A stretch of DNA of 64,000 nucleotides from Pedobacter xixiisoli (GTDB lineage Bacteria > Bacteroidota > Bacteroidia > Sphingobacteriales > Sphingobacteriaceae). This document shows positions 1 through 64,000 of the stretch, piece after piece (position 1 is the stretch's first letter; every line of letters starts with the position of its first letter). The DNA lies in NCBI RefSeq assembly GCF_900215335.1, contig NZ_OCMT01000001.1, positions 1,116,001 through 1,180,000 of the forward strand, in the 5' to 3' direction. The translations under genes and the position numbers were made by a program. The notes below the pieces were generated by a model. The model was not told where the DNA came from. It saw nothing but the letters and a program-made list of their open reading frames with translations, and did not search any database.

Positions 1-1
1 G

Positions 2-259
2 AGGAGAGGTCGCGGTTTCTTCAATAGTTTTAATGCCAAGTACTTTTTCTTACGTTTTCCGCTAGACCATATTTTCTGTTCGCCAGATTTTGCACTTTCT
101 GGAATTAAAAGGATGGAAAGCTGTGGCTCAGATCACTTTCCAATGTGTGTAAATCTACAGTTTAATCCAAAGGTAGAGCAGCTTAACGAAGAGCCAGTAG
201 CCGATCAGGATGACTTAGCGCTTGCTCAAGAAAAGTTAACTGCCGATACTGAAAGCTAG
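2..259 (+). CDS. Endonuclease/exonuclease/phosphatase family protein, C-terminal fragment
   Basis: This is the last 85 codons of a gene that begins before the window; it is open from base 2 and stops with TAG at 257-259. The fragment contains LDHIF and SDHFPM motifs, the C-terminal signature of the DNase I-like EEP fold in which the Asp-His pair takes part in catalysis. After the motif comes an acidic, low-complexity tail of about 30 residues (rich in E, D, A and Q). In Bacteroidota such proteins are often membrane-anchored or secreted, but the N-terminus is outside the window, so localisation and substrate (DNA, phospholipid or sugar phosphate) cannot be told. Confidence 0.75.
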   Translation, partial: RRGRGFFNSFNAKYFFLRFPLDHIFCSPDFALSGIKRMESCGSDHFPMCVNLQFNPKVEQLNEEPVADQDDLALAQEKLTADTES

Positions 260-294
260 TTTGCAGCAGCTGTTTTTAGCGCTATTTAATTACT

Positions 295-1602
295 TTGCTT
301 ATATTGCAATTTATTAAATTAACGATTTTGCTTTTAGGAAATTTCTGGGAATGGCTTAGAGGACCACGAGATAAGTTTAACCTCGAAGAAAGGTTAATCA
401 ACGCTGTTGGTTTATTATCTGTTTGCACGCTATTTATTTTTGTAGTCTACAATATGTTCGTGGTAGTTTTACCAGAACTGGCGCTAGTTACCGCACTTAC
501 GGTAGTTTTACAATTTGTTTTTTTCTACGCATCGAGATTTCGTAGAAATTTTAATGTAGCTAGGTTCGGATTTACCTTCTGTAGCTATATTTTTTTAGCT
601 GTCAATTACTACTACAGTTCGGGAATAGACGGACCCGTTTTATTTAGTTTTTTCGTAACGCTCATTATCATTCTAGTGATTAATGAAAAGCAACACTATC
701 TGTATTGGCTACTACATTGTGGCGTGGTGGTAAGTTTGTTGTTTTACGAATACCGTTATGGTGTTGTAAATACTTATAATAGCGCTGCTGAACGCTCTTT
801 CGATATTGCTTGTATCTTCTGCATTATGCTGTCGTTAGCTTTTGTATTGATAAAACTAGTATTGAAGAGCTACAATAGGGAAAGATTTCTTGCCAATCAA
901 AGAGCCGAAGAACTTGCCATCGTACATCAGGAAAACACCAGGTTATTCTCTATCATTTCACATGATTTACGTACACCGCTTAATAACATTAAAGGTTACT
1001 TGGAGTTGTTAAATAGTCAATTATTAACTGAGAGCGATAGGAGCATGTTAGAAGTGCAGTTGTTGGAGCTTACCAATGGCACTTCAGATTTCCTTACCAA
1101 TCTTTTATCTTGGTCTAAATCGCAATTAGATGGTACAAAAGTTCAACTAGTAAATGCTAATTTAGATCAACTGTTGGATGCCGTCCTAGCTACTATAAAT
1201 CCCTTAGCCATTAAAAAGAATTTAGTCATTAAAAAGGAGCTTAAGGTCAATCAATTTGTTGCCGATACAGAAATGACCAAAATGGTATTAAGAAACCTAC
1301 TATCTAATGCAGTTAAATACAGTAAAATGGGCGGCGAAATTATGATTAAATCCGAAGAACTGAATGGAAGGTTGATTCTTTCTGTTAGAGATTTTGGTGT
1401 CGGTATAGCTACAGAAAAGGAAATATCTATATTCACATCGCAAGTAAGCAGTTCTTTAGGCACCATGGAAGAACCTGGTGTAGGGCTAGGTTTAGTGCTC
1501 TGCGCTGATTTTGTGAAGCTTCAAAAGGGTAAAATCTGGTTCAATAGTGAAATAAATCAAGGCACTACGTTTTACCTATCTTTCCCAACTGTAATCTCAT
1601 AA
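295..1602 (+). CDS. Membrane-bound sensor histidine kinase
   Basis: The N-terminal half (about residues 30-195) is a run of hydrophobic segments, probably six membrane helices with almost no periplasmic domain. A HisKA dimerisation domain follows with phospho-acceptor His223 in the motif SHDLRTP. The HATPase domain has its N box around Asn338 (LLSNAVKY), a G1 box DFGVGI and a G2 box GVGLGL. The start is uncertain: there is no ATG before the membrane region, so TTG at 295 or the TTG three codons later is used. No response regulator gene adjoins it, so it is an orphan kinase. The stimulus is unknown; the multi-helix sensor suggests a membrane-derived or small hydrophobic signal. A hairpin terminator follows. 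Confidence 0.85.
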   Translation: MLILQFIKLTILLLGNFWEWLRGPRDKFNLEERLINAVGLLSVCTLFIFVVYNMFVVVLPELALVTALTVVLQFVFFYASRFRRNFNVARFGFTFCSYIFLAVNYYYSSGIDGPVLFSFFVTLIIILVINEKQHYLYWLLHCGVVVSLLFYEYRYGVVNTYNSAAERSFDIACIFCIMLSLAFVLIKLVLKSYNRERFLANQRAEELAIVHQENTRLFSIISHDLRTPLNNIKGYLELLNSQLLTESDRSMLEVQLLELTNGTSDFLTNLLSWSKSQLDGTKVQLVNANLDQLLDAVLATINPLAIKKNLVIKKELKVNQFVADTEMTKMVLRNLLSNAVKYSKMGGEIMIKSEELNGRLILSVRDFGVGIATEKEISIFTSQVSSSLGTMEEPGVGLGLVLCADFVKLQKGKIWFNSEINQGTTFYLSFPTVIS

Positions 1603-1636
1603 GCTATTTTCTGTTATTTCATTTTACGCTAAAAAA

Positions 1637-1668
1637 CAAAAAGCTATGGCATCCACCAGAGCTTTTTG
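1637..1668 (+). terminator. Rho-independent terminator after the histidine kinase
   Basis: A perfect 9-bp stem (1637-1645 with 1660-1668) encloses a 14-base loop. The stem ends in an A-run on the left and a T-run on the right, so it could work in either direction. It lies 35 bases after the kinase stop codon. Confidence 0.65.
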
Positions 1669-1849
1669 TATCAACTAACCTAAACTGTATGATAAATACT
1701 AACCAAATATTTAACACTGCAAAGGTAATCTTGCCATGTTAAGTAGGTATTAAGTTTCAATCAAAAATGATGATATTTTGTTAATGCAAAATGTATGCTC
1801 ACTTAAACATTTTGCTTTTGTTTTGTGTTCATATTGTACACTAGAAAAT

Positions 1850-2092
1850 ATGAAAGAAATGAATACAGATTTGCAACGCTTTATCGAAAAATTCCAGCCA
1901 AATAAATTTAAGCTAATGGCCCAAGGTGTAGAAATTAGAGGTGCCGTAGATTTACATAATGCCATGAAAGAAGCTCGTATGCTCATAGAACGTTTTCAGC
2001 TCTCTTTAACGGTTAACCATAATGCAGAAATGTTGAGTTACCAAGGTTTCGAAGTCAATTTGCTATCGGTTAAAGATGTAGAAGCTGCTTAA
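1850..2092 (+). CDS. Small hypothetical protein (80 aa)
   Basis: I do not recognise a family. The open frame can be extended upstream to a TTG at 1778, but that extension is cysteine-rich and unlike the rest, so the ATG at 1850 (or the next one at 1859) is preferred. The product is a soluble, mixed-charge protein of about 80 residues with no signal peptide, membrane segment or obvious metal motif. It stands alone between two terminator-like hairpins and directly upstream of the ECF sigma gene, but nothing shows that the two work together. Size and isolation are typical of lineage-restricted Bacteroidota small proteins. Confidence 0.5.
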   Translation: MKEMNTDLQRFIEKFQPNKFKLMAQGVEIRGAVDLHNAMKEARMLIERFQLSLTVNHNAEMLSYQGFEVNLLSVKDVEAA

Positions 2093-2131
2093 GTCTTCGT
2101 TTTTATCCTAATTTTAAATCAAAAAGCTCTT

Positions 2132-2170
2132 TTAAAATGAGGTTAATTACGAAGGTTAACCTCATTTTAA
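2132..2170. terminator. Perfect 15-bp inverted repeat, terminator or operator
   Basis: Arms 2132-2146 and 2156-2170 are exact reverse complements around a 9-base spacer. The A-rich left end and T-rich right end, and the position 40 bases after the small ORF, suit a bidirectional terminator. It also ends only 43 bases before the sigma-factor ATG, in promoter territory, so an operator role is possible. Confidence 0.6.
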
Positions 2171-2213
2171 TCTTTTGTTTACACGATATGTTGATGTTTG
2201 TAACAACATCGAC

Positions 2214-2777
2214 ATGGAAATTCAGCAACAAACAGAGCGCTATATTTATGAAGTAGAAGAAACTAGTGCGCTAGACTTCGATAAGCTGTTCAAGAATTTC
2301 AGCGAAATGCTTTATAATTATGCATTTTATTATTTGAATGATATGGAAGCCGCAAAAAGTGTAGTTAACGATACCTTTTTACGGCTTTGGGATGGAAAGC
2401 GCAAACCACTTTACATCAAACCTTATTTATATCGCTCTGTTAAAAATGCTTGTCTAAATTATTTGTCTCAACGTAAGGATAATGTTGTATTTAAGGAATC
2501 CTTTGAATTGGAGAATTTATCGGATGGGTTTGTTAATGTTCATCACAACGAGGATACCATTGATAAACTTCTTTTTTTAGAAAAGGTAATATCAAACTTG
2601 CCTGCAAAAAGACAACTCGTATTTAAAATGTTCCGTTTCGAGGAATTAAGTTATGCCGAAATAGCTGAGCTACTGAATATTTCTGTGAGAACAGTAGAAG
2701 ACCACTTAGCGAAAAGTATGCAGTTTATACACGCACAGGCTAAACATTTAGTTGATGGAAAGTTAACGAATACTTAA
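2214..2777 (+). CDS. ECF-type RNA polymerase sigma factor (FecI-like)
   Basis: The 187-residue protein has a sigma region 2 near its N-terminus (motif around NYAFYYLNDMEAA and FLRLWD) and a sigma region 4 helix-turn-helix near the C-terminus (LSYAEIAELLNIS, then VRTVEDHL). This is the usual size and layout of Bacteroidota ECF sigma factors. The frame is open to a TTG at 2175, but ATG at 2214 gives a normal N-terminus. It is followed after 57 bases by a FecR anti-sigma gene and then a TonB-dependent receptor with an STN domain. By analogy with the FecI-FecR-FecA relay, this sigma factor should transcribe the receptor-phosphatase genes when the receptor binds its ligand. Confidence 0.9.
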   Translation: MEIQQQTERYIYEVEETSALDFDKLFKNFSEMLYNYAFYYLNDMEAAKSVVNDTFLRLWDGKRKPLYIKPYLYRSVKNACLNYLSQRKDNVVFKESFELENLSDGFVNVHHNEDTIDKLLFLEKVISNLPAKRQLVFKMFRFEELSYAEIAELLNISVRTVEDHLAKSMQFIHAQAKHLVDGKLTNT

Positions 2778-2834
2778 CTTCTTTAAGCCCGTATTTCCTG
2801 CTGTTTTCTTGTCTTTAAGAGTAAGAAATCATTC

Positions 2835-3836
2835 ATGGAAGATAAAATCTGGAATTATATAATTAAACGACTAACTGGTGTAGAAACAGAGGAAAGTAAA
2901 CTGTTTTTAGACCAGTGGTTAAATGCTAGCGACGAAAACGTAAAACTTTATCACGAGGCCGAACAACTTTGGAAATGGACAGGATCGGTATCTAAATCTG
3001 TAATAGAGGATAATGAAAATGTCATAACTCATCCGGCGGTAGAGCAAAATAGGCGGAAATCTTTTAAAGGGATTATCAAGTATGGTGTAGCGGCGTCTCT
3101 AGCTGTATTCACTTCACTTTCTGTATATTATTTATCTAGATCTAAATCACAAGTTGATGATGTAGAGATTGCTTACACAGTTCATAAAGCTGTAAATGGT
3201 AAAGTAATGAAAGTAACACTGCCTGACAGTTCTACCATTTGGCTAAATGCTGGTAGTGAAGTAAGTTATCCTAAGGATTTTCATACAAGGAAAACTAGGG
3301 CTATTCAATTAATCGGCGAAGCTTTCTTTGAAGTAACACATAATGAAAAACAGCCTTTTGTAGTAGAAAGTGGTAATCTCAAAACTATTGTGTACGGAAC
3401 TAGCTTCAATGTTAATTCTTACAAAGGCAATAAGCAAAGTTCGGTAACCGTAAAAACGGGAAAAGTGGGCGTTTTGTTAAAGCAAGACAGCTTGAGCAAA
3501 CCTACCATGTTATTGCCTGGGAATAGGTTGGTCTATCATCGTGATAACGGAAAATTAGAGAAAACAACCATTTTTAAGGAGGATATAGCTAATTGGATAA
3601 ATGGAGGTTTAGCATTTGACCAAGCCACGCCACAAGAAGTTTTTGCTACGCTAGCAAGAAAGTTTGATGTTGAGTTTAGTTTTGAAGAAACGGCATTCGA
3701 GGGATGTAAAATCACAGCTAAGTTCCCAAATCAATCATTAGAAACAATATTAACTACGTTAAGCGCCTCACTTCGTGTCAAATTTAAAGAAGATGGTAAA
3801 GCCATTGAAGTAAAAGGAGGGCAATCATGTAGGTGA
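2835..3836 (+). CDS. FecR-family anti-sigma factor
   Basis: This 333-residue single-pass inner-membrane protein has a cytoplasmic N-terminal domain (about 1-80) that should bind the ECF sigma factor. One membrane helix lies at about 83-101. The periplasmic FecR domain (about 117-215) contains LPDSSTIWLNAGSEVSYP and the GEAFFEV motif. A DUF4974-like C-terminal domain (about 255-325) probably contacts the STN domain of the partner receptor. Length and order match Bacteroidota FecR proteins. It lies between the sigma gene and the receptor, the standard arrangement for cell-surface signalling. The last residues end in SCR, slightly beyond the DUF4974 core. The signal is presumably the receptor substrate. 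Confidence 0.9.
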   Translation: MEDKIWNYIIKRLTGVETEESKLFLDQWLNASDENVKLYHEAEQLWKWTGSVSKSVIEDNENVITHPAVEQNRRKSFKGIIKYGVAASLAVFTSLSVYYLSRSKSQVDDVEIAYTVHKAVNGKVMKVTLPDSSTIWLNAGSEVSYPKDFHTRKTRAIQLIGEAFFEVTHNEKQPFVVESGNLKTIVYGTSFNVNSYKGNKQSSVTVKTGKVGVLLKQDSLSKPTMLLPGNRLVYHRDNGKLEKTTIFKEDIANWINGGLAFDQATPQEVFATLARKFDVEFSFEETAFEGCKITAKFPNQSLETILTTLSASLRVKFKEDGKAIEVKGGQSCR

Positions 3837-3844
3837 AAATAAAA

Positions 3845-3872
3845 AGCCATCTCTGCTGCTACAGAAATGGCT
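3845..3872 (+). promoter_or_regulatory. Hairpin between fecR and the receptor gene
   Basis: Arms 3845-3855 and 3862-3872 pair over 11 bases with one mismatch around a 6-base loop, nine bases after the fecR stop codon. There is no long T-run after it. It could be a leaky terminator that separates low anti-sigma expression from high receptor expression, or an RNA processing site. The sigma-dependent receptor promoter would be expected between 3873 and 3953. Confidence 0.4.
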
Positions 3873-3953
3873 AAAATCTTATTGCCAACGGTCTGCTAAC
3901 CTTAGGCAATTATTAATAATTATTAACGGTAATAATCAGTAACAAACAAATTT

Positions 3954-6900
3954 ATGAAAAAAAACAATGGGTTATTTAACCCAAAAGGAATTTTTATGCG
4001 AATTAGCTTAATCTTCTGCTTGCTTTCTACACTGTGCCTAACATTTAGCAGTGCAGCTGTAGTTAAAGCGCAATATGGTCTTGACAAAAGGATTGATATC
4101 ACATTAAAAGACAAAACATTTCCCGAGCTACTTAAAGAAATAGAACGTAAAACAGGCGTTAGCTTTGTATACACCAACAAAGAAAATGTAGCAGGTACAG
4201 TATCGGTGAGCGACCAGTCTAAAACAGCAAGAGCGATACTTACTCCACTTTTGAAAAAATATGAATTACAAGCCGTAGAAAATGGATTGTTGGTAGTATT
4301 ACGTAAGCTAGAAGCTAAAGTTTCAGTACAAGAAAAACCTGGAAGTATTGTAGGTTTCGTTAAAGATGTTGCTAACAATCAGATACTACCTTACGCTACC
4401 GTAGTGGTTAAAGGTACCAACCAAAAAGCAATTACAGATATGAATGGTTATTTCGTATTGAGTAATGTGAGCGCAGGTAAAGCAGTATTAAGAGTTACTT
4501 ACATTGGCTTCAAAGCTTTTGAAACTACCGTGAATGTAGTTGGTGGTAAAACCAATAACGCTGATTTGAAACTGACTAGTGAAAGTAATGATATGAAAGG
4601 TATCACGATTACTGGTATTCGTAGAGGAGAGAGTGTGGCGCTAAATAACATGCAAAATGCGGATAACGTAAAATATGTACTTTCTGAAGAGCAAATTGAG
4701 CGTTTCCCAGATGCAACTGTTGGTGAAGCTATGCAAAGGGTTCCTGGTATCGCCATGGATTACAGTTATGGATTACCTAGAAACATCATTATTAGAGGTT
4801 TAGACCAAAGTATGGGTTCGGTTACTTTAAACGGAAACAGATTGCCATCTACGCAAACCAACTCTCGTGATATCGATTTAAACGGTATCCTTTCTTCAAC
4901 GGTTGAAGCTATTGAGGTAAACAAAACACTTACCCCAGATATGGAGGCCGATGGTACTTCTGGTTCGGTAAATATCATCTCTAAAACACCAAAAATTGGA
5001 ATGAAACAATTTCAAGTTAAGGGCTCGTTTGGTAATAACTTCCTTTTAGGCAAACAAAACTTTGACGGTGCTTTTAATTATGGCGAACGCAAGAATAAAA
5101 TCGCTTACTTAATTGGTGTAAACTATAGCAACACCAACCGTGGTGAAGATAGGGTACAAAAGGATTATGATACCTACGAAATCAACGGTGTTGAGAAATT
5201 AAAGCTGTCGAATTTAGAGCTAGAAGGTTCTGACTTGAACAGAGAAAACATCGGTGTGCAAGGTGAATTAAGCTTTTTCCCAACAGAGAAAAGCCAAATT
5301 TATGTACGAGGAAACTATAACAAGTTCTATGAATTACAAACTAGAGGAACAAAAAGTTATAGCATTGGAGAATATACTAGCGAAACTACCGTAGCGGATG
5401 TAAATATAGGTTCTAGCGGTACGCCAAGAGATTATAACAGGGATTTATTCAGTGTATCTGGTGGTGCTAAAACAAATATCAATAACTGGATTGGTAATGT
5501 AGATGTAACCTATGCAAGTGGTCTTTACGACCAGCCAACTTACTATGACGGTTTCTTTAATTATGGTGGTTTAACGGCAAATATGGATATCTCAAATCCT
5601 AGAGCACCACAATTTGATTTTACCAATGGCAATCCCAACGATGCGAGTAAATACGTGACTTCAAACTATGTTAACAGACATCAAATAGCTAACGATAGAG
5701 ATATTCAAGGTTCATTAAATATTGAACGTACTTTCGATTTGAGCGACAAAAATAAGTTCAAATTTAAGTTTGGTGGCAGAATGAAATACAAAGAAGACGA
5801 CCATACCAGAAGTTATTATCAATATAAATTGAAAACCGGAACTATAGCGATGTCTAATTTCCTTTCAGATTATTCGAGAGAGAAATATTTTAATGGTCAT
5901 TATAACCTTTCGGGAGCTATTGCCAACGGTTACTTGATGGAAGAATATTATCAGAATAACTTAAACCTATTTAGTAACGACGAAACTTATATCAGACAAA
6001 ATACCGACCCTGATTCTTACAATGGTAAAGAAAACATGCAGGCAGGTTATGTAATGGGTAAATTAACTTTAGATAAGTTAGACATTATCACAGGGGTAAG
6101 GTATGAAAACACTGGTTTTGAGTATAATGGTAACATTGTAAACTTTAACAATACCGGAGCTTACGTATCTACCAACAAAGTAGCGGTTAAATCTAATTTC
6201 AATGGTTTTTTCCCTAGCTTAAACTTAAAGTACGCAGTTTCTCCACGTACCAACTTTAGAGCAGCGGTAACCAAATCATTATCTAGACCAGGTTATTATG
6301 ATCTAGTGCCTTGGGAAGAAATTGAAGTGCGTAGAAAACGTATGAAGAAGGGAAATCCAGATTTAGACCAAGCAACTTCTGTTAACTACGATTTCTTGTT
6401 TGAGCATTACCTAAAATCTTTAGGTTTAATTTCTGGTGGTATATTCTACAAAAACATTGATAATTACATATACGAAAGTATTTATTTGCAACAAGGCGGA
6501 CAGTTTGATCAATATCAAGTTACGCAAACTGTAAACGGAGCTAATGCGCATGTATATGGTTACGAAGTAGCTTGGCAACAACAATTAACCTTCTTGCCAG
6601 GCTTTTGGAATGGATTTGGTATCTACGCCAATTACACTCAAATTCAATCTAAATTTAAGGTTCCTGGCATTGTGAGCGAGCGTACGGTTCGTTTGCCATC
6701 AATGCGTCCTAAAGTGGGTAATGCTTCATTGTCTTACGAGAAATATGGTTTCTCTGGTCGTTTATCACTAAACTTCTACGATACTTTTATTGACGAATTG
6801 GCTGATGTAGAAGCTAACGATTTGATGGAAAAAGGAAGAGTACAATTGGATTTCTCTGCTTCTCAAAAAATCAATAATAAGTTCACCATTTTCATGGGAA

Positions 6901-7019
6901 TTAGTAACATCAACAATGCGCAAACTATCCTTGATTTTGGCGATGGCAGACCTAATGACCACAAATACTACTCTAGATGGGCTAATCTAGGTTTTAAATA
7001 CAATCCATTTTATAAATAA
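3954..7019 (+). CDS. TonB-dependent receptor with STN signalling domain (FecA-type)
   Basis: This 1021-residue outer-membrane receptor starts with a short polar extension and a signal peptide that should be cut after Ala39. An STN domain follows (about 45-115, RIDITLKDKTFPELL and TGVSFVYT), then a CarboxypepD_reg-like domain (about 130-215), the plug (about 240-345; VGEAMQRVPG, IIRGLDQSM) and the beta-barrel. The plug wording resembles the TIGR01782-type receptors rather than SusC, and there is no SusD partner. The STN domain is what would touch the FecR protein encoded just upstream, so uptake and gene induction are probably linked. The phosphatase gene begins two bases after its stop codon. 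The substrate is not readable from sequence; a phosphorylated organic compound is the natural guess. Confidence 0.92.
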   Translation: MKKNNGLFNPKGIFMRISLIFCLLSTLCLTFSSAAVVKAQYGLDKRIDITLKDKTFPELLKEIERKTGVSFVYTNKENVAGTVSVSDQSKTARAILTPLLKKYELQAVENGLLVVLRKLEAKVSVQEKPGSIVGFVKDVANNQILPYATVVVKGTNQKAITDMNGYFVLSNVSAGKAVLRVTYIGFKAFETTVNVVGGKTNNADLKLTSESNDMKGITITGIRRGESVALNNMQNADNVKYVLSEEQIERFPDATVGEAMQRVPGIAMDYSYGLPRNIIIRGLDQSMGSVTLNGNRLPSTQTNSRDIDLNGILSSTVEAIEVNKTLTPDMEADGTSGSVNIISKTPKIGMKQFQVKGSFGNNFLLGKQNFDGAFNYGERKNKIAYLIGVNYSNTNRGEDRVQKDYDTYEINGVEKLKLSNLELEGSDLNRENIGVQGELSFFPTEKSQIYVRGNYNKFYELQTRGTKSYSIGEYTSETTVADVNIGSSGTPRDYNRDLFSVSGGAKTNINNWIGNVDVTYASGLYDQPTYYDGFFNYGGLTANMDISNPRAPQFDFTNGNPNDASKYVTSNYVNRHQIANDRDIQGSLNIERTFDLSDKNKFKFKFGGRMKYKEDDHTRSYYQYKLKTGTIAMSNFLSDYSREKYFNGHYNLSGAIANGYLMEEYYQNNLNLFSNDETYIRQNTDPDSYNGKENMQAGYVMGKLTLDKLDIITGVRYENTGFEYNGNIVNFNNTGAYVSTNKVAVKSNFNGFFPSLNLKYAVSPRTNFRAAVTKSLSRPGYYDLVPWEEIEVRRKRMKKGNPDLDQATSVNYDFLFEHYLKSLGLISGGIFYKNIDNYIYESIYLQQGGQFDQYQVTQTVNGANAHVYGYEVAWQQQLTFLPGFWNGFGIYANYTQIQSKFKVPGIVSERTVRLPSMRPKVGNASLSYEKYGFSGRLSLNFYDTFIDELADVEANDLMEKGRVQLDFSASQKINNKFTIFMGISNINNAQTILDFGDGRPNDHKYYSRWANLGFKYNPFYK

Positions 7020-7021
7020 GC

Positions 7022-8308
7022 ATGATTACAACTTTTAAGAAAAAGATGACCTTTTTGGCGGCACTAGCTTTAGTGCTGCCAACTTTGGCAAAAGCGCAAG
7101 AATTTAAGGCTGGTAAGTTCCCAGACAGAATCATTTTGACTTGGTCGGCAGATCCAAAAACCACACAAGCGGTGACTTGGCGCACCGATAGCACGGTTAA
7201 CAAAAGCTTTGCGCAAATCTTGGTAGAAGACAGTTCTCCAAAATTGGATAAGCCAGAAGCGAAAGAATATCCTGCAAAAATTGAGGTGCTAAGAGGTAAA
7301 GCTTATGAGGCGGCAAATTACCACAGCGTAAATTTCGAAGGCTTAACTCCTGATAAATTGTACACTTATAGAGTAGGAGATGGGACCAATTGGAGCGAGT
7401 GGTTTCAGTTTAAAACGGCACCAGAAAAGGAGCAGCCTTTTTCTTTCATTTATTTGGGGGATGCACAGAACGATATCCGTTCAAAGTGGTCTAGGGTGAT
7501 TAGAAAAGCTTTTGCTACACATGGTGATGCCCGCTTTATTGTGCATGCAGGAGATTTGATTAACCGCTCTAACAATGACAACGAATGGGGTGAGTGGCAT
7601 TTTGGCGGTGGTTTCATCAATGGGATGATTCCAAGCATTCCATCGTCTGGTAACCACGAGTACTTCCGTGATGAGCAACGTACGTTAACCTTAGATCCAC
7701 ATTGGAGAGCGCAATACACCTTGCCAGAAAACGGGCCAAAGGGATTGGAAGAATCTGTTTACTACGTAGATTATGCCAACGTTCGTATCATTTCATTAAA
7801 CTCGCAAATGATCGTGTTGGATTCTGCTTCTCTGAAAGCACAAGCGGTTTGGTTGGAAGAAGTGCTAAAAAACAACCCAAAACGTTGGACAATGATTACT
7901 TATCACCATCCAATTTATTCTACCGCGAAGGGAAGAGACAATAAAGAGTTTAGAGAGTTGTTTAAACCGCTTTTCGATAAATATCACGTAGATATTTTAA
8001 TGCAAGGCCACGACCATACATACAGCCGTGGACAGAATTTACCTACTGGTGTTTCTGGTAAGGTTGGTGGGCCAATGTATGTAGTTTCTGTAGCTGGACC
8101 AAAAATGTACAAGGTAGATGTAAATCCGAAATGGATGGACGTATTTGCCGAAAACACGCAACTGTTCCAAATCATTAACGTAGATGGCGAGAATCTGACT
8201 TATACTGCTTATAAGGCATCAGGAGAGGTTTTCGATAGCTTTAAATTGAAGAAAGCCAGCAAAGACAAAGCTGCCGTGTTTACAGATTTGAACAAGAACA
8301 AAAAATAA
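7022..8308 (+). CDS. Secreted metallophosphatase, purple acid phosphatase-like
   Basis: This 428-residue exported protein has a signal peptide (about 1-25, ending AKAQ). A fibronectin-like PAP N-terminal domain (about 30-130) precedes a metallophosphoesterase domain. The five metal motifs are visible: GDAQ, GDLIN (Asp178), GNHEY, HHP and GHDH (followed by TYSR). In classical purple acid phosphatases the second motif is GDxxY, whose tyrosine gives the Fe(III) charge-transfer colour. Here that position is Asn181, so the enzyme may carry different metals. It is transcribed with the TonB-dependent receptor (two-base gap), suggesting that it strips phosphate from an imported or surface-bound ester. 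A GC-rich terminator ends the unit. Confidence 0.88.
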   Translation: MITTFKKKMTFLAALALVLPTLAKAQEFKAGKFPDRIILTWSADPKTTQAVTWRTDSTVNKSFAQILVEDSSPKLDKPEAKEYPAKIEVLRGKAYEAANYHSVNFEGLTPDKLYTYRVGDGTNWSEWFQFKTAPEKEQPFSFIYLGDAQNDIRSKWSRVIRKAFATHGDARFIVHAGDLINRSNNDNEWGEWHFGGGFINGMIPSIPSSGNHEYFRDEQRTLTLDPHWRAQYTLPENGPKGLEESVYYVDYANVRIISLNSQMIVLDSASLKAQAVWLEEVLKNNPKRWTMITYHHPIYSTAKGRDNKEFRELFKPLFDKYHVDILMQGHDHTYSRGQNLPTGVSGKVGGPMYVVSVAGPKMYKVDVNPKWMDVFAENTQLFQIINVDGENLTYTAYKASGEVFDSFKLKKASKDKAAVFTDLNKNKK

Positions 8309-8329
8309 TACCCTAGTTTCTAATTATAG

Positions 8330-8360
8330 GCCGTTCGACATAAAGTTGAGCGGCTTTTTT
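8330..8360 (+). terminator. Rho-independent terminator of the receptor-phosphatase operon
   Basis: A 7-bp GC-rich stem with one G-U pair (8330-8336 with 8348-8354) has an 11-base loop and is followed by six T residues. It lies just after the phosphatase stop codon. Confidence 0.85.
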
Positions 8361-8398
8361 ATGCTATTTTCCTTCATTGTGAGCCTGAAAAGCAGATC

Positions 8399-9262
8399 TT
8401 ATTTTAAGATCAATTTCAACACATTAGAAAGAATAGGATTATGATCATCTGCTCTCCAATTGAGATATAGGTCTGTTTTTATGGGCAGCTTAATAAACCT
8501 CAAAGCCGGACTTTCGTGGTACGAATAAGAATCTGGTAGCACAGCTATGCCCAAACCTTTTCTCACCAAGGCAATTATGGTAGAACCAAATTCTGAATGT
8601 AGGTAAACATCTGGTACAAAATCATAAGAGCTAAATAACTGCTGAATAATGTGCCCGTAACTGCTTCCTTCATCAATAGTTGGTAAAATGAATTTTTGCT
8701 GCTCAAGTGTTTCCCTCGTTAAATCGTCTATAGTTTGGTAAGGATGATTTTCTGGTATCACCAAAGCCAGATGGTCGGTATAGATCTTCTTTGATTTGAT
8801 GCCAGGCATATTGTTGATATCCCTAGTTATGGCTAAATCGATCTTATAATTTGTCAAAAACTCTTGTTGGTTCTCGTATAAAACTTGAACCAGTTTAATC
8901 TGTAGTTTAGGATATTCTTCTGAAATGTTAGCCAAAATATCAGGCATAATGGAAGCTGATATCGAATCGGGATGAGCAATTTTTATCATCCCGCTTTCTC
9001 CCAAATGAATTTGTTTGGCAAATTGATGAATGTATTCAATCTCATTGAGCTCTACTTCCCACTTATTCTTCAAAAAACGACCAGCAGGAGTGAGCTTTAC
9101 ATTTCTTTTGTTTCGCTCAAATAATAGTAGCCCCAGCTCATTTTCTAACGATTGGATTTGTCGCGTTAAAGCAGATTGAGTGATATTCATCTTTCCGGCT
9201 GTATTCCAGTAATGAAGCTCCTTTGCTAAAGCCAGAAAGTATCTGATCTGTTGTAAGTCCAT
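8399..9262 (-). CDS. LysR-family transcriptional regulator
   Basis: The 287-residue protein has an N-terminal winged helix-turn-helix (residues 1-60; MDLQQIRYFLALA, then ALTRQIQSLENELG and LTPAG), the hallmark of LysR regulators. A periplasmic-binding-like effector domain occupies about 90-285. The length is normal. It is transcribed away from a GNAT acetyltransferase gene with 72 bases between the start codons, the classic LysR layout in which one site controls both the regulator and its target. A perfect 8+8 inverted repeat lies on its own start codon. The effector is unknown; from the neighbours, a polyamine or other amine is a reasonable inference. Confidence 0.92.
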   Translation of the reverse strand: MDLQQIRYFLALAKELHYWNTAGKMNITQSALTRQIQSLENELGLLLFERNKRNVKLTPAGRFLKNKWEVELNEIEYIHQFAKQIHLGESGMIKIAHPDSISASIMPDILANISEEYPKLQIKLVQVLYENQQEFLTNYKIDLAITRDINNMPGIKSKKIYTDHLALVIPENHPYQTIDDLTRETLEQQKFILPTIDEGSSYGHIIQQLFSSYDFVPDVYLHSEFGSTIIALVRKGLGIAVLPDSYSYHESPALRFIKLPIKTDLYLNWRADDHNPILSNVLKLILK

Positions 9263-9283
9263 TAATGCAATTTAAGCATTAAT
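9261..9283. promoter_or_regulatory. Candidate LysR operator overlapping the lysR start codon
   Basis: The perfect inverted repeat ATTAATGC, 7 bases, GCATTAAT sits in the divergent intergenic region. Its left arm includes two bases of the regulator ATG. A weaker second site with the same GCA...TGC core is at about 9296-9310. The spacing fits a LysR dimer site, and the position suits autorepression. Confidence 0.55.
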
Positions 9284-9334
9284 AAATGATAAAATAGCAT
9301 TTTATTGCATTTGTTGTTGCGTTAGATTTGTACC

Positions 9335-9865
9335 ATGGAAAATATAGCAATAGCACGTGCTTCAGTAAAAGATGTACTCCAGCTGCAATACATCAGTAGA
9401 GCAACTTTCTCACAGACTTTTTCGGATATCAATACCGAGGAGAATATGAGTAAATATCTCGACGAAAGCTTTGCGACTGAACAGTTGTATGAAGAATTGA
9501 GTAATGAGCTGTCACAATTTTATTTTGCCAAATTTAGCGGTGAGGTAATTGGTTATATGAAACTAAATACTGGTGCAGGTCAGAAGGAAAATCCTGATGA
9601 AAATGCATTAGAAATAGAACGGATTTATGTGCTGAAAGATTTTCATGGCAAAAAAGTAGGCCAGTTACTTTATAATAAAGCTATTGAAGTAGCAAAAGAA
9701 CTAGCCGTAGACCATGTTTGGTTAGGTGTATGGGAAGAAAATTTTAGGGCGATTGCTTTTTACACCAAAAATGGTTTTGTAAAATTTGGGCAACATGAAT
9801 TTGTATTGGGCGATGATATACAAACTGATCTATTGATGAAGTTAGAATTAAACAAAGAAGTTTAA
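9335..9865 (+). CDS. GNAT N-acetyltransferase, PaiA-like (polyamine acetyltransferase candidate)
   Basis: This 176-residue GNAT enzyme transfers an acetyl group from acetyl-CoA to an amine. The core motifs are LEIERIYVLKDFHGKKVG (acetyl-CoA pyrophosphate loop region, about residues 95-115), then VWLGVWEENFRAIAFYTKNGF and a QTDLLM tail. These blocks closely match what I remember of the Bacillus PaiA spermidine/spermine acetyltransferase, including the conserved WLGVWE and AIAFY strings. It is the first gene of a divergent unit opposite a LysR regulator. A second acetyltransferase and a DMT permease follow at short spacing. Substrate assignment is inferred from family resemblance only; other small amines are possible. 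Confidence 0.85.
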   Translation: MENIAIARASVKDVLQLQYISRATFSQTFSDINTEENMSKYLDESFATEQLYEELSNELSQFYFAKFSGEVIGYMKLNTGAGQKENPDENALEIERIYVLKDFHGKKVGQLLYNKAIEVAKELAVDHVWLGVWEENFRAIAFYTKNGFVKFGQHEFVLGDDIQTDLLMKLELNKEV

Positions 9866-9883
9866 TCTTAGATAAACACACAA

Positions 9884-10340
9884 ATGAATATTAATATACG
9901 TAAAGCTGTAGAGGCAGACAGCAATAAAATCTGGGTGCTAATGGAACAACTGGCTGTATTTGAAAAGTATATCAACAGCTTTGCCATTACACCCGATATC
10001 GTTAAAGAAAGTGGTTTTCGTAAAAGTCCGCCAGATTTTTATTGTTTGGTAGCAGAAGACCAAGAAGCAATTGCTGGAATTTTGGTTTACTACTTTCTGC
10101 CCTATACAGCTCAAAATCGCCCTGCTATTTATATGAAGGAGCTTTATGTAGATGAAAATTATCGTGGTCATAAAATTGGCGAGCAACTGATGCAAGCTTT
10201 AAAAGAAGAAGCTGTATCGCAAAAATGTGCACAAATAAAGTGGACTGTTGCACCTTGGAATAAAGCTGGACAACGGTTCTATGAAAGGCTAGGAAGCTAA
10301 TCAAAATAATGATTGGTTGAATTACGAATTGAACTTATAG
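9884..10340 (+). pseudogene. GNAT acetyltransferase, SSAT-like, with C-terminal frameshift
   Basis: The uninterrupted frame (9884-10300, 138 residues) ends abruptly at RFYERLGS. The next frame continues with a plausible family C-terminus, DWLNYELNL, stopping at 10338-10340. Removing one A near 10293-10295 joins the two into a 151-residue protein reading ERLGANQNNDWLNYEL, the normal ending for this family. Motifs include YCLVAED, ELYVDENYRGHKIGEQLM (acetyl-CoA loop) and APWNKAGQRFYERLG. The pattern resembles eukaryotic-type spermidine/spermine N1-acetyltransferases. The break is after the catalytic core, so the short form might still work; it could also be a sequencing error. It follows the PaiA-like gene by 18 bases. 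Confidence 0.75.
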
Positions 10341-10351
10341 GCTGATTGCAA

Positions 10352-11239
10352 ATGGAGAGAAAGAACTTATTACTAATTCTATTAATATTTGGAACTGCAT
10401 TTTGGGGCATTTCATTTTCTGTAACCAAGTTAGCAATGGGAACAGAAACTCCCTCCACATTTCTTTTTTATAGATTTTTACTCGCTACTTTAGTGCTATC
10501 GGTTATTTTTTGGAAGCACTTGGTGAAAACCAAACTTAACGATATCAAGACCGGAGCAATATTGGCGGTTCCTTTATTTTTGGGTATTCATTTGCAAACC
10601 TTGGGCATCAAAGCAACACACGCTTCGCAATGCGCTTTCATAGCCGGCATGACGGTGGTCATTGTGCCTTTGTTAAAGTTGTTGTTGTATCGCAAAGCAG
10701 CGGCGTCTAAAATCTGGATCGCATCAATTATCGCTTTAAGCGGCTTATTTATCATCTCCATCAACGGCCAATTTAAAATTAGCACTGGAGATTTATATAC
10801 CTTAGCTGGAGCTTTTGGATTTGCCGTTTATTTAATCGTGGTCGAAAAACAAGCTGCTATTAAAAACTTGGTGCCAACCATTATTCCAATGTTCGCTACC
10901 TGTACAGTATTAACTTTTGGCTTAGCATTAACAGATGAAGCAGCAAACTGGGTACCAACAGCTAATACATTTTGGATTGGAGTTATTTACTGTGCGCTGT
11001 TTTCTACTGCTTACATGTACTCTATTTCCAACATTGCTCAAAAGTATATTAGTGCCGAGAGGGTAGCAGTAATTTATCTTTTCGAACCCGTATTTGGAGC
11101 TTTGGCGGCTTATTTTATCCTAAGTGAAAATCTATCTTGGCGCTTACTTTTAGGTGGTGGAATGATTTTTTTGGCGACAATTATTTCTGAAGTGAATTTT
11201 AAAGGATCTTTTAAAAAGAAGCATCGATTAGTAGGCTAG
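10352..11239 (+). CDS. DMT-superfamily (EamA) permease
   Basis: This 295-residue membrane protein has ten hydrophobic segments arranged as two repeated EamA units, the fold of drug/metabolite transporters. The N-terminus (LLLILLIFGTAFWGISFSVTK) and the second-repeat motif around YISAERVAVIYLFEPVFGALAAY are typical. ATG at 10352 is preferred to the TTG two codons upstream. It starts 11 bases after the repaired end of the second acetyltransferase, so the two GNAT genes and this permease probably share a transcript under LysR control. Members of the family export amino acids and other metabolites. Export of acetylated amines would fit the context but is inference. Confidence 0.85.
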   Translation: MERKNLLLILLIFGTAFWGISFSVTKLAMGTETPSTFLFYRFLLATLVLSVIFWKHLVKTKLNDIKTGAILAVPLFLGIHLQTLGIKATHASQCAFIAGMTVVIVPLLKLLLYRKAAASKIWIASIIALSGLFIISINGQFKISTGDLYTLAGAFGFAVYLIVVEKQAAIKNLVPTIIPMFATCTVLTFGLALTDEAANWVPTANTFWIGVIYCALFSTAYMYSISNIAQKYISAERVAVIYLFEPVFGALAAYFILSENLSWRLLLGGGMIFLATIISEVNFKGSFKKKHRLVG

Positions 11240-11257
11240 GCAAGACAACTATAAAAA

Positions 11258-13483
11258 TTAAAACTTTTGGTTACCATTAGCTAAAGGTAGGGCAAAACCA
11301 AAAGACGCTCCTTGGTCTTGTTCAGAATTAACCCAAATTCTACCATTCATTTGTTTGATAATCTCTACCGAAATATATAATCCCAAGCCCAAACCAGGAA
11401 AAGCATATTCATTGGTATTGGATACTCTATAAAATTGTTCGAATATTTTCTCCTGTTTATCAGAAGCGATACCTATTCCGAAATCTTGTACGCTGAATTG
11501 AACTTCGTTAAATGAAACCTCAGTTTGTATAATTATCTTTTTGGCATCAGGAGAATACTTAATGGCATTGGTTATCAGGTTGCTAATTACCTGACTTAAG
11601 CGATCTCTATCTAAATCTACTAGGCTGTTGCTATTCAGTTTTTTTTCAATTTTATGCTGCTCGCTGGTAACCTGTATTTCATCAGCAACTTCTGCCACAA
11701 GTTGGTCGAAATCAAAAATAGACGGTTTAAAGGCTAATTTTCCGGTATTTATTTTGGTTACATCTAACAGATCGGCTATCAAATTTGTCAACCTATTGAT
11801 CTGGTTATTCATTTTATGAATCAGTTCTAGATTTTTATCATCACCAGAACGTTTTAACATCATTTCTACTATCTGTGCGTAGGCTTTAATGCTGGTTACT
11901 GGTGTTTTCAACTCGTGGCTAGCTATTCCTAAAAAATCATCTTTTTGGCGTTGCAACTCTTTTTGCTCTGTAATATCTGTATTGCTTCCATACCATTTTA
12001 AGATATTGTGGTTATTATCTTTCAATGCTACAGCACGTACCAACCACCAACGATATTTTTCGTGTTTATCTTTTAAACGAAATTCTGCTTGGTAGGGCAT
12101 TCCTGTAGTTAACGAATTTTTCCATGCAACTAAAGTTCTTTCCAAATCATCGGGATGCACTAATTCTGTCCAGCCCGTACCAAGTGCATCTGTAATAGCA
12201 ACTGCACTTTGTTCGTACCATTGTTTGTTAACGAAATCAATCATACCCTCGGTAGTAGCTGTCCACACTACGGTAGGAACCGAATTTGCCAAAAATTCCA
12301 TTTCCTGCATTGCCTGTGCAAGTTTATCTTTAGCTTTTAGTTCTGGTCTTAGGTCCCTAGCGGTAGCACCTCTACCTATAATTTCTCCTGTAATTGGGTT
12401 TTTAATAAGGATGTAATTCACTTGGCAGGGAATCGCTTCGTGGGTTTTACTATTTTTTAGACATAGTGTTCCTGTCCAACCTTTTTCATCATCAATCTGC
12501 GGAATGATGGTTTCCTGTACACGTCTTAACTCTTCTGGTTCATAAAAATCCCTTGCAGTCATGCTGTTCATGGGCGTATTTTCTTCAACACCCAATAATT
12601 TTTTACCCGCATGGTTCATGTAAATTAAATTACCCTGCATATCTGCGATAGACATTACATCAGCATTGTAATTAACTAAGGATAGCATTTGTTGCTCATT
12701 CAACGAAGTATTTACCTCTGCTGTGATATCTCTTGCTGTGCCAGCAAAGCGATAGGTAACGCCCATCTCATTTAAGTAGGCCCTGCCTTTACAGTGTACC
12801 CAACGTATCTTTTTACTTGCCGTACCTAAAGTGCGAAAACGAACATCATAATTAGCCAAACGCTTTGGGTCTACAGCCGCCGCTACAGCATCCATTACCA
12901 TTTGCTTATCTTCTGCAACAATACAATCCAACACTTGATGATAATTAATATCTGCTTCGCCTTCGAAACCAAAAAGGGCTCTACAGCGCTGGTCCCAATA
13001 AACTTCTTCTGATACTGGCGCAAGCTCCCAAGTACCTATCTCTGCAGATTGAAGGGCGAGACTAAGCCGCTCTTGCATTTCTGACAGTTCCTGTTGTGCT
13101 TTTACTAGAGGGGTGACGTTTATCGCACTATGAATAATGGCTTCCGTTTTTCCGTTGACGCCTAAAATTGCTTTATAGGTATAGTTAAAATAAGATATTT
13201 GCAATTTTCCATCAACCAGTAATTCTGCTCCATCACGTTCGGCGTGATGCGTTATACCCGTATCGTAAACTTTTTGTAACAAGGCTATAAAAGGCTGGCC
13301 AGCAAGTTCGGGCACAGCTTCAATTAAAGGCTTCCCAATAACAGTTTCATCTTTCCCCCAAAATGCCAACATTTGCGCATTTGCCGCAGTAACAACAATA
13401 TCTCTAGTGTGATAAATAGCTGTTGCTGATGGTGCTGCATCAATTAAGTCATTAAATCTATTTTTGGAGTAATTTGAATCCAT
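11258..13483 (-). CDS. Soluble multi-PAS sensor histidine kinase
   Basis: This 741-residue cytoplasmic kinase has no membrane segment. Four PAS modules occupy about 8-135, 140-265, 270-385 and 390-512; the second and fourth show clear PAC ends (for example RFAGTARDIT and WYGSNTDITE). The HisKA domain has phospho-acceptor His523 in SHELKTP, and the HATPase carries NLITNAIKYS, DFGIGI and GLGLGLYIS. PAS arrays like this sense redox state, ligands or light. It is transcribed divergently from a lone receiver gene, with a bacteriophytochrome beyond, so these three probably form a phosphorelay. The 144 bases between the divergent starts hold a strong promoter for the receiver. Confidence 0.9.
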   Translation of the reverse strand: MDSNYSKNRFNDLIDAAPSATAIYHTRDIVVTAANAQMLAFWGKDETVIGKPLIEAVPELAGQPFIALLQKVYDTGITHHAERDGAELLVDGKLQISYFNYTYKAILGVNGKTEAIIHSAINVTPLVKAQQELSEMQERLSLALQSAEIGTWELAPVSEEVYWDQRCRALFGFEGEADINYHQVLDCIVAEDKQMVMDAVAAAVDPKRLANYDVRFRTLGTASKKIRWVHCKGRAYLNEMGVTYRFAGTARDITAEVNTSLNEQQMLSLVNYNADVMSIADMQGNLIYMNHAGKKLLGVEENTPMNSMTARDFYEPEELRRVQETIIPQIDDEKGWTGTLCLKNSKTHEAIPCQVNYILIKNPITGEIIGRGATARDLRPELKAKDKLAQAMQEMEFLANSVPTVVWTATTEGMIDFVNKQWYEQSAVAITDALGTGWTELVHPDDLERTLVAWKNSLTTGMPYQAEFRLKDKHEKYRWWLVRAVALKDNNHNILKWYGSNTDITEQKELQRQKDDFLGIASHELKTPVTSIKAYAQIVEMMLKRSGDDKNLELIHKMNNQINRLTNLIADLLDVTKINTGKLAFKPSIFDFDQLVAEVADEIQVTSEQHKIEKKLNSNSLVDLDRDRLSQVISNLITNAIKYSPDAKKIIIQTEVSFNEVQFSVQDFGIGIASDKQEKIFEQFYRVSNTNEYAFPGLGLGLYISVEIIKQMNGRIWVNSEQDQGASFGFALPLANGNQKF

Positions 13484-13567
13484 TAATTTTTGAAAAAAAT
13501 AATATTAATACTTATATAAATAGAATTACCTGCCTACTTTCCCTAAAGTATTAAATATTTTATTCAC

Positions 13568-13597
13568 TTTGTTGTAAACAATAAGTATTTATATTTG
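13568..13597 (+). promoter_or_regulatory. Bacteroidota-type promoter for the receiver gene
   Basis: TTTG at 13568-13571 and TATATTTG at 13590-13597 are separated by 18 bases, matching the Bacteroidota consensus (TTTG, spacer, TAnnTTTG). The start of transcription should be near 13604, about 24 bases before the ATG. It is the best promoter match I found in the window. Confidence 0.75.
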
Positions 13598-13627
13598 TTC
13601 ACCTAACGATTTATTATTTTATACCGA

Positions 13628-13987
13628 ATGAAAAAGAAAGTATGGGTTATTGAGGACGACCCAGATATAGGGGAGGTGATTTCCTTGCTATTAACAGATG
13701 AGGGCTATGATGTATCCCTTTTTCCGAATGCTACCACTTTTAAAGAATCTCTACCTAATGCAGATGCAGATGTGATGGTGATGGACGTAATGTTACCAGA
13801 TGGCAATGGTATTGATCTTTGTCATGGTGTTAAAACAAGCACTTCGTTGGCACATGTACCCGTACTAATGATGTCTGCCAATAAGGGATTAGCAGATTTA
13901 AATGGCTATTATCATGCAGACGATTTTATTGCCAAGCCATTTGACATTGATGAAATGGTGAGGAAAGTAAGACGTTTAACCGTTTAA
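13628..13987 (+). CDS. Single-domain response regulator (receiver only)
   Basis: This 119-residue CheY-like receiver has no output domain. The acidic pocket is Glu9-Asp10-Asp11, the phospho-acceptor is Asp53 (in VMDVMLPDG), the switch residue is Ser83 (MMSAN) and the conserved lysine is Lys103 (AKPFD). All catalytic positions are present. Such proteins pass phosphate on or act by protein contact. It lies between a multi-PAS kinase (divergent) and a bacteriophytochrome kinase (same strand, 162 bases on), either of which could phosphorylate it. Its own promoter matches the consensus closely, suggesting good expression. An AT-only hairpin follows and may limit read-through. Confidence 0.93.
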   Translation: MKKKVWVIEDDPDIGEVISLLLTDEGYDVSLFPNATTFKESLPNADADVMVMDVMLPDGNGIDLCHGVKTSTSLAHVPVLMMSANKGLADLNGYYHADDFIAKPFDIDEMVRKVRRLTV

Positions 13988-14011
13988 CTTGGTACTAAAT
14001 AAATAAAGCAA

Positions 14012-14040
14012 AAAACTATAATTGGATTTACTATAGTTTT
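14012..14040 (+). terminator. AT-rich hairpin after the receiver gene
   Basis: A perfect 9-bp stem (14012-14020 with 14032-14040) has an 11-base loop and ends in four T residues, 25 bases after the stop codon. The stem is weak, so termination may be partial. Confidence 0.45.
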
Positions 14041-14110
14041 AATACGGTATTACAGCTTATACGAATATTTTATTTTGATTAATTGAAATATTCTCTCTAA
14101 GTTTAATAGT

Positions 14111-14141
14111 GCTAGTATGCTTTATAAATAAAAATACTAGC
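14111..14141. promoter_or_regulatory. Inverted repeat just upstream of the bacteriophytochrome start
   Basis: GCTAGTAT (14111-14118) is repeated inverted at 14134-14141, eight bases before the ATG. The 15-base spacer is AT-rich. It could be an operator or a 5'-leader hairpin that hides the start region; sequence alone does not decide. Confidence 0.45.
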
Positions 14142-14149
14142 TTTACTAC

Positions 14150-16387
14150 ATGAGCGACCCGAATTTAGAGACTTGTGACAACGAGCCCATACACATACCT
14201 GGAAGTATACAAAATCATGGCTTTTCAATCGCTCTTGATAAAGCCTTGGTCGTTAGGTACTGCAGTGAAAACATCCTATCATTCTTAGAAATAAATGCTC
14301 AAAGTATTTTAGGTGTTGAATTAGGTAATATCGAAATTTTCAAGAATGAAGCAAGCCAAAATTTGGAAAGATTGGTTCGTTTTGCAGCACAGCAGGATTT
14401 TTTATCCAATCAAAATGCTTTTTCTTATCAATTAAATAACAACGTATTTAACGTTATAGTTCATTTTTATAACGATTATCACGTCATTGATTTTGAGCCA
14501 GCAATCTCTAATTTAACTCATGACCTTCAATCTTTAGTTGGCCGCTCTCTATCAGAAATTTTATCTGATAAAAAAATAGAAAATCTCTTAGGTAACGTAG
14601 CACAACAAATAAAGAAGATTATTGGCTACGATAGGGTAATGGTTTATAAATTCCATGATGACGGACATGGAGAAGTAGTTGCAGAAGCGAAATCAGATGC
14701 TTTTGAATCTTGGTTGGGCTTACATTATCCAGCTTCTGATATACCAAAACAAGCTAGGGAACTTTACAAAATAAACCTTGTAAGGTTAATTGCTGATGTA
14801 AATACTACACCTTCGGCTTTAATAACGCAAGCTGTAAATGGTAAAGCGATACCTTTAGATCTTACACATAGTACTTTGAGAGCAGTTTCTCCAATCCATA
14901 TTCAATATTTAAAAAATATGGGAGTGGCTTCTAGTTTTAGTGTGTCTATTTTAGAAGGAGATAATTTATGGGGCTTAATCGCATGTCATAATTATACACC
15001 GAGGTTCATTAATTACAGAGAAAGAGAAAGTGCCAAATTAGTAGGCCAGGTATTGTCTTCAGCGATTAGTTTTAGAGAGCAAGAAGAGGATCAGCAACAC
15101 GCTGCAGAACACAGACAAGCCGTAGAAACCATTACTAGGTATCTGCTTAGAAATGTATCAGTTCAAGATGCATTAATCAATCGGGAATGTACCCTTGAAA
15201 GTGTATTGGATTGTGGTGGAGCAGCCTTATATTTCGAAAATAAATTACATGTTACTGGTAATGTTCCTGATGATGGCTTTATCAATAAATTGGTAGACTG
15301 GTTAGGTGAGAGAACCTATAATGATGGTTTTTATACTACCAATAAATTGGTTGATGATTTTCCGTTAGCTGGCAAACATAAACTAACCGCTTGTGGGCTT
15401 TTGGCTTGCAGGTTAGGCAAAAACTTAAAGGAATATATGTTATGGTTCCGTCCAGAAGTGAAAACTTTAGTAAAATGGGCTGGAAATCCTGAAAAGATTA
15501 TAAAAACAGATGAGAATGGAATCTCGCATATTTCGCCTAGAAACTCATTTCAAGAGTGGTCGCAACAGGTAGAGTTGAGTGCTGTTTCATGGAAAAAACA
15601 TGAGTTGGAAGCTGCAATTTCTTTACGAGATGAAGTAAATTACGCCATTAGTAGAAAAGCTAATGAGTTAAGAATTGTAAATGAAAAACTAAGGGTAGCT
15701 TATGAAGAGTTAGATGCGTTCAGTTATACAATTTCCCACGATTTGAAGAATCCTTTGGCTACGATAAAATCTTATTCACAGCTGATTAAGAAAGGGGATA
15801 GGAGCATGGATAAGGTAATTATGATGGCAGAACGGATTGATGCCGGTACACAGAAAATGCAATCAATGATTGATGAGGTGTTAGCGTATTCTAAAGTCGG
15901 GCAGTCTACGTTGCAGAAGCGTGAAATTGATATGCATAAGTTACTGGAAGATCTCCGTGACGATTTAATGATAGCCAATAATAATCCTAATTTATTAATT
16001 GAAATTAAAGAAGCTCCAGAAATTGTTGGCGATCAGTTAATGGTATTACAGGTATTTTCAAACGTGGTTGGAAATGCTGTAAAATATTCTTCTAAAACAG
16101 AATTCCCCAAAGTAACTGTCTCTGGAACAAAAAACGACAAAGAAATTGTTTACGCAATCTCGGATAATGGTATAGGTATACCTAAAGAAGAGCATGACCA
16201 TATTTTTGACTTGTTTAGTAGAGCTTCAGGAGGTCGAGATTTTGAAGGGACTGGTGTTGGGCTTTCTATCGTAAAACGTATACTCGAGAAACACGAAGGA
16301 AATATTTGGCTAGATAGTACACAGGGTACAGGAACGGTGTTTTTTGTTAGTTTCCGTAGATATGATCCATTAAATATAATGAACTAG
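14150..16387 (+). CDS. Bacteriophytochrome histidine kinase (red/far-red photoreceptor)
   Basis: The 745-residue protein has PAS, GAF, PHY and kinase modules in the canonical order. Cys9 in CDNEPIHIPGSIQ is the expected biliverdin attachment cysteine. The GAF carries PASDIP (Asp197) and SPIHIQYLKNMGV (His250), both part of the chromophore pocket, and the PHY tongue motif PRNSF is at about 463-467. The kinase has His530 in SHDLKNP, NVVGNAVKYS, DNGIGI and GTGVGLSIV. All positions needed for light sensing and phosphotransfer are present, so I expect a functional photoreceptor. No heme oxygenase gene (biliverdin source) is in the window. The nearby receiver is the likely phosphate target. Confidence 0.95.
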   Translation: MSDPNLETCDNEPIHIPGSIQNHGFSIALDKALVVRYCSENILSFLEINAQSILGVELGNIEIFKNEASQNLERLVRFAAQQDFLSNQNAFSYQLNNNVFNVIVHFYNDYHVIDFEPAISNLTHDLQSLVGRSLSEILSDKKIENLLGNVAQQIKKIIGYDRVMVYKFHDDGHGEVVAEAKSDAFESWLGLHYPASDIPKQARELYKINLVRLIADVNTTPSALITQAVNGKAIPLDLTHSTLRAVSPIHIQYLKNMGVASSFSVSILEGDNLWGLIACHNYTPRFINYRERESAKLVGQVLSSAISFREQEEDQQHAAEHRQAVETITRYLLRNVSVQDALINRECTLESVLDCGGAALYFENKLHVTGNVPDDGFINKLVDWLGERTYNDGFYTTNKLVDDFPLAGKHKLTACGLLACRLGKNLKEYMLWFRPEVKTLVKWAGNPEKIIKTDENGISHISPRNSFQEWSQQVELSAVSWKKHELEAAISLRDEVNYAISRKANELRIVNEKLRVAYEELDAFSYTISHDLKNPLATIKSYSQLIKKGDRSMDKVIMMAERIDAGTQKMQSMIDEVLAYSKVGQSTLQKREIDMHKLLEDLRDDLMIANNNPNLLIEIKEAPEIVGDQLMVLQVFSNVVGNAVKYSSKTEFPKVTVSGTKNDKEIVYAISDNGIGIPKEEHDHIFDLFSRASGGRDFEGTGVGLSIVKRILEKHEGNIWLDSTQGTGTVFFVSFRRYDPLNIMN

Positions 16388-16431
16388 AGTAATATTTATT
16401 ATTCTAGTATTGTTCTTTTTAAGCTATCTGT

Positions 16432-16836
16432 TTATGAATTGCTTACAATCTTTATCGGATTGCTTAAAATCTTATGGATAGGACATTTATCTGCGATAAT
16501 CATTAATCGTTTTCGTTGTTCTTCGTCTAAATCTCCATGTAATTCTATTTTACGCTCTATCGTAGTGCTTTTATCCATCTCATCTTCAGGGCAAATCGTA
16601 AGGTGAATTGTCAACCCAGTAAGGGGTATTTGTTTTCTATCCGCATACATTCTAACTGTAATAGCTGTACAACTGCCTAAACTGGCAAGCAATAGTGCTC
16701 CGGGTGCCATTCCTTCATTTGTACCACCTAATTCTTCTGGCTCATCTGCATAAATGAAATGTCCATCAGCAAATATTTTGGTTTTATATCTAGATTCGTC
16801 TAATTCTATAACTGCAGTAATCTGTTTTTTACTCAT
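16432..16836 (-). CDS. OsmC-family peroxiredoxin
   Basis: The 134-residue protein belongs to the OsmC/Ohr fold, which reduces organic hydroperoxides with two cysteines. Cys56 lies in LASLGSCTAITVRMYADRK and Cys118 in ADKCPIHKIL, matching the YhfA/OsmC-like branch. The length is usual. It is transcribed divergently from a hotdog thioesterase with about 70 bases between starts. It is cytoplasmic. Regulation is not apparent from the short intergenic region. Its position after the bacteriophytochrome (convergent, 44 bases apart) carries no clear functional message. Confidence 0.9.
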   Translation of the reverse strand: MSKKQITAVIELDESRYKTKIFADGHFIYADEPEELGGTNEGMAPGALLLASLGSCTAITVRMYADRKQIPLTGLTIHLTICPEDEMDKSTTIERKIELHGDLDEEQRKRLMIIADKCPIHKILSNPIKIVSNS

Positions 16837-16906
16837 CTTTTTATTTTTTATAAATTTATCAAATTAAACACTAGGTAGGTAATTTAGGTACGATATTAAT
16901 ATTGAA

Positions 16907-17350
16907 ATGGAACAACAAGACAACACTAACGATAGATTAAAAGTTTTTCAATCTTTTATTGGAAAAGAAGTAAACAATTCTCCTTCAAACTTTATGAATT
17001 GGCTAAAGCCTACTGTAATTAGTGCTGAAAAGGGCAGTTTACACTGTAGCTATATAGTTCGCTTGGAAATGACCAACCCTTACGGAATTTTACATGGAGG
17101 TATTACCGCTGGTATTATAGATGATTTAATTGGTGCTACTGTTTTTACGTTGGGTTTAAACAATGCTTACACAACTATAAACAATAACATCGATTATTTT
17201 GCCCCAGCTAAAGAAGGGGATGTTATTACAGCAAAAACAAGCATCGTAAAACAGGGCAGAACCATTATTAATCTTCAATGTGAGGTGTTTCTTCCTTCTA
17301 AAAACCGATTAATCGCAAGAGGATATTCTAATATGTTAAATATAGGCTAG
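16907..17350 (+). CDS. PaaI-like hotdog-fold thioesterase
   Basis: The 147-residue protein is a single hotdog domain. The catalytic signature HGG at residues 63-65 (YGILHGGITAGIIDD) with the following acidic pair is typical of PaaI/YiiD acyl-CoA thioesterases, which act as homotetramers in the cytoplasm. Later strands (NNNIDYFAPAKEGDVITAKT) also fit. The acyl substrate cannot be named. It stands alone, divergent from osmC and 105 bases upstream of a SusC gene with its own likely promoter. Confidence 0.88.
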   Translation: MEQQDNTNDRLKVFQSFIGKEVNNSPSNFMNWLKPTVISAEKGSLHCSYIVRLEMTNPYGILHGGITAGIIDDLIGATVFTLGLNNAYTTINNNIDYFAPAKEGDVITAKTSIVKQGRTIINLQCEVFLPSKNRLIARGYSNMLNIG

Positions 17351-17377
17351 TTTTTAACAAATTTTAACAAAAAATAC

Positions 17378-17406
17378 TTGTTTATGAAGCAGTTTGCGTA
17401 ATTGTG
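17378..17406 (+). promoter_or_regulatory. Possible promoter and repeat-containing leader of the SusC gene
   Basis: TTG at 17378-17380 and TAATTGTG at 17399-17406 are 18 bases apart, one base off the Bacteroidota -7 consensus. Between this and the ATG is an exact 11-base direct repeat (AATCAACTAAT, about 17423-17444). The leader would be about 43 bases. Confidence 0.4.
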
Positions 17407-17455
17407 CGTATATTCAGTTAACAATCAACTAATAATCAACTAATAATCACAAACT

Positions 17456-20400
17456 ATGAACAGGAAATTTACGCTAACCTTGTTAGGGTTCCTGCTATTG
17501 GCTGTATTTACTTATGCCCAAAAGGCTGTTAAGGGTAAAGTTACAGACGTCACCAATGGTCAAGGGATTCCAGGAGCAAGTGTTTCAGTTAAGGGACAAG
17601 CTGGTAACACAGTTGTAACCAATAATGATGGTTCTTTCACCATTAACGTCCCATCAGACAACTCGCTGTTGGTAGTTACCTATATTGGGTACACTACTAA
17701 AGAAGTTTCAGTCGGAACACAGTCAACAATTAATATTGCTTTAAATGAGAGCTCGCAAACCTTAGAAGGGGTTGTGGTAACTGCTCTAGGTATTAAACGT
17801 TCAGAAAAATCAATAGGTTATTCTACCCAACAAATTAACGGCGACAACCTGACGTTAACGAAAGAGCAAAATGTGATTGGTTCTTTAGCTGGTAAAGTCG
17901 CTGGTGCTCAGGTTACTGGCTCGTCTGGCGGAAGTATGGGTGGTACGCAGAAAATTAAGATTAGAGGAGTGAATTCTGTAACTGGTGGCGGGCAACCTTT
18001 AATGGTTATCGACGGTACGCCAATATCTAACACTAATTTTAGTGGTTCTAATGGAAATGGTGTTGATTACGGAAATGTTGGGCAGGATATTAACCCAGAA
18101 GATGTAGAAAGTATTAGTGTACTTAAAGGCCCAGCGGCATCGGCTTTATACGGATTAAGAGGACAGTATGGAGTTCTTTTAATTACTACCAAAAAAGGAG
18201 CCATGGGAGCAAACAGAATAGATGTTAGTCTTAATTCAGCATTTACAATAGAAAAAGTAGGTAATTTTATGCCACTTCAAGATATTTATGGTGTAGGTAA
18301 CAATCAAACTTTTCAGACTTTTTCTAATGGAGAGAAGTATGTAAATGGAAATGATGAGAGTTGGGGGCCAAAAATGGACGGAACTCCAGTTCGTATGTAT
18401 TACAGTTTTTATCCGCAAGACGCTGAATTTGGTAAATTAACTCCATTTTTGCCTCAACCAAACAATATTAAGGATTTTTTTGAGACTGGAACAAATACTA
18501 ATAACGGTATTAGCATTAGCGGATCTGGACAAAATTCTAACTTTAGGTTAGGGTATAATAACACCTATATTAATGGTACTTATCCTAATTCATGGCTTAA
18601 AAGAAATAATGTAAGCTTTGCTGGAAGTTTGAAATTAACAGATAAGTTGACTGTTGGAACAAATGCAAACTATGCAAACAATAGCGCCCAACGCCCTGTA
18701 CAGGGTTATCAAGGTTCATTTACTGGCGCAAATCAATGGTTTCAAAGAAACATAGATATTAACCGTTTAAGAAATTATAAATATGCTGATGGAACTGTTC
18801 TAAATTGGAATGTCAATCCAAGCTTATCGGGTACTACATTAGGTACGATAGTAACGAACAGACCATCTGATTGGAATAATCCATTTTTTGATGCTTATGA
18901 AAATCTTAATTTGGACAGTCGCGACCGTATATTTGGCGATATTAACTTGACCTACCAAGTTTTACCAGAATTAAAACTTAGTGGTTTTGTTAGAACGGAT
19001 AGATTTACTCAAAATATCAATAGGCGAAATGCGCTTGGAGGCAGATTAGACGAAAGTTTCAGTACTGGTAAATATCAGAGTGCTGACAATAATTACGAAT
19101 TTTTAGCTCAATATTTAAAAAAAGTTAACGATTTTGATTTTAACTTAAATGTTGGCGCCAACTTATTAACTCAATCATACAACTATCTTACGGCTGCAAC
19201 TGCTGGAGGACTATCATCTCCTGGGTTTTATAGCATCGAAGCTTCTATAGATAGACCTACAAGCTTCTCTTACCTACGAGAAAAGGAAGTTCGAAGTATG
19301 TATGCAATGGGCTCAGTAGGCTATAAGGACACTTACTTTTTAGACGCCTCTGTACGTAACGATATATCATCGGCTTTGCCAAAAGATAACAACTCTTATT
19401 GGTATCCTTCAGTTTCAGGTAGTTTTATCTTTAGTAACCTGCTTAAATCTAATGTGCTTTCTTTTGGTAAATTACGCTCGTCATTTGCTATTGCAGGGGC
19501 TGATTTAGCTGCTTATGAAACTGTAATGGGATATGTTACTGGAAATGTCTACAAAACAACCACTAACACAGTTACAACAGGCTTTGTTCCCGATAAGTTA
19601 AAAAATCCGAGTATCGAACCTTCATTTGCAAATTCTTTTGAGATTGGTACAGATTTAAAATTTCTTAAAAATAGAATTGGTATTGACTTTACTTACTATA
19701 AACAGCGTAATAAAAACCAGATTATTGATTTATCAGTTTCTGGAGGAAGCGGCTTTACAAGTTTCGTAGTTAATGCAGGAGATATTCAAAATCAAGGCAT
19801 TGAAGTTTCTTTAAATGCAAATCCAGTAGCTAGTAAATTATTTCAATGGAATACTATTCTAAATTTTGCCAGAAATAAGAGTAGAATTAATGAGTTGTAT
19901 CCTGGTATAAATGTCTACCAATTAGATGCAAATGTGTATTCTAGCCAAACGGTTTATTTAAATGCAACTGTTGGTAAAGAGTTTGGCTCTTTGGTAGGCC
20001 CTGGTTATGCTAGAGATGCAAGCGGACAGCTATTATTAGGTGCTGACAACATGCCAGTACAAGAATTGAATAAAGATTTCGGTTCTGTTGTTCCTGAATT
20101 TACCGGGGGGTTCGTGAATAATTTTAAAATTGGAAAATTTGATGTAGCAGCTATGATAGATTTTCAGAAAGGTGGTCAATTTTTTAGCTGGAGTAAAATG
20201 TTAGCGGTAAAATCTGGGCAAGCTGCTGAAACTGTAGTGCTTAATGATAAAGGCATGAATGTTCGTGAACCCTTAGCTAATGGAGGTGGTGTTCGTATGA
20301 CTGGCGTATATGCACCAGGTACAATGATTACAATTGCGGGTGTACCAACAAATGTAGGTGGACAAAATTTTGATGGATATGTGGATGCTAGAGTTTATTT

Positions 20401-20695
20401 TAGAAATAAGATTGGTACTCAAATTTATGAAGAGTGGTTATATGATGCTTCTTATATCAAGTTAAGAGAAGTTAGTGTGGGTTACACTTTCGATAAAGAT
20501 TTAATTAAGAAATTACCGGTAAAATCAGTAAGATTATCAGCAATAGCAAGAAACCCATTAATGATTTGGCAAAAAGCACCTAAAGGTTTAGACCCATCCG
20601 AATTATCATCTGGAAGTGCATCTATTAGTTGGATCGAAAAGGGAGAACTACAAACCGTTCGTTCTTATGGTGTTAATCTAAACGTTATTTTCTAA
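17456..20695 (+). CDS. SusC/RagA-family TonB-linked outer-membrane transporter
   Basis: The 1079-residue protein starts with a signal peptide cut after about Ala21 (LLAVFTYAQ). A CarboxypepD_reg-like domain (about 24-105) and a plug domain follow (GKVAGAQVTG, IRGVNSVTGGGQPLMVIDGTP, DVESISVLKGPAASALYG). The rest is a 22-strand barrel ending in the aromatic residue expected for outer-membrane insertion (NLNVIF). The plug wording is the SusC signature. SusD follows after 11 bases, forming the usual lid-and-barrel pair. No glycoside hydrolase, sigma/anti-sigma or sensor gene adjoins, so the substrate (glycan, peptide or other polymer fragment) is undefined. Confidence 0.95.
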   Translation: MNRKFTLTLLGFLLLAVFTYAQKAVKGKVTDVTNGQGIPGASVSVKGQAGNTVVTNNDGSFTINVPSDNSLLVVTYIGYTTKEVSVGTQSTINIALNESSQTLEGVVVTALGIKRSEKSIGYSTQQINGDNLTLTKEQNVIGSLAGKVAGAQVTGSSGGSMGGTQKIKIRGVNSVTGGGQPLMVIDGTPISNTNFSGSNGNGVDYGNVGQDINPEDVESISVLKGPAASALYGLRGQYGVLLITTKKGAMGANRIDVSLNSAFTIEKVGNFMPLQDIYGVGNNQTFQTFSNGEKYVNGNDESWGPKMDGTPVRMYYSFYPQDAEFGKLTPFLPQPNNIKDFFETGTNTNNGISISGSGQNSNFRLGYNNTYINGTYPNSWLKRNNVSFAGSLKLTDKLTVGTNANYANNSAQRPVQGYQGSFTGANQWFQRNIDINRLRNYKYADGTVLNWNVNPSLSGTTLGTIVTNRPSDWNNPFFDAYENLNLDSRDRIFGDINLTYQVLPELKLSGFVRTDRFTQNINRRNALGGRLDESFSTGKYQSADNNYEFLAQYLKKVNDFDFNLNVGANLLTQSYNYLTAATAGGLSSPGFYSIEASIDRPTSFSYLREKEVRSMYAMGSVGYKDTYFLDASVRNDISSALPKDNNSYWYPSVSGSFIFSNLLKSNVLSFGKLRSSFAIAGADLAAYETVMGYVTGNVYKTTTNTVTTGFVPDKLKNPSIEPSFANSFEIGTDLKFLKNRIGIDFTYYKQRNKNQIIDLSVSGGSGFTSFVVNAGDIQNQGIEVSLNANPVASKLFQWNTILNFARNKSRINELYPGINVYQLDANVYSSQTVYLNATVGKEFGSLVGPGYARDASGQLLLGADNMPVQELNKDFGSVVPEFTGGFVNNFKIGKFDVAAMIDFQKGGQFFSWSKMLAVKSGQAAETVVLNDKGMNVREPLANGGGVRMTGVYAPGTMITIAGVPTNVGGQNFDGYVDARVYFRNKIGTQIYEEWLYDASYIKLREVSVGYTFDKDLIKKLPVKSVRLSAIARNPLMIWQKAPKGLDPSELSSGSASISWIEKGELQTVRSYGVNLNVIF

Positions 20696-20706
20696 ATAGA
20701 ATCAAT

Positions 20707-22134
20707 ATGAAAAGATATATAAATGAGTTTAAATTTACGGCATTGGGTGTGGCATTACTTTTTGCTGGCTGTAAAAAATTCGATTCGAAATATTACAATG
20801 ATCCAAATAATCCTGTATCTCAATCAAGTATGCAATTGGTTGCTAATGCAGAGTATTACCTTCCTGATATAAGTTCTTCGCCGAATGGAGTACATTATGC
20901 TCAGCACTTGTCGTTAACCGCATTTACCGACAATAGTAGATTTGTGCCTACAAACTTTAATTTTTATACTTGGTTGGCTGGTCCGATTAAGAATTTAGAT
21001 GAAGCAATAGCGAAGGCTAACAATTTGTCAGACGGTCCAGTAGCTAATCAAAAAGCCGTAGCAAAGATTTTGAAAGCATACTTCATGTGGTTTGCAACAG
21101 ATAGATGGGGTGATTTGCCTTTTAGCGAAGCTTTAAAAGGAAAAGATAATTTTACGCCTGCTTATGATAAGCAGCAAACGATTTATAATTCCTTATTTAC
21201 GTTGTTGGATGAAGCTAATACCGAAATTATTACCGTTAATGGAAATGTTAAAAATGATATCGTTTATAACGGAGATATTAATAAATGGAAACGACTAGGT
21301 AATACTATTCATTTACTAATGGCGCTCCGATTATCGAAAGTTGATGCGATAAAAGGGAAAGCGGAATTTTTAAAAGCTCAAGCTAATGGGATTATGGCAG
21401 CTAATACAGATAACTTAGCTTATCCACATTTGGCTGAGCAAGTTCACGAAAACTACTGGTACAATTCATTTACACGCTTGGGTAGAAATTGGTATGCTTT
21501 AAGTAACACGTTAGTGAATTACATGAAGCCGATAAACGATCCTAGATTACCTGTATACGGAAATTTAAATTCGACTGGTACTTACGGAGGATTAGAGTTT
21601 GGAAAAGCCTCTCCAACTACAGCAGACATCAATGCCTCTTCGTTATTGGGCTCATCTTTAAGGCAACAGAACTCCCCGGTACAATTGGTTACTTATGCTC
21701 AAGCTCTTTTTGCATTAGCAGAGGCTGCTAAACTAACTTGGATTGCTGGAGGAGATGCACAAGCAAAAATTTATTACGATAATGCCGTAACGGAATCTAT
21801 AAGACAATGGACTGGTAACACCGCTAGCGTAGCTGCTTATCTAGCGCAAACCGATGTGGCTTACGACCCTTTAAATGCTTATTCAAAAATAGGACATCAA
21901 AGGTGGGTACATTTATTTTTGCACGGTTATGAGGGCTGGTCAGAGTGGAGAAGAACTGGTTTTCCAAGTTTAACTGTTCCAGTGGGAATAAACGGCGGGT
22001 TAATGCCACGTAGAGATGGCTATCCGACTCAAGAGAGAGCTAATAATACTACCAATTACAATGCTGCAGTTGCTGCGTTCCCGTACGGAGGTACTGACGG
22101 ACTCAACGCAAGAGTTTGGTGGGATAAACCTTAA
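20707..22134 (+). CDS. SusD/RagB-family surface lipoprotein
   Basis: The 475-residue lipoprotein has the lipobox LLFAGC, with acylated Cys22 at the mature N-terminus. It looks like the SusD-like branch PF12771: helical TPR-type scaffold (AVAKILKAYFMWFATDRWGDLPFSEAL, and later AQALFALAEAA) and a C-terminal GYEGWSEWRRTGFP motif. It caps the SusC barrel encoded just upstream and binds the substrate at the surface. Asp/Trp-rich stretches may line the binding site. A strong palindromic terminator shared with the convergent downstream gene ends the operon. Confidence 0.94.
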   Translation: MKRYINEFKFTALGVALLFAGCKKFDSKYYNDPNNPVSQSSMQLVANAEYYLPDISSSPNGVHYAQHLSLTAFTDNSRFVPTNFNFYTWLAGPIKNLDEAIAKANNLSDGPVANQKAVAKILKAYFMWFATDRWGDLPFSEALKGKDNFTPAYDKQQTIYNSLFTLLDEANTEIITVNGNVKNDIVYNGDINKWKRLGNTIHLLMALRLSKVDAIKGKAEFLKAQANGIMAANTDNLAYPHLAEQVHENYWYNSFTRLGRNWYALSNTLVNYMKPINDPRLPVYGNLNSTGTYGGLEFGKASPTTADINASSLLGSSLRQQNSPVQLVTYAQALFALAEAAKLTWIAGGDAQAKIYYDNAVTESIRQWTGNTASVAAYLAQTDVAYDPLNAYSKIGHQRWVHLFLHGYEGWSEWRRTGFPSLTVPVGINGGLMPRRDGYPTQERANNTTNYNAAVAAFPYGGTDGLNARVWWDKP

Positions 22135-22146
22135 TCCATTAATCAT

Positions 22147-22178
22147 AAAAAAACCGCATCAAATTGATGCGGTTTTTT
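22147..22178. terminator. Bidirectional terminator between susD and the SpmA/SpmB fusion gene
   Basis: The palindrome CCGCATC, 5 bases, GATGCGG is flanked by seven A residues on one side and seven T residues on the other. It serves both convergent genes. Confidence 0.9.
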
Positions 22179-22196
22179 TATGTAATTATATTTCAA

Positions 22197-23474
22197 TTAA
22201 CTGTTCCCGAAAAATAAATAAGCCAGTCCAATTGCGGTACAAACACCAGCCAAATCTGCGATAAGCATTGTGCCAATGGCGTAACGTGTATTTTTAACAG
22301 ATATAGAACCAAAATAAACTGCAATTACATAAAATGTAGTATCTGCAGCTCCTTGGAAAACGCCCGACAATTTACTTGCAAAAGAATCAGGTCCGTAAGC
22401 TGTCATGGTATCTACCATCATTCCTCTAGCGCCGCCGCCGCTCAACGGTCTTATCAACGCGGTAGGTAAAGCTTCCACAAAACGAGTATCTGCACCAAAA
22501 AAGGTGAAGAAGTTCTTTATTCCCAGAATAACTACGTCAAAAGTTCCGCTGGTACGTAACATGCTAATCGCTACTAGCATACCTACCAAGTATGGAATAA
22601 TTTTTACAGCAGTTTCAAAACCACCTTTTGCACCGTCTACAAAAGCGTCAAAAACATCTATCTTTTTGTAAACGCCACCTAATAAAATAGCTAGCACGAT
22701 AAAGAGAATAACGCCACTACTCAATGTACCAGAAAAAGAGGCAATATCTTTCGAGTTTAAAGTAGTAATATACCAAACTAACAAACCAATTACTGCGCTA
22801 ATACTTAAGATCCAACCCAAAATTACGGGCTGAAAAATATTAATCTTTTGCTTAAAGGAAACAATTAACATGGCGGTCATTGTACCCACAAAAGTTACAA
22901 TTAAGCAAGGAATGAAAATATCGGTCGGGTCGGATGCATTAGAAGAAGCTCTCAATGCAATAACACTTACTGGAATTAAACTTAGGCCCGCTGCATGTAA
23001 ACACAAAAACATAATTTGGGAGTTGCTCGCAGTAGCTTTATTAGGGTTCAATTCTTGTAGGCTTTCCATTGCTTTTAAACCGAAAGGAGTAGCTGCATTA
23101 TCTAATCCTAATAAGTTGGCAGAGAAATTCATCACCATGTGACCAGTAGCTGGGTGGCCTTTAGGTACCTCTGGAAACAACTTAGAAAAAAACGGCCCTA
23201 CAATTTTAGATAGTAATCGGATACCACCAGCTTTCTCAGCAATACTCATTAAACCCATGAAAAATGCCAAGATGCCAATTAGTTTTAAGCACATTTCTAC
23301 TGCATTCCAACAAGTTTGTATTACGCCGTCTACTTTAGTTAAGTTGGTTGGGTCATCACCTTTACCAATCACCATCCAACTAAATATCTCTGTTTGACCA
23401 AAAAAGAAGCATTTAATAGCAGCTACAGTAATAGCTACGATAATAAATGCCGACCAAATTCTACTTAATGCCAT
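22197..23474 (-). CDS. SpmA-SpmB fusion, nucleoside-recognition (Gate) membrane protein
   Basis: The 425-residue integral membrane protein has two Gate-type halves. The first has MNFSANLLGLDNAATPFGLKAM (SpmA-like) and the second PLSGGGARGMMVDTM and GAADTTFYVIAVYFGS (SpmB-like). In Bacillus these are separate spore maturation proteins; Bacteroidota do not sporulate and carry the fusion. Function outside spores is not established; transport or sensing of a small molecule is suspected from the fold shared with nucleoside transporters. It is followed upstream (150 bases) by the M14 peptidase gene on the same strand. Confidence 0.88.
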   Translation of the reverse strand: MALSRIWSAFIIVAITVAAIKCFFFGQTEIFSWMVIGKGDDPTNLTKVDGVIQTCWNAVEMCLKLIGILAFFMGLMSIAEKAGGIRLLSKIVGPFFSKLFPEVPKGHPATGHMVMNFSANLLGLDNAATPFGLKAMESLQELNPNKATASNSQIMFLCLHAAGLSLIPVSVIALRASSNASDPTDIFIPCLIVTFVGTMTAMLIVSFKQKINIFQPVILGWILSISAVIGLLVWYITTLNSKDIASFSGTLSSGVILFIVLAILLGGVYKKIDVFDAFVDGAKGGFETAVKIIPYLVGMLVAISMLRTSGTFDVVILGIKNFFTFFGADTRFVEALPTALIRPLSGGGARGMMVDTMTAYGPDSFASKLSGVFQGAADTTFYVIAVYFGSISVKNTRYAIGTMLIADLAGVCTAIGLAYLFFGNS

Positions 23475-23557
23475 TTGTTTAGTTTTATGCGTTGAATTTA
23501 GTGTTTTTGCGGTATTTTACCACAAGTGAGGAAAGATTTAATTTGAAAATTTTTTGA

Positions 23558-23614
23558 CACAGATGCACAGATTAATACTTCTAAGCCTCAATTTAAATTA
23601 TATTTGCATCTGTG
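23558..23614. repeat. Dispersed CACAGAT inverted repeat, copy 1
   Basis: Arms CACAGATGCA (23558-23567) and TGCATCTGTG (23605-23614) surround a 37-base spacer. The left arm continues as a direct repeat of CAGAT (GCACAGATT). The element ends 10 bases from the stop codon of the minus-strand M14 peptidase gene. It is related to copies at 27931, 31662 and 43898. Confidence 0.8.
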
Positions 23615-23624
23615 GCTACAAAAA

Positions 23625-24782
23625 TTAAGTTAACAAATAGCCATCCTTAAAAGCTAAAATGATTTGCTTCTCCATTATTAATTCAAAATTTGCTGCTTTA
23701 TTAAATACGATATCACCTTTCAATTCGCAGTTATTAGCATCGTAAACTTCATAAGCATCACAGAAGCTCAAATCGCCAATATCTTGTATACTGTAACTTT
23801 TAAAAGTGCTCATTCCATCTGTATTTGGGCATTCATCGTAATTGATACCGACACTTACCTTGATATTATTTAAAATAAGGTTATTGATCATTACGTGAAA
23901 AATTTGCTTGTTGTTTTTGGGAATAGCAAAGTAATTTTCAGTCTTTTGATTTTCGTAGTTTTTACTTGCGATAGAAATTAATCCAGATAGGATAGAAGCG
24001 AAGTAATATTTTCTGATTTGCTGTTTTTCAGTATCATCTTGATAACCTCCAGCTTCAATTAAAATGGTAGATGTACCCGCTTTTTGAAAGTTATCACCGA
24101 ATGCCCTCGGCTCATACTCGTCATCAAATAAACCGATGTGATGCGGTAGAATTTGGTCTAATTCTTTAAACATATCAGCTATTACTAGCATCGCATTTTC
24201 ACGAACTTGATTTATAGAAAGCCCTTTATCAAATGCAGGAGCTAAGTATGAAAGTGTAGCTGGTTTTAGTGTTTCATCAACACTCCATAAAGTAGTTTGA
24301 TCGTGTAAGTTAAAACCGAAATGAGGATCAAAATCATTTCTAGCCTGTTTTAAAATTTTTCCTTCAGGTGTGGTAGTTTGTATGAAATCTCTGTTGATAT
24401 CAATCTGTTGTGCGTTACGTCTTGTAAACATAGCTGCGCCATCAGGGTTTACCATTGGAATGATCAATAGTTCGCAATTATCGTTAATCAGTTTTACGGT
24501 TTCATTGTCTTCTTGCAAGAAGTTAAACAGATCTAAAATGGCCATGGTACCAGTAGCTTCGTCGCCATGCATTTGGCTCCATAACAGCACTTTAGTTTTT
24601 CCATTTCCCCATTTTACAGCGTTGATGCTTTTGCCTTTTACAGAAGTACCGAGTTCATTGACTGCAAAAGCTGAAGGTAGTTTTTTAAGTAGGGAGATGA
24701 CATCTTTGTGTTTGAAGAAGCGGTTGGTCAGTGCTTTTTCTTCGAAAGTGATGTAGTCTAATAATATTGAATGTATGGCCAT
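23625..24782 (-). CDS. M14-family zinc carboxypeptidase
   Basis: The 385-residue protein is a metallopeptidase of the carboxypeptidase A fold. Zinc ligands are in MHGDE (His and Glu) and in FGFNLHDQ (His). A substrate-binding NPDG followed by DINRDF and the general-base glutamate in STILIEAGG complete the site. There is no signal peptide, so the protein should be cytoplasmic, where it may trim peptides or amides. A C-terminal region of about 100 residues after the catalytic domain is of unknown role. The start is ATG at 24782, just downstream of an intergenic repeat. Confidence 0.88.
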   Translation of the reverse strand: MAIHSILLDYITFEEKALTNRFFKHKDVISLLKKLPSAFAVNELGTSVKGKSINAVKWGNGKTKVLLWSQMHGDEATGTMAILDLFNFLQEDNETVKLINDNCELLIIPMVNPDGAAMFTRRNAQQIDINRDFIQTTTPEGKILKQARNDFDPHFGFNLHDQTTLWSVDETLKPATLSYLAPAFDKGLSINQVRENAMLVIADMFKELDQILPHHIGLFDDEYEPRAFGDNFQKAGTSTILIEAGGYQDDTEKQQIRKYYFASILSGLISIASKNYENQKTENYFAIPKNNKQIFHVMINNLILNNIKVSVGINYDECPNTDGMSTFKSYSIQDIGDLSFCDAYEVYDANNCELKGDIVFNKAANFELIMEKQIILAFKDGYLLT

Positions 24783-24802
24783 GATATTTCAAATATAAAA
24801 AA

Positions 24803-24855
24803 AGCGAAGCAATCTTTCTTGTATGAAAGATTGCTTCGCTATGCTCGCAATGACG
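24803..24855. repeat. Short interspersed palindrome with GCAATGACG end
   Basis: A perfect 16-bp stem (24803-24818 with 24825-24840, 6-base loop) is followed by ATGCTCGCAATGACG. The half GATTGCTTCGCTATGCTCGC belongs to a short repeat family I recognise from many bacterial genomes. It lies between the M14 and S9 peptidase genes, which are both on the minus strand. Confidence 0.75.
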
Positions 24856-24874
24856 ATTTAATAAGGTCATTGCC

Positions 24875-24923
24875 AACTGATAACTGCCAACTGAAAACTG
24901 AAAACTGATTACTGATTACTACC
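24875..24923. repeat. Heptameric degenerate tandem array A
   Basis: Seven units of 7 bases in exact register, each close to AACTGAT, run from 24875 to 24923. The last unit touches the stop codon of the S9 peptidase gene. The array adjoins the palindrome at 24803. Confidence 0.75.
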
Positions 24924-27814
24924 TAAGGTTTCTCGTCGGTTAATTCAAAGCCCCAAGTTTTTCCTTTTTCGGTTGCAGGTACGCCGCCTACCATCCAAAC
25001 TGGAGCTTTAGCACCTTTCAAATAGTAATCAAAAAACTGTTGCTCACGAATTTGGATATCTTTTCTGTTTTGACGTTGCACCAAGTTGTGTGCTTCGTTA
25101 TTATAATTTAACAACCAAACAGGTTTTCCTAAACGTTTTAAGCCTGTAAACATCTCAATTCCTTGGTACCAAGGCACAGCTCCGTCGGCATCATTTGCCA
25201 TTACCACCACTGGCGTGTTTACTTTAGGGAAGTTAAATAAAGGTGAGTTTTGAATATATAACTCAGGTTTTTCCCATAAAGTTGCACCAATTCTGCTTTG
25301 TGTTTTTTCGTATTGGAACTGACGGTTCATTCCGCTTTCCCAACGGATACCACCATAAGCCGAAGTCATGTTCACCACAGGTGCACCGGCCCAAGCTGCA
25401 GCGTACATGTTGGTTACCGTAATTAAGTGCGCCACTTGGTAGCCGCCCCAGCTTTGCCCTTGGATACCGATTTTGGCGCCGTCAACCCAAGCATTTTTCT
25501 TTAAATGCTCTACACCAGAGTTGATAAACTCTTCAGCAGATTTACCTGGATAACCAGTTTCGTAACTGATATCTGGAGCAAATACCAAGTAACCATTACT
25601 CACGAAAAAAGGAATGTTTAAACGCGAAGGAGTAGGAGCAGGAGCTTGATAAGTGTATAAACCATCAGAAAGTTTTTCGTAGAAATATACGATCATTGGA
25701 TATTTCTTGTTAGGATCAAAATCCTCTGGTTTATATAAAATACCTTGAGATTTGAAACCTTTTGGAGTTGTCCAATTTACCAATTCGGTAGTGCCCCAAT
25801 TGTAGTTGGCTTGTTGAGGGTTAGTGCTACTTAGTTTTGTAGTCGTTTTAAAATCCTTTGAAATGTAAACATCTGGTGATTTGATGTAGCTTCCTTTATC
25901 GTAGATGAACAAATCCGCATCTTTAGCTTTAACTAGTGAAGAAAACTTTGCTTTTTCCATTGTCAGCTGTTCTGGTAGTTTATTGTCGTTTATCGCTTTG
26001 CGGAAAATGCCATTTTCTTTGGTCGCATTATTTAAAGCATCAAAATATAAAACTTCATTTTTTTTAAAGAAGCGGTCATCGCTATTGCCACCATTATTTC
26101 TCATTCCCATTAATCGCTCTGAACCAACACTTACACGCTCTACACGAAGTGTGATATTATTAGAACGACCGAATCCAATAGTTACATTTTTAGGTGCAGA
26201 TTTACCATCTGGAGAAAATGCCCAAACATCGTAACGGTCGTTAATCAATACCGATTTGTCGTCTTCAGTCCAGCCTGCTATTCCATAGCTTCTAGCGTAA
26301 TCTGGTACATCATTTTCTTCATCAGCGAACTTAACTGACATGTTGTTGTTTAGCAAAGTAACTTTACCTGTACTTACTTGGTAAGTATACCAATTGCTAT
26401 TTTCGTTGTTAAAATAAAGCACATATTGTCCACCTGGCGATGACATTGCCTGTCCAGTTAAGCCCTCGATGATTTTTTTACGACTGCCGTTCTTTATATC
26501 CACTAAATAATAATCTTTTTTACTACTGCCTGTCCATTGTTGTGCTGCACGGTTGCCGAAGTCTGTAGAAGCCAATACGTAGCTGGCATCTCCCTCGTTT
26601 ACCAAAGAAGCATCTGGTAATTTTACGTCAGTTAACGGAATAATTTTAGGGTCTGAGCTATAAACATCGATTACGCTTAAATAACTTCTTTTAGCTTCTC
26701 TATCTGCGTTTTTCAACTGCATAGTTTGCAAATAGTCATCTTTGTAGCCCCAAATATCTAGTTTTGCATTTTCGAAATCTACTAATGTAGTATCTTTTGG
26801 TTTTTTCTCAGGAGCAATACCAAAAAACAATTTGGTTCCATCTTTACTGAAATTTAATCTGCCATCTGCGCTCACTGCATATTTAGCGGGTAAACCCGGC
26901 GTTTCGTTATCAACAAGAACTTGTGCAGTATCTAACGACAAAGAGTTATAATAGATATTGTAATCTTTAATTTCTTTCTTCTCTGGATCAGTTTCGCCTA
27001 AGAATGCTAAGTGCTCACTTTCATCATCAAAAGTAAAACCTTTAAAATTACCCTTATCTTTTACTAAAGTTTTTAAAGTCCATTTTTCTGTGTTCAATAA
27101 AAATACACCCTGTTTAGCAGCTGCATCTTTTTTAGAACCAGTAGAAGTGAAAGCTAATTGCTTACCATCTTTACTGAATGCATATTCCGTTACATATTTG
27201 TAAGTTTTTTCAACTCCGGTAACTAAATTTTTAACAATTAAATCAGTTCCTTCTTTACTTGCGCCAGCACCGGCTGCAGGTTCATCAGCAAATACATCGC
27301 TATCTTTTTTTTCTGGCGTAGCCGATGCTTTAGTTTTTTTAGCTGTATCTAATGGTTTTTCTAATGTATAGGCAATAATTGCTGCCCCTTTATCAGGAAA
27401 AGAGAAAGATTTAACACGAGGAACTTTAGTTACGTTTAAATTAGTCAGATTAACGATAGCTAAAGTATCTTTTGTTTGCTCGTCTGCTTTCTTCTTCTTG
27501 ATTTTGGCGAGTCTCACATCTTTAAACAAAGGCTTAACTGCCAGAGCAGCAAATTTGGAATCACTGCTAAATGATAAGTTTGTACCTCTAGCTATGGTTA
27601 ATTTACGACCTGAAGGTGTAAGCGTTTCTTGAAAGTAAAGGTTTCCATCACCTTCTTGTGGACTAACGATAAAACTAGCCCAAAGTCCATTATTGGTTAG
27701 CTGTTTACTGCCTACAGATTGCCAACTATCGTAAACACTGTGGTCTAAAGGTTTTTTTTGAGCAAATACAGCACCGCTGATGAGCATAAAAAACAGAAAG
27801 AATTTCTTTTGCAT
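24923..27814 (-). CDS. Secreted S9-family prolyl oligopeptidase
   Basis: The 963-residue protein has a signal peptide (MQKKFFLFFMLISGAVFAQ), so it acts in the periplasm or outside. A long WD40/PD40-like propeller occupies about 30-680. An alpha/beta-hydrolase domain follows with the nucleophile in GQSWGGYQ, the acid in NDADGAVPW and the histidine in NEAHNL. This is the S9 catalytic triad order. The length exceeds the 700-800 of most DPP IV homologues because of insertions in the propeller, including a lysine-rich, low-complexity stretch near residues 155-185. It probably releases dipeptides from extracellular peptides. The downstream gene is the M14 peptidase, on the same strand but separated by repeats. 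Confidence 0.9.
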   Translation of the reverse strand: MQKKFFLFFMLISGAVFAQKKPLDHSVYDSWQSVGSKQLTNNGLWASFIVSPQEGDGNLYFQETLTPSGRKLTIARGTNLSFSSDSKFAALAVKPLFKDVRLAKIKKKKADEQTKDTLAIVNLTNLNVTKVPRVKSFSFPDKGAAIIAYTLEKPLDTAKKTKASATPEKKDSDVFADEPAAGAGASKEGTDLIVKNLVTGVEKTYKYVTEYAFSKDGKQLAFTSTGSKKDAAAKQGVFLLNTEKWTLKTLVKDKGNFKGFTFDDESEHLAFLGETDPEKKEIKDYNIYYNSLSLDTAQVLVDNETPGLPAKYAVSADGRLNFSKDGTKLFFGIAPEKKPKDTTLVDFENAKLDIWGYKDDYLQTMQLKNADREAKRSYLSVIDVYSSDPKIIPLTDVKLPDASLVNEGDASYVLASTDFGNRAAQQWTGSSKKDYYLVDIKNGSRKKIIEGLTGQAMSSPGGQYVLYFNNENSNWYTYQVSTGKVTLLNNNMSVKFADEENDVPDYARSYGIAGWTEDDKSVLINDRYDVWAFSPDGKSAPKNVTIGFGRSNNITLRVERVSVGSERLMGMRNNGGNSDDRFFKKNEVLYFDALNNATKENGIFRKAINDNKLPEQLTMEKAKFSSLVKAKDADLFIYDKGSYIKSPDVYISKDFKTTTKLSSTNPQQANYNWGTTELVNWTTPKGFKSQGILYKPEDFDPNKKYPMIVYFYEKLSDGLYTYQAPAPTPSRLNIPFFVSNGYLVFAPDISYETGYPGKSAEEFINSGVEHLKKNAWVDGAKIGIQGQSWGGYQVAHLITVTNMYAAAWAGAPVVNMTSAYGGIRWESGMNRQFQYEKTQSRIGATLWEKPELYIQNSPLFNFPKVNTPVVVMANDADGAVPWYQGIEMFTGLKRLGKPVWLLNYNNEAHNLVQRQNRKDIQIREQQFFDYYLKGAKAPVWMVGGVPATEKGKTWGFELTDEKP

Positions 27815-27930
27815 GAGTTTTTTATAAATACTTTTTAAGTTGTTGGTTAAACTGTTCTAAAAATCGTAATAATAGCCAGTTAAAGCAAATGTTAAGGGAA
27901 ATATTACAATAGCTTTCGTAGAAAATAAAA

Positions 27931-27980
27931 GCCACAGATAAACAGATTTTTAGAATGTAAATCATTGGTGTATCTGTGGC
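27931..27980. repeat. Dispersed CACAGAT inverted repeat, copy 2
   Basis: Arms GCCACAGATA (27931-27940) and TATCTGTGGC (27971-27980) are perfect reverse complements around a 30-base spacer. The left arm continues AACAGATTTT, the same internal direct repeat as the other copies. It lies just beyond the yidC terminator. Confidence 0.85.
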
Positions 27981-28006
27981 AAAAAAAAAATCCCGCAGGT
28001 GCGGGA
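27981..28006 (-). terminator. Rho-independent terminator of yidC
   Basis: On the minus strand the stem TCCCGC, loop ACCT, GCGGGA is followed by ten T residues, 25 bases after the yidC stop codon. Confidence 0.92.
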
Positions 28007-28030
28007 TTCTCAATTATTGTTTTGTTGTTT

Positions 28031-29833
28031 CTATTTTTTCTTCTGGTTAGCTTGTTGTTGCTGCGTACGCATGTATTCTTCTAAACGAGCTTGGAAACCA
28101 GTTTTCTTTTTTTCAACTTTCGGCTTAGCCTTATTATCTTGTAAGATGGCATGAATTTTATCATCATTTACCATCTTTCTAATTAAGAATTGTTGCAAGA
28201 AAGTAAGCATGTTGGCTAAGAAGTAGTAATAGTTTAATCCTGATGGATAGCTATTTAATACCCCTAAGAAAATGATTGGCATAATATAACCAATGTATTT
28301 CATTTGTCCAGTAGCACCAGAAATCTGATTATTGAAATAGGTGTAGATTAACGTAGAAATCGTCATTAAAATACACATTAAACTCAAGTGGTCGCCAATG
28401 AAAGGTACATTGAAACCGAAGTTGATAAAGTTGTCATAAGTAGACAAATCTTTCATCCAAAGGAAACTCTCACCTCTTAACTCGAATAAGTTAGGGAAGA
28501 AGAAGAAGAAAGCCATTACAAACGGTAATTGCAGTAACATCGGCAAACAACCACCAATTGGATTAACGCCAACCTGTTTGTAAAGTTTCAGATATTCCTG
28601 CTGTAAAAGAGTAGGATTATCTTCGCCAACTTTAGCTTTAATTTCGTCCATTTCTGGCTTTAAAACTCTCATTTTAGCCATCGAAACGTACGATTTGTAA
28701 GTTAACGGCGACATAGCAAGCTTCAACAAGATCGTTAATACTAAAATGATTAAACCGTAACCCCAGTTAAAGCCTTCCAAGAAGTTAAACACTGGCAATA
28801 CCACAAAACGATTGATGTATTTTAAAGGCCAGTAACCTAAATCTACTTGTTTCTCTATCTCGTGACCTTGGTCTTTTAAAGTACTGAATTTGTTAGTACC
28901 GAAGTAGAATTTGAAGTTATAGTTCTGAGCGGCCAATTGGTTAAATGGCAAAGTCATATTTGCGCCGTACCATTTAATTTTACCAGGTTCAGTGGAAACT
29001 TTAACCTCTAAGTTCCCTTTATCGAAAGGTACAGTAGGAATTAAAACTGCTGAGAAAAAGTGTTGCTTAAAAGAAAACCATTCGATTTTTCCTTCTGTAA
29101 GTTCTTTTTTCTCGTCTTTATGTAAGTCTAAGTGATCTGGAGTTTCCTCTACATATTTAAAGTAAGGGCCAGAATGTTCTTGCTCTTTTTTAGCATCTTT
29201 TTCTTGTTGCAATAACGTAGTTTCCCAGTTTAAGTTTACGTTATTGCCTTGCAACAGTTGGTTAAACCCAGTTAAATTGATGTTGAAATCTAAATTAGAA
29301 CCATTCGCTGGAAGTGCATACACAAAATCCACATATTTATCTGCGCTATAATTGGCACGCATGGTAACACCATTGCCAGTTTTAGTAGCGGTAAAATATA
29401 AATCGTTAGTGTTGGTAATTTTACCAGCAATATTCAAGTTTAGACCAAACTTGTTTTGGTTTCCATCAAATAAAACTAAAGGCTTATTGCCATAGGTTTT
29501 TTCATTTTTGACTTCTACCGATTGGATTTTACCACCTAAATTATTGAAAGTGATTTTTAAGTTCTCATTTTCTAAAACTGTAGTTTGTTCAGTTCCAGTG
29601 ATATTTCCTCCAAAAGGCCCCGATAATGCTGCTGTATCAACTGTTTTTACAGGGGTAGCTGCTAGTTTTTCTTGGTTTTTAGCAGGTTCTTTAACACCTG
29701 CTCTTTTTAATGAATCTGCTCTTTGTACTTCTCGTTCTTTTTTAAGTTCAGCTTCCGACGGTTTCATTAAGAAAACGCCACCTGCTAAAATAATCATGAT
29801 CAAGAACAGACCCGTGAATGTATTTCTATCCAT
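28031..29833 (-). CDS. yidC: Membrane protein insertase YidC
   Basis: The 600-residue protein has an N-terminal signal-anchor helix (about 8-22), a large periplasmic beta-rich domain (about 60-330) and the conserved Oxa1/YidC core of five helices (about 350-570; MSPLTYKSYVSMAKM, NPIGGCLPMLLQLPFVMAFFFFF, LPLNYYY-type region GLNYYYFLANML). The C-terminus is basic, as expected for ribosome contact. It inserts and folds inner-membrane proteins with or without SecYEG. It lies 20 bases after pyrG on the same strand, an arrangement I have seen repeatedly in Bacteroidota, so the two are probably cotranscribed. Confidence 0.96.
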   Translation of the reverse strand: MDRNTFTGLFLIMIILAGGVFLMKPSEAELKKEREVQRADSLKRAGVKEPAKNQEKLAATPVKTVDTAALSGPFGGNITGTEQTTVLENENLKITFNNLGGKIQSVEVKNEKTYGNKPLVLFDGNQNKFGLNLNIAGKITNTNDLYFTATKTGNGVTMRANYSADKYVDFVYALPANGSNLDFNINLTGFNQLLQGNNVNLNWETTLLQQEKDAKKEQEHSGPYFKYVEETPDHLDLHKDEKKELTEGKIEWFSFKQHFFSAVLIPTVPFDKGNLEVKVSTEPGKIKWYGANMTLPFNQLAAQNYNFKFYFGTNKFSTLKDQGHEIEKQVDLGYWPLKYINRFVVLPVFNFLEGFNWGYGLIILVLTILLKLAMSPLTYKSYVSMAKMRVLKPEMDEIKAKVGEDNPTLLQQEYLKLYKQVGVNPIGGCLPMLLQLPFVMAFFFFFPNLFELRGESFLWMKDLSTYDNFINFGFNVPFIGDHLSLMCILMTISTLIYTYFNNQISGATGQMKYIGYIMPIIFLGVLNSYPSGLNYYYFLANMLTFLQQFLIRKMVNDDKIHAILQDNKAKPKVEKKKTGFQARLEEYMRTQQQQANQKKK

Positions 29834-29853
29834 TATACTGTTTTATACTGCTT

Positions 29854-31470
29854 TTAAATTGCCTTCTTTTTTACCTGCTCCATTGCAGCGGCCACAAATT
29901 TAATAAAAAGTGGGTGAGGATTAGCAACTGTTGATTTTAATTCTGGGTGGAACTGTCCGCCTACAAAGAAAGGATGGTTTTTAAGCTCTACGATTTCTAC
30001 TAAACCACTCTCAGGATTCATACCAGAAGCAATCATGCCAGCTTCTTCATATTGCGCTAAGTATTTGTTGTTGAACTCGTAACGATGACGGTGTCTTTCT
30101 GAGATGTGTTGTTTTCCGTAAGCAGCGAAAGCTTTTGTACCTTTTTTGATATCACATGGATAAGCACCTAAACGCATAGTGCCACCTTTTGTAGTAATGT
30201 TTTTTTGCTCTTCCATCATGTTAATTACTGGATGTGGAGCATTTTCATCAATTTCAGTCGTATTTGCATCTTTCAATCCTAATACGTTTCTGCCGAACTC
30301 AATTACACAGCACTGCATACCTAAACAGATACCGAAGAAAGGAACATTATTTTCTCTTACGTATTTAATGGCTTCAATTTTACCTTCGATACCACGACTA
30401 CCAAAACCTGGAGCAACTAAAACACCATCTAAGTGACCTAGTTTTTCCTTTACATTATCGGCATAGATACTTTCTGACGGAATATATTCTACACGAACTT
30501 TGCACTCATTTTTCGCACCAGCGTGAATAAATGATTCCGTGATTGATTTGTAAGCATCTGGTAATTCTACATATTTACCAACTAACCCGATTTTAACTTC
30601 AGAAGTTGGATTTTTTAAACGACCTAAGAAGTCTTTCCAGCTTTCCATACTAGGCTCGGCCTTGGTAGGTAGCTTTAATTTACTTAATACCGTTTTATCC
30701 AATTGCTCTTTGTACATCAACAATGGCACATCATAAATTGTAGATGCATCCATAGATTCGACTACCGCGTTGATGTTAACGTTACAAAATAAAGCGATTT
30801 TTCTTCTAATATCTTGACTTATTGGATGTTCTGTTCTGCAAACTAAAATATCAGGTTGGATACCATATTCCAATAATGCTTTAACAGAGTGTTGTGTTGG
30901 TTTGGTTTTTAACTCACCTGCAGCAGCTAAATAAGGAACTAGCGTTAGGTGAATAACTAATGCATTGTTGTTGCCTTCTTCCCATTTAAACTGACGAACA
31001 GCTTCTACAAATGGTAAAGATTCGATATCACCAACGGTACCACCAATTTCTGTGATTACGATGTCATAATCTCCGCTTTCGCCTAAAATACGCATGTTGC
31101 GTTTGATCTCATCAGTAATATGTGGTACAACTTGTACAGTTTTGCCTAGAAATTCTCCCTGACGTTCTTTATTAATTACGTTTTGGTAGATACGACCAGT
31201 AGTAATGTTATTGGCTTGTGAAGTAGGAACATTTAAGAAACGTTCGTAGTGACCTAAGTCTAAATCGGTTTCTGCGCCGTCTTCAGTTACAAAACATTCG
31301 CCATGTTCATAAGGGTTCAAAGTTCCTGGATCAATGTTGATATAAGGGTCGAACTTTTGGATGGTTACTCGGTAACCTCTGGCTTGTAAAAGTTTAGCTA
31401 AAGATGCGGAAATGATGCCTTTTCCTAAAGAGGAAGTAACACCGCCCGTAACAAAAATATACTTAGTCAT
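29854..31470 (-). CDS. pyrG: CTP synthase
   Basis: The 538-residue enzyme makes CTP from UTP, ATP and glutamine. The N-terminal synthetase domain (about 1-265) starts [18 protein letters not shown]. The glutamine amidotransferase domain (about 295-535) has the catalytic cysteine in GICLGMQ and the His/Glu pair in FHPEL. The frame is open to 31524, but ATG at 31470 matches the universal family N-terminus. A -7 box at 31522-31529 puts the transcription start near 31515, after the longer alternative start, which supports this choice. Confidence 0.97.
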
Positions 31471-31521
31471 GGATGAATTTTTGTTGCAACAAATACATTT
31501 TATTGCTTTTTGTACGGGATA

Positions 31522-31529
31522 CAAAGGTA
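31522..31529 (-). promoter_or_regulatory. -7 box (TACCTTTG) of the pyrG-yidC operon
   Basis: The minus-strand sequence TACCTTTG matches the Bacteroidota -7 consensus TAnnTTTG. The expected start of transcription is near 31515, giving a leader of about 45 bases. I see no clear TTTG -33 element. Confidence 0.5.
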
Positions 31530-31661
31530 AGAAAATATTGCTGTTGTTTCAGTGCTGTTGATAATATATTTTTAGACGAGGCAATACGTTGACCTACAAA
31601 TGATAATATAAAAATAACGTTTGTTCATAATTTCTTGAAGCGTTATCTTTTTAAGAATTTT

Positions 31662-31717
31662 AGCCACAGATACACAGATTTCGCTGTCTAAAAATTTTAT
31701 CTTTGCATCTGCGGCTA
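31662..31717. repeat. Dispersed CACAGAT inverted repeat, copy 3
   Basis: Arms AGCCACAGAT (31662-31671) and ATCTGCGGCT (about 31707-31716) pair with one mismatch. The left arm continues ACACAGATTT, repeating the CAGAT core. It lies about six bases from the stop codon of the minus-strand dehydrogenase gene. Confidence 0.8.
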
Positions 31718-31722
31718 AAAAA

Positions 31723-32424
31723 TTATTTAGTTTTAGTAGGTCTAACCTCAATTTTTGACGGTAAAACATTGGGGTTTAAATTCAATAAATCTACCACCAT
31801 TTGGCCTAAATCCTCTGGCTGGATTTTCCATCCATCTGCGTCATTTGGTTGGTGGTCATTGAAATGAGAAGTTACCGAACCGGGCATAATAGTCGTCGTT
31901 TTTACATCATACTCTCGTAAATCTAACATGGCTGCTTGCGTAAAACCAACTACACCAAATTTAGAGGCGTTATAACCAGCGCCGCCCGCAAAAAAGTTTG
32001 TTCCAGCTAAACTCGCAATAGAAATATAATAACCTTTGTTAGCTTTCAGTTGTTCAACAGATGCTTTTAAAGTATGGAAAACTCCAGTTAGGTTGGTGTC
32101 AATCATTGCGTTCCAATCTTCTAAACTTAACTGGTCAATAGGCCCAAACTTGCCTACGCCAGCATTAGCGATAACGATATCTAACTTACCAAACTTAGCG
32201 ACAATTTCAGCAACAGCAGCTTCTTCGTCTGCATAATTAGCAACATTAGATGCTACAGCCAAAACATTCTCACTGCCTAAATCAGCTTTTGCTTTTTCTA
32301 CATCTGCTAACTTTCTACCTGAAATAGCCACCTTTAAACCTGCATCAACCAATGCCTTAGCAATTCCAAAACCTATTCCTTTTGTGCCCCCTGTAATGTA
32401 GGCAACCTTATTTTCTAAACTCAT
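31723..32424 (-). CDS. Short-chain dehydrogenase/reductase (3-oxoacyl reductase-like)
   Basis: The 233-residue protein is a classical SDR. The NAD(P)-binding motif is TGGTKGIGFG (about 11-20), NANAG-type motif is IANAG (about 85-89), and the catalytic Ser138, Tyr151 and Lys155 (YNASK) are present. The length is normal. The substrate is unknown; basic residues after the glycine motif hint at NADPH. It stands between pyrG and surE on the same strand with its own intergenic spaces, so no functional link is evident. Confidence 0.9.
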   Translation of the reverse strand: MSLENKVAYITGGTKGIGFGIAKALVDAGLKVAISGRKLADVEKAKADLGSENVLAVASNVANYADEEAAVAEIVAKFGKLDIVIANAGVGKFGPIDQLSLEDWNAMIDTNLTGVFHTLKASVEQLKANKGYYISIASLAGTNFFAGGAGYNASKFGVVGFTQAAMLDLREYDVKTTTIMPGSVTSHFNDHQPNDADGWKIQPEDLGQMVVDLLNLNPNVLPSKIEVRPTKTK

Positions 32425-32504
32425 ATGCTTGTATTAAATATTGAAACCAAAAGTGCGAAAACCATATGTATTCAATGTTTTTTGTATGTAAAATAAGTGA
32501 GTAA

Positions 32505-33272
32505 TTAACTAATTCCTAATCCTTGATAACCAATTACGTCTTCAGTTCCAATTTTTTCTTTCAAACGTTTTTCATCCGTTAAATCTAATCTTAAAGGTGT
32601 AATAGATACGTAATTACGCTCCATTGCCCAACGGTCACTATTCTCTTCCGATTGTTCAAGTGATCTTACCGAAATCCAAAAATTCTTTCTTCCCATTGGA
32701 TCTTCTCCTGGAATTACTGTGCCATCATATAGACTTACTGATTGCCTGGTCCACATCATTTTTATTGGTTCTTTCGGGAAATTCACATTGTAAAGTGCCA
32801 CTTCGTTGGTTTCAAAAAGTAAGCTCAAACATCGTTCTACAAATGGAGCTAAAAGCTCAAAATCAGGTTCCGTTTTACCTACAGGTGTACTTAAGGCAAT
32901 TCCTTTAATACCTAGTAATACAGCTTGTTTTGCAGCTGCTAATGTTCCTGAATGCCACATCGAATTGCCTAAGTTGGGGCCCATGTTAATGCCTGATAAA
33001 ACTACCTCGGTATCTGGATACATGTGTAAACCTAACGCCACGCAATCTGCTGGAGTTCCATTTACACGATAGGCTTCGATGCCTTCAAAGGTAATGGGCG
33101 ATTTTTTATAGTTAAGTGGTCTCGAATGGGTAATGGCATGTCCCATAGAAGATTGCTCTACATCTGGTGCTACAACTCTAACAGTCCCGAATTTTCTTGC
33201 CGTTTGCGCTAATGCCGCTATGCCTGGGCTATATATGCCGTCATCATTAGTGATTAAGATATTCATATTCAT
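32505..33272 (-). CDS. surE: 5'/3'-nucleotidase SurE
   Basis: The 255-residue protein is a SurE phosphatase acting on nucleoside monophosphates. The N-terminal metal motif NDDG (residues 9-12) and SSMGHAITH, then GTPADCVALG and SGINMGPNLG, are the family signatures. It starts with ATG at 33272, with a second in-frame ATG two codons on. The lipid kinase gene diverges from it 74 bases away (start to start). Confidence 0.95.
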   Translation of the reverse strand: MNMNILITNDDGIYSPGIAALAQTARKFGTVRVVAPDVEQSSMGHAITHSRPLNYKKSPITFEGIEAYRVNGTPADCVALGLHMYPDTEVVLSGINMGPNLGNSMWHSGTLAAAKQAVLLGIKGIALSTPVGKTEPDFELLAPFVERCLSLLFETNEVALYNVNFPKEPIKMMWTRQSVSLYDGTVIPGEDPMGRKNFWISVRSLEQSEENSDRWAMERNYVSITPLRLDLTDEKRLKEKIGTEDVIGYQGLGIS

Positions 33273-33346
33273 TAATTATTAGTGATGTATTAAAAACTAT
33301 TAGAATGCTGTTATTGTTGACATTAAATGAAAATAGATTATTCGCT

Positions 33347-34249
33347 ATGAAAATAGAACAGACAAAAATCCAACTAATACATAATCCAACTGCTGGCGCA
33401 GAGGAACACGAAGCAGAACATTTGTTGGAAATGTTAAAATCATCTGGCTATCGCTGTAATTACGCCTCCTCGAAGAAGAAAATCCTCAAAAAAATAGCTA
33501 CAGATGTGAAGTATATCACTGTTGCTGGAGGCGATGGAACTGTTCGTAAAGTGATTTTGGCGATGCTAGATAAGAAGCTAAAATTCAAAAGACCTATCGC
33601 TATCTTACCACTAGGAACTGCCAACAACATCGCAAGCTCTTTAAAAATAGAGGAAAATCTAAGATTAAATGCTGAATCTTGGAAAAAAGAAAAACTACAG
33701 AAACTAGATATTGGCGTAGCTAAAACGCGGAAGGATGAAGAACATTTTATAGAATCATTTGGCTTCGGTTTGTTTCCTGCATTGATCAAATGGATGGATG
33801 AACAACCAAGAGCTGAGTCAGAAGAACCGGAAGATGAAGTAAAGCAAGCACATAATGCGCTATTGCACTTAACTAAGCACTATGAACCTCTAAAGGCATC
33901 TTTACTCTATGATGGCAAAGAAGTGAATGATGAGTTTATAATGATAGAACTACTGAACATCTCTAGACTAGGACCAAAGTTACAATTGGCAAAAGCCGAT
34001 CCTGGAGATGGCATGTTGGAGCTAGTTGCTGTGAGAGCTAAACAACGTCCAATTTTAATCAAGTATTTTGAAGATATTGTTGCAGGCAAAAAACCAGTTT
34101 TTCCGATAAAATCTATACCTATAAACCAAATTAAAATAGCGCTAGAAACTAAGGACATTCATGTAGATGACGAGCTGAAAGAAAGTAAATTACACACATG
34201 GATTGTCGATGTTTTACCTAACATGGTAGATATCGTACTCACAAGCTAA
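33347..34249 (+). CDS. Diacylglycerol kinase-family lipid kinase
   Basis: The 300-residue protein has the LCB5/YegS fold. The N-terminal catalytic domain carries HNPTAG (about 12-17), the nucleotide-binding VAGGDGTVRKV and the LPLGTANNIA motif. A beta-sandwich C-terminal domain follows. It phosphorylates a lipid alcohol, possibly diacylglycerol or a sphingoid base; Sphingobacteriaceae make sphingolipids, so the latter is worth noting but is inference. ATG at 33347 is chosen rather than the ATG at 33305, because the 14-residue extension is hydrophobic and not part of the fold. The M23 peptidase gene follows after seven bases. Confidence 0.85.
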   Translation: MKIEQTKIQLIHNPTAGAEEHEAEHLLEMLKSSGYRCNYASSKKKILKKIATDVKYITVAGGDGTVRKVILAMLDKKLKFKRPIAILPLGTANNIASSLKIEENLRLNAESWKKEKLQKLDIGVAKTRKDEEHFIESFGFGLFPALIKWMDEQPRAESEEPEDEVKQAHNALLHLTKHYEPLKASLLYDGKEVNDEFIMIELLNISRLGPKLQLAKADPGDGMLELVAVRAKQRPILIKYFEDIVAGKKPVFPIKSIPINQIKIALETKDIHVDDELKESKLHTWIVDVLPNMVDIVLTS

Positions 34250-34256
34250 TCTCAAA

Positions 34257-35567
34257 ATGAAATTTAAAGTCTATTATTCTCTGTTTCTTATTTGTGCGCT
34301 TCAGGCATGTAAAAGTGGGCCTTTTAATTTACTTAAACCTGCATCGCCACATCAACAATATGAAAGGAAGCTGGTAAATGCTGGACTAAATCAAAACGTA
34401 ATGGGTGCACAATGGATCAATAAAGCAAATACTTTATTGCAAAATTACGTTAGCATCAAATTACCATACAAAGAGACTGGATATTTTGCAGCAGATAAAA
34501 TTGAAGGTGCCAGTTTTAAATTTAGTCTACAGCGTGGACAGCTACTTACTGTAAAATTGAATAAGCAATCCGTAAATAGCTTCTCTATCTACATGGATAT
34601 TTGGGAACAGAAAGATAATGGAGAATTGAAAGTTCTCGCTTTTGCAGATAGTATTGGAAATGATTTGCAGTTAGAAGCTAAAAATACTGGAGATTACTAT
34701 TTACGTTTACAACCTGAACTCTTGGTTGGAGGTTCTTATACGTTGGAACTCAATATCGGTCCTTCTTTAGGTTATCCTTTAAAAGCGGTAAATAGAAAAC
34801 AGATTCAAAGCTTTTTCGGTGTGGGTAGAGATAATGATACTCGTAGACATGAAGGAATCGATATTTTTTCATCTTTTAGAACGCCTGTAATTGCCGTTGC
34901 TGATGGTACGGTGACAAGAGTGAACGAAAATAACTTAGGTGGAAAAGTAGTTTGGTTTAGACATAATAATAAGGATTACACTTTATATTATGCACATTTA
35001 GATGAACAGACCGCTACTACGGGGCAAGAAGTTTTGATAGGAGATACGTTAGGTTTAATGGGAAATACAGGTAATGCTAAAAATACGCCTCCACATTTGC
35101 ATTTCGGTATTTATACCAGCGAGGGTGCAGTAGATCCATTGCCATTCGTAGACCCTTTAATACCCCCATTGCCAAGTATCAAAAGCGATATTGCAAAACT
35201 AAATACAACACTACGTACTGTAAATAGAGCTATAGAGATTTCAGATAACCAACAGTTCATCAACCCAGAAAAGTTGAAGCAAAATACCATAGTTCGAGTA
35301 TTGGCGGCTAGCAATACTTTTTATAAAGTAGAATTGCCCAATGGGAAATCTGGTTATATAGCTAATAAATCATTGGTAGAGACTAAATCGCTATCAACTA
35401 GAAAAATATCCAGCGTGATGCAAAATTTATTGGATAGCCCAAATTTAGCAGCTGGCGTAAAAGCTAATTTAGTTATTGGCCAAACAGTAAACGTGATGGG
35501 TGTTTTTGAAGATTTTCAATTGGTTAGTACTACCGGGGGAGAAGTAGGGTGGTTAAGTTTAAAATAA
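34257..35567 (+). CDS. M23-family peptidase lipoprotein with SH3 domain
   Basis: The 436-residue protein is a lipoprotein (lipobox LQAC, Cys18). An N-terminal region of about 160 residues precedes the M23 metallopeptidase domain with zinc ligands in RHEGIDIF and in PPHLHFGIY. One or two C-terminal SH3-like repeats follow (about 335-436; TIVRVLAASNTFYKVELPNGKSGYI and VGWLSLK). M23 enzymes cut peptidoglycan cross-links, and SH3b domains bind the wall. It lies seven bases after the lipid kinase gene, probably in the same transcript. Confidence 0.9.
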   Translation: MKFKVYYSLFLICALQACKSGPFNLLKPASPHQQYERKLVNAGLNQNVMGAQWINKANTLLQNYVSIKLPYKETGYFAADKIEGASFKFSLQRGQLLTVKLNKQSVNSFSIYMDIWEQKDNGELKVLAFADSIGNDLQLEAKNTGDYYLRLQPELLVGGSYTLELNIGPSLGYPLKAVNRKQIQSFFGVGRDNDTRRHEGIDIFSSFRTPVIAVADGTVTRVNENNLGGKVVWFRHNNKDYTLYYAHLDEQTATTGQEVLIGDTLGLMGNTGNAKNTPPHLHFGIYTSEGAVDPLPFVDPLIPPLPSIKSDIAKLNTTLRTVNRAIEISDNQQFINPEKLKQNTIVRVLAASNTFYKVELPNGKSGYIANKSLVETKSLSTRKISSVMQNLLDSPNLAAGVKANLVIGQTVNVMGVFEDFQLVSTTGGEVGWLSLK

Positions 35568-35619
35568 GCTAAAAACTAGTGTGGCATTGGTAATATTGCA
35601 AAAACCTGCAAAAACAAGT

Positions 35620-35654
35620 ATAATCAATTATGTTTTTTAGGAGTTGTTGATTAT
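35620..35654. promoter_or_regulatory. Inverted repeat upstream of the NamZ-like gene
   Basis: ATAATCAA (35620-35627) is repeated inverted at 35647-35654 with a 19-base spacer, 28 bases before the ATG. A nearby direct repeat is TGCAAAAAC. It may be an operator or chance in AT-rich DNA. Confidence 0.3.
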
Positions 35655-35681
35655 CTTTATCATTCAATCAAATAAATAACC

Positions 35682-36896
35682 ATGAAATTGTTGCCCCTAT
35701 TAGCTATTACGGCATTGCTATTCTGTTGTTCGCCAAAAATTAAGGCAACAAACACCGACACCGTTAAATCAAACATAAAAACTGGAGCAGAACAAACTGA
35801 ACTTTATCTTCCGTTGCTAAAAGGTAAAAAGGTAGCCATACTGGCCAATCAGACCTCTATTATTGGCAAAGCTCATTTGGTAGATAGCTTACAGAAACTT
35901 GGAGTAAATATTGTAAAAGTATTTGGTCCTGAACATGGTTTTAGAGGAAATGCAAGTGCAGGCGCAAAAGTTTCTGATGAGGTTGATCAACGTACAGGTA
36001 TTCCTATTATTTCATTATATGGCAAAAAGAACAAACCAAGTGCAGCAGATTTAGCTGATGTAGATATTTTAATTTATGATCTGCAAGACGTTGGCGTTCG
36101 TTTTTATACCAATATCAATGCTTTATCTCGTTTAATGGAAGCTTGTGAAGCCAGCAAGAAGACGCTTTTAATTTTAGATCGTCCTAATCCAAATGCCTAT
36201 TTAATTGATGGACCGATTTTAGACATGAAATACAAATCGGGTATTGGAATGTTTCCTATACCGATGTCGCACGGTTTAACTGTTGCTGAATTTGCTCAAA
36301 TGGCAAATGGCGAAGGATGGCTAACGAATAAAGTTAAAGCAGATTTAAAGATTATACCAGTAGCAAATTATACGCATGATACCCCATACACCTTGCCAGT
36401 TCCACCATCACCAAATTTAAATACGCAGCAAGCTATTTTGTTGTATCCAAGCGTATGTATGTTTGAAGGAGTTTATGTAAATCATGGTAGAGGAACATAT
36501 AACCCATTCACCATTTTAGGTAGTCCAGCATACAAAGGCATTTATAGCTTCAGTTTTACACCGAAAAGTATAAAGGGCATGGCCGAAAGTCCAATTTTTA
36601 TGGACGAAATTTGTTACGGTATCGACTTACGTAATTACGATACAGATAAATTAATAAAAAGCAAGAAGATCAATTTTAGCTGGATTATGGAGCTTTATAA
36701 AGCGCATCCTAAAAAAGAACAGTTTTTTGAGTCTAAGTTCAGCAACCAAATGAACAACATTGAAATTCAAATTGGTCGTGGTGATTTTAGACAGCAGATT
36801 ATTGATGGCGTGCCTATTGAAACGATACGAGCAGGCTGGGAGCCAGGATTAAAAGCTTATAAAGAGATGAGAAAAAAGTATTTGCTTTATCCTTAA
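35682..36896 (+). CDS. NamZ-like exo-beta-N-acetylmuramidase (DUF1343)
   Basis: The 404-residue protein is a predicted lipoprotein (LLFCC lipobox, Cys15 or Cys16). It belongs to DUF1343, now known as the NamZ/GH171 family, which removes N-acetylmuramic acid from the ends of peptidoglycan chains. Family blocks seen are LANQTSII, VFGPEHGFRG, ILIYDLQDVGVRFYT and LDRPNPN. Together with the M23 peptidase just upstream it suggests a peptidoglycan turnover or recycling module. A perfect 14-bp terminator follows, shared with the convergent serine hydrolase gene. Confidence 0.88.
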   Translation: MKLLPLLAITALLFCCSPKIKATNTDTVKSNIKTGAEQTELYLPLLKGKKVAILANQTSIIGKAHLVDSLQKLGVNIVKVFGPEHGFRGNASAGAKVSDEVDQRTGIPIISLYGKKNKPSAADLADVDILIYDLQDVGVRFYTNINALSRLMEACEASKKTLLILDRPNPNAYLIDGPILDMKYKSGIGMFPIPMSHGLTVAEFAQMANGEGWLTNKVKADLKIIPVANYTHDTPYTLPVPPSPNLNTQQAILLYPSVCMFEGVYVNHGRGTYNPFTILGSPAYKGIYSFSFTPKSIKGMAESPIFMDEICYGIDLRNYDTDKLIKSKKINFSWIMELYKAHPKKEQFFESKFSNQMNNIEIQIGRGDFRQQIIDGVPIETIRAGWEPGLKAYKEMRKKYLLYP

Positions 36897-36916
36897 GGAT
36901 TATTAAGACTATACTA

Positions 36917-36952
36917 TTAAAAAGACATTCAGAATTTTGAATGTCTTTTTAA
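36917..36952. terminator. Bidirectional terminator between namZ-like and serine hydrolase genes
   Basis: Perfect 14-bp arms (36917-36930 with 36939-36952) enclose an 8-base loop, with A-run and T-run flanks. The right arm overlaps the stop codon of the convergent hydrolase gene. Confidence 0.88.
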
Positions 36953-38019
36953 TTTACTCTCAATTTTTCAATTACGATTTTAGCAATATCTCTCGTTACT
37001 TGAGTTGGCGAATTACAGTCGCAATTTGTTAGGCCAACTACATAAATATCTTTGCTAGGGATATAAACTCCCATGGTTTTAAATCCGAAAACACTACCTC
37101 CATGTTCTCTAGTTGAAATACCATTGATGTTTAGCAAATGCCAACCGTAACCGTAGTCTACAACATCACCGTTGTTTAAATTTGATTTTGTAAATGCCTT
37201 CTTGACAGAACTCGATTTTAATAGAAGGTTTTGATTTAATGCATTTTGCCATTTCTGCATATCCTCCAACGTGGACATTAACGAACCCGAAGCATAAGGA
37301 ATGTTAAAACTAATCTTTGTTCTGTTTACGTATTGATTTGATTTTTTCTGATAGCCATAAGCTCTATTTGGAATAATGGCGATATCACTTGCGTAGCGAG
37401 AATGCTGCATTCCTACTTTAGCGAAAATATTCTTTTGAATATAATCTTGATAGCTTTCTTTAGCAACTAATTCTATGATGTAACCTAAAAGTGCATATCC
37501 AGAATTGTTGTATTCAAATTTTTCCCCAGGTTGGAAATCTACAGGCTCATTTTTGAAGAAATCTACCAATTCCTTTGGCGATAAATCTTTTTGAGCAATT
37601 TGAGAGAGCGACTTCATTTTAGTAAAATCCTTGATTCCAGAAGTATGATTTAATAACTGATGGATGGTTATGTTTTTACCATTTGGATAGTCTGGAATAA
37701 ATTTTGAAATTGGATCTTTTGTTGAAAGCTTGCCATTCTCTTCTAGCATCAAAATACCAATAGCTGTAAATTGTTTGGTAATTGATCCTAACTGGAAAAT
37801 ATTTGATGTATTCATAGCTACATTTAACTCAAGATTTGCTTTCCCAAAAGCTTTCTGGTAAATTGATTTACCAGCTTTGGAAACCATAAAAGCTCCACCT
37901 GGACCATTTGTATCGGTAAATACATTCGATAATAGACTATCTATTTTTTTATCTAGGTTTTGAGCGAAGACTACTACTTGAATAAGAAGAAATAAAGAAG
38001 TTAATATGATTTTTTTCAT
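36949..38019 (-). CDS. Secreted serine hydrolase, class C beta-lactamase fold
   Basis: The 356-residue protein has a signal peptide (MKKIILTSLFLLIQVVVFAQ). The penicillin-binding-protein motifs are SITK (Ser79, Lys82), YNN (Tyr170, Asn172) and HGG (EHGGSVFG). This identifies the serine beta-lactamase-like fold (AmpC/PBP4*/esterase EstB group); many members are esterases or D-aminopeptidases rather than true beta-lactamases. ATG at 38019 is preferred to the TTG at 38037, because it places the signal peptide at the N-terminus. It stands alone. Confidence 0.88.
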   Translation of the reverse strand: MKKIILTSLFLLIQVVVFAQNLDKKIDSLLSNVFTDTNGPGGAFMVSKAGKSIYQKAFGKANLELNVAMNTSNIFQLGSITKQFTAIGILMLEENGKLSTKDPISKFIPDYPNGKNITIHQLLNHTSGIKDFTKMKSLSQIAQKDLSPKELVDFFKNEPVDFQPGEKFEYNNSGYALLGYIIELVAKESYQDYIQKNIFAKVGMQHSRYASDIAIIPNRAYGYQKKSNQYVNRTKISFNIPYASGSLMSTLEDMQKWQNALNQNLLLKSSSVKKAFTKSNLNNGDVVDYGYGWHLLNINGISTREHGGSVFGFKTMGVYIPSKDIYVVGLTNCDCNSPTQVTRDIAKIVIEKLRVN

Positions 38020-38127
38020 TGAAGTTATTGTTTCCAATAGGACGCAATAAGTTTGTAAGTGGTTACAGGCCTTTCGTTAATCTTGTGAGTTTATGGCAAT
38101 GCCTTGAGTATAATAAACCTGATGGAA

Positions 38128-38190
38128 GCGAGCACGTAGTGGCAAACCTGTGTGTTTGCCCGAAGTAAAGCGGATAGCAGGGCAAACGTT
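38128..38190. repeat. Structured intergenic repeat with competing hairpins
   Basis: GGCAAAC at 38141-38147, GTTTGCC at 38154-38160 and GGCAAAC at 38181-38187 can pair in two mutually exclusive ways: a 7-bp stem with a 6-base loop, or an 8-bp stem with a longer loop. The embedded GAAGTAAAGCGGATAGCAGG is the kind of string I have seen repeated between genes in Bacteroidota. It lies upstream of the serine hydrolase start. Confidence 0.6.
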
Positions 38191-38223
38191 AAAATGAAAT
38201 GCTATAATTGCTTTTCAAATAAA

Positions 38224-38251
38224 AATAGCCCGAACATTTGTCCGAGCTATT
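38224..38251 (-). terminator. Terminator downstream of gcvP
   Basis: On the minus strand a 13-bp stem with two G-U pairs folds from 38251 to 38224 with a two-base apex and is followed by five T residues. It lies about 50 bases after the gcvP stop codon. Confidence 0.8.
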
Positions 38252-38267
38252 GAGTGTTTTTGTTTAT

Positions 38268-38294
38268 GAGATCCTTCGACAAGCTCAGGATGAC
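38268..38294. repeat. Short interspersed repeat (TCCTTCGACAAGCTCAGGA)
   Basis: The imperfect palindrome TCCTTCGACAAGCTCAGGA followed by TGAC is a member of a short repeat family I recognise from many bacterial genomes. It lies between the gcvP stop codon and its terminator. Confidence 0.7.
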
Positions 38295-38299
38295 AAAGT

Positions 38300-41179
38300 T
38301 TAAGCCATCGCTTCTTCTTCCATATAACTTTCTAACGGAGGGCAAGCACAAATCAAAGAGCGGTCTCCATGACTATCGTTTACCCTACCCACCGAAGGCC
38401 AGAATTTGTAAGCAGCTACATAAGGCAATGGGAAAGCAGCTGTTTGACGGCTATATGAATGCTCCCAATCGTTTCCAGTGACTACGGCAGCAGTGTGTGG
38501 GGCATTTTTCAATGGATTATCTACTTTGTCTAAGCTTCCGTTTTCTACTTCAGTAATTTCGCTCCTAATAGCAATTAAAGCATCGCAGAAACGGTCTAAC
38601 TCGTGCTTAGGTTCACTTTCTGTAGGCTCAACCATTAAGGTTCCAGCGACTGGGAAAGAAACGGTAGGAGCGTGGAAACCATAATCCATTAAACGTTTTG
38701 CGATATCAACTACCTCGATACCGAAGTTTTTGAAACCACGACAATCTAAAATCATCTCGTGCGCACAACGACCATTTGCACCAGCATATAAAACAGGGAA
38801 GTGTTGCTCTAAACGAGCTTTCATATAGTTGGCGTTTAAAATCGCATATTTAGTAGCATTAGTTAAGCCTACAGCGCCCATCATAGCGATGTAAGCGTGA
38901 GAAATTAACAAGATGCTAGCCGAACCCCAAGGTGCAGAAGACACTGCTGGGATAGATTTTCCTTTTTCGATATCAACAACAGCATGACCAGGTAAGTAAG
39001 GAACTAAGTGTGCTGCCACACCAATTGGACCCATACCAGGACCACCGCCACCGTGAGGGATACAGAAAGTCTTGTGTAAGTTCAAGTGACAAACATCGGC
39101 ACCGATATTAGCAGGACTAGTTAAGCCAACTTGTGCATTCATGTTGGCACCATCCATGTAAACCTGTCCACCATTTTCGTGGATTACTTTACAAATTTCG
39201 ATGATACTTTCTTCGAACACACCGTGAGTAGAAGGGTAAGTTACCATTAAACAAGAAAGATTTTCTGCGTGTTCTGCAGCTTTTGCTTTCAAATCTTCTA
39301 CATCAATTTCACCTTTATCGGTAGATTTAACGACAACGATTTTCATTCCAGCCATTGCTGCCGAAGCAGGGTTGGTACCATGCGCCGAAGCAGGAATTAA
39401 AGCAATATTTCTGTGATGATCGCCACGATCTTGATGATAAGCTCTAATTACCATCAGGCCAGCATACTCACCTTGCGCACCAGCATTTGGCTGTAAACTC
39501 ATTGCAGCAAAACCAGTGATTTCACTTAACCATTTATCTAACTCATCAAAAACAGTATAGTAACCTAATACTTGATCGCTAGGAGCAAAAGGATGCACCT
39601 TTCCAAACTCTGGCCAAGTTACAGGGATCATCTCTGTAGTAGCATTTAATTTCATGGTGCATGAACCTAATGCAATCATTGAGTGACAAAGTGATAAATC
39701 TTTAGTTTCTAATGATTTGATATAGCGCAACATCTCATGCTCTGAGTGGTGCGAGTTAAATACTGGGTGTGTTAAATATTCAGAAGTACGTTGTAATTCA
39801 GTTGGAACTGTAGTATTTACATTATCAACCACCACTACACTATCAGTTGAAATAGCTTTTACTTTAGAGAAGATACGAACGATTAAACTTACGTCTTCAA
39901 AGTTAGTAGTTTCGTCTAAAGAGATAGTCGCTTTAGTGCCTTGGTAGTTTAAGTTGATGTTATTGTCTAAACAATCTTTGTGGATAGCACCTTTTAAATC
40001 AGCTAATTCAACTTCAATGGTATCGAAATAAGCTTGATTGCTAACTTGGTAACCAATTGCTTTTAAAGATTCTGCTAACGAAACGGTTAAACCATGTGTG
40101 CGTTCAGCGATCAGTTTTAAGCCTTTTGGACCGTGATAAGCAGCGTAAAAGCCTGCCATAATAGCCAACAAAGCTTGTGCGGTACAAATATTTGAAGTGG
40201 CTTTATCTCTACGAATGTGTTGCTCACGAGTTTGCAAAGCCATACGCAAAGCATAGTTATCGTTACTATCGATAGTTACACCGATAATACGACCTGGGAT
40301 TGAACGCTTGTATTCATCTTTAGTAGCGAAGAAAGCAGCGTGTGGACCACCAAATCCCATTGGAATACCAAAACGTTGTGTGGTACCTACTACTACATCA
40401 GCGCCCCATTCTCCTGGAGGAGTTAATAAGGTTAAGCTCAATAAATCTGCAATTACCGTTAACTTCACATTTTGTGCGTGTAATGCAGTAGCTAAATTGC
40501 TGTAATTATAAACTTCGCCATTTCCTGCTGGATATTGTACAATAGCACCGAAAAATTCAGTCGTAGGCTCGAAGGTTTCGTGGTTGCCAATTACTAATTC
40601 AATACCGAACGGATTAGCTCTAGTTTTTAGAATATCAATAGTTTGAGCGAAGATGGCTTCAGAAACAAAATACTTATTACCTTGCTCTTTTTTGCGTAAA
40701 CTGTATTGCATAAACATTGCCTCAGCTGCTGCTGTACCTTCATCTAGCAAAGAAGCATTGGCAATCTCCATTCCTGTTAGGTCAATTACCATGGTTTGGA
40801 AATTCAATAAAGCCTGTAAACGACCTTGTGCGATTTCTGCTTGGTAAGGCGTATATTGCGTGTACCATCCTGGGTTTTCGAATACGTTACGTAAAATTAC
40901 ACCAGGAGTGATGTTATCATAATATCCTTGTCCGATATAAGATTTGAAAACCTTATTTAAAGAAGCCGTCTGCTTCAAGCTAGTTAAGTAATCAACTTCA
41001 GATTTTGCTGCTGGTAAATTTAAACCTTGCTTTAACCTAATAGTTGCAGGAACCGTTTGCTCAATTAATTCGTCGATAGAATTAACACCTACAGTTTCTA
41101 ACATCGCCTTAGTATCGGCCTCATTTGGCGCAATATGACGGTCTTTAAAGTTCTCTTGATAATGGATGTTTAAGCTCAT
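38300..41179 (-). CDS. gcvP: Glycine dehydrogenase (decarboxylating), P-protein
   Basis: The 959-residue protein is the full-length P-protein of the glycine cleavage system, which decarboxylates glycine using pyridoxal phosphate. The N-terminus RHIAP and the PLP lysine in [16 protein letters not shown] are characteristic. The two homologous halves (about 1-440 and 450-959) are fused, as in most aerobic bacteria. GcvT and GcvH are not in the window. A -7 box lies upstream; no glycine riboswitch is apparent in the 162-base upstream region. Confidence 0.97.
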
Positions 41180-41203
41180 TGAATGCTAGCATTTTTAATG
41201 CCG

Positions 41204-41248
41204 CAAAGGTAAGAATTTTAAAGGAGATATTATCGTAACAAAATCTCC
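41204..41248 (-). promoter_or_regulatory. gcvP promoter region: -7 box and inverted repeat
   Basis: TACCTTTG (minus strand, 41204-41211) fits the Bacteroidota -7 consensus and would give a leader of about 18 bases. The inverted repeat GGAGAT (41223-41228) and ATCTCC (41243-41248) lies over the expected -33 region and could bind a regulator. Confidence 0.45.
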
Positions 41249-41341
41249 ATAAAACTCATATTTGAGCTGATAAAATCTATCGTTTTTGTAGTTTAAAGAT
41301 AGGTTTATGTATCAGTTTGTTATTATTTTCGGAGTAAAGAT

Positions 41342-42418
41342 TTATCCTCCGATAAAACTAATAGCGATAATAACAATGAAACAAAGCGTTAATAGCATAC
41401 TATAACAAAAACTTAAGAAGAAATACTTCAATAAGGTAATCCATCTAGTACTGCCATAAAATGTCCTAAGCGATCTGTAGATGTACCATGTTACGTAAAT
41501 CAGACCGGCAAATTCTATCCAATCACTAATGTCTACTGCAAAACCAGTTAGCCAAATCAAACCTCTAACTAAAATGAAACTTAAAAAAATAGCAGAATGG
41601 GTATGAAATGAATAAATCAAATGTTCGTAGTAGAATCTATGCTTTCTAATATAAACAAGTTTTAAAATCAGCGCAAATAGAGGTAAGAGCAAGAACATCA
41701 TTTTTGGTATGTATTTAATTAGATCCTCGCCAAACTTTGCCATTGGATCTGGATAATTATTAAATTCGATACTTTTCTTGGTAAAATAATTGACAATGAA
41801 ATTATCACGCTTTGCTTTTGGTAGGGCACGTTGTTTTCTATCGTATTCCTCAACAGTTTTTTCGTCAGCGATAATCTTGCTATATTTTTTTTTCTTTTTT
41901 TTCGAAGTCTCGATGTGAACCGCCGAAGTGCCATTTTCGTTAATATCTTTCTCAACCTCTTTTAAAATACTATCCTTTTTATTCTTGCTAATCGGGATGT
42001 AATCTAATATTTGTTTGGCTTCTTTTAAAGAATTAGAAGTAAGCGTATCATTCTTTATTTTCTCGGTTATTTCTGCAGCTGCTTCGGCAGATTGTTCCTT
42101 TTTCTTATTTCCACTAAAAATAACGATGAAAAATACGATGCTGATAAAAATGTAAAGCTTGATAGGATGTAAGAATGAAGCTCTTTTACCCGCTACATAG
42201 TCAACAGTTAATTTACCTGGCTTAAAAAGCAATGGCTTAATGGTTCCGAAAAACTTATGCTCAAAGTGAAAATAATCTGCAATGGCATGAGAAATCATAT
42301 GCAATGCATCTTCTTTTAATTCAATGTTTTCTTGACCGCAATGTGGGCAGTAGGTTTCTTCTACATGATGACCACAGTTTAAACAATCTTTTTCTTTTCT
42401 AAGCTTAACGGATGACAT
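41342..42418 (-). CDS. DUF3667 membrane protein with N-terminal zinc ribbon
   Basis: The 358-residue protein opens with a zinc ribbon (CLNCGHHVEETYCPHCGQ, two CxxC pairs). A conserved DUF3667 stretch follows (HFEHKFFGTIKPLLFKPGKLTVDYVAGKR). Membrane helices are at about 85-105, 225-245, 265-285, 290-310 and 335-356, separated by a long charged loop with many lysines (about 110-215). Function is unknown; the family is common in Bacteroidota. The nucleoside symporter gene ends... upstream on the same strand with a 19-base gap, so cotranscription is likely. Confidence 0.82.
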   Translation of the reverse strand: MSSVKLRKEKDCLNCGHHVEETYCPHCGQENIELKEDALHMISHAIADYFHFEHKFFGTIKPLLFKPGKLTVDYVAGKRASFLHPIKLYIFISIVFFIVIFSGNKKKEQSAEAAAEITEKIKNDTLTSNSLKEAKQILDYIPISKNKKDSILKEVEKDINENGTSAVHIETSKKKKKKYSKIIADEKTVEEYDRKQRALPKAKRDNFIVNYFTKKSIEFNNYPDPMAKFGEDLIKYIPKMMFLLLPLFALILKLVYIRKHRFYYEHLIYSFHTHSAIFLSFILVRGLIWLTGFAVDISDWIEFAGLIYVTWYIYRSLRTFYGSTRWITLLKYFFLSFCYSMLLTLCFIVIIAISFIGG

Positions 42419-42437
42419 CTTCTAAAATGGAGAGGTA

Positions 42438-43823
42438 TTAATGACTGATTTTATTGATAGCTTCTTCTTCGGCACGGGTATGTTTATGCTTAAACATCAA
42501 TGCAAATAGAACGGTGATAACTAAGGCATAAAGTGCGAAACTCAACCAGATGTTGTGCCAATCTTTAACATCTAAAGCACGGCTTAAACTGCCATCTGCT
42601 AAAACATCGATGCCTTTATTGCCTAAAAATTTACGCAGGTGCTCGTTATTGATATCAGTATTAACTAAGTCTGCGGTAGATTTAATATCTGTGTAGAATT
42701 TGGTGAAATACTTGTCAATCATCCAACCAGATAACAAGCTACCTAAAATAGCACCAAAACCATTTGTCATCATCATAAACAAACCTTGTGCAGACGAACG
42801 TATTTTTGCTGTAGTTGAAGTTTCTACAAATAATGAACCTGAAATGTTAAAGAAATCGAATGCCATGCCGTACACGATACATGATAAGATAATCATCCAC
42901 AATCCACCGGCAGGGTCACCGTAAGCAAATAATCCGAAACGGAAAACCCAAGCTAACATCGAAATCACAATTACTTTTTTTATACCAAAGCGTTTCAAAA
43001 AGAATGGTATAGCTAAAATAAATAAGGTTTCAGATACTTGAGAGATAGAAATAATTAGTGTAGAATATTTTACAACCAATGAGTTGGCATAGATTGGAAA
43101 TAGTTTGAATTCATCTAAAAATACATCGCCGTAGGCATTTGTTAATTGTAACGCACCACCCAAAAACATAGAGAAAATGAAAAATAATGCCATTTTATAA
43201 TTGGCAAATAATTTAAACGCCTCTAAACCCAAACTTTCTACAAAGTTTGCCTTTTCAGATACCGACTTCGTTGGCAAACATTTTGGTAATGTAAATGAAT
43301 AAAATCCTAAAAGGATAGCGCCCACTCCGGCTATATAAAACTGGTTAGCACTTGCCTTACTACCTGTTAAGTTGGTTACCCACATGGCAACAATAAAACC
43401 AACTGTACCCCAAACACGTATAGGAGGAAAGCTTTTTACTACGTCAAATTCACTATTTTTTAAAGTAGTATAACTTATAGAGTTGCTTAATGCGATGGTT
43501 GGCATGTAAAAACACATCGCTAACAAGATAATCCAGAAAAAAGTATGCGGATTATCTACCTGCGGTAAATAAAACATCACACCTGCATATAAAAGATGCA
43601 AGACTGCGTAAAGCTTCTCCGCATTAATCCATTTATCGGCTAAAATACCTGTTATTGTAGGCATAAATAATGAAGCTATTCCCATCGTGGCGAATATGAT
43701 TCCGAAATGGGCTCCGTCCCACTGTTTGGTGCCAAACCAGTAATTGGCAATGGTAATTAACCAAGCAGCCCACACAAAAAACTGCATGAAACTCATGATG
43801 GTTAAGCGTAGCTTAATATTCAT
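42438..43823 (-). CDS. Nucleoside:proton symporter, MFS superfamily (NupG-like)
   Basis: The 461-residue protein has twelve predicted membrane helices. The N-terminus (MNIKLRLTIMSFMQFFVWAAWLITIANYWF) and the block around MPTITGILADKWINAEKLYAVLH match the Nuc_H_symport family PF03825, which takes up nucleosides such as xanthosine or uridine. A longer loop of about 45 residues sits before the last helix. The DUF3667 gene follows closely. The upstream side holds a CACAGAT inverted repeat shared as 3' flank by the nuclease gene. Confidence 0.86.
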   Translation of the reverse strand: MNIKLRLTIMSFMQFFVWAAWLITIANYWFGTKQWDGAHFGIIFATMGIASLFMPTITGILADKWINAEKLYAVLHLLYAGVMFYLPQVDNPHTFFWIILLAMCFYMPTIALSNSISYTTLKNSEFDVVKSFPPIRVWGTVGFIVAMWVTNLTGSKASANQFYIAGVGAILLGFYSFTLPKCLPTKSVSEKANFVESLGLEAFKLFANYKMALFFIFSMFLGGALQLTNAYGDVFLDEFKLFPIYANSLVVKYSTLIISISQVSETLFILAIPFFLKRFGIKKVIVISMLAWVFRFGLFAYGDPAGGLWMIILSCIVYGMAFDFFNISGSLFVETSTTAKIRSSAQGLFMMMTNGFGAILGSLLSGWMIDKYFTKFYTDIKSTADLVNTDINNEHLRKFLGNKGIDVLADGSLSRALDVKDWHNIWLSFALYALVITVLFALMFKHKHTRAEEEAINKISH

Positions 43824-43897
43824 AAATAATTTAAGTTGTGTTTAGTTAGTTTTGAAAGGTTTGAAGATAGGATTTTTTTATAAAATAATGAATTCTG

Positions 43898-43987
43898 CCA
43901 CAGATGCACAGATTTTTATTTCAAAAAAAATGGGAATCAACATTAAATTGAATTAAATACACTAAGCGCTGATTTGTGTATCTGTGG
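43898..43987. repeat. Dispersed CACAGAT inverted repeat, copy 4
   Basis: The longest copy: arms 43898-43914 (CCACAGATGCACAGATT) and 43971-43987 pair over 17 bases with three mismatches, around a 56-base spacer. It ends six bases from the stop codon of the minus-strand nuclease gene. Confidence 0.88.
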
Positions 43988-43993
43988 ATTATA

Positions 43994-44614
43994 TTAATTA
44001 CCTGTGTTTCTTCTATTGATTTCATCCCTAATTCGGGCTGCTTTTTCATAAGCTTCTTCAGCTAAGGCTTTTTCTAACTTATTTTGAAGTTCTTCTGTAG
44101 ATAAACTTTGGAAACCAGAAACTGGATGAGGTGCTGATTGAATTTCTTCAGGGTTAGAAGGATTGGTAATACTTTCCATGTTTTCTAAGAAAAGGAAATC
44201 GTTTCCTTCGATAACAATACCTGCAGATGAAAGTATGAATTCGTAAGTGTAGATTACGGCATTAAATCTTACCGCAATGGCAATGGCATCAGAGGTTCGT
44301 GCATCTATTTCTAGTTGTTCTCCATCTTTGTTGCACATCAGTTTGGCGAAGAAAACGCCATCAACAAGATTGTAAATTAAAACTTCGGTAATTTCTACTT
44401 GGTAAGCTTGTGCAAATGATTTGAAAAGATCATGTGTTAGCGGTCGGGTAGGAGACATCTTCTCGATCTCTATAGCAATGGCTTGCGCTTCGAATGCGCC
44501 AATAATGATAGGCAATCTTCTTCGTCCGTTAACTTCTCCAAGTACCAGCGCATAAGCACCAGATTGAGTTTGGCTATAGGATAATCCTACTATATCGAGT
44601 TTTACTTTCTTCAT
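43994..44614 (-). CDS. Bifunctional nuclease-family protein (BFN/DUF151) with UVR motif
   Basis: The 206-residue protein has the BFN domain (about 1-140; VLGEVNGRRRLPIIIGAFEAQAIAIE and DARTSDAIAIAVRFNAVIY), named after plant bifunctional nucleases. The C-terminus (about 170-205; LQNKLEKALAEEAYEKAARIRDEINRR) is a UVR-type coiled segment like that in UvrB and ClpC. Function in bacteria is not settled. ATG at 44614 is preferred to the TTG two codons upstream. It follows etfA on the same strand but a terminator lies between them. Confidence 0.88.
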   Translation of the reverse strand: MKKVKLDIVGLSYSQTQSGAYALVLGEVNGRRRLPIIIGAFEAQAIAIEIEKMSPTRPLTHDLFKSFAQAYQVEITEVLIYNLVDGVFFAKLMCNKDGEQLEIDARTSDAIAIAVRFNAVIYTYEFILSSAGIVIEGNDFLFLENMESITNPSNPEEIQSAPHPVSGFQSLSTEELQNKLEKALAEEAYEKAARIRDEINRRNTGN

Positions 44615-44625
44615 ATACAAAATTA

Positions 44626-44654
44626 ACCCTTATCGTTTTGTGAGCGATAAGGGT
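44626..44654 (-). terminator. Terminator downstream of etfA
   Basis: A perfect 10-bp stem (44626-44635 with 44645-44654) has a 9-base loop, 14 bases after the etfA stop codon. On the minus strand it is followed by TTAATTTTG. Confidence 0.78.
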
Positions 44655-44667
44655 CTGTTGTACAAAG

Positions 44668-45636
44668 TTAAGCTTTATGTGCCTTTAATGCAGCAATTAT
44701 TTTCGGAACTACTTCAAAAGCATCTCCAACAATCCCATAATCAGCTACTTTAAAGAAAGGAGCCTCAGGGTCTTTGTTAATTACCACGATTACTTTTGAC
44801 GAACTTACACCAGCTAAATGTTGGATAGCACCAGAAATGCCTATAGCGATATATAAGTTTGGACTGATGGCAATACCGGTTTGTCCAACGTGTTCCGAAT
44901 GTGGTCTCCAATCTGCATCAGATACTGGTTTTGAACACGCTGTAGCCGCACCTAAAAGATCTGCCAACTCTTCCACCATTCCCCAGTTTTCAGGACCTTT
45001 TAAACCTCTACCGCCAGAAACGACAACTTCAGCATCAGGTAAAGAAACTTTATTGGTTGCTCTAACAATTTCTTTTACAATGGCTGTTAGATCACTAGCT
45101 TTTACTTCTGGATTAAAAGTTTCGATGGCTATGCTAGCTGCATTTTCTTTTACACCAAAAGCATTTGGATTTAAGGCAATTACTTTATTCTCAGAAGTCA
45201 AAGTTGCAACAGCGAAGGCTTTGCCCGAAAAAGCTGTTTTCTTTACTGAAAAACCACCGTCTGTAGTAGGTAATTCTACTGCGCCATCTACTAAACCCGC
45301 CTTAAGCTTTACGGCAACACGAGGAGCTAAACCTTTTCCAGAGAAAGAATTAGAAAGAACTACGATATTTGCACCTTCTTTTTTAGCCGCTTCTGCAATT
45401 ACAGATGCGTAAGCTTGGTTTATAAAATTTTTAAGCTGGTCGGCTTCTACTTTTAAAACCTTACTTGCACCATATTTTCCAAGTTCGTTAAGTTCTGTAT
45501 CGGCAACGTTACCAATTGAAATAGCACTTAAGCTAGTGCCTTGCTGGTCTGCGATTGCCTTTGCATAAGAAACTGCTTCAAAAACAGATTTTTTGAACTT
45601 TCCTTCAACTTGCTCTACATATACTAATACTGACAT
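44668..45636 (-). CDS. etfA: Electron transfer flavoprotein, alpha subunit
   Basis: The 322-residue protein has an N-terminal adenine-nucleotide-hydrolase-like domain (about 1-185). The C-terminal FAD-binding domain (about 200-320) carries GGRGLKGPENW, ISPNLYIAIGISGAIQHLAG and VINKDPEAPFFKVADYGIVGD, diagnostic of the alpha subunit. With the beta subunit it carries electrons from acyl-CoA dehydrogenases to the quinone pool. It follows etfB on the same strand after 106 bases that hold a heptameric repeat array and small palindromes. Confidence 0.96.
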   Translation of the reverse strand: MSVLVYVEQVEGKFKKSVFEAVSYAKAIADQQGTSLSAISIGNVADTELNELGKYGASKVLKVEADQLKNFINQAYASVIAEAAKKEGANIVVLSNSFSGKGLAPRVAVKLKAGLVDGAVELPTTDGGFSVKKTAFSGKAFAVATLTSENKVIALNPNAFGVKENAASIAIETFNPEVKASDLTAIVKEIVRATNKVSLPDAEVVVSGGRGLKGPENWGMVEELADLLGAATACSKPVSDADWRPHSEHVGQTGIAISPNLYIAIGISGAIQHLAGVSSSKVIVVINKDPEAPFFKVADYGIVGDAFEVVPKIIAALKAHKA

Positions 45637-45650
45637 ATTAATCTATTTGA

Positions 45651-45664
45651 AATCTCCCAAAGGA
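45651..45664. repeat. Small palindrome TCTCCCAAAGGAGA
   Basis: This near-perfect palindrome lies between etfB and etfA. A related string (TCTCCTTTGGGGG) appears near 61831, beside another repeat cluster. It may be the remnant of a short dispersed element. Confidence 0.4.
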
Positions 45665-45712
45665 GAATATTTGATGATAATCTAATTAATTATTGATTAG
45701 ATAGGCAATTGG

Positions 45713-45747
45713 AACTGTAAACTTCAAACTGCCTACTGAAAACTATA
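45713..45747. repeat. Heptameric degenerate tandem array B
   Basis: Five 7-base units close to AACTGTA run from 45713 to 45747 in exact register. The fifth overlaps the stop codon of etfB (45743-45745). Confidence 0.65.
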
Positions 45748-46480
45748 TTACTTTCGCTTCGCTGTGTAGCAACCCAATTAATTCTTCTGCACTTTCTGCA
45801 GGAATTAATTTTACTGAACCACGAGGAGCAGGAGTTTCAAATTTGCTGATTTTGCCAACTTCTTCTACTGCAACTGCTTCAACTACTTGAAGGGGTTTGG
45901 TTCTTGCAGACATGATACCTCTCATATTAGGGATTTTAGCTTCAGCAGTACCTTCAGCACAGCTAGCTACAAATTTACCAGTAACACTTACTACTTCTTT
46001 GCCACCTTCAATTTCGCGTTCTATGGTTGCGGTAGAACCGTCATAGTCTAGTTTCTTAATGATAGAAATCGATGGGATATCTAGAAGTTCACCAACCATC
46101 GCCGCTACTTGAGAACCGTTATAGTCAATAGACTCTCTACCACATAAAATGATATCAAATTCGTTCGATTTTGCATATTCGGCAATTTGAGTTGCAACAA
46201 AATAAGCATCTCTAGGAGCTGCATTTATTCTCACCGCATCATCAGCACCAATGGCCAATGCTTTTCTTATGGTCGGATCTGTTGCAGCTTCACCAACATT
46301 AATTACGGTAACCGTACCTTTTCCGTCTTCAGCAAGTTCTATAGCACGAGAAAGTGCAATTTCATCGTAAGGATTTACAATATACTGTACACCGGCCGTA
46401 TTGAATTCGGTATTATCACCCGTAAAAGTTATTTTTGTCGTCGTGTCGGGAACGTTACTGATACAAACTAATATTTTCAT
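45743..46480 (-). CDS. etfB: Electron transfer flavoprotein, beta subunit
   Basis: The 245-residue protein is the beta subunit that binds AMP. Blocks seen are MKILVCISNVPDT, NPYDEIALSRAIEL, ILCGRESIDYNGSQVAAMVGELL and the NMRGIMSARTKPL recognition-loop region. Length is normal for the family. It is the first gene of an etfB-etfA pair and is transcribed divergently from the TPR gene, with 194 bases between starts that I could not resolve into clear promoters. Confidence 0.96.
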   Translation of the reverse strand: MKILVCISNVPDTTTKITFTGDNTEFNTAGVQYIVNPYDEIALSRAIELAEDGKGTVTVINVGEAATDPTIRKALAIGADDAVRINAAPRDAYFVATQIAEYAKSNEFDIILCGRESIDYNGSQVAAMVGELLDIPSISIIKKLDYDGSTATIEREIEGGKEVVSVTGKFVASCAEGTAEAKIPNMRGIMSARTKPLQVVEAVAVEEVGKISKFETPAPRGSVKLIPAESAEELIGLLHSEAKVI

Positions 46481-46674
46481 AATGATTTTTAGGTTAAAAA
46501 ATTGTTATGCTTGCATAATATATTTGCAATGATATATATTCTAATTCTATTTTCATAGAATAATTTAGAATTTATATAAATAAGTGTTTTATATCATTTA
46601 AAAATGAACACTTGGCAAGTATATATGCGTTTAAATAAATTACACAAACTTAATTAAAAAAGCAGGGAATTAAA

Positions 46675-47010
46675 ATGCAGAACCAGCGATTAGCCAAATT
46701 GTTTGAATTTTTAGAAAGCGATCCGAATGATAGTTTTATACTGTATGCGATTGCAACGGAGTATAATGTTCAAAACGATACAGAAAATGCGTTGAAATAT
46801 TACCTTGAGCTAACAGAAAAGCATCCAGATTACGTAGGTACATACTACCATCTAGGTAAATTATATGAGAAGTTAGGGCAGAAGGATGAAGCTATAAAAA
46901 CATATCAAATAGGAATGCAGGCGGCAAGACAAAAACGAGATATGCACGCATTATCTGAACTACAAGGCGCTTATAACAGTGCTGCCGGTTTAGATTACGA
47001 GGATGATTAG
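46675..47010 (+). CDS. Small tetratricopeptide-repeat protein
   Basis: The 111-residue protein contains about two and a half TPR units (NDSFILYAIATEYNVQNDTENALKYYLELTEKHPDYVGTYY is split across two units; the next is LGKLYEKLGQKDEAIKTYQIGM). It has no signal peptide, so it is probably a cytoplasmic adaptor. The partner is unknown. It is divergent from etfB and upstream of chrA, with a heptameric array between. Confidence 0.8.
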   Translation: MQNQRLAKLFEFLESDPNDSFILYAIATEYNVQNDTENALKYYLELTEKHPDYVGTYYHLGKLYEKLGQKDEAIKTYQIGMQAARQKRDMHALSELQGAYNSAAGLDYEDD

Positions 47011-47015
47011 AAAGT

Positions 47016-47085
47016 GGTCAGGAATTAGGAGCCAGGGATTAGTCAACTAATAATGACCAATCATCAAATAACCATAATCAAACTA
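47016..47085. repeat. Heptameric degenerate tandem array D
   Basis: Ten consecutive 7-base units fit between 47016 and 47085 in one register, more degenerate than arrays A and B but still A/C/T-rich with recurring CAA and TAA. It starts six bases after the TPR stop codon. A further near-repeat of CAATTAACC follows at 47101-47124. Confidence 0.55.
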
Positions 47086-47135
47086 GCGAATTGAAGTTTG
47101 CAATTAACCAAATCCACAATTAACCAGTTAACCTA

Positions 47136-48338
47136 TTGATTGCTAAGCGAAAATTTTTCTTTATCAGAAATGTGTTCTATTTCACGTTCACTGCCTTTGG
47201 TGGGGCGCAGGCGCATTTGTCGTTATTGTTACGCTATTTCGTTACTAACATCAACTTTGTTACCGAAGAAGAATTATTGGAATTAAATGCTTTGGCGCAG
47301 GTATTACCCGGACCAGCATCTACCCAAACACTAGTAGGCATTGCATATAAAGTGGGCGGACTAAAGTTAGCGATTATCACCTTTTTAATATGGATTTCAC
47401 CATCTGCTGCAATTATGACGCTGGCGGCAATCTGGTATTCGGTTCTGGACCAAAAAGATAAATTCGTCGAAGTATTGGAATACATACATCCTATTGCTTT
47501 GGGGATTGTAGCCTATGGTGCTTTTAAATTGGGTAAGCGAGTGCTCACTAATCAAGTTTCGGTATTTTTAGCAGTTGGCGCTTTGGTTGGCACTTTAGTT
47601 TTGAAGGAAGCCTACGTATTCCCTTTGGCCATATTAATAGGAGGAATGGTTTCTTCAGCAATTGGTACGCCGGCCGAAGAAACTGAATTGCGTGTAAAGC
47701 TTTTTGCAAACGTTAATCCGAGGAAACTAGGTTACTTTGTAGGTGTTTTGTTGCTTATGGCTCTACTTGGCGCATTAATCAATAGAACTTCGCCATTTAG
47801 TTTGCCAATCAGGTTATTCGAAAACTTTTACCGAAACGGGATTTTTATTTTTGGCGGCGGTCAGGTGTTGGTTCCAATGATGTTTACTGAGTTTGTTCAG
47901 ATGAAGCAATACCTTAGTCAAACTGATTTTCTTTCGGGTTTTGCCTTTCAACAAATTTTACCTGGACCAACTTTTTCATTTACCAGCTATATTGGTGCGC
48001 TAGGTATGAAACATGGCAACTATGGTATTGGCGGGCAAATTACTGGCGGATTATTAGCGGTTTTAGGCATTAACTTGCCAGGTTTGATATTGGTACTCTT
48101 TATTGTTCCTTTTTGGAATGATTTGAAAAAAGTATCGAGAATTAAATATTCATTGTCTGGAATTAATGCCGTGAGTGTTGGTTTTATCATTGCGGCATTT
48201 TTTATGTTAATTACGCCCGTTGGCTTAAATTGGTTGTTTTTAGGCATTGTGTTAGGTACATTTTTGTTATTAAATTTCACGAAGATTAGTCCAGCGTTAA
48301 TTATTATTGCTGGTGTTGTGCTAGGATATATAATTTAG
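47136..48338 (+). CDS. chrA: Chromate transporter ChrA-family protein
   Basis: The 400-residue membrane protein has two homologous CHR halves. The N-terminal signature is FTAFGGAQAHLSLL with LNALAQVLPGPASTQTLVGIAYK; the second half begins FENFYRNGIFIFGGGQVLVPMM and has FAFQQILPGPTFSFTSYIG. Family members export chromate; in many bacteria the natural substrate is unclear. There is no ATG near the start; TTG at 47136 is used, as the frame before is unrelated. No regulator adjoins. Confidence 0.85.
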   Translation: MIAKRKFFFIRNVFYFTFTAFGGAQAHLSLLLRYFVTNINFVTEEELLELNALAQVLPGPASTQTLVGIAYKVGGLKLAIITFLIWISPSAAIMTLAAIWYSVLDQKDKFVEVLEYIHPIALGIVAYGAFKLGKRVLTNQVSVFLAVGALVGTLVLKEAYVFPLAILIGGMVSSAIGTPAEETELRVKLFANVNPRKLGYFVGVLLLMALLGALINRTSPFSLPIRLFENFYRNGIFIFGGGQVLVPMMFTEFVQMKQYLSQTDFLSGFAFQQILPGPTFSFTSYIGALGMKHGNYGIGGQITGGLLAVLGINLPGLILVLFIVPFWNDLKKVSRIKYSLSGINAVSVGFIIAAFFMLITPVGLNWLFLGIVLGTFLLLNFTKISPALIIIAGVVLGYII

Positions 48339-48435
48339 TTTGTATAATAAACATTAAGGAGTTAAGTATCAATTAAGAATTTGATGATAAACTTAATTCC
48401 CTGATGGTAAATTTTACCGTTTTTATAATTTTAAG

Positions 48436-49182
48436 ATGAATAAGTTTGTTAGAGAAGAAGTAAGCTTTTTTAAGGGCGCAAGAACACGTTGGCAAGAGTT
48501 GAAATATGTTTTGGGAGTGATTTTCCAATTTTACAAAGGATTTAGAAAATTACATTTTGTAGGACCATGCGTAACTGTATTCGGTTCTGCTCGTTTTAAA
48601 GAAGATCATCCGTACTATGGAATGGCTCGAAAGGTTTCTGCGGAAATATCAAAGCTAGGTTTCGCGATAATGACTGGTGGTGGTCCTGGAATTATGGAAG
48701 CAGGTAACAGGGGAGCTAAAGATGCTGGAGGTTTATCTATAGGTTGCAATATCGTTTTGCCTCACGAGCAACATGAGAACCCTTACCTAGATACTTTTGT
48801 AAATATTGAGTATTTCTTCGTTAGAAAGGAGTTGCTGAGAAAATACTCTTACGCATTTGTAGTTTTACCTGGCGGATTTGGGACTCTTGATGAGTTTTTT
48901 GAGACTTTGACCTTAATTCAAACAGGTAAAGTAGAAAAATTTCCTATCGTGATTATGGGTAAAGAATTTCATCAACATATCTACGAGCATGTGCAGCTAA
49001 TGATGGAACAAAAAACCATTAGTCCAGAAGATATGGATTTATTACTGTTTACTGATGATGTAGAAGAAGTTGTTGCCCACCTTAAAAAATACAAGGATGA
49101 TGCAGCCATATTTAAACATCAAGCTCCGAAAAAAGCATGGTGGATATTTGGAGAGGAAAAGCCTGATGCGAAGGCAAGTTAG
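48436..49182 (+). CDS. LOG-family protein (TIGR00730, Rossmann fold)
   Basis: The 248-residue protein has the LOG signature: GGGPGIMEAGNRGAKDAGG and LPGGFGTLDEFFETL. Family members remove ribose phosphate from nucleoside monophosphates (cytokinin-activating LOG, PpnN-like nucleosidases). The annotation lysine decarboxylase is an old error for this group. The N-terminus is a charged helix (about 1-30) outside the core. A very long bidirectional terminator separates it from dnaB. Confidence 0.9.
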   Translation: MNKFVREEVSFFKGARTRWQELKYVLGVIFQFYKGFRKLHFVGPCVTVFGSARFKEDHPYYGMARKVSAEISKLGFAIMTGGGPGIMEAGNRGAKDAGGLSIGCNIVLPHEQHENPYLDTFVNIEYFFVRKELLRKYSYAFVVLPGGFGTLDEFFETLTLIQTGKVEKFPIVIMGKEFHQHIYEHVQLMMEQKTISPEDMDLLLFTDDVEEVVAHLKKYKDDAAIFKHQAPKKAWWIFGEEKPDAKAS

Positions 49183-49184
49183 TC

Positions 49185-49230
49185 ATAAATGAGAAAGCCA
49201 TCCCGATTTCGGGATGGCTTTCTCATTTAT
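49185..49230. terminator. Bidirectional terminator with 22-bp perfect arms
   Basis: Arms 49185-49206 and 49209-49230 are perfectly complementary around two bases. It serves the LOG gene and the convergent dnaB gene and is the longest perfect palindrome I saw in the window. Confidence 0.92.
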
Positions 49231-49238
49231 TTTATATA

Positions 49239-50798
49239 TTAAAACGGTGGATCATCATCCAGCATATCATTCATGCTAGAAGGTCTGATGATAATGTTTC
49301 CAGGATTATTAAAGTTTTCTGAAGGAGCCATACTGCTATCGCTGCCTGCCGAGAAACTAGAAGGAGGCATAAAACTATCTTCCAAATCACCGAACTTAAC
49401 ATACTTACCTATAAATCTTAATGGTACAATTCCAGTTTCACCGTGACGGTTTTTACCAATAATAACCTCACCAACTCCAGCATTTGAACGGCCATTTTCA
49501 TCTTCCATAATTCCGTAATACTCCGGACGATATAAGAAAAGTACCATATCCGCATCTTGCTCAATAGAGCCAGACTCACGTAAATCGGATAGCATTGGTC
49601 TTTTACCATTCTGGCCTGGTCTACTCTCTACCGCACGGCTTAACTGCGAAAGTGCCAAAACTGGAACTTCTAATTCTTTAGCTACAGATTTTAGTGCTCT
49701 TGAAATACTACCAATCTCTTGCTCACGGTTACCACCACCTTCGCCTTTACCATGCATTAACTGCAAGTAATCGATGATAATCATTTGAATATCGTATTGC
49801 GATTTTAAACGACGACATTTTGCCCTAAACTCAAAGATATTTAAGGCTGGGGTGTCGTCAATCAACAAAGTTGCTTCTGAAAGTCTACCTATTTTACTAT
49901 GTAATTGTTGCCACTCCCATTCTGCAAGATTACCTTTTCTGATTTTCTCTTGCTCAATTTCGGCTTCTCCAGAAATCAAACGATTTACCAACTGAACTGA
50001 CGACATCTCTAATGAGAACACTACAGTTGGTTTATTGAAATCTACCGCTGCGTTGCGGGCAGCTGTTAGTACAAAGGCTGTTTTACCCATCGCCGGACGA
50101 GCAGCAATAATGACCAAATCGGATTTTTGCCATCCGCCAGTAATACGGTCTAAGTCGGTAAATCCAGAAGGAACACCTGTTAAACCATCTGTTTTTGTTC
50201 TTAATTCTTCTAATGATGCCAAAGATTGCTTGATGATGTCGTCCATCTTTTGTGTATCTCTACGCAAATTGTTTTGGGCAATATCAAATAAGTTCTTCTC
50301 GGCCATGTCTAAAAGGTCGAAAATATCAGTAGTATCTTCGTAAGCATTCTTAATAATTTCTGTAGAAATTCTGATTAGCTCACGTTGGATATATTTCTGT
50401 GAAATGATACGAGCATGGTACTCAATATTAGCTGCAGAAGACACCCTGTTTGTTAGATAAGTAACAAAGTAAGCGCCACCAATCATTTCTAGATTGCCAT
50501 TGGTACGCAACTCTGTAGTTACAGTTAAAATATCTACTGGCTTAGATTTTTCGAATAATTGTTGGATAGCTTCGAAAATTCTTTTGTGCCTCTCATCGTA
50601 GAAAAGTTCTGGTTTAAGTACATCGATAACAGCAGAAAGCGCATCTTTTTCTAACATTAAAGCCCCCAAAACAGCTTCTTCCAAATCAGTAGCTTGCGGT
50701 TGTATTTTTTCAACAGTACTAATGGTGTTAGCTAATCTATTCTTTCGGGCAGATACTGAAAATTTGCCTTGTCCTCTTTGTTCGTTATCGGTACTCAT
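49239..50798 (-). CDS. dnaB: Replicative DNA helicase DnaB
   Basis: The 519-residue protein is the hexameric fork helicase. The N-terminal domain (about 35-135; LEEAVLGALMLEKDAL) and the RecA-like domain follow (GVPSGFTDLDRITGGWQ, Walker A ARPAMGKTAF, IIDYLQLM, AKELEVPVLALSQLSR, SDLRESGSIEQDADMVLFLYR). The tail is acidic, ending DDPPF. No intein is present. A -7 box and a DnaA box lie upstream. It is convergent with the LOG gene. Confidence 0.97.
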   Translation of the reverse strand: MSTDNEQRGQGKFSVSARKNRLANTISTVEKIQPQATDLEEAVLGALMLEKDALSAVIDVLKPELFYDERHKRIFEAIQQLFEKSKPVDILTVTTELRTNGNLEMIGGAYFVTYLTNRVSSAANIEYHARIISQKYIQRELIRISTEIIKNAYEDTTDIFDLLDMAEKNLFDIAQNNLRRDTQKMDDIIKQSLASLEELRTKTDGLTGVPSGFTDLDRITGGWQKSDLVIIAARPAMGKTAFVLTAARNAAVDFNKPTVVFSLEMSSVQLVNRLISGEAEIEQEKIRKGNLAEWEWQQLHSKIGRLSEATLLIDDTPALNIFEFRAKCRRLKSQYDIQMIIIDYLQLMHGKGEGGGNREQEIGSISRALKSVAKELEVPVLALSQLSRAVESRPGQNGKRPMLSDLRESGSIEQDADMVLFLYRPEYYGIMEDENGRSNAGVGEVIIGKNRHGETGIVPLRFIGKYVKFGDLEDSFMPPSSFSAGSDSSMAPSENFNNPGNIIIRPSSMNDMLDDDPPF

Positions 50799-50803
50799 GA
50801 AGC

Positions 50804-50811
50804 AAAAGTAA
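50804..50811 (-). promoter_or_regulatory. -7 box (TACTTTTG) upstream of dnaB
   Basis: The minus-strand TACTTTTG matches TAnnTTTG, and a TTG lies 22 bases upstream of it. The transcript would be nearly leaderless, since the ATG is only six bases on. Confidence 0.45.
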
Positions 50812-50926
50812 CTAAAAAACGAGGGTTTGTTCCAATAAGTTCCTACTACTTTGTCAACAACTTGAATGCTAATCTGATGTAATTTTTAGTATATTATAAG
50901 CAAAGATTTAGTTCTGAACAATTTTG

Positions 50927-50935
50927 TGTGGATAA
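50927..50935 (-). promoter_or_regulatory. Perfect DnaA box between dnaB and rlmB
   Basis: The minus strand reads TTATCCACA, the consensus DnaA box, 129 bases upstream of the dnaB ATG. Only one such box was noticed, so an origin is unlikely; transcriptional control by DnaA is possible. Confidence 0.5.
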
Positions 50936-51004
50936 TAGGATAGGATGATTACGCTAACTTTCGAGAGTTGAAATGTTTGAAATTTAGAGCGTTAAGAATT
51001 GCGT

Positions 51005-51032
51005 AGTAAAAACTAAAAACTGCCAGTTGAAA
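51005..51032. repeat. Heptameric degenerate tandem array C
   Basis: Four 7-base units close to ACTAAAA run from 51005 to 51032, just upstream of the rlmB -7 box. It is the shortest array and could be chance. Confidence 0.4.
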
Positions 51033-51036
51033 TGGT

Positions 51037-51044
51037 TACTTTTG
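51037..51044 (+). promoter_or_regulatory. -7 box (TACTTTTG) upstream of rlmB
   Basis: TACTTTTG at 51037-51044 fits TAnnTTTG, giving a leader of about 10 bases before the ATG at 51061. No good -33 element is seen. Confidence 0.4.
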
Positions 51045-51060
51045 CAAAATATTAGATAAT

Positions 51061-51828
51061 ATGGATAATTTTAGAAGACCACAGAGAGTTAAAGAAAATA
51101 ATGAATTTGTATTCGGTATTAGAGCTGTCATAGAAGCAATTAAGGCAGCTAGAGATATAGAAACAATTTACGTGCAACGTGGGTTATCTGGTGAGCTTTT
51201 CCTAGAATTAAAGGAGCTATTGTCTGGCTCGTTAATTCCGATGAGTGTGGTACCTATCGAGAAGTTGAACAGGATGACACAGAAAAACCATCAAGGTGTT
51301 ATTGCTGTAATTTCTCCAATTACTTATCAAAATATTGAAGACATTGTACCTGCCATTTATGAAAAAGGGGAGACACCTTTAATACTCATATTAGACAGTG
51401 TAACGGATGTGCGTAATATGGGAGCTATTGCTCGTACTGCTGCTTGTGTGGGGGTACATGCGATTGTAGTTCCGTTAAAAAACGCTGCTCAAATTAATGC
51501 AGATGCAATTAAAACCTCAGCTGGTGCGTTGTTTTCTATTCCAGTTTGTAGACATGCTAATTTACATAAAACCTGTTTGTTTTTACAAGATAGTGGTTTG
51601 CAAATTGTGGCGTGTACAGAGAAAACTAACGAATACATCTATACTCCAGATTATACGATGCCCACTGCTATTGTAATGGGCTCAGAAGATGAAGGTATTT
51701 CTAATGATTTATTAAGAGTTGCCAATCATTTGGCCAAAATACCAATGGCGGGCAAAATTGAATCGTTAAATGTATCTGTTGCAGCTGGTGTTATTTTATA
51801 TGAAGCAGTAAGACAGCGGACTATTTAA
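51061..51828 (+). CDS. rlmB: 23S rRNA 2'-O-methyltransferase, TrmH/SpoU family (RlmB-like)
   Basis: The 255-residue protein is a SpoU-family methyltransferase with an N-terminal substrate-binding domain (about 15-90; NEFVFGIRAVIEAI) and a knotted catalytic domain. Motifs are LDSVTDVRNMGAIARTA, AIVMGSEDEGIS and LNVSVAAGVILYEAVRQ. RlmB methylates G2251 in the 23S peptidyl-transferase loop. Specificity within SpoU enzymes is hard to read, so the symbol carries some doubt. Confidence 0.85.
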   Translation: MDNFRRPQRVKENNEFVFGIRAVIEAIKAARDIETIYVQRGLSGELFLELKELLSGSLIPMSVVPIEKLNRMTQKNHQGVIAVISPITYQNIEDIVPAIYEKGETPLILILDSVTDVRNMGAIARTAACVGVHAIVVPLKNAAQINADAIKTSAGALFSIPVCRHANLHKTCLFLQDSGLQIVACTEKTNEYIYTPDYTMPTAIVMGSEDEGISNDLLRVANHLAKIPMAGKIESLNVSVAAGVILYEAVRQRTI

Positions 51829-51837
51829 AGATTTATA

Positions 51838-51886
51838 AAAATCAAAAAGCCCATTAAACAGATCGATTAATGGGCTTTTTGATTTT
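51838..51886. terminator. Bidirectional terminator between rlmB and the mannose-1-P guanylyltransferase gene
   Basis: Perfect 20-bp arms (51838-51857 with 51867-51886) enclose a 9-base loop. It serves two convergent genes. Confidence 0.92.
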
Positions 51887-51897
51887 ATTGAGATAAG

Positions 51898-52989
51898 CTA
51901 AATAAATTTACCTCCAAACTTAGCCTTCACATCGGCTACAATATTTTTTACATTCTGTTCTTCTGCTCTTTTGCAAATCAGTAATGTGTTGTTAGATTCT
52001 ACAACGATGTAATCATGCATTCCTTGTAAAATAACTAACTTCTCTTTGGGAACATTTACCATACAGTTAGAAGAGTCGTACATCATTACTTGTTCTGACG
52101 GTATCACGGCATTACCTACATAGTCTTTCTCGGCCATTTCATAAATAGAAGCCCAAGTTCCCAAATCAGACCAACCAAAATCGGATGGTAAAACATATAC
52201 ATTATCAGCTTTTTCCATGATGCCAAAATCAATAGAGATATTGGTGCATAGTTGATATGCATTACCTATAAAAGCTTTTTCGTTTTCTGTATTGTAGGCT
52301 GTTTTTCCATTAGTAAAAATTTCGTGCATATCTGGCAAATGTTTCTCTAATGCCTTGTTAATTGCACTAGCAGACCAGATAAATATGCCTGCATTCCAAA
52401 GAAAATCACCACTTTGCAAGAATGATTTAGCAAGTTCTAGATTAGGTTTCTCAGTAAAAGTTTTTACTTTATAGATGTCATTATCACTTTCTAAAACCTC
52501 GTCTGTATATTGTATATAGCCATAGCCTGTATCAGGTCTATTTGGTTTAATTCCTAATGTAATTAAGCAACTCTCTTGCACAGCTACTGTCATCGATTTT
52601 TCGATAGCCTTAATAAACGCATCTTGGTTACCTATAGTGTGATCTGAAGGAGCTACAACGATTACCGCATTTGGATTAAGCTGTTCAATCTTCATCGCCC
52701 CATAAGCTACGCAAGGAGCCGTATTGCGCATCATTGGTTCAGCTAAAATCTGATTGTTATTTAAGAACGGTAATTGTTCCTTAATTAAATCGGTATATGA
52801 TTCATTGGTAACTATAAAGATGTTTTCTGGCAAACAGAGGTTTAAAAATCGTTCGTAGGTACTTTGAATAAGTGTTTTTCCTACACCAAAAAAATCTATA
52901 AATTGTTTAGGAAATTCTGTGCGGCTAACTGGCCAAAAACGGCTTCCAACGCCGCCTGCCATAATTAATGCATATCTATCTTTATTCAT
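51898..52989 (-). CDS. manC: Mannose-1-phosphate guanylyltransferase
   Basis: The 363-residue protein has the nucleotidyltransferase motif ALIMAGGVGSRFWPVSR with FPKQF (about 8-30), typical of GDP-mannose pyrophosphorylases. Later blocks VAPSDHTIG, RPDTGYGYI and FTEKP match. It lacks the C-terminal cupin (isomerase) of bifunctional ManC/AlgA forms. The product GDP-mannose feeds glycan and LPS synthesis. It has its own -7 box in the 21-base gap after kdsD. Confidence 0.93.
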   Translation of the reverse strand: MNKDRYALIMAGGVGSRFWPVSRTEFPKQFIDFFGVGKTLIQSTYERFLNLCLPENIFIVTNESYTDLIKEQLPFLNNNQILAEPMMRNTAPCVAYGAMKIEQLNPNAVIVVAPSDHTIGNQDAFIKAIEKSMTVAVQESCLITLGIKPNRPDTGYGYIQYTDEVLESDNDIYKVKTFTEKPNLELAKSFLQSGDFLWNAGIFIWSASAINKALEKHLPDMHEIFTNGKTAYNTENEKAFIGNAYQLCTNISIDFGIMEKADNVYVLPSDFGWSDLGTWASIYEMAEKDYVGNAVIPSEQVMMYDSSNCMVNVPKEKLVILQGMHDYIVVESNNTLLICKRAEEQNVKNIVADVKAKFGGKFI

Positions 52990-52997
52990 TTCAATGG

Positions 52998-53005
52998 CAA
53001 ATATA
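52998..53005 (-). promoter_or_regulatory. -7 box (TATATTTG) of manC
   Basis: The minus-strand TATATTTG fits TAnnTTTG and lies nine bases before the manC ATG. The -33 element would fall inside the kdsD coding end. Confidence 0.4.
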
Positions 53006-53010
53006 TACTT

Positions 53011-53976
53011 TTATACAATACCTTCTTGTAAAAGATCGTGTAGGTGAACAAGCCCAAAATAACGTTCTTCCTTGGTTACTAAAATCTGAGTAATGTTATT
53101 TTGTCTGATAATCTCTAAAGCCAGCAAAGCCAATTCTTCACTATCAATTTTCTTTGGATCCGTACTCATCAGGTCAATAGCTCTTATATTTTCTAGATTG
53201 GAGTGTTTTTCAAGCATTCTTCTAATGTCTCCATCGGTAATCATTCCCAAAACATTGTCACCATCAATAACAACAACAGCGCCTAAACGGTTTTTACTGA
53301 TTTGTATAATAATATCTTTAATTGATGCGTCTGGAGAGACACTTGGTTTTTCGTTCTTTGCGGCAATATCTCCAGCCTTTAGGTACAGTCGTTTACCCAA
53401 GGAACCACCAGGATGATATTTGGCAAAATCAGTGGATTGGAAATTACGGGCCTCCAGCAAGCAAATTGCTATAGCATCACCCATGGCCAATTGAGCAGAG
53501 GTACTAGTTGTTGGAGCTAGGTTGTGAGGACAAGCTTCTTTTTCTACTGTTGTATTTAAAATCAAATCTGCTTGTTTTGCTAAATCAGATTCAACATTAC
53601 CCAACATGGCTACCAACTTATTACCAGATAATTTCAATAGCGGTGCTAAAAGTTTTATTTCTGGTGTATTCCCACTTTTAGATAAACAAAGTACGATGTC
53701 ATCTTTTTGGATAATACCCAAATCTCCATGTACAGCATCTGCTGCATGCATAAAAACAGCTGGTGTTCCTGTAGAATTAAAAGTAGCCACAATTTTCTGT
53801 GCGATGATAGCACTTTTACCAATTCCAGTCACAATAACCCTTCCATTACTCGATAAAATGGCATTTACAACTTCAACAAAATCATCGTTTAAATAATCGA
53901 TGAGCTTCAAGATTGCTTCCGATTCAAGCTTTAAAGTAGCAATCGCAGAATCTATTATAGATTTTTTACTTTCCAA
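53011..53976 (-). CDS. kdsD: Arabinose-5-phosphate isomerase (KpsF/GutQ family)
   Basis: The 321-residue protein has a SIS sugar-isomerase domain (about 40-175; VIVTGIGKSAIIAQKIVATFNSTGTPA is split here as VTGIGKSAIIAQKI and FNSTGTPAVF) and two CBS domains (about 205-258 and 270-320). It converts ribulose 5-phosphate to arabinose 5-phosphate, the first step to Kdo. It starts with TTG at 53976, since no ATG is available before an in-frame stop. The kdsA gene, which uses its product, lies across recQ. Confidence 0.92.
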   Translation of the reverse strand: MESKKSIIDSAIATLKLESEAILKLIDYLNDDFVEVVNAILSSNGRVIVTGIGKSAIIAQKIVATFNSTGTPAVFMHAADAVHGDLGIIQKDDIVLCLSKSGNTPEIKLLAPLLKLSGNKLVAMLGNVESDLAKQADLILNTTVEKEACPHNLAPTTSTSAQLAMGDAIAICLLEARNFQSTDFAKYHPGGSLGKRLYLKAGDIAAKNEKPSVSPDASIKDIIIQISKNRLGAVVVIDGDNVLGMITDGDIRRMLEKHSNLENIRAIDLMSTDPKKIDSEELALLALEIIRQNNITQILVTKEERYFGLVHLHDLLQEGIV

Positions 53977-54063
53977 AGAGAATTTATTAGTAAATTAATA
54001 CTTTAATTAATGCAAAATTATGTTATTTTGAACAATAATAGCACACAATATTTAGTACAAGAA

Positions 54064-56253
54064 ATGGACGTCAAGAAATCTTTATTTGATAACCTTCAAA
54101 CTTTCTTCGGTTTCGATAATTTTAAAGGTGATCAAGAATCGATTATTACCAACATATTAGAGGGGAAGAATACATTTGTCATTATGCCAACTGGTGGAGG
54201 TAAATCTATCTGTTACCAGTTGCCAGCGTTAATGAGCGAAGGCACAGCGATTGTAATTTCGCCGCTTATAGCGCTCATGAAAAACCAGGTTGATCAAATT
54301 AGAGCATTTGGTGGAAGTGATAGTGTAGCCCATTTCTTGAATTCTTCACTAAATAAATCGGAAATTACTCAGGTGAAATCTGATTTGTTGAATGGACATA
54401 CTAAATTACTGTACGTCGCCCCAGAATCATTAGCCAAAGCAGAGAATATTGAGTTTTTACGTTTGTTGAAAATTTCTTTTGTTGCTGTAGATGAAGCTCA
54501 CTGTATTTCTGAGTGGGGACATGATTTTAGACCTGAATATAGAAAGATAAGACAAGTAATTGCCGGTTTGGGTGAAAATATTCCAATTATCGCCTTGACA
54601 GCTACCGCAACTCCAAAAGTACAGCAGGATATTGTGAAAAACTTGGGAATGATGGATGCGACTCTATTTAAATCTTCATTTAATAGGCCTAATCTTTTTT
54701 ACGAAATCCGTCCTAAGAAAAATATAGCCAAAGAAATTATTAGGTATGTAAAATATAACCCTGGTAAATCTGGCATTATCTACTGTTTAAGTAGAAAAAA
54801 GGTAGAAGAAATTGCCGAAACGCTGAATATTAATGGCATCAAAGCTCTTCCTTATCACGCTGGTTTAGAACCAAAAGTGAGGGCAGATACTCAAGACAAA
54901 TTCCTTATGGAAGATGTAGAAGTGATTGTAGCCACTATTGCTTTCGGAATGGGAATTGATAAACCAGATGTGAGATTTGTAATTCACCACGACATTCCTA
55001 AAAGTATGGAAGGTTATTATCAAGAGACGGGTAGAGCTGGACGTGATGGTGGTGAGGGAGTTTGTGTAGCTTTCTATTCTCAAAAAGATGTAGAGAAACT
55101 TGCCAAGTTCATGAAGGACAAGCCAGTTTCTGAAAGAGAAATTGGTACTCAAATATTAAAGGAAGTAATAGATTACGCTGAATCTTCAGTTTGTAGAAGA
55201 AAACAGATTTTGCATTATTTTGGAGAGAATTTTAACGAAACGGGTTGTAATTGCATGTGTGATAACTGTAAAAAACCTAAACAGCAGTTTGAAGCGGAAG
55301 AGCAGCTGTTAACTCTGTTAAAATTGGTGGATACTAGTGGCGAAAAGTTTGATGATGCGCATTTGCTGAATGTATTTATGGGCTACGAAACTGCTCAAAC
55401 AATAGCATATGAACACAGTAAACTTCCCGAATTTGGTTCTGGCAAAGTGGACGGAGAAATTTTATGGAAATCTCTGTTAAGACAAGCTGTACTAAATAAT
55501 TTCTTAGCCAAGGATATTGACAATTATGGCCTATTAAAACTAACAAAAGCTGGTAGAGACTACATTGAAAGTCCTTACAACCTTAAGTTTATTTTGAACG
55601 AAATATTAGAAGTTGTAGGCGATGATGATGAAGAGGAATCAAAACAGGGAAGCGCTGCTTTAGATACACAGTTACTTCAATTGCTGAAAGATTTAAGAAA
55701 GAAAATAGCTAAGCAAAAAAACGTACCTCCATTTGTGGTTTTTCAAGACCCTTCGTTAGAAGAAATGTGTACGCACTATCCAATTACTAGTGATGAGTTA
55801 AAACAGATTTCAGGAGTTGGCAATGGTAAAGCGTTAAAATTTGGCTCGGCATTTTTAGATTTAATCAAAAAATACGTTGATGATAATAATATCGATAGGC
55901 CGATTGATATGGTCATCAAAACTCAAGCAAATAAATCTGCTTTAAAGGTTTCTATTATTCAAAATATTGACAGACAGATAGGTCTTGAAGATATTGCTCG
56001 TTCTAAAGGAATAACTTACATTGATGTTTTGAAAGAAGTTGAAGCGATTGTTAACTCTGGAACAAAACTAAATCTTACTTATTACATTGATGAAATGATA
56101 GATGAAGATAGACAAGATGAAGTTTTCGATTATTTTCAATCTGCTGATACAGACTCGATAGATTTAGCTTTGAAAGACTTAGGAGAAACTGACTACACAA
56201 GAGAAGAAATTCAATTAATGCGCATTAAGTTTATGAGCGAACTAGGTAATTAA
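54064..56253 (+). CDS. recQ: ATP-dependent DNA helicase RecQ
   Basis: The 729-residue protein has the RecQ helicase core: Walker A in MPTGGGKSICYQLPA, DEAH box in VDEAHCISEWGHDFRPEY, TATATPKVQ, and the motif VI arginine region QETGRAGRDG. The zinc site follows (SVCRRKQILHYFGE, then CNCMCDNC). An RQC winged helix and a C-terminal HRDC domain (PSLEEMCTHYPITSDELKQISGVG) complete the protein. The frame is open to 54010, but ATG at 54064 gives the normal N-terminus. The extra C-terminal 120 residues after HRDC (ALKVSIIQNIDRQIGL onward) are a helical extension seen in Bacteroidota RecQ. Confidence 0.95.
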   Translation: MDVKKSLFDNLQTFFGFDNFKGDQESIITNILEGKNTFVIMPTGGGKSICYQLPALMSEGTAIVISPLIALMKNQVDQIRAFGGSDSVAHFLNSSLNKSEITQVKSDLLNGHTKLLYVAPESLAKAENIEFLRLLKISFVAVDEAHCISEWGHDFRPEYRKIRQVIAGLGENIPIIALTATATPKVQQDIVKNLGMMDATLFKSSFNRPNLFYEIRPKKNIAKEIIRYVKYNPGKSGIIYCLSRKKVEEIAETLNINGIKALPYHAGLEPKVRADTQDKFLMEDVEVIVATIAFGMGIDKPDVRFVIHHDIPKSMEGYYQETGRAGRDGGEGVCVAFYSQKDVEKLAKFMKDKPVSEREIGTQILKEVIDYAESSVCRRKQILHYFGENFNETGCNCMCDNCKKPKQQFEAEEQLLTLLKLVDTSGEKFDDAHLLNVFMGYETAQTIAYEHSKLPEFGSGKVDGEILWKSLLRQAVLNNFLAKDIDNYGLLKLTKAGRDYIESPYNLKFILNEILEVVGDDDEEESKQGSAALDTQLLQLLKDLRKKIAKQKNVPPFVVFQDPSLEEMCTHYPITSDELKQISGVGNGKALKFGSAFLDLIKKYVDDNNIDRPIDMVIKTQANKSALKVSIIQNIDRQIGLEDIARSKGITYIDVLKEVEAIVNSGTKLNLTYYIDEMIDEDRQDEVFDYFQSADTDSIDLALKDLGETDYTREEIQLMRIKFMSELGN

Positions 56254-56303
56254 TGTTAAACTTAGGAATTGAAATTTCATAATACTTCCATATTGCACAA
56301 AAA

Positions 56304-57116
56304 ATGATAAACTACTTAGATAAATTAAAACACACAGATAGCAATAACTTTTTTTTAATGGCTGGCCCGTGTGCGATTGAAGGTGAAGATATTGCCTTAC
56401 GAATAGCAGAAAAAATTGTTTCTATTACCGATAAGTTAAATATTCCTTACATTTTTAAAGGCTCTTATAGAAAAGCGAATAGAAGCAAAGGCAACTCTTT
56501 TACTGGTATTGGCGATGAAAAAGCGCTTAAAATATTAGAAAAAGTTGGGAGAGAATTTAACGTCCCTACTGTAACAGATATTCACGAAAGTGCTGAAGCT
56601 GCTATGGCTGCCGCTTACGTAGATGTGCTTCAGATACCTGCTTTTTTATGTCGTCAAACAGATTTACTAATTGCCGCTGCAGAAACAGGCAAAGTAGTGA
56701 ACGTTAAAAAAGGTCAGTTTTTATCTGCTGGCTCAATGAAATTCGCTGTAGATAAAATTAAGGATGCTGGAAACAATAAGGTAATTCTAACCGACAGAGG
56801 AAATACTTTTGGCTACCAAGATTTAATTGTTGACTACAGAGGTTTACCCGAAATGCAGAGCTTTGATGTACCCGTAGTAATGGATTGTACTCACTCGCTC
56901 CAACAGCCTAATCAAAGTAGCGGGGTAACAGGAGGCAAACCAGAATTGATCGCAACTATTGCAAAAGCTGCCATAGCAGTTGGAGCTGATGGTCTTTTTA
57001 TAGAAACTCATCCAGACCCTGCAAACGCAAAATCAGATGGTGCCAATATGCTTAATTTAGCCTTACTTGAAGATTTACTAGAAAAACTTGTAAAAGTTAG
57101 ACGGGCTGTAATCTAA
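56304..57116 (+). CDS. kdsA: 3-deoxy-8-phosphooctulonate synthase
   Basis: The 270-residue protein condenses arabinose 5-phosphate with phosphoenolpyruvate to make Kdo 8-phosphate. Family blocks are MAGPCAIEG, FKGSYRKANRSKGNSFTG, DIHE, QIPAFLCRQTDLL, VNVKKGQFLS and TDRGNTFGY. The length is normal. It starts 50 bases after recQ and is followed after three bases by a DUF2071 gene, which it may be transcribed with. It completes the Kdo branch with kdsD. Confidence 0.96.
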   Translation: MINYLDKLKHTDSNNFFLMAGPCAIEGEDIALRIAEKIVSITDKLNIPYIFKGSYRKANRSKGNSFTGIGDEKALKILEKVGREFNVPTVTDIHESAEAAMAAAYVDVLQIPAFLCRQTDLLIAAAETGKVVNVKKGQFLSAGSMKFAVDKIKDAGNNKVILTDRGNTFGYQDLIVDYRGLPEMQSFDVPVVMDCTHSLQQPNQSSGVTGGKPELIATIAKAAIAVGADGLFIETHPDPANAKSDGANMLNLALLEDLLEKLVKVRRAVI

Positions 57117-57119
57117 TAA

Positions 57120-57842
57120 ATGATAAGAAATAGTGTCTTTTTATCTGCCGAGTGGCGAAAACTTGCTTTAGCTAATTATGAAGTAGATAAAGAGATTTTA
57201 CAAAAATATTTACCACCGTTTACCGAATTAGATGATTGGCAGGGCAAATATTATGTAAGCTTAGTAGGTTTTATGTTTATGGATACCAAGCTAAAAGGTT
57301 TTGGTATCCCTTTTCATACTAACTTTGAAGAAGTTAACTTGAGATTTTACGTAAAGTATAATGAAGGTGGAACTTGGAAAAGAGGTGTGGTTTTCATTAA
57401 AGAAATAGTCCCAAAGCCTGCTATCACTTTTGTTGCTAATACTGTTTACAAAGAGAATTATCAAACTTTGCCCATGAAACATAAGTGGGAAGTTAATGAA
57501 AGTCAATTATTGGTTGAATATCTTTGGAAAACTAAGAACTGGAATAAATTTGCTGTAAAAGTTGATGCCGAAAGTAAAGTGATGGAAATTGGTAGTGAAG
57601 AAGAATTTATTACCGAACATTTTTGGGGCTATACCAAAATAGGAGCGAACCTTACTTCAGAATATCAAGTAGAGCACCCTCGCTGGGAAGTTTATCCAGT
57701 TAAAGACTACGAAATTGATGTAGATTTCGCTGCTAACTACGGTACAGATTTTACTTTTTTAAATGAAATGACGCCAAATTCAGTAATGCTGGCCGAAGGT
57801 TCATCAATTAATGTGCTAAAAGGAAGGAAAATTAGAAGCTAA
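57120..57842 (+). CDS. DUF2071 (YqjF-like) protein
   Basis: The 240-residue protein matches DUF2071: SAEWRKLALANYEVDKEIL, then LPPFTELDDWQGKYYVSLVGFMF, and a later VNLRFYVKY. The family is of unknown function, with a beta-barrel-like (acetoacetate decarboxylase-type) fold suspected. It has no signal peptide. It starts three bases after kdsA, so coupling is likely but its role in Kdo metabolism is unproven. Its stop codon directly abuts that of the convergent OmpA-family gene. Confidence 0.85.
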   Translation: MIRNSVFLSAEWRKLALANYEVDKEILQKYLPPFTELDDWQGKYYVSLVGFMFMDTKLKGFGIPFHTNFEEVNLRFYVKYNEGGTWKRGVVFIKEIVPKPAITFVANTVYKENYQTLPMKHKWEVNESQLLVEYLWKTKNWNKFAVKVDAESKVMEIGSEEEFITEHFWGYTKIGANLTSEYQVEHPRWEVYPVKDYEIDVDFAANYGTDFTFLNEMTPNSVMLAEGSSINVLKGRKIRS

Positions 57843-59732
57843 TTATATTTTCACTACCAAAAATTCAGTTCTTCTATTCTTTTGCTTTCCTTCTTCTGTT
57901 GCGTTGTCAAATGCAGGTTTTTCCTCACCATAGCCTTTGTAGTTAAGTTGCTTTTTACCTACACCGTTACTAATTAGGTACTCGTAAACTGCTTTGGCTC
58001 TATTTTCAGAAAGCTTTTGGTTTGCTTTATTGTCTCCAATATTATCTGTATGACCTTGAATCTCAATTTCTATTGTAGGATTAGACTTCAATACATCAAT
58101 TAGGATGTTTAATTCCACCATCGACTGAGGAAGCAATTCAAACTTATTAGTATCGAAGAAGATGTTATTCAGTAAAACTTTGCTGCCTACCGTAATTTTA
58201 TCTAACAGAATTTCTAACTCAAATGGCTTATTGGCATCAGCGGGTTTAATATCAAAATGCTTCGAATAAAGAAGGTATCCATCAGAAAATACATTGAAAG
58301 CGTAGCTTTGATTGGCGGGCATTACTGCTATGAAATCTCCAGTAACCTTATCTGTAATTTCATTATAAGCAGCAATTTCAGTATTAAGATTAATTACCAA
58401 CACAGAGGCTTCAAGCGTTTCTTTAGTTTCTGCATCTTTTACAATACCTTTCACATAAGTTACTGGTTCAGGTTTTAAGGCATCCGGCAGTTTGAAACGA
58501 TAAATATCTACATCGCCAAAACCACCATCTAAATCAGAAGAAAATAAACCTTCTTTTCCATCTGCACTTACTATAAAACCAAATTCATCGTTAAAAGTAT
58601 TGATAGGGTAACCTAAATTTACCGCTCTGGAAAAATTGCCATCGCCTTGCAATTTGCTATAAAAAATATCTTTTTGCCCCAAGCCTGGCCAACCATCAGA
58701 AGAAAAATATAAGGTTTTACCATCTGGGTGGATAAAAGGTGTAGCTTCGTCATAAGGCGTATTTACATTAGGACCTAAGTTGGTGGGCTTTGTCCAATAA
58801 CCTTCATCATTCATTACTGATTTCCAGATATCGTATCCACCAATACCTCCAGCTCTGTTGCTTAAAAAATAAAGGGTACTTCCGTCGGCACTAATAGAAG
58901 GTTGTGATTCCCACTCTCCAGTATTGATCGTCTGACCTAAATTCACTGGCTTACTCCAATTATTTCCTTCTCGTCTACAAACGTAAATATCACATCTGCC
59001 TACGCCATCAGGCCTATTACATCCCGTGAAAAATAAGTATCTGCCATCGGGCGATATTGATTGTGCGCCTTCATTGAAATGTGGAGTATTTATATTCTCA
59101 CTTAAAGACTTAGCTTGTTGCCATTCGCCATTTTTCTTCACAGCAGTATAAAAATCCTCGTTTCCTTTTACATTTCTAGTGAAAATGATAGTTTGCCCAT
59201 CAGCTGTTAATGCAGGGAAATAATCGCGATGTTCACTATTCACATAAAATCCCATATTGAAAGGCTCGTAAGGAACTGGCTTTTTTATCGCATCTACAGA
59301 AAAATCACAATCTAAAATATATTTTTTTGCCTTATCTATAAATTTCGCATCCACATTAATGGCTTTAGTAATGAAGTTTTCAAAACTTTGTTTAGCGAAA
59401 GCATAATCTCCTGTTTGTAGTTCTGTTTCTCCTAGTAAGAAATAAATGTTGGGATTTTCAACTGGAGCAGCATTAATCGCTAGTCTATAATTTTCCTTTG
59501 CTTTTTGGGTATTTCGAATTCGCTTATAAATATCGCCTAACTGGAGATAAGCTTTCTGAAATTTTGGATCCGCTTTTACGGCATCATTCAAATACTTAAT
59601 GGCTTCATCAAATATGTTTTGCCTTACAAATTGCTGGGCGTCTTCGAAACTATTTTGCGCCTTTTTTATTGTAGATTGGCTATAAACTAAATGACTTAGG
59701 CCAAGAAAAAAGAATAGAAGACACGTACGCAT
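57843..59732 (-). CDS. OmpA-family protein with TPR and PD40 repeats
   Basis: The 629-residue exported protein starts MRTCLLFFFLGLSHLVYSQ (signal peptide). TPR units cover about 20-130 (NIFDEAIKYLNDAVKADPKFQKAYLQL in two parts). A PD40/WD40-like propeller covers about 165-410 (SPDGRYLFFTG, SADGSTLYFLSNRAGG). A carboxypeptidase regulatory-like domain (about 425-500) and a C-terminal OmpA domain (about 520-629; IQGHTDNIGD and LSENRAKAVYEYL) follow. The OmpA domain binds peptidoglycan. ATG at 59732 is preferred to an upstream start at 59774. In Bacteroidota such proteins occur near type IX secretion; no PorP partner is seen here. Confidence 0.9.
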   Translation of the reverse strand: MRTCLLFFFLGLSHLVYSQSTIKKAQNSFEDAQQFVRQNIFDEAIKYLNDAVKADPKFQKAYLQLGDIYKRIRNTQKAKENYRLAINAAPVENPNIYFLLGETELQTGDYAFAKQSFENFITKAINVDAKFIDKAKKYILDCDFSVDAIKKPVPYEPFNMGFYVNSEHRDYFPALTADGQTIIFTRNVKGNEDFYTAVKKNGEWQQAKSLSENINTPHFNEGAQSISPDGRYLFFTGCNRPDGVGRCDIYVCRREGNNWSKPVNLGQTINTGEWESQPSISADGSTLYFLSNRAGGIGGYDIWKSVMNDEGYWTKPTNLGPNVNTPYDEATPFIHPDGKTLYFSSDGWPGLGQKDIFYSKLQGDGNFSRAVNLGYPINTFNDEFGFIVSADGKEGLFSSDLDGGFGDVDIYRFKLPDALKPEPVTYVKGIVKDAETKETLEASVLVINLNTEIAAYNEITDKVTGDFIAVMPANQSYAFNVFSDGYLLYSKHFDIKPADANKPFELEILLDKITVGSKVLLNNIFFDTNKFELLPQSMVELNILIDVLKSNPTIEIEIQGHTDNIGDNKANQKLSENRAKAVYEYLISNGVGKKQLNYKGYGEEKPAFDNATEEGKQKNRRTEFLVVKI

Positions 59733-59803
59733 ATAAAAGTGATCATTTGAAGGAAAACTACAAGTTAGCAACAATAAAACAATTTATCAATGCAGCAATA
59801 ACA

Positions 59804-60427
59804 CTAAGGTATATTAAGAAATTTATGCGTTTGTAAAGAGATTTCCCACTTTGGATTAGCCATTACATACTCAATAATCAAAGGTGTTACCGTACTAGCC
59901 TTGGACCATTCGGGCTGTAGATATAACTTGCAATTTGGACCAACCATTTCGGCATATTTTTCCGCCCATTCAAAATCACTTTTGTTAAAAACGATAACTT
60001 TTAACTCATTAGCGAAAGGAGTAATGTCTGGTCGAGGTGCTTTAAATTTCTTTGGAGAAAGACAAATCCAATCCCAGGAACCAGAAAGGGGATAAGCACC
60101 AGAAGTTTCGATAAAAGTTAAAATACCTCTGTCTTGAAGCTGCTTTGTTAAATAATCTAAGTTATAAATTAACGGTTCGCCACCTGTAACTACAACAGCT
60201 TTACCTGGAAAAGTATCAGCTTTAGCGGCGATATCATCACTTGAGGTTAATGGATGTAACTCAGCATCCCAACTCTCCTTCACATCACACCAGTGGCAAC
60301 CTACATCACAACCTCCCAAGCGAATAAAATACGCAGCCTTACCGGTATTATATCCTTCGCCTTGAATGGTGTAAAATTCTTCCATTAAAGGAAGTAGTGT
60401 GCCGTCTTCGGGAATATGATGTGCCAT
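59804..60427 (-). CDS. queE: 7-carboxy-7-deazaguanine synthase
   Basis: The 207-residue protein is a radical-SAM enzyme making the deazaguanine core for queuosine. The iron-sulphur motif CDVGCHWC (Cys40, Cys44, Cys47), the SAM-binding VVTGGEPL and the FYTIQGEG N-terminal block are diagnostic. The CxxxCxxC spacing is standard. Its -7 box lies 15 bases upstream. No other queuosine genes are in the window. Confidence 0.94.
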   Translation of the reverse strand: MAHHIPEDGTLLPLMEEFYTIQGEGYNTGKAAYFIRLGGCDVGCHWCDVKESWDAELHPLTSSDDIAAKADTFPGKAVVVTGGEPLIYNLDYLTKQLQDRGILTFIETSGAYPLSGSWDWICLSPKKFKAPRPDITPFANELKVIVFNKSDFEWAEKYAEMVGPNCKLYLQPEWSKASTVTPLIIEYVMANPKWEISLQTHKFLNIP

Positions 60428-60441
60428 AGAAATTAAGGTCG

Positions 60442-60449
60442 CAAAGTTA
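60442..60449 (-). promoter_or_regulatory. -7 box (TAACTTTG) of queE
   Basis: The minus-strand TAACTTTG fits TAnnTTTG and would give a leader of about eight bases. Confidence 0.4.
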
Positions 60450-60507
60450 ATTAATTATGGCAGAATATAGTAATCTATGTATCTTGCTAAAGTAATATTA
60501 TATAAAA

Positions 60508-60837
60508 ATGAAATGGGTTAGGCTCGATATAGAATTGCCAAAAGATGATTTCGTTACCATGATTAAGTTAGATGGGAAGAAGCTATGTCTTGTTAAACAT
60601 CAAAATAAACTTCATGTTCTACAAAATAGCTGCCCACATGCTGGTGGCCTTTTAAGTGGTGGTTGGTGCAAAAGCGGAAATATTATTTGTCCAATCCATC
60701 GTTACGAATACAATTTGGAAACCGGTAAAGGTGCTGCTGGGCAGAATGACTACATTGATGTTTACCCTACAGAAGAAAGAGAAGATGGAATTTATGTTGG
60801 GTTGCCAGATGGATTTTGGAAACGATTATTTAGTTGA
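60508..60837 (+). CDS. Rieske 2Fe-2S ferredoxin-like protein
   Basis: The 109-residue protein has the Rieske cluster motifs CPHAG (Cys42, His44) and CPIHRYEY (Cys61, His64), 16 residues apart. It is the size of soluble Rieske ferredoxins such as those serving oxygenases and nitrite reductases. No such enzyme is nearby, so the partner is unknown. Its last eight bases overlap the end of the convergent PIN gene. Confidence 0.92.
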   Translation: MKWVRLDIELPKDDFVTMIKLDGKKLCLVKHQNKLHVLQNSCPHAGGLLSGGWCKSGNIICPIHRYEYNLETGKGAAGQNDYIDVYPTEEREDGIYVGLPDGFWKRLFS

Positions 60838-61249
60838 GCAAGTACTTGTCGAAAAAATTCTTACAAGAAAGCACTTCAATTTCAGAAAAATAAAAATCGT
60901 CTATATCTTCCGTTACAATGCAGTTGCATTTTACTCGTGACGCAGCATAGTATTCTAACCCATCCTCGAAATCATTGATTTTCTTATTGGATAGGGTAGA
61001 AGTAACGCCATCACTTACATTATCAGCAATTTTAATGTGCTGGCATAAAATGGAGATTTTTTCTTTGGCGGTAGATTTATTCTTCTTTTCTGCAAAATAG
61101 AATGCTATAGCTAAACACATGGGAGACGTGTAAACTTCAAATTTTTGGTGGTTAGCCAAGCTGAGTATTCTCGATGAGTAATTAAACAAAGGAAATTCCT
61201 TATTCAATACAGAAACTAATACATTCGCATCTAAGAAAATCCTCGTCAT
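60830..61249 (-). CDS. PIN-domain ribonuclease toxin (VapC-like)
   Basis: The 139-residue protein has a PIN fold with the acidic metal-binding residues Asp7 (FLDANVLVSVLN), Asp96 (DFEDGLEYYAA) and Asp115/Asp117 (TEDIDDFYFS). Such proteins cut RNA and are toxins unless bound by an antitoxin. The gene begins one base after the stop codon of the antitoxin gene, giving translational coupling. The RNA target is unknown. It is longer than the usual 125-135 by a few residues. Confidence 0.85.
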   Translation of the reverse strand: MTRIFLDANVLVSVLNKEFPLFNYSSRILSLANHQKFEVYTSPMCLAIAFYFAEKKNKSTAKEKISILCQHIKIADNVSDGVTSTLSNKKINDFEDGLEYYAASRVKCNCIVTEDIDDFYFSEIEVLSCKNFFDKYLLN

Positions 61250-61250
61250 T

Positions 61251-61517
61251 TTACTTAGACTTTTTAGAACTAAAGAATTCGTCTTTTAAATCTTTTCTTG
61301 ACGTTTTAGGTGTGCGCTTGTATTCTACTTCGCCTTCGGCAACCATGCTTACCCAATCACTTATCGGAAAATCTTCTAAGGATTTATATTGATTTGAAGT
61401 AACCTGAGTAAGTAGATATTCTATTAATCGAGATAAGCTAATGTTATTTGCAGCAGCATATTTCTTTGCCTTTTCTACAATATCTTGATTAAAACTTAAC
61501 GTTAATTTGGTATCCAT
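61251..61517 (-). CDS. Antitoxin of the PIN toxin (DUF6364-like, ribbon-helix-helix)
   Basis: The 88-residue protein begins MDTKLTLSFNQDIVEKAKKYA with ISLSRLIEYLL, a ribbon-helix-helix DNA-binding pattern as in DUF6364 proteins. The second half is acidic then basic (EYKRTPKTSRKDLKDEFF), suitable for wrapping the toxin. It is upstream of and coupled to the PIN gene. A strong Shine-Dalgarno sequence and paired operator-like repeats precede it, so autoregulation is likely. Confidence 0.8.
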   Translation of the reverse strand: MDTKLTLSFNQDIVEKAKKYAAANNISLSRLIEYLLTQVTSNQYKSLEDFPISDWVSMVAEGEVEYKRTPKTSRKDLKDEFFSSKKSK

Positions 61518-61587
61518 TTTTACCTCCGTTTTTAATTGATAAACAAAGGTAAATCTAATACGTGTAAATAAAAATAGCTATACGTGT
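61518..61587 (-). promoter_or_regulatory. Toxin-antitoxin promoter, operator repeats and Shine-Dalgarno site
   Basis: Reading the minus strand: ACACGTAT occurs twice (61580-61587 and 61558-61565), 22 bases apart, about two helical turns. A -7 box TACCTTTG follows at 61544-61551, then GGAGGT at 61522-61527, four bases before the ATG. The repeats are well placed for repression by the antitoxin. The rest of this 326-base gap (61588-61843) holds only a short repeat near 61772. Confidence 0.6.
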
Positions 61588-61771
61588 TTTATTCCTGAAA
61601 CGAATATGAAATTTTTATAGATAACCAACTAGCAAACCTTAGTTTACCTAAAGATGCAATTAGAAACTAAAATGTACTGAAGTGTCTTAGGTGGTTAATA
61701 ATTTTAGAAAGTTAGATTGAAAATCAAATCCAATTAAGCTTAACTTAATACAGCTAAAATTTTATTCGCTA

Positions 61772-61837
61772 GATTTCTCTCCCGTACATACGAGACTGCG
61801 CTGCCATCGAAATGACGACTGCCTACAAACTCTCCTT
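61772..61837. repeat. Short interspersed repeat with AATGACG end
   Basis: The minus-strand reading CGTCATTTCGATGGCAGCG through AGAGAAATC resembles a widespread intergenic repeat. It contains a small palindrome (CGTACATACG). A related TCTCCTTTGGGGG string follows at about 61830. Confidence 0.55.
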
Positions 61838-61843
61838 TGGGGG

Positions 61844-62722
61844 TTAATAAATTTCTTTTCTAGCCGATGCTAATGTATTCTTCAATAAGCCCACAATAGT
61901 CATTAAACCTACGCCACCTGGTACCGGAGTGATAAATGAAGACTTTGGAGCTACATTCTCAAAATCTACATCACCATATAATTTAAAACCAGATTTAGTT
62001 TCTGTAGAAGTTTCTCTGTTGATACCCACATCAATTACAATAGCGCCTGTTTTAACCATATCAGCAGTGATAAAGTTCTTTTTGCCAATAGCTGCAATGA
62101 TGATATCGCCTTGCAAAACTTGTTCTTTAAGGTCTTTAGTTTTACTGTGTGTTAAAGTTACTGTACAATTGCCAGGATTAGCATTACGAGCCATCAAAAC
62201 ACTCATCGGACCGCCAACAATATTACTTCTACCAACTACCACGCAATGCATTCCAGTGGTATCAATATTGTAAGCTTGCAACATTAGCAAAATACCGTAA
62301 GGAGTAGCGGGAATATAGCAAGGCAAATTACGCATCATTCTACCCAAGTTAATAGGATGAAAGCCATCCACATCTTTCTTCGGGTCAATTGCTTCGGTAA
62401 CCTTCTCAGGGTCGATGTGTTTAGGCAAAGGTAATTGAACAATTAGACCATCAACATCAGCATCAGCGTTAATCTCTCTAACCTTTTCTAAAAGTTCAGC
62501 TTCGGTTACAGAATTATCATAACGATACAAAGAAGATTTAAAACCAACCTTCTCACAGTTTTTCATTTTACTAGCAACATAAGTTTCACTGCCACCATCG
62601 TTACCAACTAAAATGGCAACTAAATGTGGTTTTCTTCCGCTTTCTGCTAAAAATTGAGATGCTTCTTCCGCTATTTGTACTTTAACTTGTTCTGATACGT
62701 ATTTTCCGTCTAGTAATTGCAT
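61844..62722 (-). CDS. folD: Bifunctional methylenetetrahydrofolate dehydrogenase/cyclohydrolase
   Basis: The 292-residue protein interconverts one-carbon folates. Motifs are [15 protein letters not shown] with the catalytic lysine, [14 protein letters not shown], the NADP site [16 protein letters not shown] and the C-terminal [12 protein letters not shown]. Length and blocks match FolD throughout. It is on the same strand as lepA, 86 bases downstream of it across a heptameric repeat array. The gcvP gene elsewhere in the window links to the same one-carbon pool. Confidence 0.97.
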
Positions 62723-62730
62723 TGGTCTAG

Positions 62731-62801
62731 TATTGAGTAGCGAGTATTGAGTAGCAAGATTTTACGAAACTAGTCTTGATACTTGATACTCACATCTTGA
62801 T
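62731..62801. repeat. Heptameric degenerate tandem array E
   Basis: Two blocks of four 7-base units: 62731-62758 (TATTGAG alternating with TAGCGAG/TAGCAAG) and 62774-62801 (TCTTGAT, ACTTGAT and similar). They fill almost the entire folD-lepA gap. Confidence 0.7.
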
Positions 62802-62808
62802 TCTATTG

Positions 62809-64000
62809 TTAATCTAATTTTAAAACAGCCATAAACGCCGTCTGTGGAATTTCTACGTTACCCACTTGACGCATACGTTTTTTACCTTTTTTCTGTTTCT
62901 CTAATAATTTACGTTTACGAGAAATATCACCACCGTAACATTTGGCAGTCACATCCTTACGTAAAGCACTTAAAGTTTCTCTGGCAATAACTTTAGCACC
63001 AATAGAAGCCTGTATTTTAATTTCGAATTGCTGACGAGGGATTAATTCTCTCAGTTTCTCACAAATTTTCTTACCGAAATCGTAAGCATTGCTACGGTGA
63101 ATTAAAGATGATAAAGCATCAACCGGCTCTTCATTCAAAAGCATATCTAAACGTACCAAATCAGACTTTCTGTAACCAGTTTGGTGGTAATCAAAGGATG
63201 CATAACCTTTAGAAATGGTCTTCAATTTATCGTAAAAATCAAATACAATTTCACCCATTGGCATTTCAAAAATCAATTCAACTCTGTCAGAAGTTAAATA
63301 AGATTGGTTAACGATGATACCTCTCTTTTGGATACAAAGCGACATAACCGGACCAACAAATTCTGCCTTGGTAATGATATTTGCTTTAATAAAAGGCTCT
63401 TCAACTCTGTCTAATTTACTCGGATCTGGTAAATCTGATGGGTTGTTTACAATAATCTCATCATCTTTAGTAGTGTAAGCTTTGTAAGATACGTTGGGTA
63501 CCGTAGTGATTACCGTCATATCGAATTCACGCTCCAAACGCTCTTGGATAATCTCCATGTGAAGCATTCCCAAGAAACCACAACGGAAACCAAAACCTAA
63601 AGCTGCAGAACTTTCTGGTTCGAAAACAATAGAAGCATCGTTAAGCTGCAATTTATGCATTGCCTCTCTTAGTTCCTCATATTCATCGGTATCTACGGGA
63701 TAAATACCTGCAAATACCATTGGTTTTACCTCTTCGAAACCTTGTATGGCATCGGTAGCTGGTCGAGCAACAGTAGTAATCGTATCACCAACTTTTACTT
63801 CACGAGCTTCTTTAATACCAGAGATAATATAACCTACGTCACCAGTTTTAACAGAGGTTCTTGGCGACATATCCAGTTTCAAAATACCAACCTCATCAGC
63901 TAAATATTCTTTACCTGTATTAATGAATTTAACTTTATCACCTTTTTTAATTTCGCCGTGTACGACTTTGTAGTAAGCGATAATTCCTCTAAATGAATTA
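62809..64000 (-). CDS. lepA: Elongation factor 4 (LepA), 5'-truncated by the window
   Basis: The coding frame continues without a stop to the window edge; about 396 of some 597 residues are present. Visible are domain II ([16 protein letters not shown] and [12 protein letters not shown]), domain III ([22 protein letters not shown]) and the LepA-specific C-terminal domain ([37 protein letters not shown]). EF4 back-translocates stalled ribosomes. The N-terminal GTPase domain lies beyond 64000. The TTG at 63882 is an internal codon, not the start. Confidence 0.96.

Follow-up and report, generated by a model that had tools for sequence, protein, structure and literature searches.

Dispersed inverted repeats of Pedobacter xixiisoli share the build of the arms that flank GxxExxY nuclease genes

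Four inverted-repeat copies in the window

The window (the whole stretch of 64,000 nucleotides that we analysed) is C8:1116001-1180000 of the 4.97 Mb genome of Pedobacter xixiisoli, which comprises 8 contigs. The original prediction reported four copies of an inverted repeat in it, and all four are present, with ends within 1-3 nt of those reported. The copies, their arms, and the neighbouring open reading frames are as follows:

23557-23615: copy 1, inverted arm pair
23557..23572, plus strand: copy 1 left arm, ACACAGATGCACAGAT, 1 mismatch
23600..23615, minus strand: copy 1 right arm with 2 mismatches; ORF 23625-24782 (minus strand) has its stop codon 9 nt away
27932-27979: copy 2, inverted arm pair
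27932..27947, plus strand: copy 2 left arm, 1 mismatch
27964..27979, minus strand: copy 2 right arm with 2 mismatches; ORF 28031-29833 (minus strand) has its stop codon 51 nt away
27986..28011, minus strand: terminator-like hairpin with a T run, between copy 2 and its upstream gene (consensus match only)
31664-31714: copy 3, inverted arm pair
31664..31679, plus strand: copy 3 left arm, perfect
31699..31714, minus strand: copy 3 right arm with 2 mismatches; ORF 31723-32424 (minus strand) has its stop codon 8 nt away
43898-43987: copy 4, inverted arm pair
43898..43913, plus strand: copy 4 left arm, perfect; ORF 42438-43823 (minus strand) has its start 74 nt away
43914..43971: copy 4 loop, 58 nt
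43972..43987, minus strand: copy 4 right arm with 1 mismatch; ORF 43994-44620 (minus strand) has its stop codon 6 nt away

Allowing up to 3 mismatches, the 17-base arm pattern has eight matches in the window, while 100 shuffles gave a mean of 0.25 and a maximum of 2. Three of the copies had been described as ending about 10 bases from a stop codon, and so they do (9, 51, 8, and 6 nt for copies 1 to 4). The loop lengths are not the 30-56 bases proposed: with the arm limits of this analysis they measure 27, 16, 19, and 58 nt. The separate hairpin that precedes copy 2 suggests that this copy is not the terminator of its upstream gene. A palindrome of a different family, also terminator-like, lies at 24804-24839 (GCGAAGCAATCTTTC, both arms exact), and strings like it are found inside the loops of some copies elsewhere (L101, L241).

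A family of about fifty pairs in the genome

The arm is far more frequent in the genome than the reversed pattern, with 45+46 matches at up to 2 mismatches compared to 3+0; raising the limit to 3 mismatches narrows the excess (166 vs 63 among the matches listed). From 65 fetched genome stretches we assembled 50 inverted pairs of CCACAGATRCACAGAT around unrelated loops of 7-220 nt, so that the family has about fifty members, 42 of them with both arms at no more than 2 mismatches; the set includes 8 pairs with one arm at 3-5 mismatches, and 19 single arms (≤2 mismatches) come on top of it. Either arm, read inward, has the consensus CCACAGAT-R-CACAGAT. The original prediction gave each copy one simple arm, which is what the window displays, since there the second CAGAT word of the right arm has decayed and the left arm keeps both. 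It does not extend to the genome, where both arms normally carry the double CAGAT word and 15 of the 50 pairs are perfect on both sides: the simple arm of the window is a decayed second word.

The two arms of a pair vary independently. The purine at position 9 is chosen separately in each arm (GG 19, GA 10, AG 8, AA 4, and TA 1 in 42 pairs), and across 44 pairs of the window genome 62 positions were altered in one arm only, against 2 altered in both. Two other species of the genus that carry the same arm, G033 and G017, behaved alike, with 23 one-arm and 0 two-arm changes in 13 pairs and with 31 and 3 in 15 pairs, respectively. We consequently rejected compensatory pairing of the arms, as one-sided changes dominate and the G/A site is independent. 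Taking arms with at most 1 mismatch as seeds, a partner arm (0-2 mismatches) was found within the inner 200 nt of 66/81 seeds in the window genome, and within the outer 200 nt of 0/81; the corresponding figures were 19/29 vs 0 in G033 and 13/25 vs 2 in G017. One-sided changes and inner partner arms together indicate that each arm is kept as a sequence and not as one half of a pairing. Among 30 pairs of the window genome we detected no loop homology (mean pair score 8.30, maximum 21, vs 8.45 and 18 for shuffled loops).

Some copies are embedded in more complex arrangements. At L052 (~3102) and L074 (~3061), a CCCGA..TCGGGACAAGT hairpin occupies the same place in the right arm, as if one repeat had inserted itself into another. 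L104 (C8:1406288-1406977) consists of tandem units of ~170 nt that all terminate in one and the same decayed right arm, CTACAGATGTACAGAT. In G017, L233 (G017:C10:129220-129264) has two perfect arms in reverse order, pointing apart, with 12 nt between them.

Position of the copies relative to genes

We then classified the gaps that hold copies with a simple ORF caller. Of 49 copies (1 of the 50 pairs was unclassifiable by gene context), 35 are in co-directional gaps, 13 in divergent gaps, and 1 in a convergent gap, compared to 92, 35, and 31 of the 158 copy-free gaps of the same stretches and the window. With stricter pairs from three genomes, convergent gaps accounted for 4/67 vs 33/167 copy-free gaps (p = 0.009). 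The proximity to stop codons seen in the window is general to some degree, 24 of the 46 co-directional copies starting 0-12 nt past the stop codon, yet it goes with a next promoter left free: the next start codon is mostly farther off than the stop codon. Copies occupy the stretch from a stop codon to the promoter that follows, with few in convergent gaps, unlike REPs or terminators. The idea that the repeat had become part of 3' ends does not hold, because copies are scarce in convergent gaps and present in divergent ones, which lack any 3' end.

A shared orientation of the copies relative to transcription, also part of the original prediction, survives as a tendency only. In co-directional settings of the three genomes the start-proximal arm was the better one in 22 cases and the stop-proximal arm in 8, with 16 ties (sign test p = 0.016). 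Between copy and start codon, 14/52 segments contained a TAnnTTTG box, which we take to be the promoter box consensus, compared to 2 on the wrong strand; a fixed spacing between copy and box was ruled out, the distances ranging from 10 to 91 nt. We rejected a terminator role given the gap preferences and the separate hairpin before copy 2, and the stop and start distances add to these in making terminator and 3'-end roles a poor fit. Rfam returned 0 matches at the gathering cut-off for window positions 20000-46000.

An old spread shared between species

The arm is unevenly distributed in the genus. G017 and G033 have 28 and 41 matches (≤1 mismatch), while 30/36 genus genomes have at most 2. 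For 17 of 40 loci from these two species, the 65 stretches of the window genome include homologous flanks, and at least 13 of these 17 (at least 11 window-genome sites) show a copy at the same place, at least 12 of them seen in alignments and L229/L054 added from the sequences. Arms were better kept than loops at these sites, a comparison inflated by the fact that both sides had been picked for good arms; the partner-arm count suffers less from this. To judge from same-site copies whose loops have drifted beyond recognition, the spread of the repeat in the window lineage is old.

The window copies themselves differ in their fate. Copy 2 is absent from the corresponding site in G017 and G033, and G016 holds a CCGCAGAT variant there; in G033 (L245 370-1500) the site is occupied by about 1.1 kb of other sequence. 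Copy 3 is present in G033, but decayed. The G017 locus L251, which adjoins the gene that neighbours window copy 3, has the changed word CCACATACACACAG in both of its arms, unlike the usual one-sided changes.

Inverted word arms flank GxxExxY genes

Arms of similar build stand around genes of the GxxExxY family (PF13366, PDDEXK_3; TIGR04256). The window genome has two of them and both lie, as seen by eye, between inverted arms of like build, with CCGCAGATT words at one gene and CACCTTAG words at the other. Neither has a CCACAGAT arm. Common to the window arms and to the GxxExxY arms are inverted tandem words around a loop, in the order CCRC-word, N, CRC-word, and the two occur in the same genus; they differ in that the loops of the window copies hold no gene. 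To quantify the association we scored flanking inverted repeats against shifted positions, because mismatched loci share arms and are useless as controls. In the genus, 37/72 loci (the 2 of the window genome, 30 returned by a profile search, and 40 hand-picked from its other matches, which do not make up all matches) exceeded the 95% level of 208 shifted controls and 35/72 fell below; at that scoring one of the two window-genome genes passes (L038) and the other fails (L039). We also fetched 80 named GxxExxY loci and excluded 3 whose flanks were too short. Of the remaining 77, 57 exceeded 95% of 285 shifted controls, 43 exceeded the control maximum, and 20 failed. The passing loci include records labelled as Bacteroidota, Cyanobacteria, Acidobacteria, Planctomycetota, Proteobacteria, Chloroflexi, and Treponema, although many are metagenome bins whose taxon labels may err. 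A strict word motif pointed toward the gene on both sides in 21/77 named loci; pointing away from it, the motif was present on at least one side in 17/77 and on both in 2. Typical arms are TAACCACAAAGACACAAAGAACACCAAG, TTTAACCGCAAAGTTCGCAAAG, and TTAACCACAGATGAACACGGATAAACACAGAT.

Different nucleases go with different words. When 43 labelled loci in 10 word classes were mapped on the nuclease tree, 10 changes were needed (the minimum possible being 9), while 300 shuffles needed at least 24. The tree was built by a quick method from 69 proteins (for 3/72 genus loci no motif-bearing frame was obtained) and few columns, with several open forks, and we drew up the word classes with the arms already in view; both points weaken the exact figure but not the direction. 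There was no clear word at 26/69 loci. Comparing the up-flank of one locus with the inverted down-flank of another, in pairs below 80% identity, scores of 13 or more were reached by 19% of 801 comparisons within clades and by 2.9% of 1469 between clades (medians 10 and 9; 0/1000 permutations). By these sequence comparisons, the arm word follows the nuclease phylogeny.

The association extends to whole genomes. In 99 genus genomes, CCACARAKNCACARAK counts (1 mismatch) correlated with GxxExxY counts (Spearman 0.68; 0.10 for the reversed pattern), without correction for phylogeny. All 33 genomes with at least 17 arm matches have GxxExxY, and 0/42 genomes without a strong hit reach 17; we chose 17 as the cut once the counts were known, and 8 genomes whose only PF13366 hit is weaker than 1e-10 were counted as lacking GxxExxY. 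Among the 57 GxxExxY genomes, 24 stay under 17 arm matches.

A conserved nuclease core

Residues H18, E27, D67, E77, K79, Q91, and Y95 are invariant in 50/50 aligned GxxExxY proteins (52 of the 80 named loci were tried and 2 with a stop were left out), and we take them to be a PD-(D/E)XK core with a QxxxY motif. The structure model of the protein (pLDDT 95) is matched best by SSO0001, a Cas4 protein, at Z 9.9 and an rmsd of 4.5 over 103 residues; a restriction-like protein (Z 8.4) and many others at Z ≤7 follow. Solved structures included no sequence relative at E ≤ 1, and Foldseek found no match to the model at E ≤ 0.001. In one report the GxxExxY label stands where a cas4 gene would be expected (PMC8934634).

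Gene-bearing and gene-less pairs coexist in relatives

In G067 and G059, the two genomes examined for paired forms, arms of the type CCACNAAGNCACNAAG have 36 and 40 matches; in each genome these include a pair that holds GxxExxY in a gap of 460 or 467 nt, respectively, and 4 or 7 gene-less pairs of the same arm type with gaps of 22-51 nt. In these relatives of the window genome, pairs with and without the gene occur together and use a single arm type. The type closest to the window arm is in G117, which has 70 matches to CCACAGATTCGCAGAT (≤2 mismatches; control 0), gene-less pairs included, and a broken-frame GxxExxY (C15:1059528) between CCGCAGATTTGCAGAT and the inverse of CCGCAGATTAGCAGAT. 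These latter arms contain two words with an 8-nt spacing, the same build as the window arm, and are near but not identical to it. Two G117 sites on different contigs share both arms and loop, from which it follows that the whole unit can spread, unless the loop is a repeat of its own. Since whole units seem to do so in G117, the unrelated loops of the window genome are best explained by age. We found no GxxExxY gene with exact CCACAGATRCACAGAT arms in the window genome (G000), G017, or G033, the three genomes that share the repeat: the G017 gene has no arms, and of two hits in G033 one is a gene with AGGATT-type arms and the other is marginal.

Comparison with other repeat systems

The Y1_Tnp family holds RAYTs and IS200 transposases. 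The window genome has seven Y1_Tnp genes, and 0 of them have an arm (≤2 mismatches) within 1.5 kb; one (L033) has its own palindrome of another kind. Like REPs, REPINs, and BIMEs, the window repeats are dispersed, short, palindromic, and probably non-autonomous units, but their consensus carries no GTAG tag: the tetramer outside the arm is most often TTAG (exact in 31/84 arms), and GTAG in 4/84. One account defines REP and REPIN by a GTAG or CGTC tag at one end, and places REPs mostly in unidirectional and convergent gaps (PMC3733652). Unidirectional gaps dominate in the window family too, but its behaviour in convergent gaps is the opposite.

MITE copies share interior sequence with their parent. 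No such shared interior exists among the 30 loops of the window genome that we compared, and only some G117 copies share a loop. Both MITEs and the TIR families of TIRYTs, as that same account presents them, consist of gene-less terminal inverted arms that coexist with gene-bearing relatives (PMC3733652); TIRYTs, however, are tyrosine transposases and not PD-(D/E)XK nucleases.

A parallel in build is provided by S23p (PF05635) genes, known from 23S rRNA intervening sequences: in this group they too stand between inverted arms of short tandem words, albeit with another protein family (a four-helix bundle), other words, and not the window arms. Among loci L135-L164 (23S rRNA IVP/S23p), 22/30 exceeded 95% of 116 shifted controls, with AGTATCAAG, GTTTCAGG, and AAAGACC as arm types. 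In the Coxiella intervening sequence, tandem heptamers precede the S23p gene and a mobile origin has been discussed (PMC4990558). Within G000-G024, the 15/25 genomes with a strong GxxExxY hit are the same 15 with a PF05635 hit, and the other 10 lack both, which could be either a clade effect or a shared host need and has to be set against the genome-level correlation of arms with GxxExxY.

Discussion

The description of a dispersed, multi-copy, and mobile-looking inverted repeat with relatives in other Bacteroidota is borne out by our data. We consider that the window copies are probably gene-less relatives or derivatives of elements with GxxExxY arms. Arms are associated with the gene, the arm word matches the nuclease clade, gene-bearing and gene-less pairs coexist, and the nuclease core is conserved. 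In the mechanism that we infer, the GxxExxY nuclease would recognise its own word in the two inverted arms and cut or nick there, and repair would copy the arm-bounded unit into new sites, either with the gene (autonomous) or without it (non-autonomous, mobilised in trans); copies would persist chiefly in the interval from a stop codon to the promoter that follows. The window family would once have been served by a GxxExxY of the G117 type. Target-site duplications, clean empty sites, and movement were not seen. What chiefly calls for an explanation is that the arms stay near consensus in the three genomes that share them, in none of which we found a matching nuclease gene: loops have been randomised over the time elapsed since the old spread, and the decay of a dead element does not account for arms that have not.

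A host role of the arms would explain this conservation. Each arm would be bound by a DNA-binding protein, marking the boundary of a transcription unit or acting upstream of promoters; selection would keep the arms while the loops drift, and the likeness to GxxExxY arms would reflect ancestry only. Same-place copies across species with arms kept and loops not, partner arms confined to the inner side, arms that vary alone, the avoidance of convergent gaps, the better-kept start-proximal arm, and the TAnnTTTG box all agree with it, whereas loops and box distances as variable as those observed would be unusual in a regulatory site, G017 and G033 have no copy 2, and most genomes of the genus have next to no matches. 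We regard host sites as an unlikely explanation on balance. Mobilisation by a RAYT (Y1 tyrosine transposase), the sense in which the repeat had been called REP-like, was already weakened and is quite improbable: the high copy number, the inverted pairs, their intergenic position, and the presence of Y1_Tnp genes would suit REPs or REPINs, but not the missing arms near those genes, the rarity of GTAG, the avoidance of convergent gaps, or the unrelated loops. That the repeats act as RNA hairpins, either terminators or 3'-end stabilisers in which arm pairing is what matters, is very improbable, as inverted arms that often start close to a stop codon are offset by the lack of covariation at the G/A site, one-sided changes, copies in divergent gaps and few in convergent ones, and a copy 2 that lies beyond a separate terminator-like hairpin.

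Returning to GxxExxY-derived elements, we tentatively propose a broader picture, which is possible but short of probable. GxxExxY with inverted word arms may represent an undescribed class of mobile elements present in many phyla, in which one Cas4-like nuclease of ~125 residues would co-evolve with its own tandem word of 7-10 nt and leave gene-less arm pairs behind, in parallel with S23p/PF05635 genes, including the 23S rRNA intervening sequences. The window copies would be fossils of one such family, with arms since kept near consensus. Our search of the open-access literature found no description of GxxExxY word arms, and searches with sequence strings were likewise empty.

With this work, an anonymous repeat gains a testable partner in a widespread family of small nucleases, and we found no account of what that family does. 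Should the nuclease recognise the arms, many repeated strings of bacterial genomes, of the CCACAAAG, CCGCAAAG, CCACAGAT, and CCACAGAG types, would be one system with predictable partner genes, and an origin would be suggested for the 23S rRNA intervening sequences, which a study on Coxiella calls unclear in origin (PMC4990558).
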